DNA from: Pelagophyceae sp. CCMP2097
Lineage: Eukaryota; Sar; Pelagophyceae
Length of the DNA: 64,000 nt
Direction of reading: 5' to 3'
Assembly: GCA_026770575.1 (NCBI GenBank)
Contig: MU657165.1
Location: 846,182-910,181 of the forward strand
Under the pieces are notes generated by a model, which saw only the letters and a program-made list of their open reading frames with translations, was not told where the DNA came from and ran no database searches. Made by a program: the position numbers and the translations under genes. Below are positions 1 to 64,000 of this stretch, piece after piece; within the stretch, counting starts at the first letter, position 1; the number at the start of each line of letters is the position of its first letter.

Positions 1-434
1 AACGCTCAAACTAAAAATCTGAACGTCTGTTTTGGCGCGTGTGAAGCGCCACTCGCGGCAATCTTATAGGATCGGTCAAATACCACCCCAGTGCGCATGG
101 ACCCACCCCGTCACATAGCCAGAATTTCGATTCCTGCGGTCCTGCGATTGCCAGTCGGGCCCGAACCTTCGCAATACGGAGGCAAAATTAGTTCAAAATC
201 AAGGTAAAGAGGCAAATAAAGATTTTATCAAGTCCAAAATATTGGGGGAAATTTAAACGCTTGTTAACGCCCTTGCAAGGCGCCCTCCTCGAGGCTGATC
301 ATGTCACGGACACCCCGGGGGGCAGGGAGGCCCATAGCGACCACGCCCACCCCCGCAGGCGGCCTCTTGGAGGCACAAACTTGCGTCACTTGCCACTGCG
401 GCCACTGCCGCTTTATCGCCGATACCCCTTGTAC
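1..434 (+). repeat. Interspersed repeat family, copy 1
   Basis: About 430 bp that recur at 29821-30273 and 53700-54614. Shared blocks include the opening aacgctcaaact, a core around tatggacccgccccgtcac, the run aagattttatcaagtcc and the closing cgatacccctt gta. This copy may be cut by the window start, because the other two begin about 13 bp further left (aactttctgttaaaaacgc). No protein-coding capacity, no obvious terminal inverted repeats. The class (SINE, LTR fragment or other) cannot be told from the sequence alone. Confidence 0.85.
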
Positions 435-628
435 GATCCAGCTGCCAAGGAACGAGGGTGTGGCGACACACTGGCGTTAAGGTCCAAACCCTTAGTACGT
501 TGGAACACCGTTCATTCGGCGATACTTTCGTGTCCGTCCGAGTCGATCTTCGTGAAGCCTCGCGAGCGCCTTGCGTCACGACGTTGATCTTCCGGCGCTC
601 TCTCGCGTTGCCGCGGCGGCGGCCTGCG

Positions 629-1531
629 ATGAAAGTGTCGACGTGGGCGGTTGGCATAAACCCGCTAGGCCTGGGCCTTCTTGGCGCGCCGCCGATTCGA
701 GAAGCCTGCGGCTGCTTCCGCTTCGAGGCTTTGACGTTCCGACCGAACCTGTCGCCGGCCGAGGTGCTGGCCCAGGGTTCGTTTGGCGGCGGCTACTTTC
801 GGGACATTTACTCTACAGTGAATGCCGCATCATACACCGACGCCTGGCGCGAGCTGCCTTCCGAGTGGCTCGTCGGAGTCGACAGAAAGACGCACGTCTC
901 TTCATCGAAATACGATTCGAAAATCAACGCGTACGGCAAGGACTGCGGCGTCAAAGCCTCAAAGGCGGACGCGTTCGGCCTCGAAGCTTGGGAGGCTTCG
1001 GGCTGGATGCACGCGCAGGACCCGTACGGGTGGTTCCAGTGGTACTGCCGCTACTTCCAGGGCAGGCGCAGCGATGACGACGCGAGGCAGATATCGAGGT
1101 GGGAGAAGTGCGCCGGGCCCACGGGACGCTGGCGCGGCAACCTCGTCGGCAAGTGCCTTCGCGACGGCCGGCCCTTCGACGACGTTTCAGTGTCGCCCGT
1201 CGTCCGCCAGACGCTCCAGCACTGGGGTTACCAGCTCACCAGCGACGACTTTGAGGCCGCCGCTGTCCGCGTGAGAGTACGTTGCGACGCCGCGACGAGC
1301 ATATTCATGCAAGCAGCGACGAGCAAAGCCCTCTAGGCGCGCGGCGCGGCGTACGTACCGCGGTCCGAGCTGCGGCACGTCGTCGCGCCCGACCAAGTGC
1401 CGTCTCGGCTGCCCGAGCCGTCCGAGTTGGCGCGCAACGCGTCGAAAAAGCCTGCGGCCGCGCCAAGAGCCAAGCGGCGGAAGCGCGCGCCCGAGAGCCA
1501 ACCCCCCGCCGCGCCCGAGATCGAAGCGTAA
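629..1531 (+). CDS. Conserved uncharacterised protein with Trp-rich core
   Basis: Two exons, 629-1270 and 1337-1531, with a 66-nt intron (GTGAGAG...CTCTAG). The model begins at ATG 629 and reads cleanly to TAA; about 278 residues. The core carries aromatic motifs FRFEALTFRPNLSPAEV, GSFGGGYFRDIYS, DPYGWFQWYCRYFQGR, DDARQISRW and SPVVRQTLQHWGYQLT. From memory these define a conserved family of unknown function shared by fungi and algae. The C-terminus is basic (KRRKR) and could act as a nuclear localisation signal; that is inference. Its 3' end lies 16 bp from the 3' end of the convergent TPR-methyltransferase gene. No catalytic motif is recognised and no function is claimed. Confidence 0.75.
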
Positions 1532-1547
1532 GCAACCCTGACGATGA

Positions 1548-2952
1548 TCACGCCACCGTTACGTCCAACACGGGCGCGAGCTGCGGCGGCGGCTCGCCGC
1601 AGTCGAGGCGCCGGAGCACCCAGACGTCGACGCGGTCCGACACATGGAGTGGATGGTGCTCGAGGCGCCGCGGCTCGCCGCGCGCGGCCAGCGCACTTTC
1701 GAGAGCCGCGTCGACGTGCGCCTGTCTTGGACTTTAATCCTCTGAAGGGTGCGCCGCGGCGACTCACGTGGCGGCGCTTGTGCGCGCAGATCAACGTCGC
1801 CCCCGTGGCGAGGAAGGCGTCGAGGGTGGCGAGCCACGGGGCGAGCCTGCGAGACGTTTCCGCGAGCGCATGAGCACGGTGCAAAGGACGCTGGGGCGGG
1901 CGTGTCTTCGTGGTAGATGGAATCGGCGGCGAGGACCAAGTCAAAGCCGCGGTCTTCCGACCGCAGCACTGCGGCGCGATCGTCGACCGAGCCCCAGTCG
2001 AGCTGCGCGCTCCGGCAGCTGCCGCCGCGCCCCCCCTCGTGCCCATTTTCGCGGTGCATGCCCTCGAGGTCCTCGTGGTCGGCGACGGCGGCCTCGACGA
2101 CGGCCGCGTCTCGGTCCGTGAGCAATACGTCGGCGCCGAGGAACGCCGCGGCTAAACCGGCGACGCCGCAGCCCGCGCCGAGCTCGACGGCGCGCACGCC
2201 TTGGAGACGGAGGCCCGCCCAGTCCAAAGCCGCCGCGAGCACGACCCCGCACCTAGTCCCACAATCGGGAAAAGTGCGTGTGTGATCGGGACGCACTCCC
2301 AGACGCGCGACGCCGGCCCGGAGCCCGCCGCCGCGCCCGTTGAAACGCGCGGCACTCGGAGGTCGCGGCCGGCGATTTTGATGAAGCGATTTCTGCCGCT
2401 CTGGTCCGCGTCCAACTCGGCAGCGGCGAGACACCTTATATGCCGAGGCGTCCAAGGGACGGAAGTGGCGATGCAGTGACTCCGAACGAGTCACGCACCT
2501 CGCTTCCCTGAGATCTTCGGCTTCGTCCGTCTGCTCGAGCTCGCGGACGGCGTCGCCCCACCTGCAAGGACTTCAAGCCGGGCGCTGCCAGAGCGTGGGC
2601 GCCGGACGCACATGCTGGCGGCGAGCAGCGATCTACCGAGCGTGACGCGCGCCTCTGGCCACTCGGGCGCGAGCGCGCGCGCTTCTCGCGCCGCGGCGAC
2701 GGCGCGCGCCGGCGAGAGCGCGTCGGCGTCGACCTCGAGCTCGAGCTGCGCCACGGCCTCCCAGGCCTTTGCGCTCGGCGCCGCCGCCGCCGCGCGCCGG
2801 AAGAGCGCGAGGGCTTCGACGAACGCCCCCTCCTCGGCCAGCGCCCCAGCCTCGTCCAGCGCCCGAGCCGCCGCCTCGGCCGCCAGGCCGCTCAGGGAGG
2901 GGATCACGCCCGCCACGCAGCAGGGGCACGCCGGCGCGTGCATCGCGCTCAT
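1548..2952 (-). CDS. TPR domain fused to METTL21-type protein methyltransferase
   Basis: Six exons on the minus strand: 2952-2612, 2561-2499, 2434-2297, 2252-1890, 1846-1768, 1721-1548; introns of 43-64 nt. About 385 residues. Residues 1-130 form TPR-like helices (SPARAVAAAREARALAPEW, WGDAVRELEQTDEAEDLREA). Residues 140-380 match a seven-beta-strand methyltransferase of the METTL21/Methyltransf_16 class: WECGVVLAAALDW, the SAM motif VELGAGCGVAGLAAAFLGA, DLVLAADSIYH, and the late strand GATLICAHKRRH. Proteins of this class usually methylate lysines of chaperones or translation factors; substrate unknown here. Each junction was chosen because it restores the conserved frame; the 43-nt intron at 1847-1889 is the least certain. 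The start is ATG 2952 (MSAMHAPACPCC). The fusion could also be two genes misjoined, but the exon phases fit one transcript. Confidence 0.75.
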
Positions 2953-3152
2953 CGCGCGGCTGGCGCGCGGCGGCGCGAGAAAACTTGAATTGGGCGTTTC
3001 TTTGCTCGCTGAAGTTGGCGATCAAAGACACAGACCGTCCGTCACGACCGTGACAATTACACAGACTCAGGCTCGAACGTCGACCGTGAGATCAAAGACA
3101 CGCCCGCACAGGCCTAACGGGCCGGCCACCGTCGGAGCCTTCGAGGCGGAGG

Positions 3153-3206
3153 GCGAGCGACGTCGCTTCAGTTTAATCGGCGAGCGACGTCGCTTCAGTT
3201 TAATCG
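3153..3206. repeat. 27-bp tandem duplication
   Basis: Two perfect 27-bp copies (3153-3179 and 3180-3206), each containing gcgagcgacgtcgcttcag. The second copy contains the stop codon (3200-3202) of the GH63-like gene, so the other copy is in its 3' flank. Confidence 0.9.
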
Positions 3207-5061
3207 ACTTCTGGGGCGTACGCCGAGTGCGCGTGGACGATCAGAGGTTGCTGCGGGTCCGGCGGCCTCGGCGGCGTGCGCGCCTCGCCGGGCTTGCGCG
3301 GCGGCGTGCGCGCGTCGCCGGGCTTGCGCTGCGGCGTTGGCGGCCTTCTCGGCAGGAGGGACGGCGTCGTGCGCCTTTCATGGGTCACGTTTCGCGAGTG
3401 TTGACGGATCATAACGATGTTGGCGCCCACGCAGGCGGCGTTGACGAGGAACGCGATGAAAAGCTCAAGGCACACAATCGCAAATACCACCGCGCGCGAG
3501 ACCTGCAGCAGCGGTGCACGAGGCCGCGAAAGGGCGTCCCATTGTGCAACGCACCGGCGGGTCGACGACGTCGTCTAGAGGCGGGTCGTTGTGGTCCAGT
3601 ATCGCGTACGCCGCGGCCGTCAGCGTGCTCGTGTTCCGCGCGCCAAACGCTCCGGGGACGCCCTCGCCGTCGCGGTCGTAGGCCGCGTAAAAGCCGCAGC
3701 CCTCAACGCCGCGGCACGGCCCGTCGACGAGATCCAGCGTCGCGTTGCGCAGCCTACGCAGCCAGCGTCCGCGTCCGCGGCGACCAAAGGCGCACTGACC
3801 AGTCCGCGACGGTCTCGGCGCCGGCGTCTCGGAGCGCTCTTTCGACGAGTGCGTTTTGAAAGGGCCACGCCAAAGCGCCTTCGGGCCAGCGCGGCCCCTC
3901 GGTCCGGGCGGTATAGCGCGACCGCAGTCTCCGCGCGGCGTCGGGGCCGCGGTCGCACTCGACTTCTGGGAGCGGCTCGTAATCGCCGGCGCAGGCGAAG
4001 GTGGCGGGCGTCGTAGGAATAACGAGCTCGGCGAAGACTCGGGCTTGGTCGCCGCGCGACGCCCTTGGCGCCCAGACTGCGGTGGCGTCGCCGACGACGG
4101 CGACGTCGGCTCTTATCCAGAGCGCGGAATCGGCGGTGGCATCCGTAGACCAGAGCGAGCGGAAGGCGCCGCCGTCGGCGAGGCGGCCCACATCCAGCGC
4201 GCCGGCCCAGCCGAGGATCTGCGCGCGCGCGGCGTCATCGAGGCCCGACGTGCGGACGTGGCGATGCTCCAGCGCGTCGATGAGTCTTAGGAGAGCCTCG
4301 TCGGCGCGCGCGAGCACGCCGTTGAACTGCGCGTCCTTTGCCCCAAAGCCGCAAATGGCGAAGACGCGCGCGGCGTCGAAGCCGCACTCGGCCACGCAAT
4401 CCGCGAGCGCGAGCATCGGGTCGTCGTCGGCGGCGGCGGCGCCGAGGCCAGAACATTCATCAACGCCGTAGCCCGCGGCGGCGCACCAGGGCCGCCAGAG
4501 CTGCGCCGGCGCGAGGCTCTCCCAAGGGTGCCAGAGGCGGACGAGGCCGTCGTCCCGCGCGCTTCGCTGGTCGTGGAGGTACCTGTGCCATCGAAAGAGC
4601 TTTTGGGCGACCTCGGCGCCGAACGATGCGGCCTCGGCGCGGTTCGGCTCTTCTGCGTAAATCTGGAGAGCGACGATGGCCTGCAGAGGCAGCGCCGCGA
4701 GCGGCAGCGAACTTGCGGTAAGGAGGCCACTCTGGTTCCAAAACGCCAGCCCGGGCACCCCGTAAACGTCGCCGTCGGTGAGGCCAAAGTAGGCGGGGAT
4801 CATGCCGTTTGCCCACTGCGCCTCGAACACGGCGCGGAGCTCGCGCTTGGCGCGGTGCGGCGACTTTGGTGCCAGAGCCCAAGCCGCAAACGTCGACGAA
4901 AGGCTCGACGCCGAACCGGATAAGTGCGCCGCCGGCCGCGTCGCGCCCATCGAGGCGTCGTACGATGTTTCGAGCTGCTCGAACGCCGCGTCTCGCCGGC
5001 CGGCCAGCGCCGACGCTCGCAGAAGCACCGCAAGGCGCAACATTCGACCCCACGGCGCCAT
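3200..5061 (-). CDS. GH63-like (alpha/alpha)6 glycosidase homolog with C-terminal TM segment
   Basis: Exons 5061-3800, 3753-3555 and 3502-3200, introns of 46 and 52 nt; about 587 residues from ATG 5061. The body resembles GH63/mannosylglycerate-hydrolase toroids: WANGMIPAYFG, GLAFWNQSGLL, RLWHPWES, QFNGVLARADEALLRL, GPRWPEGALAWPFQNALV, FYAAYDRDGEG. After the catalytic-like region come a hydrophobic helix (VVFAIVCLELFIAFLVNAA) and a Pro/Arg-rich tail (KPGDARTPP, KPGEARTPP), suggesting membrane anchoring. Two positions usually acidic in the family look replaced: HPWES is followed by LAPAQLW rather than G-x-D-N, and FYAAYD has Ala where E is expected. It may therefore be inactive (inference). 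The start could lie further upstream if a 5' exon was missed, since the N-terminal WD-type motif is not seen. Confidence 0.65.
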
Positions 5062-5857
5062 CTCGCCGCGTCAGCGGCGCTCGTCCTCGAATTTTACGCC
5101 GCGACGTGCCGCGAGCAGCTGAGCAATGGCCGGCCCGAAGCACCCTCCGGAGTGGTCCCTCTGGAGCGGCGCGACGCCGTTGACAGCTCGAACCTTCGCC
5201 GATTCCTACGGGTTTTACAAAGGGTTTTACAAATCTCTGAAAATGAATCCGAAGATATTGTCGCTGCGATTCGACCGACGATGGGCAGCCCGGCGCCATC
5301 CTCGGACCCTCCTTCGGCGAGATTGGGTCTGGACGCGTCGTGCACGCTCCAACGTCCGACGGAATTTCATGTTGAGATTTTCTGATATTTCAACGGTCTG
5401 CCTTCTGACGTAGGGCGACGCACGTGACGTTAGGCACGCGCGAGTGGCTCGGGGCGCTCCTGTCGGCACCCCGGATTCATCCACGTCGTTCTATCCACGT
5501 CGTAGTGCCGGGGCGTCGCCTCGTCGCCCGTCGTTTCCTGTTCCATATTATCGAGTCTCCCAATGAGTCTCCCCCGTTTTTTCACACTGGTTCTGGACGG
5601 ACGTGACAAAAGCAAGCGGTTCCCATTGCAATGCCGCTGCCGCCGCCGTCGTCGCCGCCGCCGCCGTCGCAATCGCGCGCGCCGCCGTCTGGCGCGCCGC
5701 CGCCGGGCGCCTCGCCGAGCGGCAATGCGGCGGCCATGTGGCGCATGAGGTGCGCTATACGGCGCTACGCCCGGCACGCGGCGCCGGCGCAGACCCGCGC
5801 CGCTTTGAGGCGACGCGGCGCAGGTACGCGTCCGGCCCGTCGCCGGAGAAGCCGCCC
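5062..5857. other. Intergenic region between head-to-head genes
   Basis: 796 bp between the starts of the GH63-like gene and the Tubby gene. It holds a doubled ggttttaca motif near 5210-5230 and a Pro/Ala-rich, strongly GCC-repetitive stretch from about 5630. That stretch is open in several frames but shows no recognisable protein. It may contain a 5' UTR exon of the Tubby gene. No other gene is supported. Confidence 0.5.
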
Positions 5858-7482
5858 ATGTACAAGAACAACCGTATCGACGACTCAAAGCAGCGTCGTT
5901 GCCCGGGCGGCGGCCGGCGGCCAGCGCGCGAGGCCTCGGGCGCGCCGCACGCGCGTCGCGCAGGCGCGAAGGGCGACGACGACGGGCGGCCGGCGATCGA
6001 CGACAGCGACGACGACACGTTGTCGCCCACCGAAGGTGCGCCCGGCCTTTGCGGGACGTGCTTCCCGGCGCGCGGCCGGGCGCTTTCGGGTTTTGCGCTT
6101 GCGGTGTTGGCCTGTCCCGTTAGTCTCGATTCTGCATCACAGCTCCGCGGCGGCGGTATCGCAATGGCGCTTCGGAGGAGGATGTGATTGAGCTCGAAGA
6201 CTTTGACGACGCCGACGCCGATAAGCGCCGAAGGCCCGACGACGGCTGGCGCGGCGGCAAGAACAACGGCGGCCGGTCGAACAGGGCCCCCTTGCGCTCG
6301 CCGCCGCCCACGGACAGGCGGGAAAACGAGGCCGCTGGGAAAATGACCCTCGCGAGGTCCGACCCGAGATTCGACCCGAGATTCGACCCGCTCAAGCCCA
6401 CCATCTTCGACGTGCGTTTGCAACCGGAAAGTCGGTTTCGTACGCTCAACTTAGGCGCGGACGATCCCTTTTGTGCTCCGGAAACTTCATGCGTTTGTTA
6501 TGGCCCCCGCGCCCGCGGGCGGCGGCGTCGTGGTCCGGTGCTTCATCGAGCGCAAGAAAAGCTGGCAGCACACTTTGCATCCGGTCTACAAGCTCTACGC
6601 GGACCACGAGGACGGCACGGGGCGTTTGCTCATCGCGGCTCGAAAAATGCCCTTTTCAGGCACGGCGCAGTTTGCGTTTTCGACGTCCGCCGACGATTTG
6701 TTCAAGGACCGCAAGCTGCGGTCGCGCCACTACCTCGGCAAGCTCAAGGCGAAGGACGCCAAGCAGTCGGACTACGTTTTGTACGAGGCGCACCGCAGGC
6801 CGACCGACGAATCGGCGCCGCGCGAGGGCGGCACCGCGGGCCCGCAAAGGCGCGAGCTCTTAGCGGTCTGCTTCGCGGCCAAGACGGCGCAGAACAAGTT
6901 TCCGCGCCGCATCGAGGCGGCGGTGCCGCGCGTGACGTGGCGGCCCGGAAAGGCACAAGGCCTACACGAGGGCGCGGCGGACGCGGTCATCTTCGCGCCG
7001 CAATCGGCGCACGAGGGCGTCTTGCACGCTTTAAACAATGCGCAGTCGCAGGGCGCGCAAAATATCACGCACGCGGACCGCATTACGGTCATGCACCTGC
7101 GAGAATCGAGGTGCGTCGGGCCGCATCCTTCGACGGTGGACCGCCCGTTCTAGGTACGACCCGCTCTCGTCGTGCCTCGTCGACTTTAAGGCGAGGGCCA
7201 ACGTGGCCTCGGTGAAGAATTTTCAGCTGGTCAAGTCGCCCCCCGTCGAGGACCACCTCAAGCAGCAGTACTACAACGCAGAGGGCGCCGGTGCGTGGAT
7301 TGTCGAATCGTGTTTCGCCCCATTGCGTCTTAGCCGCGTACGGCGTCGACGACCCGCAGCCCATCTTGCTCCAAATGGGCAAGGTCGGAAAAGACTGCTT
7401 CAACATGGACTATCAGTTCCCGCTCTCGCTCTTCCAGGCCTTTGCCATCTGCATAGCGCGCTTCGACACGCTCGTGCGGTAA
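5858..7482 (+). CDS. Tubby C-terminal domain protein
   Basis: Exons 5858-6035, 6143-6411, 6455-7110, 7154-7290 and 7334-7482; three introns are exactly 43 nt and one is 107 nt. About 462 residues, all junctions in phase. The N-terminal 140 residues are acidic and disordered ([38 protein letters not shown]). The rest is a Tubby barrel: [61 protein letters not shown], the PIP-binding-type end [16 protein letters not shown] and [18 protein letters not shown]. Tubby domains bind phosphoinositides and tether or transport proteins at membranes, often at cilia. The last residues match the family C-terminus, so it is complete. The start (ATG 5858, [11 protein letters not shown]) is tentative because the frame remains open upstream. 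Confidence 0.85.
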
Positions 7483-7491
7483 TCGAATCGG

Positions 7492-8502
7492 TTAGATGTC
7501 AAAGGGCCCGATGGCCGCCTCGCAGGCTTGCCAGAGCCGCGCCTTTGCGTCTTCGTCGACGAGGACGTTTGGCCGCTGCAGCGGGAGCTCGATGGGGAGG
7601 CCGCCGCCTCCGATAGGCCCGAAGAGCTGCCCCGACTCGACGGTGCCGCAGAGGCAGAGCATTTGCGCGAGGGCGCCGTCCTCGGGCGACTGGACGCGCG
7701 CCAGGTCGGCGCCCGGGCCGGCGACGCCGAGGAACATGTCCGTGCCGCAGACGCCCGGCGTGCAGGCCAGCGCCTTGACGCCCGTGCCCCGGAGTCGGTC
7801 GTGCAGCGCAGCCGTGAAGATGAGGTTGGCCAGTTTCGACTGGTGGTAGGCGGGGTAGCCGCCGCCGACGTCGCTGCCCCGCCGCGCGAAAAACGCGGCG
7901 TCAAACTCGGGCCCGCCGAAGCCGCTGCCGCTGCTCATGGAGACGATTCGCGCCTCGCCGCGTTTCGCCGCCTTGAGGAGCGCGGGCAGGAGCTCGCGCG
8001 TGAGGAGGACGTGCGAGAGGACGTTGGAGGACGCCGTGACGTCGTAGCCGTCGGCGCTGGCGGCGGCGGGAGCCATCATGATTCCCGCGTTGAGGCAGAG
8101 CGCGTCGAGGCCGTCGGTGCGTTCGAGGAGCTGCGCGGCCGCGTTTCGCACGCTCGCAAAGTCGAGGAGGTCGCAGTCGATGGCAAAGGGCGCCTCGCCT
8201 GTCGCGGCGGCGGCGATGGCGGCGAGCGCCGCGGCGCCGCGGGCCGACGGGCGGTTGAGCACACAGACGCGCGCGCCGAGGCGCGCGAGCGCCACCGCGG
8301 TGACGAAGCCAAGGCCGCGCGACGCCCCGGTCACCGCCACCGTCTTGCCGGCCATGGAAGGCAGATCCGCGATGAAGGTGTCGTAGAATACGCTCGCCCG
8401 CGGAACCGAGGCCATAGCGACCGTTGAAGGCGTGGTGGAAGGTGAGAGGAACGCGCTCGCGCCGGCGAGGAGACCGGCCAGGAAAACACTCGACGCGCGC
8501 AT
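7492..8502 (-). CDS. Plastid-targeted short-chain dehydrogenase/reductase
   Basis: Single-exon gene, 336 residues from ATG 8502. The N-terminus is a hydrophobic signal-like segment ending ASAFLSPS, the ASAF-type signal/transit junction used for complex plastids of stramenopiles. A classical SDR follows: nucleotide-binding TGASRGLG, CDLLDFASV, LCLNAGIM, catalytic Ser in SMSSGSG, and the active-site YHQSK (YxxxK). After that comes PGVCGTDMF. By architecture it is nearest to the retinol-dehydrogenase/protochlorophyllide-reductase-like SDRs (inference); the substrate cannot be assigned. Its stop codon is only 9 bp from that of the convergent Tubby gene, so their 3' UTRs must overlap. Confidence 0.85.
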   Translation of the reverse strand: MRASSVFLAGLLAGASAFLSPSTTPSTVAMASVPRASVFYDTFIADLPSMAGKTVAVTGASRGLGFVTAVALARLGARVCVLNRPSARGAAALAAIAAAATGEAPFAIDCDLLDFASVRNAAAQLLERTDGLDALCLNAGIMMAPAAASADGYDVTASSNVLSHVLLTRELLPALLKAAKRGEARIVSMSSGSGFGGPEFDAAFFARRGSDVGGGYPAYHQSKLANLIFTAALHDRLRGTGVKALACTPGVCGTDMFLGVAGPGADLARVQSPEDGALAQMLCLCGTVESGQLFGPIGGGGLPIELPLQRPNVLVDEDAKARLWQACEAAIGPFDI

Positions 8503-8923
8503 GAGGGCACTTCTTCTTATGTTATGCACTCTTCTGAGGCTGCTAAAGCCAACAAACGGAGCCGCCGCGGCTGGAGCTCGAGCTGAGTCACGAATCTGAT
8601 TCTAATCCGAACAACAAAACAAAACAAAAACACCCCAAATCGCTAAATGCCCCGGGGTTTAGCGAAGTCCCAGCCAGTCGCCGGTCGGCCTCCAAACACG
8701 CGGCGCCGCCCGGGGGGAAGTATATTCACATGTACCCGGGGGGGGGGCGCGGCGCGGCGTGATGACGACCGCCGGCCGCCACGTCGGCACACGTGCACAC
8801 GCATGCAAGGGGTGTGCAGACGCTCGACGGCGCGCCCCGCCTCTGCGGTTGCTCTTTTTGGAGCGGGTGTTACCTTCGTCGGCGGGTGGCGCGCTGTTGT
8901 TCACGCGCGGCCCGGGCGGCGCT
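8503..8923. other. Intergenic region
   Basis: About 420 bp between the SDR start and the 3' end of the U-box gene. It has an A/C-rich stretch near 8605-8635 (aacaaaacaaaaacacc) and a G-run near 8738. No gene or repeat recognised. It must contain the SDR promoter on the minus strand and the U-box gene 3' UTR. Confidence 0.6.
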
Positions 8924-11438
8924 TCAGTCGGCGTCTGCGGCGCGGTCGCGGCCGTGTTGGTCGAGGAGCGCGACGAGGCGGTCGTCGTGGAGCAGCGCGG
9001 CCTTGTCGCGCGGCAAGAGGCCCGCGACGTTTGGGCGGTTCGGGTCGGCGCCGGCGTCGAGGAGCCGCGTCGCGGCCGCGCGGAGGCCGCGCCCGGCGCA
9101 GAGGTGCAGAGCCGAACTTCCGTCGACCTTTCGCGCGTTGGGGCACGCGCCACGCAGGAGGAGCGCGTCGAGGGCGCCGAGCGAGTTGGCCCACGCCGCG
9201 ACGTGGACCGGCGTGTCGCCGTCCGCGCTCCGCAGCTCCATCGACGCGCCGGCGTCGAGGAGCGCCTCGACGACGGGCCGGTCGCCCGTCACGGCCGCGC
9301 AGTGCAGCGGCGTCGACCTATCCAGAGGTGTGCTGGCGTTTCGTCGGGACTTGGTTCCTCGACCGCGCGGTCGGTCGGCGGGTCGCGCACCCGTCGAGTG
9401 CCTTTGCGTCGAGCGTCTCGCGCGCGCGGCCCGCGCCGGCGGCGGCGAGGTGGTCGAGGATGGCTCTGACGGTGTCAGGCCTCTGCCGGCGCACGGCGCA
9501 GTGGAGCGGCGTCGCGCGGTCCTGGGACGTGGCCCGCGCGCAGACGTTGGCTCCCGCGGCGAGGAGCGCGTTCACGGAGCCGGCGCAGCCCGTGGCGGCG
9601 GCGCAGTGCAGGGCCGTGGCGCCCTCGTAGTTCGTCGCGTCCACCGCTGCGCCGTGGCGGCAAAACGCCATGACGGCGGCGACGTTGGACCGCTGCGCGG
9701 CCACGTGCAGCGCCGTGTCCCCGCGGCGCGACCGCCGGTCGAGGCGCGCGCCGTGCAAGACGAGCAGGTCGACGAGGGCCGCCGTCAGCCGCGGCGCGTC
9801 CGCGGCGGCGATGGTGGGCGGGCCGTGCGCGGCGGGCGATGCCGTGTGGTGCAGCGGCGCGCGCGGCGCGGCGACGTGGTGCAGCGCCGTGAAGCGCTCC
9901 ACAAAGTCCGCCCGGTCTGCCAGCGACCGCCGCGCGCCGCCGCCGGGCCCCGTGGCGGCAGATTCGTCGTGCTCGTCCTCAAAATCGCAGTCGTCCGCGT
10001 CGCCGCAGCATTCGAGCAACGCGGCGGCGGCCTCGACGCGGAGCCCCGCTGCCGCAAAGTGGAGCGACGTCAGGCCGAGCTCGTCGCGGGCGAACGGCGA
10101 CGCGCCCGCGGCCACGAGGTCCCGAATCGTCTCGCGGTGCCGCCCGGGTAGAAGCGACGCGGCGACAAAGTGCAGCGCCGTCGTTGCCACAGCGCCGACG
10201 GGCCGCTGTGGCAATTCGCCGCCGACGACGGTGACGAGCGGGTCGTCGGGGCCTGTGGACGCCGCCGCCGCGGAGACGGCGGCGCGCTCCGCGGCGGCGT
10301 CGGGCCGCGCGGCGACGGCGACGGCGCGCGCGTCGGCGCCGCGGCGCAGCAGGAGCGCGACGCCGCGCTCGGAGCCGCGCGCCGCGGCGAGGTGCAGCGG
10401 CGTCGCGCCGTCGCGGAGGGCCCTCACCGAAGCGTCGGCGCCGTGCGCTTCGATGAGGTGATCGGCGCAGGCGTCGGCGCCGAGCCACGCGGCGAGGTGT
10501 AGTAAAGTGTCGCCAGCGAGGTGGTCCTCCGCGATCACGTTTCGTACAGTGCGCTGTGTGCGGTGCGCGACGATTTCGAGGGCCTCGTCGAGCGCGGCGG
10601 CGTCGTCGGCGCGGAGCGCGCGCACGAGCCGCAGCTGCGACGCGCGCGCCTCGACGCGCGGCGTCGGCGCACTAAAGGCGGCGATGGCCGCCGCCGCCGC
10701 CGCCGCGGGCGCCGCGTGGGCGTGGGCGCGCATGGCGTGTTGCATAGTCCGCTGCTGCTGCGCGTAGAGCCGGTGCAGCGTCGAGGCAAACAGCTCCAAC
10801 TCCGGCACTTGGTCGGCGTGCTGCGCGACGGCGCGGACGGCGGCGGGCCTCGAGAGCGCGACGCGCAGCAGCGCTGCCGGCGGCGCGCCCTGGAGCCCGA
10901 GCCTCGCGCGCAGGTCGGGCGCGCGGATGAGCACGCCCGCAAACGCCTGCGCGACGTCGGCCGCGTTTTCGGCCGAGAGGTGCAGCGCCGACGTCTGCAC
11001 CGCGCGCTGCGGCTGCTGCGGCGCGGCGGGCGGCGCGACCCAGCGCGGCGGCATTCTGGGCAGGCCGCGCTGTTCGCGCCACTCTGCGATTTGGGCTCTT
11101 AGAGCGTTGTTCGGGACGAGGCGGATGCACTCGAGGGGCGCGCGCGTGCGCGGCGACGTCCTTTTTGCCTCGAACCACCGCGAGATGGCGCCGCGCTCGT
11201 ACGAGTCGCCGTCCGAGGCCACGACGGGGTCCGCCATGACCTCGAGCGTGATGGCGCAGAGGAACGCGTCCGGCACCTCGTCGTCCGCAGATAGGCACGG
11301 CGCGACGGCGCTTTTCTTGCCGTCGTCGGGCGGCGTCCGCGCCAGCGTCACGCCCTGGAGCCGCGCGCCGAGGAAGTCCTTGATCGCCAGCGCCAGGACG
11401 ACGGCGCCGGCGATGAACGCGACCTCGCTCGGCTGCAT
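8924..11438 (-). CDS. Membrane-anchored U-box E3 ligase with ankyrin repeats
   Basis: Two exons, 11438-9391 and 9317-8924, with a 73-nt intron (GTGCGCG...GGATAG); 813 residues from ATG 11438. Residues 6-30 form one hydrophobic segment ([19 protein letters not shown]), a likely signal anchor. Residues 55-125 are a U-box: [47 protein letters not shown]. After an Ala/Arg-rich linker, about a dozen ankyrin repeats fill residues 250-800 ([59 protein letters not shown]). U-box proteins recruit E2 enzymes and ankyrins bind the substrate, so this is probably a ubiquitin ligase; substrate unknown. The exon 2 junction exactly completes an ankyrin repeat (G-S-T-P-L-H). Confidence 0.88.
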
Positions 11439-11580
11439 CGCGACGGCGGCGCCAAGAGGCGAGGACGGCGGCTGGAGATGCTGCTGTTTTCCAACTTTTC
11501 CTGAACCTGTTCAGGAGTCGTTTTCAGCGAGTGGTTGATGTCAGCAGTCGAACGTGCATCCAGTCCAGTCCCAATCCACC
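11439..11580. promoter_or_regulatory. Shared divergent promoter interval, U-box gene and cyclophilin
   Basis: Only 142 bp separate the two divergent ATGs, so both promoters and 5' UTRs must fit here. No TATA box is evident. The cyclophilin ATG sits in a good context (ccaccATGC). Confidence 0.5.
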
Positions 11581-12433
11581 ATGCTCAAGGCCGCGCTCCT
11601 CTCCTGCCTGCTGCTTCCGGCCGTCGTCGCGCTCACCACCGCGCGTCGCACCGTTAACACAGGCCTCATCACCGGTGAGCCACGCGCGACCGGCCGAGGA
11701 GACTCGCCCTTATGACCTGACCCTCTTCTCTCATGGCCCTCTTCTCTCTCGGCACGAGGTGGACGCAGGCGGCATCGCGGCGCTGACGTCTCCGGCGAAC
11801 GCGGCCGACGGTGGCAACGTCGTCACGCTGGCGACGTCCGAGGGGGACATCGTCATCGAGCTGAACCCGGAATGGGCGCCGCGCGGCGTCGAGCGCTTCA
11901 AGGAGCTGATCACGACGGGGTTCTACGACGACGCGCGGTGCGTCCCGCGGACGCGCAAGCCGCAGCGCCTGGCGGACCGTGCGCCGCGCGCAGCTTTTTC
12001 CGCGTCGTGCCGGGCTTCATCGTCCAGTTCGGCCTCTCGCGCGACCCGGTCCTGAACCAAAAGTACAAGTCCGCCTCGATCCCCGACGACCCGGTCAAGA
12101 CTTCGAACAAGCGCGGCACCGTCGTCTTTGCCACGGCAGGCCCCAACACGCGCACGTCGCAAATGTTTATGTGCGTTTTCTTTGCTTCTTGTTGGGTCCT
12201 CCCCTCCGGACCGCCGTTCGCCTTGTAGCAACTTTGGCAACAACGGCTTTTTGGACAAGCAGGGCTTTTCGCCCATTGGCACGGTCGTCTCGGGCATGGA
12301 CGTCGCGGAGAAACTCAACAGCGAATATGGCGAAAAGCCGGACCAGCGCCAGATCACCAACAAGGGCAACGCATACCTCGTGCCCGCCTTCCCCAACCTC
12401 AGCTACATTAAAAAGGGCACCCTCGGCCAATAA
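11581..12433 (+). CDS. Secreted cyclophilin-type peptidyl-prolyl isomerase
   Basis: Exons 11581-11674, 11769-11937, 11994-12170 and 12229-12433; introns of 94, 56 and 58 nt; about 214 residues. The signal peptide is [20 protein letters not shown]. The cyclophilin fold is clear: [106 protein letters not shown]. The usual QGGD loop is replaced by VQFGLS, as in other plant and algal secretory or plastid members. It should catalyse proline isomerisation during folding in the secretory pathway or its derivatives. All splice phases agree. Confidence 0.9.
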
Positions 12434-12591
12434 GCGGCGCGCGACCACGCGGACGGCGCTCGTTGCATTGTTTGGTAATTGGCATATAGACCGGCGAAGA
12501 AGGTGCCCCCCCGACAAAATGCATGCACGGGAGGCGCGTTTACGCAGTCTCTTCGGGTCACCGGCGGCGGGCTCTGTTTTGGGCGCGTGGC

Positions 12592-13911
12592 TCAGGCGCG
12601 GCCGGAGAGCGTGATGGTGGTCCAGCCGCGCGGGTCGCGCTTCTCCATGGTGATGACGATGGTGTCGCCGTCGACGGACCACGACGACTCGTCGGGCGCC
12701 ACGGGCGCGAAGAGCGGCGACAGGGAAAGCACCGAGGCGCCATCGACGGAGACGTTGAGCTCGTCGCCCTTGCCGTACGAGACCTTGACGCGCTTGCTCA
12801 GCGGCACGCCGGACAGCGGCACGTTCTTCACCTGCGAACGCCGGGCGTAGGGTTCCAAGGACCGCGCGCTATACGCCGCCCCTTGAAACGTCGACTCACG
12901 CGGACCTCGACGTCGTCGTTGGTCTGGCTCCAGCCGTAGGCCTCCGTCTCCTCGGCTTTAAACGCCTTGGCCTGCTCCGGCACGCTCTCGTACGCGCGCG
13001 CGTGGTCGTGCCGCGCCGCAGTCGCCCACGCCGAACCAGAGGCCAGCCTGCCGCGCACCCGTCATAGGCGCCAAGGGCGCATGGCCCGCGGGCGGCGGAA
13101 GACAACGCAGCAAACGCACTCTTCCTCGACAAAGTCGACGTTCTGCTGCAGGCCCTCGCGCAGCTCGACGCGGCCCACGAAGGCGTCGCCGTGGATCGCC
13201 AGGCCGCTCAGTCCCGCCGCCTCGGCCAGCTTCTCCGCGCGCGCCTACGCACGGCGTCGCCGAAAGGAGGCGCCGTCGTGCGTCGAAGCGGCGCACGTTG
13301 CGCGACCGCTGCCGGAGCGCGCCGATCTCGTCGATGTAGAGTTTCACGGACCGCCATCGATTGTCCGCCGTCGGCTGCGCCAGCGGGTAGCTGCGCGCTC
13401 AGTCTCAAAAGGGGTCGGCACGGGGCGGCGGCTCAAAGGGGACGGCGGCGGCAGTGGCGAAAACGCACGCCTCGACACCGCCGGCGGCGGCGAGTTTCTG
13501 GATCGTGCCGGCGCTCGGCGCGTTCAGCGCGCTGCCGGTCATCATGTTCAAAAGCCTTTGCTTGGTCTCTCTTTCCACGGTGCGCTCGTCGAGCGATTCG
13601 TCGCTGGCGAAGATGGGGCCGACTAAAGCGCGGAGGACGTCGATGCCGCGCGCCGACGGCGACGTGTGCGCCGTGACGCGCGCGGAGGCGTCGGCGGGGA
13701 TGTGGAGATATGTGAAAGCTGGCCCCACGGCGGGCTTGGCCGCCGGCGCAGAGGCCTTGCGCGACTCGGACTCCTCGATCTCCACGCCGCGCGCGCGCAG
13801 AAAGTCCATGCGCTCGTCCATGCTCATGCCGTCGTCCGCCAGTGACGCCATTTGGGTGACCCACGCGAGGCTTCCTTGGACTCCAAAACTCAGTCTCGTC
13901 GCCGAAGCCAT
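12592..13911 (-). CDS. CS-domain (NudC/p23-like) co-chaperone family protein
   Basis: Exons 13911-13469, 13390-13297, 13244-13120, 13047-12900 and 12831-12592; introns 52-78 nt; 349 residues. The N-terminus has a NudC-like MDERMDFLRARGVEIEESE. The middle is conserved with algal homologs as far as I recall (SVKLYIDEIGALRQRSRN, LSGLAIHGDAFVGR). The C-terminal CS domain starts AYGWSQTNDDVEVRVK and continues PLFAPVAPDESSWSVDGDTI and VITMEKRDPRGW. CS domains dock on HSP90 or client proteins. The start is ATG 13911 (MASATRLSF); a later in-frame Met (MASLADDG) is an alternative. Its 3' end faces the cyclophilin gene 158 bp away. Confidence 0.82.
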
Positions 13912-14139
13912 TCAGCGAGGTCAGGAGACGGACGTTGCTCACGCCCGTCCCCGGTCAACACCGCGTCGCCGCTCGACGCGCCCCGATCTTTTCGCGGGGC
14001 CGCGATCCAATTTTTTTTTATGCGGCCGTTTTGCGGCCTCGTTGCGGGCTTTCGGGCTCGGCGTCCTCTGCGACGCGCGGTCGGCGGAGCGCGCGCCGGC
14101 CCCTCTTTGTGCAGCGCCCTGGCCAGGGCAGATGGCTGA

Positions 14140-16038
14140 TCAGAGCCCGAATTGGTTGGACGCGTAAGCCATCGGACGCACGGGCGGGTGCCTAGAAAGC
14201 GTGTGATCTTGCGCATTGCGAGATGCTCCCTGTAGCGCGACACTTACGGCGAGGCGTCGAAGGTTGTGAATTTCGGCTTCAGGTCGCGGCCGAGGTGGAT
14301 AAAGGCCCCTTTGTTGCCCATGGCGTCGCAGTAATTCGGCGCCGAAAACACCGTGATCAGGTCGCCGCCGTGCTCCACCTCGTAGCCGTTGTCGCGCACC
14401 TCGTGCGACCGGATCACCAAATCGAGGCCGTTGAAGTCCAGAAACGCGCGCGTGACGTCGGGGCCGAAACTCAGCCCGACGCCGCGCTTGGAAGGCGACC
14501 GCCCGTCCTGCGGCTGCGGGTCCGACCAGAGGAGGTCGCACATCAGGCCGTGGTCCGGGGGCTCGCGGTCTCGCTGGATGGCGCGCACGTCTGCGAGCGA
14601 GACGCCGTCGTCCGAGGACAAGCCCCCGTGCACCACAAAGACCTTGCCCTCGATGCAGCACGCCAACGGGATGAGGCAGAAGCACTCGTGGAAGAGCGTC
14701 AACACCGCCTGGTCGAACTTGTGGCGGACTTCACCCTCGAATCCATAAATCTTGGTCATGTTGCGCGTCTCGTGGTTGCCGCGGTTCAGGTGCACGCCCG
14801 CGGGATGTCGGAGCTTGAGCATGAAGAGGGTCAGGACAACTTCAAAGGAGAAGGAGCCGCGGTCCACAAAGTCGCCGTTGAAGACGTAGGGGTTGGTGGC
14901 CGACGGCAGGCCGTTGATCTCGAAGATGTGCAGCAAATCGTAAAACTGGCCGTGTACGTCGCCGCACACCGTCACGTGCGCGTCCGCCACCGACCCCTGC
15001 GCGTCCGTCGCCGGCAGCGAGAGGGCCACGAGCGACTGCTCGGACTCGAGCAAAGCGCGCGCCTGGATGAGCAGCTGGACGACGTATTTCTTGTGCACCA
15101 ATTTTTGGTCGCGGAAGCGCTCCAGCGCCTGCGAAACGAACTCGTCCGTCACCTCGCCGTCGGCGTCGAGGCGCGGGCCGTCGTAGTCCGCCTCGACGGT
15201 GAACGACGCCGCGTCGATGGACTGCGACAGCAGCTGCGTCTCCTCGCTCAGGATAGCATTGGCAAAGGCCATTTGCTTCACCGCCTTGTCGCACTCCTTG
15301 AGCTTCATGCGCGCGTCGCGGTCGGTGGGCTTGAGCTTGGCCACCGCTTTAAAGTCCCGCAAGGCAAGCTTGTACTTGCCGAGCCTGCGTAACGGCCCCG
15401 TCGACAGAGCGCGCCACGCAGCGACGATTCCGCCGCGGCCCTCGTATCACGGCGGCTCGGATGCGCCGCGGGCGGACGATGCTCACGCGAAGTTTGCCGA
15501 GCCGCGTCGGTAATACGCTTTGATGTACGTCGGGTTGATGCGGATCGCCGCCTCGGCGTCTGCAATAGCGAGGCCGTATGACTCGGCCTAAGCGCGGCGC
15601 AGTATCGCGCGGGCCCGCGGCACCACGGTGCCGGCGAACGGTGCCCCTGGGGGGCGGACTCGCCCGGATGTGCGCCATGGCGCGGTTCGAATAGAGGACG
15701 TGATTGTCCGCGTCCAGCGCGAGCGCCTGCGAGTACAGCGCGCACCTGCGGCCGAAACGTCCCGCGCCGCCACGCGGCGAGCGCGCCCCGCCGCTCCCGA
15801 CGGCGGTCGCCGCAGCCCAAAGGCCCAATCGACCCCCCCGCCTGTGAGCGCGCCCCGCGCCTCTGCGCACGCAACGGGTCAGCAAGCCGCGCCCCCTCGT
15901 GAAGTTCGCGACGCCGCGGGCGCACGCGAGCGACGAATTCCCCGCCGCCAGCGCATCGTTCCCCTTGTCCTTAAACGCCGTCGCCGCGACGGCGTTCGCC
16001 GACGAGGCGGCCTCCTCGCTCAGGCCTCCGTCCGCCAT
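14140..16038 (-). CDS. PPP5C: Serine/threonine-protein phosphatase 5
   Basis: Exons 16038-15926, 15745-15664, 15587-15487, 15384-14248 and 14191-14140; 494 residues, close to the usual 499. Residues 20-135 are TPRs (DKGNDALAAGN, YSQALALDADNHVLYSNRAM, INPTYIKAYYRRGSANFALG) that bind HSP90 in this family. The phosphatase has all metal-binding motifs: GDVHGQ, GDFVDRG, RGNHET, plus VHGGL and SAPNYCD. The C-terminus VRPMAYASNQFGL matches the family end, recovered through a GTAAGT...CTAG intron. The intron at 15588-15663 seems to begin GCGAGT rather than GT, because this donor alone restores the TPR sequence without an insertion. PP5 is a HSP90-linked, TPR-autoinhibited phosphatase. Confidence 0.93.
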
Positions 16039-16254
16039 CGCGTCTCGCGGGTGGGCCGGGCGCGTTCCCCAAACCGGACCGGCCGTCGTCCCCTCCTGGC
16101 GGGTCGATCGACTGAAAAAAGGCGGAAAGAAGCGAAAGCGCGATATCACGCTAAGAGAAGGACTTGCTCCGGTCCACCGGGTGGTGAGAAATCGGTTGGC
16201 GCGATTTGAAGCAAGTTAGTTGGCCGCACGTGCGCGCGCACGTCGGACTCGGAG
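16039..16254. promoter_or_regulatory. Shared divergent promoter interval, PP5 and ankyrin-SAM genes
   Basis: 216 bp between the divergent start codons. It contains a short A-rich block (gaaaaaaggcggaaagaagc) near 16110. No TATA box recognised. Confidence 0.45.
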
Positions 16255-17536
16255 ATGGCGCCGCCGGAGCCGTTCCCCATGCACGCGGCGCGCTGCGGCG
16301 ACGTCCATAAGATCAACCAGTGGCGCACGTCGACACGTGAGGTGCCTTGTCGAGGCGTCGGGTCCACGGAAGCAGCGGCTTCCGAGGCGATACGACCGGC
16401 GCAGGGACGCGCGTCGTTGGCGAGACGCTGGCGAACCCAATCGACGCCAAGTTCCGATTCGAGGAGTGGCGGCCGCTGCAGTGCGTTGGGTCGCGCGGCC
16501 GCGGACGGCCCGCCGCGCGGGGCCGACGTCCGCCGCCGCAGGCTCGCCGCGGCCGAGGGCGACCTCGTCGCGCTGGGCGCGCTGCTGACGTGCGGCGCCG
16601 ACGCGACGTGCGCGGCGGCGCCGTCGCTCCTCCCGGCGCACGCGGCCGTCCACGTCGTGCGTCCACCGCGCGGCGCGCGTCACGTCCCACGTCCTGCGAC
16701 GCCTGCCGTCGCCTTTGGCAGTTGGAGGGTGTAGGCCGCGCGCTACGGCCACGCGGGCGCCGTGCGCGCGCTCGTCGAGGCCGGCGCCGACGTCGACTCG
16801 CGGGACTCGTTCGGCTTCACACCGTCCCAAGACGCGGCGTCCAGTCAAAGGCTCGGCGTCCAAAGGCGCCGAGGACGGTGGCTCACGCTGCGCCCTAGGT
16901 TGCACTACGCGGCGTCGAACGGCCACCTGCGTCAGCGCCGCAGCGTCATCCCCTCTCAACACGCACGCGCGCGCCGCTAGAGTCGCGTTTGAAACAGGCA
17001 CCGTCGAAGAGCTCGTCAGCCTGGGAGCCGACGCCGGCGCGAGGTCGACTCGGACGGAAGCGACGGTGCGCCTCTGCTGTTTGCACGGGTCGTCCTCTTT
17101 GGCGGGCCTTGGAGGCCCTTTTCTCCAGGCGGCGGCACTGGCGCGGCTAGAGGGCCACGGGAAGATCGCCGACGTGCTCGAGGCCAAGGCTTTCACCGTG
17201 GCGCAGCAGGCGGACAAGTCAGCGCTGCGCGACTGGCTCTCTTCGATTGGCTGTGACGAGTACTTTTCCAAAATTATCGCTGCTGGTTATGACTTTCAAT
17301 ACATCGCCCAACACGGCTTCGCGCAGGACGACGTCGATGCGCTGGGCATCCCGCCGGCGAAGATGGGCCACGCGAAAAAACTCCTTGCAAAGTTCAACTT
17401 CCCAAAGGCCGCGACCGACGCGCCGCCGGCCGATGAGTCCGGCGGCGACGAGGACGGATCCGAAGAAGAGGAGGACGACGAATCCGGCGACGAAGACGGG
17501 TCCGAAGAAGACTCCGAAGAAGAGTCCGAGGCCTGA
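16255..17536 (+). CDS. Ankyrin-repeat and SAM-domain protein with acidic tail
   Basis: Seven exons: 16255-16336, 16405-16480, 16542-16656, 16735-16823, 16899-16930, 16998-17065, 17129-17536; introns 61-78 nt; 289 residues. Ankyrin repeats lie in residues 1-165 (PMHAARCGDVHKINQW, EGDLVALGALLTCGADAT, VAARYGHAGAVRALVEAG, FGFTPLHYAASNGH). A SAM domain follows (ALRDWLSSIGCDEYFSKIIA, GFAQDDVDALGIPPAKMG, HAKKLLAKF). The last 45 residues are almost only Asp, Glu, Ser and Gly (DEDGSEEEEDDESGDEDGSE). Such proteins act as scaffolds; the partner is unknown. The very short exon 5 (32 nt) is needed to complete an ankyrin repeat. The donor gtcccaag at 16824 is weak but gives TPLHYAA. Confidence 0.85.
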
Positions 17537-17602
17537 CTAACTTTGGTCGCCCTTTTTCCGCTCCGCGCCCGTCGTCGTTTGGTACTTTGGAGGCGTCATT
17601 CG

Positions 17603-17658
17603 CCCCCCGCTCCCCGCGCTATAGAACCTGCCCCCCCGCGCTCCGCGCTATAGAACCC
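17603..17658. repeat. Imperfect 28-bp tandem duplication upstream of RPB5
   Basis: Two 28-bp units (17603-17630, 17631-17658), each with a C-rich half and gcgctatagaacc. They lie 100-155 bp upstream of the RPB5 ATG, so the ctatagaa motif could be promoter-related (inference). Confidence 0.7.
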
Positions 17659-17757
17659 GTCTCCGTCGCCCCAGAGGGGCGCGCGCCACCGGAGACTGTT
17701 GCGTCATCGCCCAAAGGCCCTTCGACATCGGCGAAGGGGCTCCGGGACGGCGCGAGG

Positions 17758-18716
17758 ATGTCGCAGCACGCGCTCTCCAACGAGGCGGCGCACCTGTTCC
17801 GCATCCGCAAGACGCTGCTGAAGATGCTGAAGAAGCGGGGCTACATCGTCGATCCCTTGCAGCTCGACATGACGAGCTCGGCCTTTGTGGAGCAGTTCGG
17901 TGCGCTACTCAGGCCCGAGGCCGCTGGGGCCTCGAAAACGCGTGGTCCGCGCAGGCGAGGCGCCGAAGCGCAACGACCTGACGATTCTGGCGGAGCACGA
18001 GACGGACCCCGAGGACCAGGTCTTCATCTTCCTGCCCGACGAGGACAAGGTCGGCGTGAAGACCATCAAGGGTTATTGCGACATGATGAAGGAGGCGAAC
18101 GTGGCCCACGCCGTCCTCGTCGTCAAGCTCGGCGTGACGCCGTTTGCGAGGACGGCGCTCCAGGAGATGGCGTCGACGTTCTTGATCGAGCACTTTCGAG
18201 ACAACGAGCTCCTCGTCGACATCACCGAACACAAGTGAAGACCCGCGCAGGACTATGCAGCATTCGAGGGGCTCTCAGAAACCCATGCACCAGATGGACC
18301 GGAACCCATCAACCGGGACGCTCGACAGGGGCCGAGACTGGCGCGCTCGATTCCAAAGGGGCGCCCCCTCGACGCTCGCATTCTTAGGCTCGTCCCCGCG
18401 CACCAGCCGCTTTCCGACGAGGACAAGAAGGCGCTCCTCAAGAGATACAAGCTCAAGGACGTTGGCGCCCGCGTCGCCCACCCCTCGCACGAGAGACATG
18501 GAAACGTGCCGCTGCTGCAGCGGGATCCCTCCCCCGCAGGCGCAGCTCCCGCGCATCCAGAAGAGCGACCCCGTCGCCCGGTACTACGGCCTCAAGGTAC
18601 GTCGCCTTGTCGCGCCGCGCGGGCGTCGAATGCCGTCGCAGGTCGGCGAAGTGGTCAAAATCATCCGACCCTCCGAAACGGCGGGACGGTACGTCACGTA
18701 CCGCATCTGCATCTGA
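17758..18716 (+). CDS. POLR2E: DNA-directed RNA polymerases I/II/III subunit RPABC1 (RPB5)
   Basis: Exons 17758-17899, 17955-18234, 18388-18460, 18540-18596 and 18642-18716; 208 residues, as expected for RPB5. The jaw domain starts [19 protein letters not shown] and contains [32 protein letters not shown] and [11 protein letters not shown]. The assembly domain includes [37 protein letters not shown] and the signature [23 protein letters not shown]5 is shared by all three nuclear polymerases and sits in the lower jaw. All exon phases agree. The 153-nt second intron is longer than most in the window. Confidence 0.95.
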
Positions 18717-19041
18717 GGCCGGCGACGCCGGCGGAAATGCGGCGCCCGGACCGACCGGGGAAAGAATAACAAACTAGTGTGCCTTTTTTTACCCGGTCGT
18801 CTGCGGCGCAGAATATGCCGCTCCACAAACGCGAAACGCAAGCAACGCAGACGCATCGATGCCGCGTCGATCTCCGTGCCGCCCCGCAGCAAGCCTGGTG
18901 ACGGCCGTGGCTCACCGCGCCGTCGAAATGAACGCTCGTCGCAGAGAGGACTGCTTAACAAATGCCGTGGCCGCCGCGGGGTCGTTTAAAAGGCCGGCGG
19001 CGCGCCGTCGGTCGCGCGGGAGCTCGGCGGGGGGCGACGCG
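18717..19041. other. Intergenic region
   Basis: About 325 bp between the 3' ends of RPB5 (plus) and the disordered-protein gene (minus). No gene, repeat or RNA recognised. Confidence 0.6.
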
Positions 19042-19497
19042 TCACCTCGGCATGCAGGCGCACGGGAAGGGCGAGCACTGTGCGGGTGGCGGCTCCGGCG
19101 GATAGCGCGGTGGTGCGGGTGGTTGCCTTCGGACCTTGCTGGCGCCGTCGGCGGCGGGCGCCTGCGCGCTCGGAGCGGGCGCGGCTCGCCGGAGCGCGTG
19201 CGCCACGGGCTCGTCGGGCGGGGCGTCGGGAGTGGGCGCGGCGTCACCCTTCATCCGCGCGGTCCGCGCGGGCGTGTTTGTCGCGTCGCCGAGGACGGTC
19301 CGCGTGGGCGTGCGCGGGGCACGGGACAAGGTCCGCGGGGACGTGAGCGGTGCGGGGGGCGCGGTCCGCGCGGGCGTCTCGCCCTCGAGCTGCGGCGAGT
19401 CTGCGGCTGCGTCCGCGTCCGCAGGCCGCCGGCGCCGGAAGACGGGCGTGAACAGGGGCTTGTCGCCGCGCGCGGCGAAGGCGCCGCTGGCCTTCAT
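19042..19497 (-). CDS. Hypothetical disordered protein rich in Thr-Pro and Pro
   Basis: Single-exon reading frame of 151 residues from ATG 19497 (MKASGAFAARGDKPLFTP). It is low in complexity, with repeated S/T-P and R-T motifs (SPRTLSRAPRTPTRT, GDATNTPARTARM) and a Pro-rich end (PPAPPRYPPEPPPAQC). Such clusters resemble proline-directed kinase sites, but no family is recognised. It faces the Sfi1-like gene head to head across 225 bp. The evidence for it is an open frame and position, so it may be partial or non-coding. Confidence 0.4.
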   Translation of the reverse strand: MKASGAFAARGDKPLFTPVFRRRRPADADAAADSPQLEGETPARTAPPAPLTSPRTLSRAPRTPTRTVLGDATNTPARTARMKGDAAPTPDAPPDEPVAHALRRAAPAPSAQAPAADGASKVRRQPPAPPRYPPEPPPAQCSPFPCACMPR

Positions 19498-19506
19498 GGA
19501 GCTGTT

Positions 19507-19548
19507 CACACGGAGCTGAGCACACGGAGCTGAGCACACGGAGCTAAG
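19507..19548. repeat. 14-bp tandem repeat, three copies
   Basis: cacacggagctgag at 19507, 19521 and 19535; the third copy differs by one base. It lies just upstream of both divergent start codons in the shared promoter interval (19498-19722). Confidence 0.9.
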
Positions 19549-19722
19549 CCACCGCCGCGCGCCTCGAGCGGAACGACGCGACGCGACGCGACGGAAGCCA
19601 AACGAAGCGTCGCCGAACTGCACGGATGCGTTTTCACAGTTGGAAACACTTTCGGATGGGACGCCGCTGAGGCGCGCGCGGTGACGGGCATCGTCCGTCG
19701 CAGCAGGGCCTGATTGAATAGG

Positions 19723-22700
19723 ATGATCGCGGCCTCGTTTCGGTCCAACAAAGATGAGCTCCGCAAAAAGTACTACTCGCAGGACGCCGCGCGGCCGCGC
19801 CTGCGCGCGGCAAACGAGAACGCGCAGCCGGCGCCGGCTGACGCTCCATCGGCGGCGCGCGGCGTGCGGCGCGACGACGGGCAGCGCGCGCACCCGGCGA
19901 GCTATGCGACGACGACGAGGATTGCGAACCGCCTCACTTCCACGGCGCGGCGGTGCTCCCTCCGGCGCGCCTTTGGTGCACTCAAGGTGCGCTTCGCACG
20001 CGTCCGACGAACGCGGGGACTATGGTGGGTCGTAGGCCCGCGCCGAGTGCGCGCGCGCGGCCGAGCTCGCGGCGGCGCGGCGGTCCGACGAGGGCCGCCG
20101 CGAGGCTCAAAAGGCTCTGAAGCGCGTCGTGGAACGGTCCGCGGTGCGGATCGGCCGAAGAGCGCTGCATAAGCTCGCGAGGGCGGCGGAGCGGTCCAAG
20201 CTCTGGCGGACGACGCTACGGCACGCGGCCCAAGGTACGTGCGACGAACCCGCCGCCGGTGCCATAACTTCGACTTAGGGGCGCGGCGGCAGTGGCTCGC
20301 GTGCGCGTGGCGGCGCTTGGTCCGCGTCTCTCGAGACGCGCGTGCGCTCGCTCGACAGTCGCGCGCGCTCGGCAGAGTCGCCAGGGCGCTGCGAAAGCGC
20401 GCCCTGCGCGGCGCCGTCGCCGCGTGGGCGCGGGCGGCGGCGTCGGCCCGCGCGCGCTCAAATGCCGTCGCCGCTTTATTCCAAAGGACGCGGCGCCGGC
20501 TCGCGCGGCGCGCGTTTGCGAAACTAGGGCGCACCGGGCTGGCAAAGGCCCTTGCAAAGGCGGAGGCCACGTGCGTTTCGGCGGCGCTGCGCCAGCTCGC
20601 GCGCGGCAAGCTCCGGCGGTGGAAGCAGGTTGCTTTCCGACGCCTGCGGGTGGCCGTCGACGACACGCGCTTGCTCCACGTCAAGGCTCTAGCGCTGCGC
20701 CGCGTCGTCGCGGCCGCGCAAAGGCGGCTGCGGCGGCGGACCTTTCAGTTTCTGCGGCCGGTTCTGCGGCCGCGCGACGGGCGGTGCCTCGCCGTGCGCG
20801 TCGTCGCCCGAAAGCTCGCAAGCCAAAGGCAAAGGGCCTTTACGTACTGGCTCGCGGAGACGCGCCTCTTTTCGATGCGATGCGCGGCCCTCGCGCGCCT
20901 CGTCATCGTCGTAAAGCGGCCGCTGCAGCGCCAGGTGCTCCGGCGCTGGTGCGGCTGGTGCGCGGCCGAGGCTCGGCGGATCGCGCGAGACGCGCGCCTC
21001 CGACGCGTCTACCTCGCCGCGCACAGCCGCACCCAGCGCGGCGGACTCGCGCGCGCTCTGGCGCGGCTCCGCAAAGAAGCACGAGCACGCCGCGTCCTCC
21101 AGAGGCTCGCGACGATGCACCGCCATTTCTCAGCGCAGCCGCGCCTCTTGTCGGCGCTGCGGTGCATGACCGAGCACGTGCGGGCCGCGGCGCATTTGAG
21201 ACGACTGCTGCGCTGCATCGTCGCAAGACACACTGCGCGCACCGCGCGGCACGCCTTTGCGCTGCTGCAGCGCCGCGCCGCGTGGCGGCGGCGCGTCGAG
21301 GTCGCGGCGGCGGCGCTCCGCAAGGCTTTCGTCGCGGTCCGTTCGTCGCGGCCGCGGTTCGCGTCGGCGGCGCGTTTCGGCCAGCTCGTGTTGGCATTTG
21401 CAACGCTCGTGCGGCACAGCCAGCGCCGAAACGAAATGAGGCGAAGCCTGGGCCGCTTGCTGCGGGCGCGGCAGCGAAGAGCGTTCTTGTTGCTCGTTTA
21501 TCGCTTCACCATTTCCGGTGCGCTCCAGTGCCATGCCGCCGCCGCGCTCCGAGCGCTCGGCGTATCCATTTCGCGCCGCGCCGTTTTCGCATCGTTCCGA
21601 GCGCTCCGGTGCAGCGCCGAGTCTCAGCGCCACCAAAGAGTCGTCTTCCTCGTCCGCGCGCACGGCCTCCTCAAGGCCGTGCTCCGAGGTGCGTCTTGGC
21701 GCAGGGGTGTCTGCTGACGCGCGAGCGTCTGTCGGCCGACGTCTGATGAGAAATCCCTTTTCGACGGGCATCTGCAGGCGCGAGGCGGCGCGCGCTCAGC
21801 GCCGGCTTCCGCGGCATCCGCCGGCGTGCCGGCAGAGTCTGCGCGCGGTCGGCGGCGACGCGCAGCCTCGCGCGGGTCCGGCGCAGGGGAGTCGTGGGAG
21901 CAGCCTTCCGACGCCTAAACGCGCTCCGCACCGCGCGTGCCTCCAGCCTCACGGCGCTGCGGCGCCTTTCGCGCGTCTGCCGCGGCCTCGTCGGCAAACT
22001 GCGCCGGCGCGGCTTCGAAGCGCTTTGTCGATGGCGGTGGCAGTGCGCCGCTCTCGCAAAAGTGCTCGTGTTCCAGAAGCGGTACGCCGTCACTCGCGCG
22101 TGGCGGAAATGGCAACGCCGCGTCGCGCGATTCAATGCGCTCTCTCAATGCGTCTCCAAAGCGCAGCTCCGGACGAAGCGTTTCGCGGTCGCGCAACTCG
22201 CCTGGGCGAATGGCGTCTTCAAGGCGCGGCGGCGCCTTCAGGCCATTTTCGCGCGGCGCGCGTGGCGCCGCCTCTGCGCGGCGACGCGGCGGCGCGCCGT
22301 GAGGCGCGACCGAAAATGGCTGCGTCAGCGGTTGCGGCGCGGCGTGCTCCGTCGCGCGGTGTCGAAGTGGCGGTTTCACGCGCGCACCGTAAGCCTAAGA
22401 GCCCTCCTCGCCGACGCGGCGTGCTCGCTGTCCGGCGCGGCGGCCGAGCTCTGCGCTGCGCGAGAAATCGTCGACGGCGACTGGGCCCAGCTGCGGAGGC
22501 TCGCGCTGACGCTGCTCGCATACCACTGGCGCGACGCCACCCGCACCGCAAAGTCGACGCGCGCCGCGCTGCGGAGGTGGCGCCGCGTGGCGCGGCGTCT
22601 TAAGCGCTGCGAAGACCTCTTGAGCGTCAGCGGTCGCGTCGTCGAAAAGCACGCGCTCCGCGCCGCACTTTTAGACTGGCACCGAGGTTGCGGCGTCGTC

Positions 22701-23390
22701 CGAAACGACGCCGACGCCAAAGACGCTGACGCCGCGACGGACGCGTCGGACGGCGCGCGGCGGCAAGAGGCGTCACCGCCGGCGGCGTCGAAGGCCTCGC
22801 TGCCGGATTCGCCGACGTTGCCGGATGCGCAAACGGCGGTGTCGCAGCACCTGCTGGAAATCTTCGAACGCGACGTCGTATACGAGCACGCGGCGCTCAT
22901 GCAGTCGCTCGACGTTGCGCTCGGCGCGTTGAAGGCCCGCGCGTACCGCGCGCCTCGTGGCGGCGGGCCCGTCGACGTGCACGTCGCCGTAGCGGACATG
23001 GCCGTCACCGTCGCGTGCCAAGCTGCCAGCGCATGCGACGCCGCCGCCGACTGCGCGGCGCTCGACGCCTCTTACGCGCTCGACGCCGCGGACCTCGCGC
23101 GCGCAAAGGGCTTCTCGCAGCGCATTCGAGTCGTGCGCGCCGCGGTGGCGCTCGCGCCACTCGTGCAGCGGCGCTACCTCGATAACGTCCGCCGCGCGCT
23201 CAAGCGCTGGCGGGCCGCGGACCCGCGCCGACGCCGCGCGGCGACGGCGACGCACGCGAGGGCGCGCGCATTGCAAGGCATGTTTGGGCTCCGTCGAAGG
23301 CGCCAACTCGCGACAGCACTCTTCCAGTGGCAGTGCTTCTGGCTCATGCCGCTCCCGCCGCCGAGATTTGACGCGAGGTTTAATCTCTGA
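19723..23390 (+). CDS. Large Sfi1-like / centrin-binding-type helical repeat protein
   Basis: Exons 19723-19986, 20036-20234, 20279-21688 and 21778-23390; introns 49, 44 and 89 nt; 1161 residues. Residues 60-900 are one long, very basic helix made of irregular repeats with Trp and Arg at spaced positions (LARGKLRRWKQVAFRRL, RQVLRRWCGWCAAEARR, AVTRAWRKWQRRVARF, STRAALRRWRRVARRL). This matches Sfi1/IQ-type centrin- or calmodulin-binding arrays in composition and spacing. The last 250 residues are less basic and helical, ending DNVRRALKRWRAADPRRRR. Sfi1-type proteins build centrosome or basal-body filaments; the role here is inference. The four exons join in phase, and both strands of GC-rich DNA show decoy frames. 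Confidence 0.7.
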
Positions 23391-23412
23391 GGCAAACCCG
23401 ACCGAAGCAAGT

Positions 23413-23448
23413 GATTCGGTCCACGGAGAGGATTCGGTCCACGGAGAG
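23413..23448. repeat. 18-bp perfect tandem duplication
   Basis: gattcggtccacggagag occurs twice in tandem (23413-23430, 23431-23448), shortly after the Sfi1-like stop codon. Confidence 0.95.
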
Positions 23449-23959
23449 GATTGTCAGCGCCGCAGGAGCCCTTTCGAGGGACCTGGCAGAGGCCCCGGCT
23501 AGGGCCATGTAGAACCGGCGACGGACGGCTCGGCGACCGGTGGCGGATCGGGGCGCGCCTGTCGCGCCGCGCCCGCGCCGCGCTGCGGCGCGGATCCGGG
23601 TCACGGAACTTTGGGAGACAAGGGTCCTTAGGGCCGTCGCTCGAGCAATGTCGTTCCAGCTTGTAGAACCTGGTTGAGGATGACGTCTGCGGACCGGTCG
23701 GCGAGGCCCTGGTCCAGGGAGGGCTCTGTCGGACCTTGCAAGCTTCCCGCCTTACTGAATTACAATTGCTCTGTAATGCAGTTTGTTTCAGTTGGCTCGT
23801 CCGTTGGATTTTTTCGAGTGCGCTTACGGGGGTCCTATGATCCTCGTGGCCTTTTGGGTTGCACTGGGTGGCCTGCGCGCTTGCTTCCGCCGAGATTCGG
23901 TTTTTTTTTTCCCCCTTTTCCCCTTGGGCGCATATTTAGCACCCTCCAACTCGTAAACA

Positions 23960-24768
23960 AGCTTCCCGGGACCCCGATTTTTCGCGAGGGTATGTACCTC
24001 AGTATTTTGTGGGTACGTTATTTAGGGGGTACGTGGGTACGTCGACGGCCAGGAGCGACGTGGTTTCTTTCGGGTACGTGGGTACGTCGCGGGACACCGC
24101 TTTGGCGACCATCTTGGGAAAACCCGGAGCGGTACCTCAATAAGTAAGAATTAAACAAACCTTCCGAACCTTTGGGCCCGGACTGGGCCCATAACCCGTT
24201 GTGACCACAGTCGGAAGAAGAACCGTGTTAGGAAAGGAAACCCCCTTAGGGTTAGAGTTCCGTCTGCAGATGGAATCTCCGCAAGGAACGGCGATAGGCC
24301 GCAACGAAACGGGTCTCAGTTCTTCGGCGGAGTCGACGGGACCCCGCGTGGTCTAGGCCAGGCGGCGGGTTATGGCGGCTCCGTCGGGATGCATCGAAAT
24401 CACCGAGGTTGTTGGCCTTAAGCCATGTCTGGAAGCCCGCATGGTCCAGCTTGACGAACTCCGCAGCAGACATCGGCTGCGGTGCGTCAACCATCTCTGG
24501 CAGACCAGGCGCCTCCATCGTACTCGCGCACGTGGCGTCTGATGAGACCGAGTGACTGAGATTTGAATATCAAGCGTCTCGCCGAAAGTAAAAGATTTGA
24601 TTCAGTCTTCTGAAACAACAATAAGGGGTGGGTGGACACGGCTGGGGTACGTGGGTACGTCGACGGCCAGTGGCGGCAGCGAAAGGGGGGGGGACGCGGG
24701 TACGTTCGTGGCCTATTACAAAATACTGTGGTACATACCCTCGCGAAAAATCGGGTTCCGGGGGAGCT
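23960..24768. mobile_element. Candidate non-autonomous DNA element with ~48-bp inverted ends
   Basis: The left end (23960-24009) reads agcttcccgggaccccgatt and on to tcagtattttg. The reverse complement of the right end (24719-24768) matches it with only a few differences over about 48 bp. Inside, a 27-bp sequence containing gtacgtgggtacgtcgacgg occurs directly repeated and identical at 24026 and 24644. The 809-bp interval codes for no transposase. An ORF of 88 codons (24518-24252, minus, MEAPGLPEM...) is open but not recognised. No clear target-site duplication is visible, so the transposon reading is inference. Confidence 0.5.
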
Positions 24769-24972
24769 CGCAACAAATCGGTGACGGTCGATCCCCGGTC
24801 ATACTCGTGATTCGGGGTAATATATCCTCGCCGAGGAAACCCAAAGTATTCTCATCTATCCGAGTCCCCTCGTCAGACCCGCCGGAGCGTCCAGTGACGG
24901 CGTGCGGTCGCGGAACGTCGTCAGGCCGGCACTTCGCGCAGCCCGCCCGCATCTCACGTGCGCTCCGCCAGG

Positions 24973-25900
24973 ATGCAGGTGCTGGCGAGATCCTTGCTCT
25001 TCCTGTGCGGTGCCGCTGCCGCGACGGCCCTCGTGCCCAGCGGCGGCGCGCTCGCGTCGCCGCTCAATTCGAATCTCGCGACGTCGGCGCGCCAGGGCCG
25101 CGGCGCCTGCCTCCCGCGGGCCGCCGCGATCGACCTCGAAGTCGACGGCGAGAAAGGCAAAGTCTCGCCCTCGGCCGCCCAGTGGTACATGTCCCAACTC
25201 GAGACGCGGCCCATGTCGACCAAGATGTGGACGGCGGGCATCATCGGCGACGGCCCGCGCCCGTCATCGGAATACCGGGGGCCATCCCGCCGGCGTCGCG
25301 CCCTTGATCGCCTTTGCAGGCGGCTGCGGCGACGCCCTCTCCCAGATCCTCAGCGTCGGGCCCTTCCGGGCCGAGCGCTGCGCCGCCTTCGTCTGCGTCA
25401 ACGCCGGGTGCGACGCCGCGCCGGATTTCGGCAAACGGTCGCATACAGAGTGATGAGTGCGAGGCATTCCTTCACTTCGCATCAATAGTTTCGTCGCTCC
25501 TATGATGGCCCCGTGGTTCGGCTTCCTCAACGGCCGCGCCGCGTACGCGAAGAAGCACACCAAACTGCCCAAGTGGGCAATCTCCGTGCTCCAGGTCTCG
25601 GCGGACCAGACGTTTTTCGTCTTCACGTTCTACGCCCTCTTCTTCCCCGCCCTGGAACTGGCAAAGTGGGCCATGGCATTGGTCTTCCGTTTTGAGTACC
25701 AGCCCATCACCGGCGCGCTGGCCGCGGGCTTTGCAGGGACGAAGGTGCATTTTTGGCCGACGCTTTTAATAAATTGGCGGATTTGGCCTCTTGTCAATTT
25801 GTTCAACTTCGGCCTCGTCCCGCCAAAGCTGCAGCTCCTTGTCAGCAACGTCATCTCCGTCGGCTGGAACTACATCCTTTCATTGATGGTGAACCGATAG
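24973..25900 (+). CDS. Mpv17/PMP22-family membrane protein
   Basis: Exons 24973-25246, 25320-25407 and 25489-25900; 257 residues. The N-terminus MQVLARSLLFLCGAAAATAL looks like a signal peptide, perhaps for the complex plastid or another organelle. Family motifs are present: QWYMSQLETRPMSTKMWTAG, GCGDALSQIL, FVAPMMAPWFGFLNG, KVHFWPTLLINWRIWPLVN and FNFGLVPPKLQLLV (the W-P-x-x-N-F signature). Four membrane segments are expected. Mpv17 proteins are inner organelle membrane channels. The first intron seems to begin GCGACG instead of GT: only this donor gives TAGIIGGCGDALSQ with correct spacing. Confidence 0.85.
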
Positions 25901-26011
25901 CCCCGTTGAAGAAGAAGAGGATTTTAAACTTACACATCCACTTCGTGCATGCCGAAACGAATCGTACCATCAGTGCCCAGACCCGCAAGCATGACATCGA
26001 TGTTACGAGCG

Positions 26012-28904
26012 TTAGACAGAGACACGCTTGGACAGGAACGTCGCGTCGATCTTCTCCAGCAGGCGCCGCGCGGGCGTCTCGGGGCGGACCTGCGCGGTCA
26101 GCTGCTGCTCGAGGGCCAAACGCGTCGCCTATTGGGCGCAAGGTCGGCGCTCGTCTTCGAGAAGGTGGCGTCCGCACGGGCGTGGCGAGTTCCAAGAGGT
26201 GTAGGATGACGGCGTGCTTGGGCACGTCCAGGGCGGCGGCGACGTTGAGGAGGTACCGCGCGTCGGCGGCGAGCTGGCGTGCTGTGGCGTCTGAAATTTC
26301 GGACAGTTGGAGCACGTGCCGCATCAGCGTCGCCGCCGTCGCCGAGTACAGAGCGACGAGCCAGTCCGTACACAGCTTCGCGCCAACCTGCGCGTCGTAG
26401 CGCTCGCGGCCTAAGCGACGGAGTTTGCACTCCCTGTGGAGAGGACACGCCGTCGTCTCCCGTGAGGCTCTCTCGCACAAGCCGGTCGCACCGTTGGAGG
26501 CCTCGTCGGAGATGACTCGCGCGTCGCCGTGGCGGAGCTCCCGGATGGCGGGGCGGTCCGAGTCCACCGCCCCAAGGGCCTCGCCGAGCTTGGCCCACTC
26601 GACACCGTCCATAGAGTCGCCGAAGCCTAGTCAGCGTCTCGCGGAGGCATCGAAGAGCGAACTTTTCCGAATGCGGTCTACGCACGGCAAGCGGCGGCGT
26701 CGCCGGCCTGCTGTTCGTTGGCGGGTTCGAGGTAAAACTCGAGGTGCTGCAGCGCCGCCATGAGGTGCTCGCCGACGGCGGTGATGCAGTCCGACGGCGA
26801 AGACTCGTCTGTTGCCGTTGTGGAAGTGGATAGCTTGGCGAGCTTGGCGCGCGCGGGCGCAAAGGCGAGCTCAAAGGCGAGCGTGGTGGCGTCGAGCTGG
26901 ACGGCGTCCAGCGCTCGCTCGATGCCGACGCGCTCAAAGGGCGCCTCGACGGACGCGCGCTGGTCGACGACGTCTGTGACGAACTTTTGCGACGCCGCGT
27001 CCGCCGCGAGCCGCTGCTGGAACACCGCAAACGCCGGCTTCTTCGAAGAGTTTGCGGCGAGGCCGGCGCACCACTCGCGGATGAAGCGCGAATCCTCGTC
27101 GTCGTGGTCGCGGAGGCGGCGCTCCAACGACCCGGCGAGATGTAAAGCGGCGAAGGCCGCTCTTGCGTACGCCCAAGAGTCGTCCGCCTTGCCCGCGGCG
27201 TCGTCGACGACGAGCTCGGCGCGCAGGAGGCGGAGGCAGACGCTCGTGCGCTCCAGAGCGGCGCGCGCGGCCTGGTGCGTCGCGCGGACGAGGTCCCTGG
27301 CGTCGACGCCGCCCGTCAAGACGCCACACCGCGCAGTCGCGCGGCGCGCCTCGTCGAAGAAGGCGTCCGTCGCGAGGCGCAGGTCGGATATCTTTTGGGA
27401 AAGGTCCGGAGGCGTCGGCGTCGGCGGCGCGCTGCCGTCGGAGGCGGCATCGAACGTCATCAATTTTTCAAAAAGGTCTTCTGCCACCTGCATCAAATGC
27501 TGCCCCTCCAGTTTCGCGTAGTCAACCGTGCCAAAAACTTCTGCGCCGCCGACGGTCAGCGCCAGCTCGTCGCGGAGGCGCGCCGTCGCGGCCTCGTCCG
27601 CGTCGGACGCGAGACGGTCCGAAAGCCGCGCGGCAAAGGCCATTGAGGCCTCGAAGCACTCGGCCACGTCGACGACGCCGTTTCGGCCGCGCGCGCATAA
27701 AGCGACGCGGTCGCAGAAGGACGACCGCAGCGGCGCGAGCGTCTCTCGCACGATGAGCACGGCGACGACCCGCGCAGACTCGGCTCCAAAGACCACGTGG
27801 CACTGCCGCTCCTCGTCCAAGGCCACGTCGTAGGCGTCGTCGAAGAACCGTTTCAGCCACGGCGCCAGCGGCGCCGCCGCGTCCTCGGCCGAGGTGCGCG
27901 TCGCGAACCACCGCCGCTGCAGCGCCTGGGGCCGCGCGGCCGCGTACTCGCGCTGCAGCGTCTGCAGCAGCCCCAAAGCGCCGTAGAGCCGCGCGAGGTC
28001 GCGCAGCAGGTCGGTGGCATCGCCGGATTGCGTCTTCAGAGCGTGGCCCACGTGCGGCCGCAGCTCGCCCTCCAAAGCGCCGCGGAGCCGCGCCAGCGTC
28101 GCGCGCCGCTCCTCCTTCTCCGGCATGAGGCGCAGCACCACCTCCGACTGCGCCATGCGCTGCAGCATGGCCGCAATGTCCGAGGCGCGTGTCAGCCACG
28201 TCTCCGCGGCGGCCATGCCCTGGAGCGCACCCTCGACGTCGCGCGCCGCCACGTGCCACCGCGCCACCTCGACCAGCGTCGCCTCGCAGTTGCCCAGGTT
28301 GCCTGCCACGCGCTCCAGCTGCAGCAAAACCTGCGACCCACGCCGTCGGCAATCGTGCGTCCTCAAACGACGTTTCAAAAGCAACGCACCTTGGCCTCGT
28401 TGGAGCTCCGCGCGTTCGTGTTCGACCGCGCTTCCAGGGCGCGCAGCTCCTATAGAAAGAGGCGATACATGCTCCACGAGGCGCGCGAGGGCGTGCTTCG
28501 CGGCTCTTCGGACAGCGGTCGACGCACGTCTTGGAGGGCGTCCGTCGACTTTGTGATCTGAACGACCTCGGTGCCCGACCGCGGCGCCGCCGCTAGAAGC
28601 TCCGCCATGGAAGCTTCCAGCTCGTCGTTGAGGTCCTAGAGATGATTGATTCGCGCCTTGGGCAAGTCTTCGTGCGAGGCGCGAATCATCTCTAGGGCCT
28701 CTTTTTGCGACGCGCGGTTCGCGGCGCACCGCCGACATGATCTGCAGCTTCATGCAGACGGCCGAGATCTTCGAGTCCACGCTCGTCTCGCCCTCGGCCT
28801 CGGCCAGGACCTGCGATAGCGCCGTCCACGCGAGGCGCCAAAGCCGCAACGTCCAAAGCACGGACCGAGTTGACCCAAGCGGTGACGTTCGTCGATTCGT
28901 CCAT
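26012..28904 (-). CDS. COG7: Conserved oligomeric Golgi complex subunit 7
   Basis: Eight exons: 28904-28866, 28810-28730, 28635-28528, 28449-28390, 28330-26686, 26626-26492, 26410-26178, 26128-26012; 805 residues. The N-terminal coiled coil starts MDESTNVTAWVNS and VDSKISAVCMKLQIMSA. The middle has LLPHRV-type helices such as RRATLARLRGALEGELRPHV and LARLYGALGLLQTLQREYAA. The end matches COG7 strongly: ITAVGEHLMAALQHLEFYLE, TDWLVALYSATAATLMRHVL, LSEISDATARQLAADARYLL, ALDVPKHAVILHLLEL. COG tethers retrograde vesicles at the Golgi. All seven introns are 49-94 nt and in phase. Intron 2 carries a foldback sequence (28635-28696). Confidence 0.9.
28635..28696. repeat. Foldback inverted repeat inside COG7 intron 2
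   Basis: About 62 bp fold back on themselves: the left arm is cctagagatgattgattcgc and the right arm ends gcgaatcatctctagg, separated by about 15 bases. The left arm has four extra bases (gatt). On the gene strand the right tip of the arm forms the 3' splice site (ctctag). Both tips read cctag/ctagg. Confidence 0.85.
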
Positions 28905-29145
28905 GGTCACCGGAGCCACGCAGCCGCGCGCGCCCGTCGGCCTCGACCGGGCGCCCCGCGAACCGGCGCCGCGCGCGCCTTTTGCCTTTTAGCGACTCTG
29001 ATTTCAGCGACGTTTACTCGTCAAAAAAGCCTGAGTCGGCGCGGAGGGCAGGCCTGCGAAGCGCAGGGAGCAGAGAAACGGGAGAGCGCGAACGAGTCGG
29101 CGTGACGACGGCGGTCGCTGCCTCTTTGCGCGTCCCCTTTTCGCG
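28905..29145. promoter_or_regulatory. Shared divergent promoter interval, COG7 and ABM gene
   Basis: 241 bp between divergent start codons. No TATA box or repeat recognised. Confidence 0.4.
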
Positions 29146-29638
29146 ATGGGGTACACGAGCGGCCCGAAGCGGCTCTCCGTCGTCTGCGCCGTCGCGCTGG
29201 TGTCGAGCCTCGGCTGGCTCTTGGCCGCGCGCGAGGCGCGGGCGCTGCGCAGGGCCCGGGGCACGTGAGGCTTCCCCGCTACTTCGACGGCCCGCGCCGA
29301 CCCGCCGGCGTAGGCCGCCCGCCGGCGGTGCGTTTGTGCTTGTGGTAGAGCTCGAGTTCAAATCTATCGAGGACCGCGACGCGGCTGTCGCGGCGATCAA
29401 GCCCGTGGCCGCGCACTGCCGCGCAAATGAGCCGGGCACGCTGACGTACGAGATTTCCTTCTCCGACTCGGACCCGCTGAAAGTCCTCTTCATCGAGCGC
29501 TACGCGGACAAGGAGACGGCGTTCCTCGCCGTGCACAAGACTAGTGCCCCCTTTCTCAAATTCCGCCCCGTCCTCGCCAAGCTTGCGCCCAAGATCACCG
29601 GCCAATCGTACATCGCCTCGGACATTGGCTACTTTTAA
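29146..29638 (+). CDS. Membrane-anchored ABM (antibiotic-biosynthesis-monooxygenase) domain protein
   Basis: Exons 29146-29264 and 29314-29638 with a 49-nt intron; 147 residues. An N-terminal anchor (LSVVCAVALVSSLGWLLAA) is followed by a dimeric alpha/beta-barrel ABM domain: FVLVVELEFKSIEDRDAAVA, PVAAHCRANEPGTLTYEISF, SDPLKVLFIERYADKETAFL. ABM proteins include small monooxygenases and many of unknown role. The substrate cannot be inferred. The transmembrane anchor is unusual for the fold, but the splice phase (AC|G) supports it. Confidence 0.75.
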
Positions 29639-29820
29639 AGAAGCACGGACCGTGAAAGCTTCTAAGGGCCGCCGGCTCCGGGAGCGTCGCGACAGTGCAG
29701 CGGCAAAGACGGCGCGGCTCTGGAATGTGGCACTCTGGTGCATGCAGAGTCCTTGAACGTCACTCGCGCGTCTCAGCGCCTCTCGAGTTGAGCAGTCTGC
29801 CGGCAGAGGGTCGATCAGGC

Positions 29821-30273
29821 AACTTTCTGTTAAAAACGCTCAAACTGAAAATAAAAGACGTCAATTTTGGCTCGTCTGAAGCGCCACTCGCGGCAATCGT
29901 GCGGGGTCGGTCGTGTACCACCCCAGTACGTATGGACCCGCCCCATCACATGGCCAGAATTTCGATCCGTGAGGTCCTGCAGTTGGCAGCCGGGCCCGAA
30001 CCTTCCCGATAGAGGAGGCAAACATCAAGTCAAAATCAAGGTAAGGAGGCAAATTAAGATTTTATCAAGTCCAAAATATTGGGGGAAGCGCTTGTTCACG
30101 CCCTTAAACGCCCTTGCAAGGCGCCCTCCGCGAGTCCTCAGAGGCTGATCATTTCACGGAGACCCCAGGGGACAGGGAAGTCCATAGCGACCACGCACAC
30201 CCCCGTAGGCGGCCTCTGAGAGCCACAACTTTGCGCCACTTGAGACTGGCTTTAGCGCCGAATACCCCTTGTA
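29821..30273 (+). repeat. Interspersed repeat family, copy 2
   Basis: Complete-looking copy, about 450 bp, same orientation as copies at 1 and 53700. It runs from aactttctgttaaaaacgc to aatacccctt gta, with roughly 80-85% identity by eye. It has a small internal duplication of the cgcccttaaacgccctt segment near 30100. Confidence 0.85.
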
Positions 30274-30519
30274 TCAAACCTCGGGAGCCGCGCGCGACAT
30301 GCAGGGCAGTTGAATTTGTATAGAGATTTTCTCCAACGGGCCTCGGGTAATTTATCATTTGAATCTTCGGGAAAATTCGAATGTTTCCGAGATACTTCCT
30401 AGTTTCAAGACTGAACCTTTTTCTGGATTTCTGGGAAAATAACTCCGACCCTGTCAACGCCGCAGGCCGTACGCCGCGGCGCGGCTGCGCGGGCGCGGCC
30501 CCCGGGCGCGCCGCTCGGG

Positions 30520-31998
30520 ATGGGGCTGAAGACGCCGCCGCCCCACCTCCGCCCGATGGAAATAAAGACGGCGCCGCCCGAGTCCGCGGCGGCCGACGCG
30601 CCACCCCGGCGCGGCCGCTCGCCTGCGGCGCTGCAGCCGCTGCCGCCGACGCCGCCGCGGGTCGCGCCGCTGGGCGCGGGCGCCGCGGGCGCCGCGCGCC
30701 GGCAGACCCGCTTAAAGTCGAACAAGTGCACACAACAGCATCTCGTCATCGTCGCGCTCCTCTTCCGCACCGCCGCGCTGAGCAAACGTCTCAAGGCCAT
30801 CCAGCGCGTGCGCGGCTACGCCCGGCAGTGGCGCGACCGCAGATCCCGCGACAGCCACCTCTCGGACAAGTGCGTTGTTCAGACGCCGTCCCTTTGCGGC
30901 CTTGAGCCCGAGGCTTTCGAACCAGGCTCGTGGCCACTTCCCATTCGTTGGTGCGCATCATGTCCACGGACCGCCTTCAGAACTTTTTGAAGTGCTGCGA
31001 AGCGATGCGGCAAACGACGTTTGTTTGGAAGATGGCGTACTCCCGCGTGCGCTCCGCGGCAAAGCTCCTGCAAAAGATCTGGCGCCAGGCCCTCGGCCGA
31101 AGAAGCGCCGGACTCAAAGTGTCAGTCCGTAGCGCCGCCGGGCCCGCGCCGCCGCAAACGCCGAATGCGAGCCTCTAGGCTGCGCTACGTCTGGACTCGA
31201 GTCTGGGAGCGCAAAGGCGAAGAGCTGCAAGCCTGGGCGAACCGCCTAGACCGCATCGGCAACGGCGGCCAGCCGGCGGCGTGGCTCGCGGAGCGGCGCA
31301 ACGAGTTTGAGCGGCGGAAGGTGTTAGTCCTCGGCGCTTTAAAGAAAACGCCGGGCGAAGCCCTGAGCCGGCGAAGGTCCGTCTGCGTCCTCGCGTCGGA
31401 AACGCTCGGGGCCCCGAGAGCTTTAGACGTTTCTGATGGGCACCGCGACGCTTTGCTCCGGCAATATTTCAACATGCGGACGCGCGACCAGCGCGGCGCC
31501 GCCCTGGCGGCGCGGCGGCGAGTGCAGCGCGCGGGGCCCTTTGAAGTCGCAGACGCGCGTGACTGGGTCCACGGCGCAAACGTCGAAAGAGCGGCGCGCG
31601 TGATGGTGACCGCGCACCTGGAGCACGCCATCGCGCCCAAAGGAGTCTCCCTCGGGTCCAAGCTCTCCGGAGATGTCGAGGCCCTCTTTCGACGCGCCGT
31701 GCGCGAGCGCAGTATCTTGACCTGCCTCGACGCGGCGCGGCGCCACCGCCTCGGCGGCGCCTGGCGCAGGTGGAAGCTCGACGGGTACACGCGCAATCAC
31801 AAGCGCGGCGCTCGACTGCCAACGCACCACCGCGTCGCCTCGCTCGACGACGACGACGTCGCCTCCATCGCGTCGCGCGAACGCGCCCACCGCGGCCGCG
31901 GCCGCGCAAAGTCCCCCGTTTCGCTGCGCAGGCCCCTCCTCGACGACCTCTCCCAAATCCTCGAGCGCAGACTCGGAAAGCCCCGAATCTCCTTGTAA
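30520..31998 (+). CDS. Uncharacterised helical protein with IQ-like motifs
   Basis: Exons 30520-30869, 30926-31120 and 31179-31998; introns 56 and 58 nt; 454 residues from ATG 30520. The first 65 residues are Pro/Ala-rich. The rest is basic and helical with IQ-like segments (SKRLKAIQRVRGYARQWRDR, AAKLLQKIWRQALGRR, RLRYVWTRVWERKGEELQ, HRLGGAWRRWKLDGYTRNHK) reminiscent of calmodulin- or centrin-binding helices. No family is recognised. It is similar in style to the Sfi1-like protein at 19723. The second intron donor (gtcagtcc at 31121) is weak and was chosen for phase. The 3' end is 19 bp from the convergent rhamnosidase gene. Confidence 0.6.
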
Positions 31999-32017
31999 CA
32001 CCCTACCGCGTCTTCGG

Positions 32018-34592
32018 TCAGTCGAAGAAGAGCGCCGCGAGCGAGGGCTGCGCAGCGCGGTCGTTCTGGTGGATGAGCTGGTGGAAACGGAAGCGGCGCG
32101 ATTCGTTCGATCGAAACGAGACGTGCACGCCCTTCGCAAACGCCGAAACGAAAACGGCGGGGGCAACCGTCTCGAGCGTGTCGAGGTCGCGCGTCTTGGT
32201 GACCAGGCTCGCGTTGCTTGAAGCGTAGTCGGCAAAGTACAGCGTGACGCGCGTCGGCGCGGTTATGATGACGTCTACGTGGAACGAACCCTCCCACCCC
32301 AGCGGGAACAGCGCCGCGGCGATGCCAACGGGCGCCACGTCGCCCCGGGCGTCCGTTGCTGGTGGCGGCGCCTCGGGGACGGCCTCAGGCGACGCGGCGT
32401 CGGCGAAGGTTCGGACGCACGTGCCTCCCCTGCCCGGTTGCGTGCCGCAGGCGGCGCGCACCGCCGCCGGCGCGCCGCCGCGCGCATCGACTTTCGAAGA
32501 AGCCCAGACGGCGCTGACGGACGGAGGCAGCAGCGAAACGTCGCCGGCGGCCGTGTAGTTGAAGAGCACGTAGCCTCGACTTCCGTAGACGCCGCGCCAC
32601 GAGCCCCGCGTCGTCCGGTCGATGAACGGGACTCGCGGCTTGTGGAACGACTCGGTCGGAGGAGCGTCCCTCGCGGCTCTGTCGACGATGCAAATGTCGT
32701 AGACACCGGCGGGCATCAAACCCTCGTTCGACGCAGGACCGGCTCCTTCCGCCGCCCTCTGGTGACACGCGGCCTCTGCGCGGACGAAAGCCGCGTCGAA
32801 CGTATCGGCATTCGGAGGAGCGACCGTCCCATTGCGGCGGGTGACGGTGACGTCGAGGGGCCTTGCAGCGTAAGCCTCGAGGTCCAGCGCGGCGACTGTC
32901 GCCTCGGGCACGGCGAGCGTCGAAAAGAGGACGCCACGCTGCTGCCTCGCCGTGACGAAGACGGGCCCGTGCGGCGTCGGCACGGCGCCGCGGACCCACT
33001 TTGGATGATCCGTGGCGATGGGCGCGTACGAGAACGTAGTGAAGCCGGGTGTTGTGGGCTTGACGCCGATGACGAACTTTGAGAGCAAAGCCGTGGCGCC
33101 GCTGGCCCACGGGTGCGCCATCGACGTCCGGTCGCCCATGGAGTTGGGTGGCGGGCCGTTGGGCTCCAGCGCGCCGGCGTCTGCAAAGTCCGGGTCGAAG
33201 CGCTCCCAAACCGTAGTCGCGCCCGACTCGAGCATGGCGCCCCACTGCCTTTGAATGAGGCGATGCGCTGCCGAAGCTAAGCCTACAGTATAAAGAGCGC
33301 GGAGGACAAAGTATGACTCGAACGCCGATAGAGATGCCAGTTCCACGTCGTCGGTAAACCAACGGTATACGCCGGCCCTCTGGACACTTTCGGGCGCCGC
33401 ATCGTAGACGCCGGCGTTAACAAAGTCGGCGAACGCGTGCAGGCCGCACGTCGACCAAGACGCGTTTTGGAGTTCCCACGCCGTAGCGCCGCTCGCAACG
33501 ACCGACCAATCCGCGTCGACCCGCGCGGCTCCGAATCGCCTTGATGCCTCTATGAACAAAGCGCGGTAGGCGCACTGCGCTCGGGGAATGTCCGGAAACT
33601 CAAAGCCGTAGCCTAAACGCGAATCGTCGCGCGACCACCTCAGCGACGCGGTGCCGTTGCGCGCTTGCGGGGCGACGCGGTCGCGCGCGTCCCTTAGAAA
33701 ACCCTCTGCGTGGTCTGCCAACAAATTAAGCGTTTCAACATCGCCGTAAGCTTCAAAGTGGTCGCAGAGCGTCAGGACCCACATGAGTTTGTACGGCTCG
33801 ATGTCCGTACTACTGCGCGAGGTCAAGTTCAAGCTGGCCGCGAGCAGCCGGGCGTCGAACGATACGATGGCCGTGGCCTGCGCCACGTACGCGTCGCCGA
33901 AGAAGGCTATGCGGTCGCCGCGGTCGACGAGGATCGAGCCGAGGAACGCCGCCGGGCCTGTCGAGACGAGCGCCGCGCGCGTCGTGTACGCGCCAATTGC
34001 CCAAAGTTTCGTCAGGAAAGCGTCGTCGCATTCAAACGACCCTGCGTAGTTAACCGGAACAACCTGCACCGCGCGCCTCGCCTCGACCAGATCGATGCGC
34101 GAGCCGTCGGCGGGCGCTTGGATGAACGCGAAGCGCACGCCCTCGTAGAGCAGCGCGTTGGGCTCGAGGCGAAACCAGCCGCCGGCGTACGCTCGCAAAG
34201 GCCGCTGCGTCGCCAGGACGCTGTACTTGTGCTCGCTCACCTACGAGGTGCTGCGGTAAGGCCGGAGGATGTACGCGGTTGCGCGCCGAGGCGTTGACGT
34301 CGGCCGTCGCGTTGAGCCGGACCTCGATCCAGCTCGCTGCGTTTTGCGAAAACTCGAGGACCCAGCCGCCGTTTAGCGCGTCGATGCGCACGGGCGCGTC
34401 GTAGAGGATCTGGTACGCGTAGCGCTCGCCCGAGCGGTCGAGGGCCTCGTAGTCCCAAACATACCAACGAAACGGGTCCACGCTGCCCTCGCGCCGCAAC
34501 CAGCGGCCCCCGTGCAGTAAGGCGTACGGCTCCGTCAGCGGCGCCAGGGTTGCACCGCCGACAACGGCGAGACGACGCAAGAGGCCGGCCAT
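32018..34592 (-). CDS. GH78-like alpha-L-rhamnosidase homolog
   Basis: Two exons. Exon 2 is 34240-32018; exon 1 starts at ATG 34592 and ends at 34275 (34-nt intron) or 34299 (58-nt intron), both in phase. About 840 residues. The N-terminal region is a beta-rich carbohydrate-binding-like domain (VDPFRWYVWDYEALDRSG, GGWVLEFSQNAASWIEVRLN). The centre is an (alpha/alpha)6 toroid like bacterial alpha-L-rhamnosidase: DDAFLTKLWAIGAYTTR, DRGDRIAFFGDAYVAQATA, TVWERFDPD, SMAHPWASGATALLSKFVIG, GFTTFSYAPI. A C-terminal beta-sandwich follows (HVDVIITAPTRVTLYFADYA). Many N-x-S/T sequons suggest passage through the secretory route. Substrate is not certain; the family cleaves terminal rhamnose. Confidence 0.75.
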
Positions 34593-34773
34593 CACGACCA
34601 AGCCATCACGAAACGAACTGTCGGTTCCGGATTGTTCCGGATCCGGAACAAATCTCGGCGAAGAGTCGCTTGCCAGCCTTGGTCAAGCCCGGCCCGGGGC
34701 CCGGGGCCGGGGCTTGCGCTTGCAAGCGCCAGGAGGCTCGGGCATCTTGGCGCGTGCGCTGCCTTTTGCGCGG

Positions 34774-35737
34774 ATGGACGGGGGCCGCGCTCCGAGTGGA
34801 GGCGAGGAGGCATCCAGTGCCTCCGATGGCGATGCGGCCCAGTGGATGCGGCGGGCTTTGGAAGAGGGCGAGGGCGCGCTGCGCGACGGTGCGTTGCCCC
34901 CCCCGCGCGCACGGGCGGCGCCGCGGCCTGCGAATAGCCCCCCTTGACGCAGGCGAGGTGCCCGTGGGCTGCGTCTTCGTCGTCGACGGCGTAGAAGTCG
35001 CGCGCGGCGGCAACGTAATTTCGCCTTTTGCGACTCTGGGGTCTCCTGCGAAGGCGCTCAGGGACGTGCTGCGTCCCCCGGATAGCGCGCGCGCCCTGCT
35101 TCGCAGAGATGCCGAATTGTGCTTCCGCAGCGCACGAACGCGGACATGTGCGCGACGCGCCACGCCGAGCTCGTCGCCGTCGACGCGGCGCCGCGAGACG
35201 TCAAATGGCATCAAGCCGACCTCTACGTCACCTGCGAGCCGTGCATCATGTGCGTCGAAAGAGGAGTGCAAAATCGCTATTCGGGAAGAGTAAGAGGGGC
35301 CTCGCATCCTCAGATTCTATCGAAGCGGCCCCTTGCTTTAGGTGCGCCTCCGCGTTGGCGCAGCTGGGGGTCAAGAGGGTCTTCTTCGGTTGCCGGAACG
35401 ACAAGTTTGGCGGCTGCGGGAGCATCCTCCACCTGCACGCCGGCAAGTACGACGTCGTCGAAGGCCTCGGTGCGTCTCCGACCGGCCCCGAAAGCGGCCC
35501 GTTCAGACCTCTCTTAGTCCTCGACGCTGCGCCCTAGGTGCCGACGAGGCCGTGGCGCTCTTCCGAAGGTTCTACAATCGTCAGAACGAACGCACGGTGG
35601 ATACTGCCCTCCAAAAGCGGCGCAGGACCTCCTCACCCGAAGCTCCCGCCGCGGCGCCGCCGGGCGCTTCGACGGCCGTTTCGACGGCCGCCGACGGCGG
35701 CGCGAGCCAGAATCGGCCGGCGTGCGCGTGCCAGTAA
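34774..35737 (+). CDS. ADAT2: tRNA-specific adenosine deaminase 2 (wobble A34-to-I)
   Basis: Exons 34774-34888, 34953-35014, 35131-35249, 35342-35469 and 35538-35737; introns 64-116 nt; 207 residues. The deaminase domain is complete: [20 protein letters not shown], the zinc ligands and proton shuttle in HAEL and EPCIMCASAL, then [20 protein letters not shown]. The C-terminal part ends [20 protein letters not shown] and a disordered tail. In eukaryotes ADAT2 is the catalytic partner of ADAT3 and deaminates A34 of tRNAs to inosine in the nucleus. All five exons join in phase; two donors are GTGCGT and one GTAATT. It pairs head to head with the rhamnosidase gene across 181 bp. Confidence 0.93.
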
Positions 35738-35803
35738 AGTAACTTGGGACGCGCGTGAATCCGGACGCGCGGAGAGTCGGAGTCTTCGCTTCTGTTACGG
35801 CCC

Positions 35804-37984
35804 CTAGGTGGCGCAGATTGAGTATCTTCCGCGCTTGGTGCGGCGCCCCTCGTCCTTGACGGTGCCTTTGAAGATGAGGTCGCGGAAGGCATGGTAAAAG
35901 GCCTGCGTGAACTCCGTATTTTGCATGCCTAGAGGCGCGTCTTGTGGGTGAGCGGCGCAGCGGTTTCCAAAGGAGGACTGACGCTTCTTGCCGCGGCCTT
36001 GGAGTTGGTCGTCGAGGCGGTCCTGGAAGGAAGCGTACCACCTCTCCGAATCTGGGAGATTGTAGTCTGTCGCTGCCTGGAACGCCAGGCCGCGGTGGTC
36101 GCCCTTGTGCGAGAGCGCCAACAATTCGCCGGGCCGCAACCACTGGTCGTCGCTGAAGAGGCAGTCGAAGGCGTCGAGGTCCTACACAAGCACCCTGCGG
36201 ACTGGTGCCGTTGCGGTATACGTTGCGGTATATATACCGCAACGGGTGCGCCCTCGAGAAAAGAGCCTCGGCCGCCCCGCCGCGAGCAACGACGCACGTC
36301 GAAGATGAAGAGTTTGGCCAGGCGGTTCTTGGGCGAGGCGTAGAGCTCTCGCGCCGTCTCCGTGAGGGCCTGGAAGAGCTGCACACAGCGGTCGGCGACG
36401 CTCGCCTCGACTTCTGTTTTGGAGGCACCTTCGACGTGTAGCGAACCGCGCGCAAGATTCTCGGCGGCGTCGGCTAAGTCGGCGAAGCACACGTCGAGGT
36501 TTCTCGCGTGGATGGCGAGATGTGGGGAAACGTCGAGCCGCCGCTTCTTTTCGATAAAGTTCAAAGCGCCGCGGACGTGCTTTTGTAGGTACGGCGCCAG
36601 GTGCTTTTCAGCGGCTTGTCGCCACGTCGCCGAAAGCTGCGCGAGCTTCGAAGGTGATGCGGCGCGGACCGCGAGCGAGACCTTGGCCTCGAGCGGCTCC
36701 GAGTCGGGCCTCGCTTTATTGAAGCACCGCGCGATTCGGACCCACCTGTCCTCGCGGTTACCGAGCGCGGCAGTCGCCGCGTCGACGACGAATCTGCACG
36801 CTGCGCGCATGAAGAGGCAGCGCTGGAGGTCGAAGATGTCGTCCTCGCGACCCTCGGTCGAATCGTGCGCCACGCCGTTTTCGAAGACGACGCACGGTGC
36901 CGACCGCGCCTCGGCCTCGCCGCGGCCCCGCCTTTTCTTCTGAGCAGCGTCGAGGTTGCGCAGTGAGTCGGCGACGCGGACCAAGTCCTTGGCTTCCGTG
37001 CAAGCAAACGAGCCGCACCCTTGAAAGTGCAGGTACAGGATGCCGTGGGCCTCGCTGATAAGACGCAAAACGTTGTGCGTCGTGCGGAGTCGCTCGACGA
37101 GGCGCTCCAAGACCGCCCCGTCGATGACCACGCAGCCGTCGAGCACGAGCCTAATACCGGTCCCGTCCACCGACGCGCCGTCATAAACAAGCGGAGACTC
37201 ACGCCTCCATGATGACGTTCATGAACGCGTTGGCCGGCGGGAGCGCGAACCTCGCCAAGGCGCAGCGCGTGGCCATGCCGCCGCGGAGCGACGTCGGCAG
37301 GAGCCAGTCGCTCGGGACGATCAAGACCAAACAGAGGCCGGCGTCGGCGTCGGCGAAGCACTCTAGCGCGTCGGCGAGCGTGCCCTCGTCGGCCGTCTCG
37401 ACGTCGTTGCAGACGATGACGCGTCTGCGGCGCGGCGCGGCCGAGTCCGCCGACGCGCGCCGCGCGGCCTGGCTCCAGGCGCCGTCATCGTCGCCGTCGT
37501 CGAGGAGCGCGATGCAGTCGTCGGGAGACTTGAGCTGCGCCGCCGCGACAAAGGCCACGTTCGTCTCGCCCGGCAGCGCCGCGCAGCGCCGTTGGACGTC
37601 CGCCGACACGAGGCCCCGCGCGTACTCGCCGAAACCGGCCCCGACGACGGCGAGCCTGCGGCGGAAATGCTCCACGAGGGCGGCCGCGCGCGACGTCGAG
37701 CGGCGCGGGGCTCACCTTACGGCGCAGTCTCCCGCGCGGTCGAAAAAGGCAAACATGTCGTCGAGCGGCTCGCGACAGAGGTCGGCGGCCGCGTTGGCGC
37801 AGGCGGCGTCGAAGTCGGCGGCGCACTTCTGCCAAGCTTCGGAGCGCTGCTTCACGCCGTGCTACGCAACCAAGCGTTTGTCCCCCGTCCGGCGACGGAG
37901 AGAAAGGCATTTCGCAGGGACGCGGGGGCAAACGTCCGTGTCGCCGCACACGCGGCTCAGCGCGATCCGCGTTCTCGGCGCCAT
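35804..37984 (-). CDS. ORC3: Origin recognition complex subunit 3
   Basis: Exons 37984-37952, 37861-37716, 37655-37203, 37150-36298 and 36181-35804; about 620 residues. The N-terminal part includes KQRSEAWQKCAADFDAACAN and a degenerate AAA-like core (RRRVIVCNDVETADEGTLAD, LCLVLIVPSDWLLP, ALARFALPPANAFMNVIMEA). Downstream helices include LVERLRTTHNVLRLISEAHG and the long insert region, and a winged-helix-like end (EFTQAFYHAFRDLIFKGTVK). ORC3 is part of the complex that marks replication origins. The final exon may hide a 54-nt in-frame intron (donor gtcagtcc, acceptor cctctag). The 116-nt intron at 36182-36297 contains a perfect palindrome. The first exon is short and tentative. Confidence 0.82.
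36208..36244. repeat. Perfect 24-bp palindrome with adjacent partial copy in ORC3 intron
   Basis: 36221-36244 is a perfect palindrome built from cgttgcggtata and its reverse complement. A further direct copy of the half-site (ccgttgcggtata) lies at 36208-36220. The structure sits wholly inside the 116-nt intron 36182-36297. Confidence 0.92.
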
Positions 37985-38026
37985 CCCGTGACGCGGGCCT
38001 TGCGACGAGGGGGCCGCTGTTTGAAC

Positions 38027-38062
38027 GTTTTTGAATTTCTTAAAGTTTTTGAATTTCTTAAA
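38027..38062. repeat. 18-bp tandem duplication
   Basis: gtttttgaatttcttaaa at 38027-38044 and again at 38045-38062, in the AT-rich gap between ORC3 and the glycerol-3-phosphate dehydrogenase gene (37985-38260). Nothing else is recognised in that gap. Confidence 0.9.
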
Positions 38063-38260
38063 AAGAATCGGTTTTTGGCGAACTCAGTTTGTTCGTGAAG
38101 CAAGCCCCCCTGGGCCGGAAGCCTCGAACAACAGCCAGAGGTGGCTCAGACCCTTGGATTGCGCGTGGGGGTGATCGACTCTCTTTTCTCGGGGCCCGGG
38201 CGTCGTTGCAACGGCGACTTAAGTGCGTCCGGGCGCGGCGGGCGGCGCACGCGGCGTGCG

Positions 38261-39711
38261 TCAGACTATATCCTCCATGTCGTCGTCGAGGAGGACGGCG
38301 TCGCTCCAGCCTGGCCGTGGTGTGGCCTGCGACGGTTTCAGGAAACGGGGCTCCGCGTCGCCGACAAACTCGCTCCGGAGCGGCATCATCATCAGCGACT
38401 GCAAACCGTCGCGCGGCGCGCGCTCGCCGCGCAGAATCTCCGCGACGCCGAAGATGATTGGAAACTTGAGGTCGAGGCGGAACGACTTGTGCGACTTCTT
38501 GATGAGCATCTCTAACGCGAATGCCGTGTCGACGCCTTCCGCCACCTCCGTCTGCGTCTTGATGATGTCCGCCAGGCGCTCGCCGCGACCGAGTCTCACG
38601 CCGAGCTGCCGGTTGCGCGACAGCGGGCCGAAGCACGTCCCGAAGACATCGCCGACGCCGCTGAGGCCGTTGATCGTAGACGACCGGCCGCCCATGGCCA
38701 GCGCGATGCGCTGCATCTCGTAGCACCCGCGCGTCACTAAAGCGGTGACGGCGTTGGTCCCAAGGTCCAACCCCTCGGACATGCCTGCGGCGAGCGCCAA
38801 AACGTTCTTCACCGCGCCCCCGACCTCGACGCCGACCACGTCCGACGACGTGAACACGCGGAACGACGGCGAGCTCAGCATCGAGGAAAACTCGGCGGCG
38901 ACGCGCCGGTCCTCGGACGCCACGACGACCGCCGTGGCGAGGCCCAGCGCCATCTCGCGCGCGAACGACGGCCCGCTCAGGAACGCGTACGACCGGTCCG
39001 TGCCGAGCACCTCTGGCAGAATCTCGCACATCAGCGTGAGCGACTTGCGCTCGATGCCCTTGCTCGTGCAGAGCACGGGCGCGCCCGGCGGCAGATGCTT
39101 CTTGACCTTTTTCAGGAAGGCGCGCGAGTACTGCACGGGCACGGCATGGATGATAAAGTGCGCCTCGCGCAGCGCGGCGGCGGCGTCCGTCGTCGCCGTC
39201 GTGGAGTGCGGAAGATCAATGTCGGAGAGGTACGACGGGTGGCGGTGGTCCTCGTTGATCGCGCGGGCCTGCTCCTTTGACCGCACGAGCATCGTGCACA
39301 CAATGTTGCGCCGCGCCAGCACGCACGCCATCGCAATCGCGAACGACCCGCCGCCCAAGATCGTACACCGAATCTGCGCCTCCGAAGTCTCGTTCTGCGC
39401 CGCCTACGAAGCAACCCGTCGACGCAAGCCGCCGCGCGCGAAAGGCAACGCACGATAAAGGAGTGCGCGCGTCGCCGACCCTCGTCGACGCTACTCCGGT
39501 CGCCGGCAGCGGGCGAGTACGCCCGCGAGACGTCGCGCCGGACGCGCGCCGGACCGCCAGACCGCGCGCCCGGCGCCGCTGCCGCCGAGCTCCGCGCCGC
39601 GGGGTGGCCGCCCCACCACGGCTTGGCGGCGCCGAGGGCCTGGCGCGTCACCGAGAGCGCGCCGGCCGCGCCCAGCAGCCACAGGCACAGCCGCGCCGGC
39701 CGCGCCAACAT
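38261..39711 (-). CDS. NAD(P)-dependent glycerol-3-phosphate dehydrogenase
   Basis: Main exon 39403-38261; tentative first exon 39711-39490 with an 86-nt intron; about 454 residues. The Rossmann motif is TILGGGSFAIAMA, followed by HPSYLSDIDLPHS, IIHAVPVQYSRAFL, CTSKGIERKSL, FLSGPSFAREMALG, the catalytic Lys region GGAVKNVLALAAGMSEGLDL, and the GpsA-type helix GLSGVGDVFGTCFGPLSRNR. It interconverts dihydroxyacetone phosphate and glycerol-3-phosphate for lipid or osmolyte synthesis. The N-terminus (MLARPARLCLWLLGAAGAL) looks like a signal peptide, so plastid or secretory targeting is likely. The exon 1 donor (gtcgacg) is weak and was chosen for phase only. Confidence 0.88.
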
Positions 39712-39992
39712 GGTGCTGGCGCGGGGCCTCTGGAGCCCGTTAGATTCGGGGTCGGACCTTCAAGGCGCCGCCGCGTCCTCTTTTTGGCGGCGCGAAAAAG
39801 CGGGCGCGCGCCCCGGCGGAACCGCGGAAGCGCCGCCCGGCAAACTCACGCCCGCGACGTCGCCGGCGCCGGCTCTGGTCTACTTTTATGTTGAAGCGAC
39901 CGACCGAACCTGGCCGATTCGGCGACCATGTCGTGCATTGGTTCAGAGCTAACGCCACACGTGCACGGGCTCGACGAGACTCGACGAGTTGT

Positions 39993-42738
39993 TTACCGTG
40001 CCCCTTTCGTCTTCGGCGTGGGCGGCGGTGGTCGCTTGCCCCAGACCTGGACCTCTAGGGCGGAGTTGGAGAGGTATTCGATGAAGTCGTCGGTAACAAT
40101 CTGAGTCAGCGAGAACCTAATGCGCCGCGTCGACGCAAGAACTGCGGGAGCACAATCCCGCCTCGCGAGCGCAGACCTCTCGCAAGTCCTCCTGGGGCTC
40201 CCGTCGGGGAGGGCGCCGGCGGTCGCATGGCGTCGAACGTCGGGTTGACGGTGTTTCGCGAGCAGCGCGGCGTGGTGAAGCCGCCGCGGTCGAGGAAGAG
40301 ATGCGTCTTCACGTAGATCTCCGAGCAGAGCCTGCGCGGCAGGCCAAATGCCTTGTGGACGTTGACGACGATAGTAGCCTTTTGGCCACTGTAGTTTGTG
40401 ATGTGCGCCTCCTCGGCCTCGTACCTACGTCTCCGTTGAATGCGGACCCCAAAAGAGAGACGCACGGCACGTCGTCGTCGTCTGCGTCTGATTCTTGGTC
40501 ATCTTCCCGGATCGTCGCGTGGACGTTCAACTTGACGGCGCCAACGACCTCGCCCTGGAACGATATAACGTCAAAGGCCTCGTCAATGTCGATGAGGTAA
40601 GTTAAAGCGTCGAGGTAGACGACGGCGACGCCGATGAGCTGGTGAGCGGTTGGGGCGTCGAAGAAGCCGTCGTGGCCTCTGGGCAAGTCTAAAATGAGCT
40701 TCTCGTGGTCGCCTCCGAGTTCGTGGAACCGCAGACGGCACCTTCGCATCTCGTAGAGCCGAGAAGCCAGAGTGCGCGGCCGCCACGCCGCGGGCACGTC
40801 GTCTAAAGCCGACTCGACGATGATGCTCAAAAAAGCTTCTCTGTCGAACGGGTCCGCGTCACGGCAAGCCTGGAGCGAAAAATGGACGTCCTTGTGCACC
40901 TCGTCCGCGGAACCGTTGGCCTCGTGCACCAGCGCAAACACGGAAGCGCAGCCGTCCTCGACGTATCGACGCGCCCACGCCTGCGGCGGTTTGGGCTGCG
41001 AACTCCAGACGGCGGCGACGATCGATTCGCGGTGGAAGGCGCGCATGGCGCCGGCCCACGCGTCCGCATCGTCCGACGCGTGTTCACCGGTTTCGCCGCC
41101 GGAAACGACGCGGAGGAGGAGCGCCTGGCCGACGAGCAAAGTGTCGCCGGTGCGGAGCTCGGCGGTCGATGTGATGAGTTCGTTGTTCTTCCGCGCCGTC
41201 GAAAACGCGTCGGTCCCCAAGACGTCCACAGCGACGATGCCGTCCCGGAGGAGCGAGACTTTGACGTGCGCCGCCTGCACGCACGCGAGGCCGACGTGCA
41301 CAAACGTCTCCGCGGCGCCGTGCGGCCGGGAATCGCAGCCGAAGACGACGTTTCGGCCCGCGGTGACGGCGTAGCGCAGCCGGCCGCTGCACATGGCGTC
41401 GTCGGAGACGTTTGCGAGGTAGATATCCGCGTCGCTGTCCGTCTGCGACGCCGCCGTCGCGTACCACCGCCGTCGCTCCGCCGCGAGTTTCTGCGTGCGC
41501 GAAACGCGGTCCGCCCACGGCGCGCTTTCGGCGTTCGAAAGCTTTTGGAGCTTGGCGACGGTGGCGTCGTCGACGGGGCCAAGCAAGGCAATGTCGTCGA
41601 CCATGGTCTGGCGCCTTGAAGCCGCGTAGTCCGCCGTCGGCACCGCTTCGAGGAGCGCTAAAGTTTGGCGCGTCTCTTGGACGTCGAGCATTTTCGCGGA
41701 GACGCAGCCGACCCAGACGGAGTTTTTGCGCGGGAGGAGTCGCGTCACGGCCGATGTTTCCGCGACGGCGTCCGCGTCGGCCGTCGGGTCCACCAGGGCG
41801 CGCAAAGCGCGCAGCGACAACTCCGGCGGCGCACAAACGTCGTCGCCGTCGTCGCCCGGGAGCATGGCCGAGCCGACGTCGACGAACGCCGTGCAACTTT
41901 GCGGAGATGCGGCCCCGGGCGCCCAGACGCGGCACCGCACGACGACGTGCGCCGCGTGCGTGAACATATCGCGGTGGAGCGATAGCGCCGCCTTGGTCGT
42001 GAACACGTCGTCCATCAAGCGCCGCCACCTAGCAATGACGGCACGATCTCCTCCGGCGCCCGTCGAGCCTGCCGCTCTCTGAGCACTCTGTGTCCAGGTT
42101 TCCAAACTTTGCCGACGCGGCCCGCGACTCGTTTGCGTCTTCGCAGGTGTGCCACGAGGCGCCCCACTTCTCGAGCGCGGCGTGCTTGGCCGCGGGCCGC
42201 TTCGGCGCTAAGGCGTCCAGGACCTCCTCGTCGAATATGATCTGCGCCGCGACTTCGAGGAGCGAGTCGGCGTCGAAGACCGCGCTGGCGAAGCGCGCCG
42301 CGCAGCCGCCGGAGCCCCATATAGCGCGGCTCTTGCCCGTGCGCCGGCCGCCGACGGCGATCACCTCGGCGTCCTCGCCCCCGTCCACGGCCTGCAGCAG
42401 CCGCGGCCCGACGTCGGCCCAGAGCGCGTCGTCGCACGAGGCGTCGCTGCCGAAGAGCGCGAGGCCGAGCACCGCGCGCCGCTCGGCGCCGCCCGATGGG
42501 TCCGTCACGAGGATCGAACGCGAGTCGCCGCCGCGCCGAACCTGCGCGCCGGCGTCGCTCGAGAAGTCGCACGCCGAGCCCGGAAAGACTCCTCGGACGC
42601 AATGCCGAGCCCGGGACGACTCCTCGGACGGTATGCCGAGTCCGGGGCGACTCCTCGGACGGGACGCACGACCGACGGCACTTCGGCTTCGTGCGGCTCA
42701 GTGGGCCGCACGACGACGCACGCAAACGCCTGCACCAT
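39993..42738 (-). CDS. Divergent kinesin-3 homolog with altered catalytic motifs and FHA domain
   Basis: Exons 42738-42670, 42541-42108, 42028-40466, 40424-40227 and 40116-39993; 795 residues. The kinesin order is visible: start VQAFACVVVRPTEPHE, ILVTDPSGG, DASCDDALWADVGPRLLQAV, then a P-loop position reading AVGGRRTGKSRAIWGSG instead of GQTGSGKT. The switch I region is NESRAAS, switch II reads FVDVGSAML instead of DLAGSE, and LTRLL-type helix VTRLLPRKNSVWVGCVSA follows. Next come a FHA-like domain (DAMCSGRLRYAVTAGRNVVF, LRTGDTLLVGQALLLRV) and the kinesin-3 DUF3694-type segments (IGVAVVYLDALTYLIDIDEA, VNVHKAFGLPRRLCSEIYV, TDDFIEYLSNSALEVQVWG). Family membership is firm; loss of ATPase activity is inference. 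The intron at 40117-40226 seems to start GCGACC. Confidence 0.82.
42573..42665. repeat. 31-bp tandem repeat, three copies, inside kinesin-like intron 1
   Basis: Units at 42573, 42604 and 42635, each gccgagcccgg-type followed by gactcctcggacg, about 80-90% alike. They fill most of the 128-nt intron 42542-42669 and read into the exon 1 boundary. Confidence 0.88.
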
Positions 42739-42964
42739 CGGCGCCCCACTTACAGAGGCGGGCTGCTCCGCGTCGGGCCCGGCGCACAATGTCGGCGTTA
42801 TAAAAAAGCTGTCGCTAAAAAAGGTAAATGTCGCTAAAACAACACTCAGTTCGCGGAGCCCAAGCTCGGCGGAGTGGTACTGCTAAGCCCCGGCCCAGTG
42901 GGACGACGCACGGTCGTTCCTGCCTCCGTGGAGTCCGGATTCAAAGGCTCGATGAGGAATCTTT

Positions 42965-45559
42965 TTAGAAGTCCGATGGGCTCTCGGCCACCGACGCGCC
43001 TCGCATCGTCTTACTGCGCACGTACTCGTCGTGGTCGGCGCTCGAGAGCGCGTCCCATTCAAAGTAAGGCACGCGGACCACCGTCCAGCCCAGTCTGCGG
43101 AGCAGCTGCTCCTTGGACTTGGACTTGCTGTCGAGCACGCGAGTCAGAACGCCATCTGACGAGCCCACGCGATAATGCGTCGGGTCGTCGAACTCGACGG
43201 CGACCTTTGAAGCCAGCTGCGCCATGGCGAGGCTGATCCCTTCGGCCGTGGCGTGCTCGAAGTCGTGCGCCCAGCCGATGCGGAAGAGCGCCGCCGACAC
43301 TTCACGCTGCGATCGAGATGGGCTCGGCTCTTGACGAAGATAAGCTGCATTCAGTTTGGCCTCGTGCCGACTCAGGAGCATCGTCAGCGGATGCTGCGGC
43401 GCCTCTAGTCGGAGAAGCATGGAGGCTTGGTGCAACTGAGAAAGCCCGTCGTCGCTGAGCTCGCCCATCTTCGCTTCGATACTCAAAGCCATCGCCTCGA
43501 GCAGCGCCGGCGCCATGACTCCAGCCGCCGCATAAGCCCACGCCGTGTTGGCGAGCGCGGGCGCGTCGAACGTCGCGATCTTTGTGAGTGCTTCTGCGGC
43601 GACTGCGCCGAAGAGCGCCGGCGCCTCGACTCCTGCGTTGGCATAGGCCCAGACGATGCTCGCGAGCGCTTGCGAATCCAACGTCGCGATCTTCTTAAAT
43701 AATTTCGCAGCGACCGCCTCGAAAAGCGCCGGCGCCTCAATCCCCGCCGTCGAATAAGCCCACACGGTGTTTGCGAGCTCTTGCGGTTTGAACGTCGCCA
43801 TCTTCTTGGACGATTCTGCGGCGACCGCCTCGAAGAGTGTCGGCGCCGCGACGCCCGCCGTCGCATAAGCGCGCACAAGCTTCGAGAGCTCTTGCGACTC
43901 AAACGTCTCAATCTTCGTTAATGACTCCTTGGCGACCGCGTCGAACAGCGCCGGCGCGGCGACGCCCGCCGCCGAAAAGGCCCAGACGGTGTTCACGAGC
44001 GACTGCGGCTCGAACGTCGCCATCTTCTTCGACGCTTCCGCGGCGACGGCCCTGAACAGCGCCGGCGCCGAAACGCCCGCCGATGCAAAGGCCCAGACGG
44101 TGTTTGCGAGGTCGAGCGAGTCGAAGGTGGCCATCTTCTTCGTTGAACCGCCGTCGAGAGTCGCTGCGACGGCCTCAAATAAATCCGGCGCCGCGACGCC
44201 CGCCGTCGCGTAGGCCCAGACGGTGTTCGCCAAAGCCTGCGGTCGGAACATGGCCACTTTCTCCGCTGCTTGCGCTTGGGCAGCTTCAAATAATACCGGC
44301 GCCTCGACGCCCGCGTTGGAAAACGCCCACACGACGTTTGCGACATCTTGCGAGTTGAACTTTGCAATCTTGATCAACGCTTCCGCCGCGACGGCCTCAA
44401 ATAAAGCCGGCGCTTGAAAGCCCGCGGTGGAAAAAGCCCAGGCCACGTTGGCGAGCTCGGGCGTGGTCAACGTCCCGACCTTCTCCGGGACTTGCAGTGC
44501 AAAGGCCTCGAATAACAACGGCGCCGGCACGCCCGCCGATGCAAAGGCCCACGCCGTCTTGGCGAGGTCTTCCGGGCTGAACGTATAGGCCTTGGAACTG
44601 GCGCATTTTGCCACGGCGTCGAAGAACTCCGGCGCCGGCGCGCCCGCCGCCGCGTAGGCCCAGACGGCGCTCGCGAGGGCCGCGGAGCTAAAGTGCGCCA
44701 CCTTGATGCTGCCCTGCTCGGCGAGGCCTTGGAAGAGGTCGGGCGCCGAAACTTTGGACGTCGCAAACGACCAAACTAAGTTCGCTATCTCCTGCGGCTT
44801 CAGAGTCTCGACCTGCTTCGAGGCGGCGTTTGCGGCGGCCTCGAAGAACGCCGGCGCCGTCCCGGCGGCGACTTTGGCGATGCCCCAGCACGCTGCCGCA
44901 ATCTCGCGCGACTCCCACGCCGCTTCGTCGCCGATGATGCTCGACGTCGCTTTTTGGACGAGGCGGTGGTGCAGCGCCGCGCAGACGGGGCTGAACGTCT
45001 CGCTCATATCGCCGAGGCGGTGCAGCGCATTGGCGAGGTTGACGGCCGAAAACCTGTGCCCCTTCGCCTCGAAGAGCGTCAGCACCGACGCCGCCGACTC
45101 GCTCAGCGCGAGCTGCTTGTTCAGCGCGGCGGCCTCCGCGTGCACCACCCTGGGCCGAAGCTTGGGCACATGCGCTTTCCTGGGCCCTGGTTGTTTCTTC
45201 GGCGGCGCGACGCGAACTTCAATCTCAAGGCCGCCGACCTTTGCGCCCTCGAGAGCGAGGAGGACGGCGTCCGTGTCCGTCGTCAGGATGGTGAGGTTCG
45301 CACAGCCGTTGGACTTGCCGCTCCGCGGGTCTTTGGTGATGAAAATCGACCGGACGTCGCAGGAAGACGCGAAGACGCGCCGCACCTGCTCCACCGTTGC
45401 GCTGTGCGGGAGGTTGCGCACGCGGAGCACCACGTCGCCGATGACACCCGGGGCCGACAGGTAGTGCCCGTGCAAGCCGCGCCGCGCAATCGACGCGGGG
45501 GCCCGGCCCAATCGACCGAGCGAGAGGCCCATCGGCGATGCTTTTCCGAACGCCTGCAT
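42965..45559 (-). CDS. Organelle RNA-binding protein: RRM, ~37-residue helical repeats and RAP domain
   Basis: Single exon, 865 residues from ATG 45559 (MQAFGKASPMGLSLGRLGRA). The Arg-rich start (ARRGLHGHYLSA) suggests an organelle transit peptide, probably mitochondrial. Residues 40-130 are an RRM (VVLRVRNLPHSATVEQVRRV, RSIFITKDPRSGKSNGCANL). Residues 240-700 hold about 13 repeats of 36-38 residues with the consensus LANTVWAFATAGVxAPALFE, as in OPR/FASTK-like algal proteins. The C-terminal RAP domain includes VAVEFDDPTHY, TRVLDSKSKSKEQLLRRLGW and VVRVPYFEWD. Such proteins stabilise or process organelle RNAs. Upstream in-frame sequence lacks an ATG, so the start is well supported. An intronless gene here is unusual for the window. 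Confidence 0.88.
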   Translation of the reverse strand: MQAFGKASPMGLSLGRLGRAPASIARRGLHGHYLSAPGVIGDVVLRVRNLPHSATVEQVRRVFASSCDVRSIFITKDPRSGKSNGCANLTILTTDTDAVLLALEGAKVGGLEIEVRVAPPKKQPGPRKAHVPKLRPRVVHAEAAALNKQLALSESAASVLTLFEAKGHRFSAVNLANALHRLGDMSETFSPVCAALHHRLVQKATSSIIGDEAAWESREIAAACWGIAKVAAGTAPAFFEAAANAASKQVETLKPQEIANLVWSFATSKVSAPDLFQGLAEQGSIKVAHFSSAALASAVWAYAAAGAPAPEFFDAVAKCASSKAYTFSPEDLAKTAWAFASAGVPAPLLFEAFALQVPEKVGTLTTPELANVAWAFSTAGFQAPALFEAVAAEALIKIAKFNSQDVANVVWAFSNAGVEAPVLFEAAQAQAAEKVAMFRPQALANTVWAYATAGVAAPDLFEAVAATLDGGSTKKMATFDSLDLANTVWAFASAGVSAPALFRAVAAEASKKMATFEPQSLVNTVWAFSAAGVAAPALFDAVAKESLTKIETFESQELSKLVRAYATAGVAAPTLFEAVAAESSKKMATFKPQELANTVWAYSTAGIEAPALFEAVAAKLFKKIATLDSQALASIVWAYANAGVEAPALFGAVAAEALTKIATFDAPALANTAWAYAAAGVMAPALLEAMALSIEAKMGELSDDGLSQLHQASMLLRLEAPQHPLTMLLSRHEAKLNAAYLRQEPSPSRSQREVSAALFRIGWAHDFEHATAEGISLAMAQLASKVAVEFDDPTHYRVGSSDGVLTRVLDSKSKSKEQLLRRLGWTVVRVPYFEWDALSSADHDEYVRSKTMRGASVAESPSDF

Positions 45560-45846
45560 CGTCAGCGGCGCCGAGGCGAGGGACGCGCCGCACGACGTAC
45601 GGGGAGCCGAGGGGCCGAGGCGACGCACCGCGCCGCGCGACGGCCGGGCGAGGTTTCTGTTAATATCGCTAAACAACTTTAACAACTTTTTCGGCGACGT
45701 TTCTTCGAAAACTTGAAAGAGACTCGGAGTCGGAGAGGAGGCCGCTGAGGGGTGTTCGATCGTCCCCGGGGCCGGGCCGCGCTTCCGAACCTCGCGCCTC
45801 GCCGCTCGCCGGGCCCTTTCGCCGCGAGGCCTCTGTGCATTTGAGC
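45560..45846. promoter_or_regulatory. Divergent promoter interval, RAP-domain and coiled-coil genes
   Basis: 287 bp between the two start codons, with an AT-rich block (aacaactttaacaacttttt) near 45670-45692 in otherwise GC-rich DNA. Confidence 0.4.
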
Positions 45847-46519
45847 ATGGCGACTTTCCGGACGCCGCTCGTCGCGACTTCGGAAGCGCCGCAGCACCCT
45901 GACGGTGCGTCCGCCCGGCCGGCCGTTTCGCGCGCTATTCACCGGTGCTCGCAGAGGGCCTCTCGACGCTCGAGCTCGACGTGCACATCGTCGACTACGG
46001 GAACCAGGTCTGAGCCCCGCCCTGTTTGAAAGCGCCGCGGCCCTCGCGCGAATCTCGACGCGGCCGTCGACAGATCAAGCACCTCGTGCGGAGCAACGCC
46101 GAGCTCGAGGAGTTTATGCGCGAAAACGGCCACGACAAGGACCTGCGCGACGCCGTCGGTGCGCCCCGCCGGTCCGAATGCTTCCGCGGAACGAGCCGAG
46201 GTCAGGCGAGAACATCGTCGTCATCGCGCGGAAGCGCGCCGAGCTCGGGTCGCTGCAGGCGCTGCGCGCGCGCCGCGGCGACGTCCCGGAGGACGCCGCC
46301 GCGCCGGACGCCGCCTACGCGCCGACGGACGCCAACGCGCCAAGAATCGCCGCCGGCCCAGAGCTGCCGCCGCACATGCGCCCGAAGAAGCGGCCCGCGG
46401 GCCCCGAGCTCCCGCCGCACATGACCGGCCGCGAATCCCGCGCGCCAACGTCGCCGCAGCTGGGCGCGGCCGCGGCCGCCACGGGCGCCGTCGGCACCAA
46501 CGGCGCAGTCTACCTGTAG
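45847..46519 (+). CDS. Small conserved coiled-coil protein of unknown function
   Basis: Exons 45847-45904, 45955-46007, 46074-46158 and 46206-46519; introns 47-66 nt; 169 residues. The first half is helical (STLELDVHIVDYGNQIKHLV, RSNAELEEFMRENGHDKDLR, DAVGENIVVIARKRAELGSL). The second half is disordered and contains a duplicated GPELPPHM motif. Four phases agree, and the helical part looks conserved, but I do not recognise the family. It is convergent with the selenoprotein candidate, whose SECIS-like element lies in the 250-bp gap between them. Confidence 0.65.
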
Positions 46520-46650
46520 CGCTCCGCCGCAGTTCGAAGACGAGTAAGATGATTCAATAGCTGAGGGCCCAGGCTGCCAAGTTAAAGATGGGTGGCACAA
46601 CAACTTTTGATTATCATACACGTCGGGCCGTCGTCTGCGCTTTTGAGATG

Positions 46651-46725
46651 GTCTCTCGGTCGTGGTGTCAGAGCCGTGCGGGGGTTCTAGTCCCGCGCGG
46701 CTCTTCATTCTGCGAGCGATGAGAC
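46651..46725 (-). promoter_or_regulatory. SECIS-like hairpin in the 3' UTR of the selenoprotein candidate
   Basis: Read on the minus strand, 46725-46651 folds as a lower helix (gtctc with gagac, plus two short pairings), then the core ATGA (46708-46705) opposite TGA (46670-46668). Next comes a 12-bp upper helix (gagccgcgcggg with cccgcacggctc, one C-A mismatch) and a 9-nt loop actagaacc. ATGA/GA quartet, helix length and loop agree with eukaryotic SECIS elements. The loop adenosines (GAA) are nearer its 3' side than is usual. It begins 44 nt after the stop codon of the gene with the in-frame TGA. Confidence 0.65.
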
Positions 46726-46768
46726 TTTGTCCCTTTTGCGCTTTCCGGCGGCGCGTTGGCCGAAGCGG

Positions 46769-47225
46769 CTACTTCTTTTCATCCTTTTTCTCGTCATCGT
46801 CGACGACGCCCGCTGGGAGTTCACCGTTGGTGTTGAAGAACAGATTGCCCTCCGTGTCGCGGCCGAAGGCGAGCTTCGACAGCATGCCGAAGCCGCGGAT
46901 GGCCTTGGGCTCGCCCGAGATGAGCGTGGGCAGCGCGGAAACCGTGCGCCCCGCCGTGATGATGGATCATCCGATGACCTACGCTCGACGGCTCGCCGGC
47001 CGCCCGGCAAAGGCGCAAAAGGCCGCCGCGGGACGCACCATGGTCGGCTGGGTCCGATGGAAGTGGCGCGTCTGCGGGCGGAAGGCGCCTACGTCGTCAC
47101 GGGTTACAAAACGGGTCACGCGTTCCAAAACCCAGAGCGGCGGCTGGTAGAGTCGACGCCGGGAACTCACAAGGGGCGCGCTGGACGAGAGCGACCGCGG
47201 AAGTGAGGAGGAACAAGAAGCGCAT
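46769..47225 (-). CDS. Candidate selenoprotein, small, signal-peptide-bearing, Sec at residue 39
   Basis: Exons 47225-47171, 47088-47039 and 46978-46769; introns 82 and 60 nt (GTGAGT...GTAG, GTGCGT...GTAG); 104 residues if the TGA at 46969-46967 is read as selenocysteine. It begins MRFLFLLTSAVALVQRAPC, a signal peptide. The sequence around the TGA is TMVIG-U-SIITAGRTVS, followed by SALPTLISGEPKAIRGFGML and an acidic-basic end VVDDDEKKDEKK before TAG. The coding style after the TGA (no stop for 66 codons, low-complexity-free) argues that it is translated. The acceptor must lie before the TGA, since no AG follows it until well into the exon. I do not recognise the family. The alternative is that this is a gene broken by TGA. 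Confidence 0.55.
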
Positions 47226-47488
47226 TGGAGTCAGACGAGGGCTCGCGTTGACAGAAACTTCTCCGAAAATGAGTCAGGTCAGAAATGATGCGTCCCAACG
47301 TGTGCGATGGTCTACGGCGCTTCGCGTCGAAGCTCTCCGCTGGCGCCGCGGCCCGCGGGCGCCCCGCCGCCGCAAAGACACGAATTTTCGGGTCCTAAAC
47401 GGCTCTCTTAACGGATACACCAGCTAACTCGACTCGCCGCGCGTCTTCGACCCACTCCCGCCCCGCCGCGCTCCCCGCTTCTCCAGCC

Positions 47489-49339
47489 ATGGCGGGCCGC
47501 GCAGGGTACGGCGAGTCGCAGCGCGGGCTGAAGAAGGAGAAGGATGTGCGCATGTCGAACATCATGGCCGCCAAGGGCATTGCCGACGTTTGAAACCGCG
47601 TCCGCCCGCCGCAACGCCGCATCGCCGCGGTGGAGGCGTCCGACCCGGGTGGCAGATGCCGGTCCTCGCGGGGCTCTGGCAGCGTCTGGCAAACCTTTGC
47701 CTTTGCGCAGGCGATTCGCACGTCGCTGGGCCCGCGCGGTATGGACAAGATGATCCAGTCCGGCGACGGCGAGGTCATCATCACCAACGACGGCGCCACC
47801 ATCCTCTCCCAGATGGAAGTCCAGTGCGTAAAGGCGCTGGAGTTGCGGGGCCGCCCGAAAGGGGAAAGCGGTCGGGCGGTTTGCCTGCCGGCCGCGCGCC
47901 GTTGGACCTTGGCGTCGCGCCGGCGCCGCCGGTGAACGCTGCTCCCTAGGCACCCGACGGCGAAGATGCTCGTGGAGCTGTCCAAGTCTCAGGACATTGA
48001 GGCGGGCGACGGCACGACATCGGTGTGCGTCATCGCGGGGTCGCTGCTCGACGCGTGCCACCAGCTGCTGACAAAGGGCCTGCACCCGACGACCATCGCT
48101 GAGGCGTTCATGCTCGCCGCCGACGAGGCGGAGCGCATCCTCAAGGACACGATTGCGCGGCCCGTGGCGCTGGAGGACCGGCCGACGCTGATCAACGCCG
48201 TCGTGACGTGCCTGTCGTCGAAGGTCGTGTCGCAAAACTCGGACACGCTGGCGCCCATCGCCGTCGACGCCGTCCTGGCCGTGATGGGCCCGGCGCCGTA
48301 CACGGGTGTCACGACGGTGGACCTGACGAACATCAAGATTGTGAAGCAGCTCGGCGGCACCGTCGACGACACGGAGCTCGTCGACGGCATCGTCTTCCCG
48401 CAGGGCGTGCGCAAGGCCGCGGGCGGGCCGACGCGCGTGGAAAAGGCGAAGATTGGCCTGATCCAATTCTGCCTGAGCGCACCGAAGACAGACATGGAGA
48501 ACAATGTTGTCGTTTCGGATTACGCGGCCATGGACCGCCTCCTGCGCGAGGAGCGCAAGCACGTCCTCGGCCTCTGCAAGAAGATCAAAAAGGCGGGGTG
48601 CAACGTTTTGCTCATCCAGAAATCGATCCTTCGCGACGCGTACAACGACCTCTCTTTGCATTTCCTGGCCAAGATGGGCATCATGTGCATCACGGACATC
48701 GAGCGCGGCGAGATCGAATTCATCTCCAACACGCTGGGCTTGTTGCCCGTGGCCCACGTCGACAACATGGCCCCGGAGAAGTTGGGCACCGCCGAGCTCG
48801 TGCACGAGGTGAGCATGCCCGGGTCGAACCAAAAGGTCGTCAAGTGCGTCGGCGTGCCGCGGTCCGGCCTCTCGATGACCATCTTGGTGCGCGGGTCGAA
48901 CAAGCTGGTCCTGGAGGAGGCGGACCGCAGCATCCACGACGCGCTCTGCGTCGTGCGGTCGCTCGTGAAGAAACGCTTCGTCATCGCCGGTGGAGGCGCA
49001 CCGGAGATCGAGGCCTGCTTGAAGCTCGCCGACTTCGCCAAGACGGTGACGGGCATGAAGGGCTACTGCGTGGCCGCGTTTGCGGAGGCATTGGAGGTGG
49101 TCCCATACACGTTGGCCGAAAACGCCGGCTTGAACCCCATCGACATCGTCACCGAGCTGCGCAAGCGGCACCGCGGCGGCGAGGTCGACGCCGGCATCAA
49201 CGTCCAGCACAGCGTCATCTCGAACATGTACGAGGAGAATGTGATCCAGCCGCTCCTCGTCAACACATCCGCGCTGCACCTCGCCACCGAGTGCATCTGC
49301 ATGATCCTCAAGATCGACGACCTCGTCGCGGTACGGTAA
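47489..49339 (+). CDS. CCT4: T-complex protein 1 subunit delta (CCT4)
   Basis: Exons 47489-47587, 47711-47823 and 47950-49339; 533 residues, the usual size. Group II chaperonin motifs are all present: [57 protein letters not shown], and [16 protein letters not shown]. The delta subunit is indicated by [13 protein letters not shown] and by [18 protein letters not shown]. The chaperonin folds actin and tubulin in the cytosol. The first exon donor is gtttgaaa, weak, while both acceptors are strong. The start context is cagccATGG. Introns of 123 and 126 nt are longer than most here. It lies head to head with the selenoprotein candidate, 263 bp away. Confidence 0.95.
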
Positions 49340-49860
49340 GCGAGCCTTCATGAAGCGCGGCACCCGCGCCGGCCGCCGCCGAGCGCCGTCCACTCGGACC
49401 GGCGCCTGCGCGGCGCCGCTTCTTTGAAGGCGGCGCCCCTTTCCGGCCCCGCGCCCGATAAAAGTCACGACTCGACGTCCGCCGTTTCGATTCTCAACGA
49501 CGCTCCCAGCCACGCACCTCTCTCTAACACAAGATTCCACTCCGAGTTAAAAAATGTGTCTTCCGTGCCCGCCGCGCCAAGGCTGCGCGATGGAACCTCT
49601 TCCGTGACGCACCGACCTGGCGGCTCTTTGCAACTCAAAAGGGTTCTTTCAAACATTTTGTAAAAGGCGTTTTTTTCGTAATTTTTCTCTCAAGCGCAAC
49701 GATGACACCAACATTTCGCGGCGACGCCGTTCGCGACCAGCGCGCTGATGCGCCATCTCGCAGCAGAGCATACGAAAAACCGTCGTCAACGGATCGAAGA
49801 ACCGAACAGTCCGCAATCCAAAGATACTTCAACTTACGCTTTCCTCCAGTAAATCTAAAG
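49340..49860. other. Intergenic region upstream of the light-harvesting gene
   Basis: About 520 bp after CCT4. It includes a T-rich tract near 49670-49692 and no recognised gene. The light-harvesting gene promoter must be here. Confidence 0.6.
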
Positions 49861-50705
49861 ATGCAGGCACGGCCCGGCGTCCGCGGCGCGGCGGTGGCCC
49901 GCGGGGGATGTCGTGAGATGAGAGGCTGCTCCCCGTGCGCCCGCGCGCCCGCTCCCCGAGACGCAGCCGCGCGCGCCTTCGAGGGATCCTCCGGGGCCGA
50001 GCCCGAGTGGCCGTATTCGCGTCGAGTGGGCGCGCGGCGCCGCCGCCACGGTCGGCGACGCGCCCTTCCTCGCAGGCTCTCCTCGTCGCTCTGTGCCTCA
50101 CGTCGGCGGCGGCGTTCGCGCCGGTGGCCACGCCGGCGCAGACGTCTGTGCTCGCGGCCAAGGGCTCGCAGTCCCAGTCGTTCGACGAGTTCGACGAGAT
50201 GCTCGTGGGCGTGCAGGCGCCGGCCAACTTCTTTGACCCGCTGGGCTTCGTCGAGAAGGACGGCCCCGAGGCTTTCATCCGCCGCCGCGCCGTGGAGCGC
50301 AAGCACGGCCGTGTCTCCATGGCGGCCATCACGGGCGTCATCGTGCACAACGCGCAGATCGAGTTCCCCGGCTACCTCTCCAAGTCGGAGAACATCAAGT
50401 TCTCGGACATCCCCGACGGCTTCAAGGGCATCTTCGCCGTGCCCAAGGCAGGGCTCTTCCAGATCCTTCTGTTCGTCGGCCTCATCGAGCTCGCCTGGTG
50501 GCCGGCCAACAACTACTCCGGCGACTACGGCTGCGGCTTCTTCGGCAAGTCGTACGAGGGCGCGGAAAAGGTGAAGAAGCTCAACGCGGAGATGGCCAAC
50601 GGCCGCCTCGCCCAGCTCGGCATCATGGGCGCCCTCTTCGCAGAGGGCCAGACGGGCCAGACCCTCGCCCAGCAGTTCGAGACGCTGAACTTCTCGGTGC
50701 TCTAA
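49861..50705 (+). CDS. Fucoxanthin chlorophyll a/c-binding (light-harvesting) protein
   Basis: Main exon 50076-50705. The short first exon starts at ATG 49861 and ends at 49878 with a GT donor (MQARPG) or at 49866 with a GC donor (MQ); both are in phase. About 212-216 residues. The bipartite presequence is ALLVALCLTSAAAFAPVA, the diatom/pelagophyte-type plastid signal. LHC helices follow: FDPLGFVEKDGPEAF, helix 1 RRRAVERKHGRVSMAAITG, helix 2 GLFQILLFVGLIELAWW, helix 3 KKLNAEMANGRLAQLGIMG. The paired E and R/H residues bind chlorophyll and stabilise helices 1 and 3. It binds fucoxanthin-type pigments in the thylakoid antenna. This gene is the clearest pointer to a stramenopile alga. Confidence 0.92.
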
Positions 50706-51171
50706 AGAGCACCAAGAAGTTGGGCCAGGCACCTGAAAAGGAAGGCCACTCTTTAAAAAAATGCCCTTTGGCCGCAAGTCACATTGAGTAGGCCCCCGCG
50801 TCGTGGAGAGGGCGGGCCTCGGGACGTCGCACGCCCGAACCGGATCAGTCGAGAGCATCCGCCATATTTTGATCTCGAACTCCGAATTTGACCGCCATAT
50901 TTTGATCCTGATTTGACCTCGCACTTAGGGTATGTAGCGTCACTCTAGGTAGCGTTTCTACGGTGCAACGCGGGCGACGGGCGCCCCACTGCGCCCATGG
51001 AGCGGCCGCGCTCGTGACGAATGCTTATATGAGCGGGCAACGACGTAGCTATTTGAAACGTCCAAGCAGATCGCGCTGTGCAGACTACAGTTTTGAGTTC
51101 CGGGAGGATTCATCTAATCTTTTAAGGCCCATAACCTCCGCAAAACGTTCGCTGCCCAACGACTCAGCGCC
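50706..51171. other. Intergenic region with duplicated AT-rich motif
   Basis: About 465 bp between the light-harvesting and SPATA4-like genes. The 16-mer ccgccatattttgatc appears near 50870 and again near 50892. No gene recognised. Confidence 0.6.
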
Positions 51172-53401
51172 ATGGAGGGGGCCCCCTCCCCGACGAATGC
51201 GGCGGAGTCGCCGCCGCAGATGCTGTCGCGCGAGGTCCTGCGATGGGTCCAGTCGCTGGTGCGTGATTGCCTCGGGAGGTCTCTGTTCTCTGGCGCAGTC
51301 CCGGTCGTGGTTCGGGCGTGTTCCTTTCCGAGGCCCTTTTGCCGCTAGGACCTGGCGTACAGCGTGAAGAACGTGAAGCGCGACTTTTCCAACGGTTTCC
51401 TCGTCGCGGAGATTTACAGCCGCTACTACGACAAGGACGTGCAGATGCACTCGTTTGACAACGGCGTCGCGCTCCGCATCAAAAAGGACAACTGGGGCCA
51501 GCTTTTGAAGTTCTTCCGCCGCGTCGGCCTCGAGCAGATGGCCGCGCAGGCCGACGTCCACGCCATCATCCACTGCGAGGACGGCGCCGTCGTCGCCTTT
51601 GTGAACCGCATGTACGAGGCGCTCACGCAGCGCTCGGTGCAAAAGGTCGCGCGGAGGCCGCTCCCGGAGAAGCCGCCGCCGTACTCGCGCGAGACGGGCG
51701 CCGCCGCCATCCGCAACGAGATGCGCGGTGCGTCGGACGAGGCGCCCCCGGGGAGCGTCGCCGTCGAGGCGCCCCCGGGGAGCGTCGCCGTCGGGCGCGG
51801 GACGCGTGCACGTAGGCTCGGCGCTGGCGGAGACGTCGGACGAGGTGTCGCGGCAGGGCCTGCTGCACGCGCGCGTGGAGCGGCACGAGCGCGACTTGCA
51901 GGAGGAGCGGTCGCTGGAGCCGGAGCGTTTCGCGCCGCGGCGCGTGGCCGCGGGCTCCGTGGCGTCCATCTCGCGCGCGCCGCCGCGCGCCGTGGGCGCC
52001 GAGGCGCCCGCCGTGCCCCAGGTGCAGGTCAAGGAGATTTCCGTCCGCCAGGTGGACCGGTCCGTGGCGCACCTCCGCGGCGGCGCTCAGCGGCCCGAGC
52101 CGCAAGACCTGAGCCGCAACGTGGCGCAGGCCATCCCCGTCTCGCGGGCGCCCGAGAGCCCGGGCGCGGCCGCGCGCCGTGGCGTCTCGTACGAGGAGGA
52201 CCCGGCCGACGCTTCTTACGACGACGAGCCCGTGAGGTCCTGCACCGCCATCCTAGCGGAATGCGTCGGCGGCGGCGGCATGCAGTCCGAGGAAAAGTCC
52301 GACGACGCCGTCGACGCCTTCCTCCACGACTTTGGCGGCGCTTCCAGCTCGGGCGCCGCGGTGGCGCGCCTCGCAGACGCCGGCTCCGCGCTCGCGGCGT
52401 CGTGCGCCGCGGACCCGGCGGCGGGCCTGGCGCGCGTCGGCGGCCTGCTGGCGGCCCTCGTCTCCCGTGCCGGCGACGATTCGGTGCTCGTGGCGGCGGC
52501 GACGGCGTGCGGCACCTTTGGCCGCGAGCTATGCAAGCGTAGCCCCCCAATCGCCGCGGAAGCCTTTTTCGACCACTGCATGCCGCGCTTTGTGGCCCAC
52601 CTCGCCTCGGACGACGACGAGGCGAAGCGCCGCGCCATTTGCGCGCTGGCCTACGACTTTACGCCGCGCGCCGCGGCGGACCACCTCGTCGCCCTGCGGC
52701 GCGTCCAGGCGGCCCTCGCCGGCGAGGAGCCCGCCGCGTTCTTGCGCTGCATCACCTGGCTGGCCCAGGTCGACCTCGCCTCGCTTGCGACGTCGGACCG
52801 GAGCGCGTTGGTCGACGTCCATCTGTACTACGTCTCGCTCTGCCTCGGGCGCCCCGAGCCGGAACTGCGCGCCTCGGGCGTCGCGGCGCTCGCCGCCGCG
52901 TTGCCGCGGCTCCCGGGCATCCTCGCGCCCTACCTGCCGAAGATGGCCGCGCTCGCGCGCGACGACGGCGGGTGGGAGACGCACGTCGCTCTCGTGGCGC
53001 TCGCCGCGTGCGCCTTGGACGGCGCGGCGACGGACTACGCCGCGTTGGGCGCCGAGGTGCGCGACGCTCTGTGGCAGATCATCGCCGACACGTTTGGGCC
53101 CGGCGCGTCGCTGCAGGCCAAGCTCGCGGGTCTCGTCGCGCTGGCGCCGCTCCTCGAGCGCGAGGGCCGCGCGCGCGCCAACTACGTCGCGACGCTCCTC
53201 AGCCTCGGCGCCGAGGAGCGCCTCGGCGCCGTGGCCCACGCCGACGCCGCGCACGACCTCAAGCTCACGGGGCTCGTGCCCACGATGGTGCCCCAAGCCA
53301 TCCGCGACGCCGTAGACGCCGACTTCCTCGTTTCGCTCGTCCAGCAGCTCGAGCCGAACTCGCCCGCCGCCGAAGAGATCGCGCAGCTCCTCGCCGCGTA
53401 G
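51172..53401 (+). CDS. SPATA4-like CH-domain protein with armadillo-type C-terminus
   Basis: Exons 51172-51258, 51349-51727 and 51816-53401; introns 90 and 88 nt; 683 residues. Residues 15-135 form a SPEF1/SPATA4-type calponin-homology domain: MLSREVLRWVQSLDLAYSV, KRDFSNGFLVAEIYSRYY, MHSFDNGVALRIKKDNWGQL, IIHCEDGAVVAFVNRMYEAL. A disordered linker leads to an alpha-helical, HEAT/armadillo-like region from about residue 330 (RRAICALAYDFTPRAAADHL, ALAALPRLPGILAPYLPKM). SPATA4/SPEF1 CH domains bind microtubules and occur in ciliated lineages. The role in this alga is unknown. The 27-bp tandem duplication lies in intron 2, not in the exon. Confidence 0.82.
51739..51792. repeat. 27-bp perfect tandem duplication in SPATA4-like intron 2
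   Basis: Two adjacent identical units (51739-51765 and 51766-51792), each with gcgcccccggggagcgtcgc. Both lie within the intron 51728-51815. Confidence 0.92.
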
Positions 53402-54074
53402 CGCGGACGCGCCCGGCGGGACGTTCTTGTGCCACGTGTGGTCAGTCTGAAGGCGACGAGGACCGCGGTCCCCCACTGTTCTAACCTAACCACCTCCCTT
53501 TGTAAACGACGCCCGCGCGCCCGGACGCCGTCGACTGTTGAGAGTAGTGGAGTCTCGTGTGTTACTACAAGGGGTATCGCTAATGACGCTGAGGACTTTC
53601 TGTCAATTGCAGTTTTCGTCGGTTGGAGTTTGGCCCTGTTGGGAGTCATACAATTGTAGAGGACGTCGCGCTGAGTCCGGAAATGCCATGTCCTAAAAAA
53701 AACTTTTGTTAAAAACGCTCAAACTAATTACAAGAGCGCGCCGGAGGCACACGGAGGACCCGAAGGATACAGCCAAATCCCATTGCAATGCCCACGTAAA
53801 TAATTGAAATTATTTAACTAATCGCTGAACTTTCAAATCCTCCTTATCTTTATTTTTATTATTTTATTTCTTATTGAGCTATTTATTTTTTCTTTTTTTT
53901 GCGGCCGACCAGATTCGAACCTGTGACCAAAAACTTCTTCTATGATGATTCCAATGAGGCTCCTGCTCGACCTCAACTCCCAATTTTAGCGATCGCATCA
54001 ACCACCAATCGCTAAATCGGCCGAGTTGCTGTTTTTTTCTTCCCAAAGGTGGAACCTCACGGATGGACCCGGCG

Positions 54075-54081
54075 ACGGACG

Positions 54082-54117
<36 letters not shown>
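54075..54117. repeat. (GACA)n microsatellite
   Basis: About ten units of gaca/gacg with single-base variants, inside the insertion. Confidence 0.9.
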
Positions 54118-54145
54118 TAATTGCCCCTGGTAATCCTTCAATCAA

Positions 54146-54208
54146 AGGACCCGAAGGGCCCTTGCCGTAAACTGACGTTGAATAAACGGCAAGGACCCTT
54201 CGGGTCCT
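54146..54208. repeat. 23-bp hairpin arms at the end of the insertion
   Basis: The arm aggacccgaagggcccttg (54146 onward) pairs with caaggacccttcgggtcct (ending 54208) with one mismatch and a loop of about 17 bases. Its core aggacccgaagg also appears at 53755-53766, near the other end of the insertion, in the orientation of a terminal inverted repeat. Confidence 0.88.
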
Positions 54209-54721
54209 GAAAAATCAGAACGTCTGTTTTGGCTCGTCTGAAGCGCCACTCGCGGCACTTGTATAGGACATGTCATATACCACCCCAGTACGTATGGACC
54301 CGCCCCGTCACATAGCCACAATTTCGATCCGGGCGGTCCTGCAATTGACAGCCGGGCCCGAACCTTCGCAATACGGAGGCAAAATCAGTTCAAAATCAAG
54401 GTAAGGAGGCAAATAATGATTTTATCAAGTCCAAAATATTGGGGAAAACGCTTGTTCACGCCCTTGCAAGGCGCCCTCCTCGAGGCTGATCATGTCACGG
54501 ACACCCCGGGGGGCAGGGAGGCCCATAGCGACCACGCCCACCCCCGCAGGCGGCCTCTGGGAGGCACAAACTTGCGCCCATTGAGATCGGCTTTATCGCC
54601 GATACCCCTTGTATGTCCATCTGAAAAGGCGCGACGCCCCGCGTCGCGAGAGAGGGCCAGCGGCGGCCGGGAGGGAGGGGCATCGTCTGCGCGGCGGCGC
54701 CGACGAGTCCGATGTGGCGTC

Positions 54722-56982
54722 CTAGGACTCGTCCTCGTCGAGGGCGCGCTTCTTCTCGTTTGACTTCCACTGCCGCGCCATTTCCAAGATCTTGAGGTTA
54801 ATGGGCGCTTTCCGTTCATCCGGGAAGATGTAGTCGTAGTACTCCTCGAAGCTCCCGTCCTCGGGTCCTAAGGGAGGCGCGTGACGGAGGGGCGGCAAAA
54901 GGCTCTCGGGAGATGCGGAAACGCACTCTCGCGGCGCTTCTTGACCTTGCGCGGCATGAGCGCGCGGACCTCTGCGAGGGCGTCCTTCCCCGGCGTGGAA
55001 GCTTCGAACGCGGCCCACGCCTCCAGGAGCACGACGCGCTCGTCCTTGCCGCCGTCGAGTTGCTTCAAATGGTCGTTGCCGCGTCGGTACGCGGCGCGCG
55101 CGTCTTCAAACCGCGGCGGTTCGCGCTCGGCGTGGTACCGCGCGTAGGCGACCCAGACCTTTACGTGCTGCGTCCGCTCCAGCAGCCGCTCGAAGAGCGT
55201 CGCCGCGCGCGACGGTGCAGACTCGTCTGGCACCTCGTCGTCCTCGTCGGGCTCCGCCTCGAGGTGCACCTCAAAGTCGATGAAGGCCTTCCACAGAGCT
55301 TCGGGCATGTCCAGCTGCGGCTGCGCCACCGCGAGCTCGTACACCGCGCGCGCGCGCGCCGCCTCGCCCACGGTGGCCTCGAGCGAGCCAAAGCCGGCCC
55401 AGGCGCGGCAGTTGGTGGGCGCCGCGTCGACGAACTTTGCGTAGATTTGCCGGCAGCGGTCCACTTCCCCGAGCTGCCGCTCGACTTCGACGTAGCCGAC
55501 GTACAGCTTGGGCTTGCCCAACTTCTTGCACTTGCCCAGCGCCTCGCCCAGGAGCCTGCGGGCCGCGCCCACGTCTCGGCACCGCACCTCAAACTGGGCG
55601 GCCAGGAGCCACAGTTTGGCAAACGTGAACGCGTGGTGCGGGACCACGTCCAAGGCCGCGCGATAAACAGCGCGCGCGCGGTCCAGGTCCTGGGCCTAGA
55701 GTGCACTTGACAGTCTTGGTCTTGAAAGTTCGAAAGCTCTCTCGCATCTACCAAAGGGCGCACCTCGAGCTCCTCGTACACGGCGTAGTTGATCCACAAG
55801 TAGACGTAGCGCCGCCAGTACTTTTTGTCCGCGGGAGGGATGTTGGAAATGGCGCGCTCGTACGCGTCGCGCACCAAGTCGGCGTTTCCGGCGCCCTCTT
55901 CTAAACGCACCAAGTCGAACCACGCGTCAAAGTCTCGCGGCGACTCGGCGACGCGGCGTTCGTATTCGCCGCGCCGTTTGGCCGCCACTTGGGCCTCGAT
56001 GCCCGTCACGCTGCCGTGTTTTTTTTCAAAGGCCAAAAATTGCTTGTGCAGCTCCGGCCCGTCGTCGCGCGAGACCTTGTTGGTGGCGTAGGCATAAATC
56101 GCACGCGCTCGCTCAAATTCCTTTTGCTGCTCCTCAAAGCGCGCGAAATTGGCGTACAACTTCGCTTCGTCGTGCTCCTCCATTTCCCACTCCCCAAGCT
56201 CCGCCAACGCGCGCTCGTAGACCTGCCTCGCCAAAGGCACCTGCTGCTGCCGCTCCTCCCACCGTGCGTACTTCAAATACGACGATAGGCGCGGGTGGCA
56301 GAGCACGAAGCGCTCCAAAACGGCGCGCGCGCGTCTCGCGTCCTTGCGCCGCTCCTCGAACTTGACGTAGGCGAGCCATGCGTTGTCGTCGGGCTCCCAG
56401 GCCATCCAGCGCTCGAAGACGGTGCGGCACGCACTCCACGACTCGACCATCTCTTCCATGTACGTGTACTTGTACCAAAACTGGTCGACGCGCGGCATGA
56501 TCGTGACGCAGCGGTCCCAGACGTTGCGCGCGTGGTTCACAAACTTGTTGCGCATCTCAAACTCTGCGTACTGCAGCCAGACGGACGCCGACCGGTGGTC
56601 AATGTCTAAAGCGCGCTCCCAAATCGAACGCGACCGCTCGTGCTCCGCCTGCGCCTCCTCCCACTTGGCGTACTTGACGTAGTTCCCCAGGTGCACGCGG
56701 TTCATGCGGATCGCGTCCTGTTTTCGCGTTTTCGCGGTGCGCGGGCAGCCTCTCCGTTCGAACCGCTCCCCCGGAAACCGCCCCCGGGAAACGCACCTCG
56801 AAGCCCTTGCGCTTGCCCATTCGGTACTCGCGGAGCTCATCCGGGTCCGTGATCTGGGTGCGGTGCGTCTTGTGGCCTTGGCCCTCACTGCGGTCATGGG
56901 CCTCGCGGAGCAGCTGCTCCGCGGTGATTTGGATCGCCGCCGGCGCGCGGTTCTTCACGCGCTGCGTCTGGCCCGCCGACAT
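54722..56982 (-). CDS. CRNKL1: Crooked neck-like splicing factor (CRNKL1/Clf1/Syf3)
   Basis: Exons 56982-56797, 56717-55764, 55695-54927 and 54867-54722; 684 residues, as expected. The N-terminus has [20 protein letters not shown] and [19 protein letters not shown]. About 15 HAT repeats follow: [111 protein letters not shown]. The end [20 protein letters not shown] is the family C-terminus. It scaffolds the NineTeen/Prp19 complex in pre-mRNA splicing, an important step in a genome this rich in short introns. All four exons are in phase. Confidence 0.95.
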
Positions 56983-57245
56983 CCTGCCGAGCGCCCCCGG
57001 CCCGCGACGATGGAGCACTCGACCTGCCCACGAGCAAGCGGTCAAAACCTCGGGTCGGCGACTCTAAAAAACTCGGTTTTAGGCGAGCGATGCGGCCAAA
57101 AAGTGCGCGAGGCCGAGGACGGACGGTGCGCCGCCCTTGGGCCATCGGCAAAGGGCATCGGGACCCGGCTCTCGGGGCTGCTCTCGGGAGTGCCTTTCTA
57201 GGGTCCAAAAGGGTCGAGAGAGGCAGGAGGAGAGTCTTACGGAGC

Positions 57246-59480
57246 CTAAATTGCAACCGCGCGGAAGTTCGCCCCGACAAACGGCGGCGCGTCCTTGTCC
57301 GCCGAAATGCGGAGCAGCTCGTTGTACTTCGAGACGTGCTCCGATCCCGAGAGGCCGCCGCACTTGATCTGACCCGCGCGGAGACCTATTTGCGGATGGT
57401 TTGGTCCGTAGAATCTGTCTTGATAAACTCGAAGACGGCGCGACCGACAAAAGCCGGTCGTTGGGAGCTCTGCAAAAAGGGCCTCACCGACGGCGAGGTG
57501 CACGACGAAGGCGTCGTCGGTTTCGCCCGCCGCCGTCTCGGCTGAGACGATGACGCCCCAGCCGCGCGCCTTTGCGCGCGCGGCCAGCGCGCAGGCGCCC
57601 GTGACGGTGCGGCCCTTGCGCAAAGTGAGGCAGAGCGTGTTGATGGTCTTGTGCTCGTCGAAGGCGTCGACGTCTTCGCCCGTCTCGCAGAGCAAATCCG
57701 CAACGAGTTGCACGGTGCACGCCTCGTCTCCCCCCACGGGCTGCAGGTCCAGCGAAAGGCCGTCCTCGGCCAGCTCGGCGCCGGCCTCCTTTAAAGTTTC
57801 AAAGTCGAGGCGCTCCTTGAGCTTCATGAACGCGGAGAGGTCCGTTTTGTCGAACGCGTCCTCCAACGAAATAATCGGAAAGTTCGACAGCAGCTCCACG
57901 AAGACGTCCTTGGCCTCGTCGGACGCGCGCACTTTCGAAGGCTCGAGGCCTTTGATCGGCTCGTCGCCTTGTTGCGGGGGCGGGGCCTTGCTCGCGTCGA
58001 ACCTGTCGAAATTGTAGCGCACGTCTGTGGGCTCGTCGTCGTCGTCGCTCTTCGTCGGCGGGATGGAATAAGCAGGCGCGCAGGCGTCCAAGCCGAGCTT
58101 GAAGAAATTCGGGTTGCCCCGCGCTCGGCGGCACGCCTCGAGTACGACTTTAAGAGCTTGCGCGGGCGTGGCATCCACGCACGCGCCCCCAAAAGCCCCC
58201 AGGCCTTTAAAATGCAGCGGCGGCTCCGATGCGGCGCAGCACGCTTGGAGGTGGCGAGCGACGTCGCCGCACGCCTCGACGGCGTCGGAAAAGCTGGAAG
58301 CCTGCACGGGGATGACGGAAATGTCCTCGAACGGCAGCTTCGTCGCAAAACCGTAGCCGCCGCCTACACGAGGCGCTCTTTGAGGAACCGCACCATCGCG
58401 TGGCGCAACCCCAGTCTCAAGTAGCCTCTCGAGTCTTTTCCTTAAGGCGCTGCCTCGTCGCCGTTGAGTACGGAGACCGAGGGCATGGGCAGCGCGGCGC
58501 CGGGCGACGCCGATAGAGCGGCGACGTGCTCGTACACCGCCAGCCCCGCGTGCTTGGCGCCCGCGCGGCAGCAGGCGACACTGCAGGCGAGGACTGCATT
58601 TGGGTGAGCGTCCGTTACGTTCCCAAGGACCGTGTCCATGGCTTCCTGGTCCAACACCTCGGCCCCGACGAGCGCGTCCGCGAGTGCCACAACCGACTCC
58701 GCCGCCCGCCGCAGGCCGAGGCCGCCGAAGCGCTCCTACCGGTGTCCTTGTCAGAGGGCCTTGGTCAGACGGAGGCGCATCGATGCAAGCGTTGCCTCGC
58801 CTCGTCGCCATCGTAGGGCCCCGTCGAGGTCGAGGCGTAGAACGACCCCTGCTGCGTCATGACCTCGACTTCCAGCGCGGGCGCGCCGCGGCCGTTAAGG
58901 ATTTCTCGCGCGGAGACGGAGATGATGGAGTTGGCAGTCTCCGACGAGCCTGGTTCAAAGACGTCAGCGTCTCGGATTCTTCGAGGGCGTGGACGCACCG
59001 CGGATCTTCTCCGCCATGTGGATGTAAGGGTCCTGCGCCGTGGCGGTCTCCGGTCTCCGTCCGACGCGCCCTCTGCGGAAACGCCGCCGCAAACGCAGCA
59101 AGCAACAAGAGGCCCGCACCTCGGGTCGAGTCTTGACGACTTCGTTCACGACGTCGTTCAAAGCCGTCTCGAGGCCTAGCACCATCCTCGTCCAAGTGTC
59201 GACCACAACGCGGCAGGCGGTGTCCAGGCCTCGGATGTGAAGACACCATGACCACCGCAGCGAGGCATGCACCACTCCATGGGAGAAGCACCGACGTCGT
59301 GTGTCCTCTCTCAACTGTGCCGGCGTCGCTCGTCAACCGGAGACCGGGAAACGTACCGTGCTCTTCGAGGTACTGCTCGATCACAGCGCGCTCCTAGGAT
59401 CGATGCAAGTGATGCGCGAGCCTCGCGGGGAATCGACGCACAGAGGACAACGCCGCCGTCTCCGCCGCGGACATGGTCAT
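57246..59480 (-). CDS. ENO4-like enolase homolog with RIIa/DPY30-type N-terminus
   Basis: Exons 59480-59442, 59393-59357, 59175-59120, 59032-58999, 58949-58771, 58735-58462, 58363-57488 and 57385-57246; about 544 residues. Residues 15-55 look like a RIIa/Dpy-30 docking helix pair (VIEQYLEEHGLETALNDVVN, VVKTRPEDPYIHMAEKI). The enolase fold follows: SVSAREILNGRGAPALEVEV, PMPSVSVLNGGGYGFATKLP, NFFKLGLDACAPAYS, FPIISLEDAFDKTD, HLAVGLRAGQIKCGGLSGSE, SKYNELLRI. Catalytic positions differ: INTLCLTLRKG where LLKVNQ holds the base Lys, and VSAETAAGETDD where SHRSGETED holds the His. It thus resembles ENO4, a sperm-flagellum enolase relative. The intron 58364-58461 appears to start GCGACG. The 35-nt intron 58736-58770 is uncertain. 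Confidence 0.75.
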
Positions 59481-59597
59481 CTGGGGACCTCCGATGGACC
59501 TTTGCGCCGCCGTTAGCAGGCACGCTCGCCGAAAAGCCCACGCGGCGTATGGCCCCCGTCTTCCGACTAGTGCACGGCATCGCACGGCGCCCGCAGC
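59481..59597. promoter_or_regulatory. 117-bp shared divergent promoter interval
   Basis: It separates the ENO4-like and coiled-coil start codons. With so little room, the two genes probably share control elements (inference). No TATA box seen. Confidence 0.5.
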
Positions 59598-61840
59598 ATG
59601 CCCGCCATGTCGTACGTCTGGGACGAGCTCGAAACCTCGGCGGGCGACGTGGCCGCATCCGCCAAGGGCCGGGGTCGGGACCGCGGCGCGGCCGGCGGCG
59701 CGCTGCCCTCGCCGCCGCCGGCGCCGACGCCGGGCGGCGGCGGCCGGCGGCGCTTTATCTGGGACGAGATGGACTCGGCGCCGTCCGGCTCGCGGGAGGA
59801 CGAGGCAAAGGCGCCGTGGCACGAGGCGGCCTTTGAGCAGGTTTGTCGCCTCGCGACGCTGCGCCGCCGTTGAAACGCGCGCGCAGGCCGCCGATCCTTC
59901 GTCGACGTTTGAGGCCATCCAGCGCAAGGTCGCGGAGATGATGGAGGAGTGCGTCTTTGCTCGCGTGTCGACTCCGTGTATACAGACAGTTGAGACGCGT
60001 ATACGCTTTCGACGCCGACGGCGAAAGCTAGGCTCGCGGACAAGCGGGCGGCCGTGCGCGAGCGGCAGCTGGAGCTGAAGCGGCTGCGCGCGGACGCCTC
60101 GGCCGAGGTCAGTCGGCGTGCTGCCGCGTACGAGCGCAAGGCTAAGGAGTCTGCCAAGTCGCACGGTGCGGCCGTGGAGCGTCAGACGGTTCTCCTCGCC
60201 AAGATGCGCGGCGACGTGACGCACCTGCGCGGCCGCGCCGCAGAGCTGCAGAAGCAGTCGTCATCAGCGGCGGCCGTGCGCGCTTCACGTTTGGAGCGGC
60301 TGACGGACGAGCTCGACGACTCGGCGCGTTTGGCGCGCGAGCAGTGGTCCGCTACGGAAACAAAAGACCTTTCTCGCGTCGTGGAGAAGCGGCGCGACGC
60401 CGTCAAGGCCAAGGTCATCAAGGCGCTGGAGCCGGAAGTACACCGGCTGATCTCCGCGAACCGCGATGACGCCCAAAAGCGCCGCGAATCCGACGCGCGC
60501 TGGCTATCGCAGCAGAGATGCGATCTCGAGGCCGCGCACGAAGCCGACCTCGCCCTAGAAAGGCGCAAGGTGGAAGATGACTTGGAAGAAGACCTTGCAG
60601 GACTCCGACGCAGAAACTCGGACAAGCTCCGGCAATTGCACCAACGCGCCGAGCGCGACGTTCCTCCGGCGCCCATGCGAACGAGTGCGCACAGACCGGA
60701 CGCCGCTGCATTAGGTCGCCGAGCTCTGGGAGGCGCAGAAGCGAAGTCTCGAGGCGGAGCGCGACCGCTACGAGGCCGAGCGCCAACGCGACGACGACCG
60801 CGCGAGGCGCGACGCCGACGCCCTGCAGGCCTGGGAGCGCGGGAAGGCGGCGGAGCACGCTGCTGCGCATAAACGTGCCGAGATTGACGCCGCTGCGCAT
60901 ATCGGGATGGACGAGGACGTCCGTCAGGCTAATTTCCTCGCCCAACGAAATTCGGCCACGGCGAGCGCCAAAACGGCCCTCGCCGCGCAGCGGCCGATGC
61001 GAATCGACGCGCTCCTCCGGCCCGTCCGCCAAAAGTGCGACGACGTGCGTACAACTGCTTTGGGCCTTCCTTGCAGCGACGCGCGCGGGGAGGCGGCCTC
61101 GCGAGAAAGGCGCGCAGGACCTGCGCATGGTCACGTCGCGGCTCCGCGCGCAAGCCGAGGCCGAGCTGCGCGACCTCGCCGCCGCGCTCGAGGCCGAGCG
61201 CAAAGAGTGCGCATCTTTGCCATCGTGTCGCGTCCGCATGTCGCGTCCGCACTTTCGTCGCCGCCGTCTCGACGGCGCCACCAGGCTCGTCGCGTCGCAG
61301 AGCGACGCGATCGACGACATGAAGGCGCGCGAGGCGTCAGCGATGGAGGCGCACCTCGGCGCGGCAGCGGCGCGGACTGCGCTGCAAGCGCGCATCCGCG
61401 CTTTAGACAGCGAGGCGGCCGAGGCATCCGCGGCGGCAGCGCGGCACCGCGACGAGTCCGTCGACGCGCGCGACCGCGCGTCGCATTTTTGCGCCTCGGC
61501 CGCGGAGAAACGCGACGCTTTGGCGGACGAGCTGGCAGCAGAGCTCCAGGCGGCGCGGGCCCGTGTCGCCGCCGCCGTCGCCGCGTTCGACTCTTCCGCC
61601 GGCGCGGCGGCGCAGGCGGCCGTCGAGGCCGAGGCGGCGCAGCGCTTGCAGCGGCAGGTGCACGCTGACGAGTTGGAGGGCATCGAAGGGAAGATCCGCG
61701 CCACGCTCGACCGCAAGGCCACTGCGCGCGATGCTCTACTCGCAAAGCTCGCGCAGCTGCAGCAGGCGTCGGCGGCTAAGGAGGCCGAGATCGGCGAACG
61801 ACGCGAAAGGAACACGCTCCTCACCGATTCCATCGGCTGA
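59598..61840 (+). CDS. Long coiled-coil protein, possibly centrosomal
   Basis: Exons 59598-59840, 59887-59948, 60032-60659, 60715-61044, 61118-61206 and 61285-61840; introns 46-83 nt; 635 residues. The N-terminus has two W-D-E motifs in disordered context (SYVWDELETSAGD, RRFIWDEMDSAPSG). From residue 80 it is almost continuous coiled coil (ADKRAAVRERQLELKRLRAD, ALERRKVEDDLEEDLAGLRR, EAQKRSLEAERDRYEAERQR, AEKRDALADELAAELQAARA). The family is not recognised; length and style resemble centrosomal coiled-coil proteins. All six exons join in phase. Confidence 0.7.
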
Positions 61841-61968
61841 AGCATAGCGGTCGTGTCTGAGAATTCGTAACTCCAAAATTTCATTTGATTCCCGGGTGCC
61901 ACTCGGAAGATCCATGATCCGATCCGGGAGGCACTTGCCCGGCGCTGACCAGGTTGCTGTATCCCCGC

Positions 61969-63395
61969 CATGGTGTGGTGCGTGCCCGAGTGTATCGACC
62001 GGCGCCTGCGCGTGACGGCGTTTGAAGTGCCGCCTGGTACGTGAAGCTTGCAGACCCACTTTGGGCAGATCCTTCAACGCCATTCACCGCCGCTGACGGC
62101 CGTATACCCCCGCGCTCGACGCGCTTGCCCAGGGGGACACGCCATGCACTGCGTATACGGTGTTAGGCGTCGCGCAGGAACGGTGGGAGGGCATCACCAA
62201 TGACGGTGCGGCCCCGCACCGGACGCGGCCGTCGGCGGCGCCTGGAAGCAGCACATCACGCGCCTAGGCGTGTGCTGCTACCGCAACGCGGCCGAGGGCT
62301 GCCCGTGCTTCACCAAGTGCCCCTGCCTCAAGGCGGGTGGGTCGCGCGGCGCAGCGTCAGACGCCGGATCCGACGCCGGATGCGACTCTGCCTCTGTCGA
62401 GAGATCCGTCGCCCTCTGCCCGTGCGGGATGGTCCTTTGGATTCCCCGTTTGGATGCCAAAGACGTCGGATCCCGACGAGTCAGTGGCCCAAATGGCATC
62501 TCGCGCACCCGCAACCGGCGTCCTCCTCCGATGGGGCCGCACTAGGTACGAGACGTCGTGCACGTGCTGCGACAACTACTTTCGCGAATGCACCTGGCGC
62601 GCTCCGGCGTATGGGATCGCCGCCGGGGAGCCCCGGCGTCTGGGAATGAGTGACGGGCGTCGGACCGTCGTTGTAGGTGCCCCGCCTTCTTCCCGCAGGC
62701 GGTCCAAGCGCCGTTCATCGGCTTCGGCCAAACGATCACCCTCCTTACGGGCGAGCCCGTCCTGTGCTGCGAACTCGGGAAACAGGGCATCGGGGGCTGC
62801 CTTTGCCTCCTTCCGCCGGTGCTCATCCTCGGCTTCCCGCCGTTCGTCCCGCTCCAATTCTCGCACTCCAAGCGGCGCCCCGGAATCGCGCGCGCCGTCG
62901 GGGCGCGGACGGCGCTCCGCAGGGTCGCGGCGGCGTGCATGCTTTCGCTCCAGCGCGAGTACATTGTGGAGGCGTACAAGATTGAGGACATGAACGTCTG
63001 GCGTCTCGGCCGGCGTCTCGCTATACGTCTCGTTGGGAGCATGCCACGGCGGCCGAACAAAGCCTCGACGGAAGCACGACCTCTTATGGACCTTTGCTTT
63101 TAGGCGTCAGCAACTGCTTTTGCTACCCGTGCAACGCCTGGCGCAACGTGCTCTTCCTCAAGGAGATGGCCCTCGTCGGCCAGGCGGCCGAGGGCGGCCT
63201 CGCGCTCGTCGAGACCAAGCTCAAGCCGGAGACGGTCGTGTGCGTCCGAAAGAGGCCGCGGGGCCGTTGGACGACAAGGCGCCAATGCCGCGTAGGCCCG
63301 TCGAGGTCGCCGTCTCGACGGCCCCAGAGGCCGAAATCATCGTGAGGATCCCCAGCCCCAAGGCCGTCGCGAGCGTCGTGAGCCCCGAGGCTTAA
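61969..63395 (+). CDS. Cysteine-rich membrane protein, PLAC8-like in composition (5' model uncertain)
   Basis: Supported exon pieces are 62133-62205 (AYTVLGVAQERWEGITND), 62268-62336 (VCCYRNAAEGCPCFTKCPC), a segment from about 62546 (YETSCTCCDNYFRECTW), then 62699-63005 (PFIGFGQTITLLTGEPVLCC, GCLCLLPPVLILGFPPFVPL). A last part starts about 63104 (SNCFCYPCNAWRNVLFLKEM) and ends at 63395 (EIIVRIPSPKAVASVVSPEA). Cys-pair clusters flank a hydrophobic stretch, as in PLAC8/cornifelin-type proteins, but the match is only by composition. Several junctions, above all around 62337-62700, did not resolve in phase, and the start (ATG 61969) is a guess. Treat as one gene of unsure structure. Confidence 0.45.
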
Positions 63396-63638
63396 GTGTC
63401 CCCGGCGCGGCCGCCGCCCCGGCGCGGCGCCACCGTGGAGGCACATTTTACTTATCTCGACAGTTTCACAAAGGAGCCCGTCGGCGAGCCGTCGCTCTGA
63501 CTCCTTCGGGCACGTCGCTCGCGTCTGCGTGCCACAGAGAGGGAGGGAGGGTCCTTCGAAGGTCCGTGACGGTGAGAACTTCGAATCGCTGAAGTCACCG
63601 GCGATACTTTTTGTTCGGCGGAGCGTCGAGCGTGCGCC

Positions 63639-64000
63639 ATGGCCGGCGACAAGAAGCGCGTGCGCGTGGTGGAGGAGGACCCCGTGGACTCGGACGAGGA
63701 GGACGCGATGGAGCGCCGCGCGCTGCTCCGCGCGAAGAGCGCCGCAAAGGCCAAGAACGCCGCGACCCCGGCCGTGAAGCGGCGGGCCGGCGGCGAAGAG
63801 GTCGTCGACACCGTGGTGCGTGCCTCTTAATTGATGGCCCGGAGCGCGTCGACGCCTCAACGCAGGCTCTGGAACGCGCCACCCGAGCCATCGCGCCCGA
63901 GCAGGAGTGGATCGAGACTCTCATCCTCACTGCCTCGGAGCCTTTGGTGTGCCCGGAGGTGGACGACGACCTGGAGCGCGAGGTGGCCTTTTACAACATG
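63639..64000 (+). CDS. EBNA1BP2: rRNA-processing protein EBP2, 5' part (cut by window end)
   Basis: Exons 63639-63815 and 63866-64000 (open at the window edge), with a 50-nt GTGCGT...CGCAG intron. The N-terminus is charged (MAGDKKRVRVVEEDPVDSDE) and then matches EBP2: EQEWIETLILTASEPLV and DDDLEREVAFYNM, the conserved D-D-L-x-R-E-x-x-F-Y motif. EBP2 works in the nucleolus in 60S ribosome assembly. The gap 63396-63638 before it shows no gene. Confidence 0.75.

Follow-up and report, generated by a model that had tools for sequence, protein, structure and literature searches.

The candidate gene described here lies on the minus strand at 47225-46769 of the window, the whole 64,000-nucleotide stretch of Pelagophyceae sp. 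CCMP2097 DNA that was analysed, and starts with an ATG at 47225. Exon 1 (47171..47225) encodes the signal peptide MRFLFLLTSAVALVQRAP and passes one leftover base across intron 1 (47089..47170; 82 nt, GTGAGT...CGTAG) to exon 2 (47039..47088), which reads (C)AFRPQTRHFHRTQPTM and is transit-peptide-like, without acidic residues. Beyond intron 2 (46979..47038; 60 nt, GTGCGT...CGTAG), exon 3 (46769..46978) reads VIG-U-SIITAGRTVSALPTLISGEPKAIRGFGMLSKLAFGRDTEGNLFFNTNGELPAGVVDDDEKKDEKK and closes with a TAG at 46771-46769. The original prediction of a three-exon minus-strand gene with consistent phases was borne out: the exons join in phase, the coding sequence is divisible by 3 and both introns run GT...TAG. 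The in-frame TGA that it placed at codon 39, followed by 65 sense codons and the TAG, can be read directly from the sequence at 46969-46967, in the last exon, and is the candidate selenocysteine (Sec) codon. The whole protein has a single Cys, residue 19 in the leader, which leaves the mature part without a Cys partner for Sec.

On the 5' side, the neighbour is a divergent plus-strand gene for TCP1-delta, whose reading frame (47966-49336) matches the Pelagophyceae sp. CCMP2097 t-complex protein 1 delta subunit at 100% identity over its full length. Past the 3' end, a plus-strand reading frame converges on the candidate gene and stops at 46519, and the 249-nt gap between the two convergent stop codons contains a SECIS-like hairpin. 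A 1.1-kb stretch that includes this hairpin is single-copy in the CCMP2097 assembly (66.2 Mb, 638 contigs), and among the fetched loci there was no further match below E 0.2; the hairpin is therefore not a dispersed repeat. Elsewhere in the window, a 906-aa minus-strand frame (42965-45685) has many VWA(F/Y)-type repeats and, judged by eye, is perhaps an organelle RNA-binding repeat protein.

Leader and coding signal on either side of the TGA

Acidic residues are absent from the leader (MRFLFLLTSAVALVQRAPCA|FRPQTRHFHRTQPTM), which carries 7 R/K/H in 35 residues. In heterokont algae, a signal peptide with Phe at position +1 is the plastid-import pattern, and under this rule cleavage of the candidate leader would presumably take place at CA|F. 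Exons 1 and 2 thus appear to specify a signal peptide followed by a plastid-type leader, and the product is predicted to be imported into the plastid. Were translation to end at the TGA, only a 38-residue leader without cargo would be made.

The stretch downstream of the TGA is strongly coding. A codon-usage score was trained on three reading frames nearby; by this score the 65 codons of frame 0 after the TGA average 0.59 bits each, a value attained by none of 2000 dinucleotide shuffles (maximum 0.21) and by 2% of the window's 5632 open stretches of 65 codons, training genes counted in. The remaining five readings of exon 3 score from -1.10 to 0.19; two of these, the alternative forward frames, are ruled out as readings of the exon by their scores of -0.72 and -0.87. 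The first 21 codons past the TGA score 0.42 bits/codon, with a GC3 of 0.95, and exons 1 and 2 are neutral (0.06).

Selenocysteine use by the CCMP2097 genome

The CCMP2097 genome uses selenocysteine, as can be seen from the presence of SepSecS and from TGA codons inside its GPx, SelT-like, Sep15/SelM-like, MsrA and peroxiredoxin genes. An internal TGA was found in 4 of 6 matches to glutathione peroxidase (two of them in a tandem pair), in both matches to Sep15/SelM, and in 2 of 13 to MsrA, where that of L034 (loci are given by their L numbers) lies at the active-site G-U-FW. Among three Rdx matches, one, SelT-like, has an internal TGA, and a second, the SelW-like L007, has its TGA just before the matched stretch; for AhpC-TSA the count is one in seven, L051, which falls slightly under the family cut-off. 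Rfam SECIS models gave no match across the window and two weak matches below the cut-off in the genome, L002 and L003. The first lies behind a peroxiredoxin with the motif TGG-U-T, which PMC7539508 assigns to AhpC_a; at L003, a selenoprotein frame was sought by eye on the strand read and none was seen. The Rfam tRNA-Sec model, run on the genome with 53 of 5768 candidates scored, detected no tRNA-Sec, and a tRNA-Sec sequence pattern returned 5 sites with 2 mismatches against 4 in reversed controls. One of these sites, L032, was rejected as a tRNA-Sec, as neither ARAGORN nor Rfam finds a tRNA there, and a selD model search of the genome gave no match. The missing tRNA-Sec and SelD are taken as a limit of the searches.

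The tandem GPx copies of L028 each carry a presumed SECIS element of 45.3 bits (3922-3971 and 5620-5669, plus strand), and their 3' regions, when translated, match for a certain distance. On the minus strand of L034, behind the MsrA stop, the coding end is seemingly repeated several times, with (R)PTLVAKNRR- and QEPTL-like pieces in all three frames.

The hairpin and the presumed SECIS elements of the genome

The hairpin (46651..46725, minus strand) lies 3' of the stop codon and begins at the 44th nucleotide past the TAG. It is built from a lower helix of 11 pairs with small interruptions, an ATGA (46708-46705) opposite a TGA (46670-46668), an upper helix, and a 9-nt apical loop (ACUAGAACC, 46691-46683). 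These features stand as originally predicted, as does the position; the 12-bp upper helix of that prediction has to be amended, for with the quartet kept unpaired its 12 positions hold 11 Watson-Crick pairs and one C.A mismatch. The minimum free energy (MFE) fold (46725-46651, -37.2 kcal/mol) has an extra A-U pair that involves the U of UGA. With a stability z of -5.76, and with none of 200 shuffles folding equally well, the hairpin has the lowest z among ten hairpins folded, the other nine being presumed SECIS elements (-4.23 to -0.40). In terms of a structural SECIS test, NTGA faces NGA between two helices, the fold is stable and no more than two consecutive stem bases are unpaired. The energy thresholds given for SECIS elements in PMC2375036 are -12.6 for the whole and -3.7 for the upper stem-loop, and the hairpin lies well below both (-37.2 and -21.7, energies from another program). 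The ATGA is found 60 nt past the stop codon; in four selenoprotein loci measured, this distance is 44, 60, 77 and 120 nt.

How often such hairpins arise was estimated with a descriptor scan of 163,010 bases on both strands, made up of the window and ten 9.9-kb regions around Rfam or selenoprotein-family matches. A looser cut gave 26 matches, of which 19 are neither presumed SECIS elements nor the candidate, and the candidate ranked 14th by summed energy. With per-axis cut-offs, which were fixed with the candidate already known, five matches equal it on each axis: the candidate itself, the presumed elements of L002, L009 and L007, and one hairpin antisense to a SelW-like coding end. Shuffled sequence gave 13 such matches in 20 rounds, or 0.65 per round (163 kb, both strands); a cut on summed energy instead gave 8 real matches against 22 in 20 shuffle rounds. 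From the per-axis rate of 0.65 per 326,020 strand-bases, the chance of an equally good hairpin on the right strand of the 249-nt gap is about 5e-4. L017 and L010 have presumed elements that the descriptor overlooked.

The candidate differs from the presumed SECIS elements of its own genome in two marks. All eight of the elements aligned (L002, L005, L007, L009, L010, L017, L018 and L051) read [AG]TGACG at the quartet; the candidate reads ATGAAG and has no TGACG start. Six of the eight (L002, L005, L007, L009, L017 and L051) were chosen without regard to TGACG, L010 is a second-ranked hairpin, and L018 was partly chosen for TGACG. This mark is weaker than it appears, because 8 of the 19 other descriptor matches also carry CG at that quartet position. 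The second mark is the rule, given in PMC2375036, that an unpaired AA or CC lies 10-13 nt past the quartet. In the candidate the AA sits 18 nt past it, and a site obeying the rule was sought on the minus strand from 47000 to about 45950 without success. When AA/CC was forced to be unpaired, 7 of 10 selenoprotein loci fitted at the chosen hairpin; L010 and L034 did not, and the site of L002 itself lies outside the scan. As letters, AA or CC is found at 10-13 nt in 9 of 10 presumed elements, and it is unpaired in the MFE fold of 2 of 10 presumed elements and of none of the 19 other descriptor matches. Single exceptions to a species-wide SECIS mark are known: PMC2375036 describes a conserved G in all O. 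tauri elements but one.

A covariance model, R1, was built on six presumed elements from MAFFT alignment A8. Alignments A1-A5, A7, A9 and A10 each contain one or more sequences with a misplaced quartet strand; of A6, which misplaces the 3' strand of L009, only the 5' side was used. R1 aligns the candidate in the correct register at 7.0 bits, outside the 60 R1 matches. Elements left out of the model scored 22.9 (L034), 15.4 (L008), 13.5 (L002) and 10.0 (L009), where neither L034, itself found with R1, nor L008, a weak call (z -0.40), is a clean control; elsewhere in the window, matches reach 21.9 bits. R1 is too weak for the question, and the 7.0 bits of the candidate lie within noise, so that it is neither recovered nor excluded.

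Two further observations concern the presumed elements themselves. The [AG]TGACG at the quartet, noted also for L034 and L008 and mostly with CGA on the other strand, is a possible lineage signature for finding the whole selenoproteome of CCMP2097. In addition, the presumed elements of L009 (minus strand, 1056-1101, behind a GPx) and L051 (minus strand, 1241-1291, behind an unrelated peroxiredoxin) have the apical sequence CCGACCTCTTTGG in common.

Relatives, rival explanations and a proposed selenoprotein

A search with the full-length protein gave no relative at E <= 1 (2 candidates shared words), exon 3 alone found no protein sharing three words, and a search of exon 3 against viral and prokaryotic contigs gave no relative. 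The missing relatives are weak evidence, because the protein database was limited to entries of 0.55-1.75 times the query length with common words and because ORF callers cut Sec proteins. In Pfam the sole match is DUF1942 at E 0.012, its 16.1 bits falling short of the 22.4 cut-off. The only PDB match, to a phage PAAR protein, was discarded, as its score is owed to a typed C: E is 0.024 with C at the TGA and 0.57 with X. The predicted structure of exon 3 alone is uninformative (pLDDT 56, pTM 0.24). The GPx, SelT, SelW, SelM, MsrA and Prx genes of CCMP2097 resemble the candidate in having an in-frame TGA and an NTGA/NGA hairpin past the stop codon; the candidate departs from them in the two SECIS marks, ATGAAG for TGACG and AA at 18 nt for AA/CC at 10-13, and in being without a protein relative. 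Outside this genome, PMC7539508 reports 42 selenoprotein families in algae, three of them new, documents families confined to a single lineage, and counts 82 selenoprotein genes in 33 families for the pelagophyte Aureococcus. One family described there, SymSEP, is limited to an algal lineage as the candidate may be; it has a Trx-like domain and Cys homologues, neither of which was found for the candidate, a comparison made by description. CCMP2097 is not named in the main text of that paper, and in the open-licence literature we found no paper that pairs CCMP2097 with a selenoprotein.

Three other explanations of the TGA have to be weighed. It could be a genuine defect of a gene that broke recently, or a sense codon misread in the assembly, with a chance hairpin alongside. 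No homologue confirms Sec, the hairpin is without the two marks of the genome's presumed elements, and ATGA/TGA-type hairpins do occur elsewhere, as the 26 matches in 163 kb illustrate. Yet a broken or miscalled gene would have to account for a frame with no further stop or frameshift and with intact codon usage over 65 codons, as well as for a hairpin whose chance of lying at the right place and strand is so small; we regard this explanation as unlikely. Alternatively, the gene model could be at fault. Two in-frame alternative acceptors at 46903..46909 (minus strand), GAG|CCC with the exon from 46909 and AAG|GCC with the exon from 46903, would end intron 2 at 46910 or 46904 instead of 46979, make the TGA intronic and leave an ordinary TGA-free protein of 79-81 residues. 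Against this stand the non-consensus GAG and AAG, as the protein-confirmed TCP1-delta introns end in CAG and TAG and both modelled introns in TAG (n=4). This splicing would also discard 21 codons that have a coding-like appearance, and no annotated protein of 79-81 aa was found in a database that does contain the TCP1-delta protein of the same species; we consider an error of the gene model improbable. It is very unlikely that the hairpin has another 3'-end job (termination, processing) and that the TGA is passed without Sec or avoided by a start at a later Met: the hairpin does lie between convergent frames (stops 46519, plus strand, and 46769, minus strand), and the plus strand opposite it (46670-46704) weakly matches the mascRNA/menRNA model (17.2 bits against a cut-off of 42.5), but an ATGA/TGA pair is unnecessary for such a job and the 21 codons between the TGA and the first Met are coding-like.

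The simplest account is a selenoprotein, because the frame is intact across the TGA, the leader would otherwise be without cargo, the genome uses Sec and an ATGA/TGA hairpin is well placed behind the stop codon. We favour, with somewhat better than even confidence, a nuclear gene whose product is a small selenoprotein targeted to the plastid and belonging to an undescribed family; confidence is held at this level because relatives and the two SECIS marks are missing. The original prediction that the TGA encodes Sec survives in this qualified form: it is the best single explanation, both gene and hairpin are real and the DNA comes from a Sec-using pelagophyte, but no homologue could be aligned, the AA/CC spacing fails and TGACG is absent.

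In the proposed selenoprotein, exon 1 would supply the signal peptide, exon 2 the transit peptide, and exon 3 the mature chain, some 69 residues long, with a single Sec close to its N terminus (VIGU) and ending in an acidic/lysine tail. The hairpin, a putative working SECIS that lies about 60 nt past the TAG, would act in the cytosol by recruiting SBP2 as well as eEFSec with Sec-tRNA, so that the UGA is read as Sec; the TAG would terminate the protein, and plastid import would follow. Since the mature part has no Cys, our best guess at a function, by analogy with GPx or MsrA, is a one-selenol redox or peroxidatic role. A broader suggestion, to which we give a little less than an even chance, is a new family, perhaps confined to pelagophytes, of tiny selenoproteins that are imported into the plastid and have one Sec, no mature Cys and a SECIS that departs from the pattern of its own genome.

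The kind of gene is a known one; the family would be new. If the selenoprotein is real, a SECIS without TGACG or AA/CC at 10-13 nt would widen what the SECIS-binding machinery of this lineage accepts, and a plastid-targeted case with an unusual SECIS would be at hand to test. Since gene finders end at a TGA, homology-based selenoprotein searches can easily overlook small families that have only Sec and no relatives with Cys. A family that is visible only through its coding signal and its hairpin would then suggest that pelagophyte selenoproteomes, already among the largest, are undercounted.
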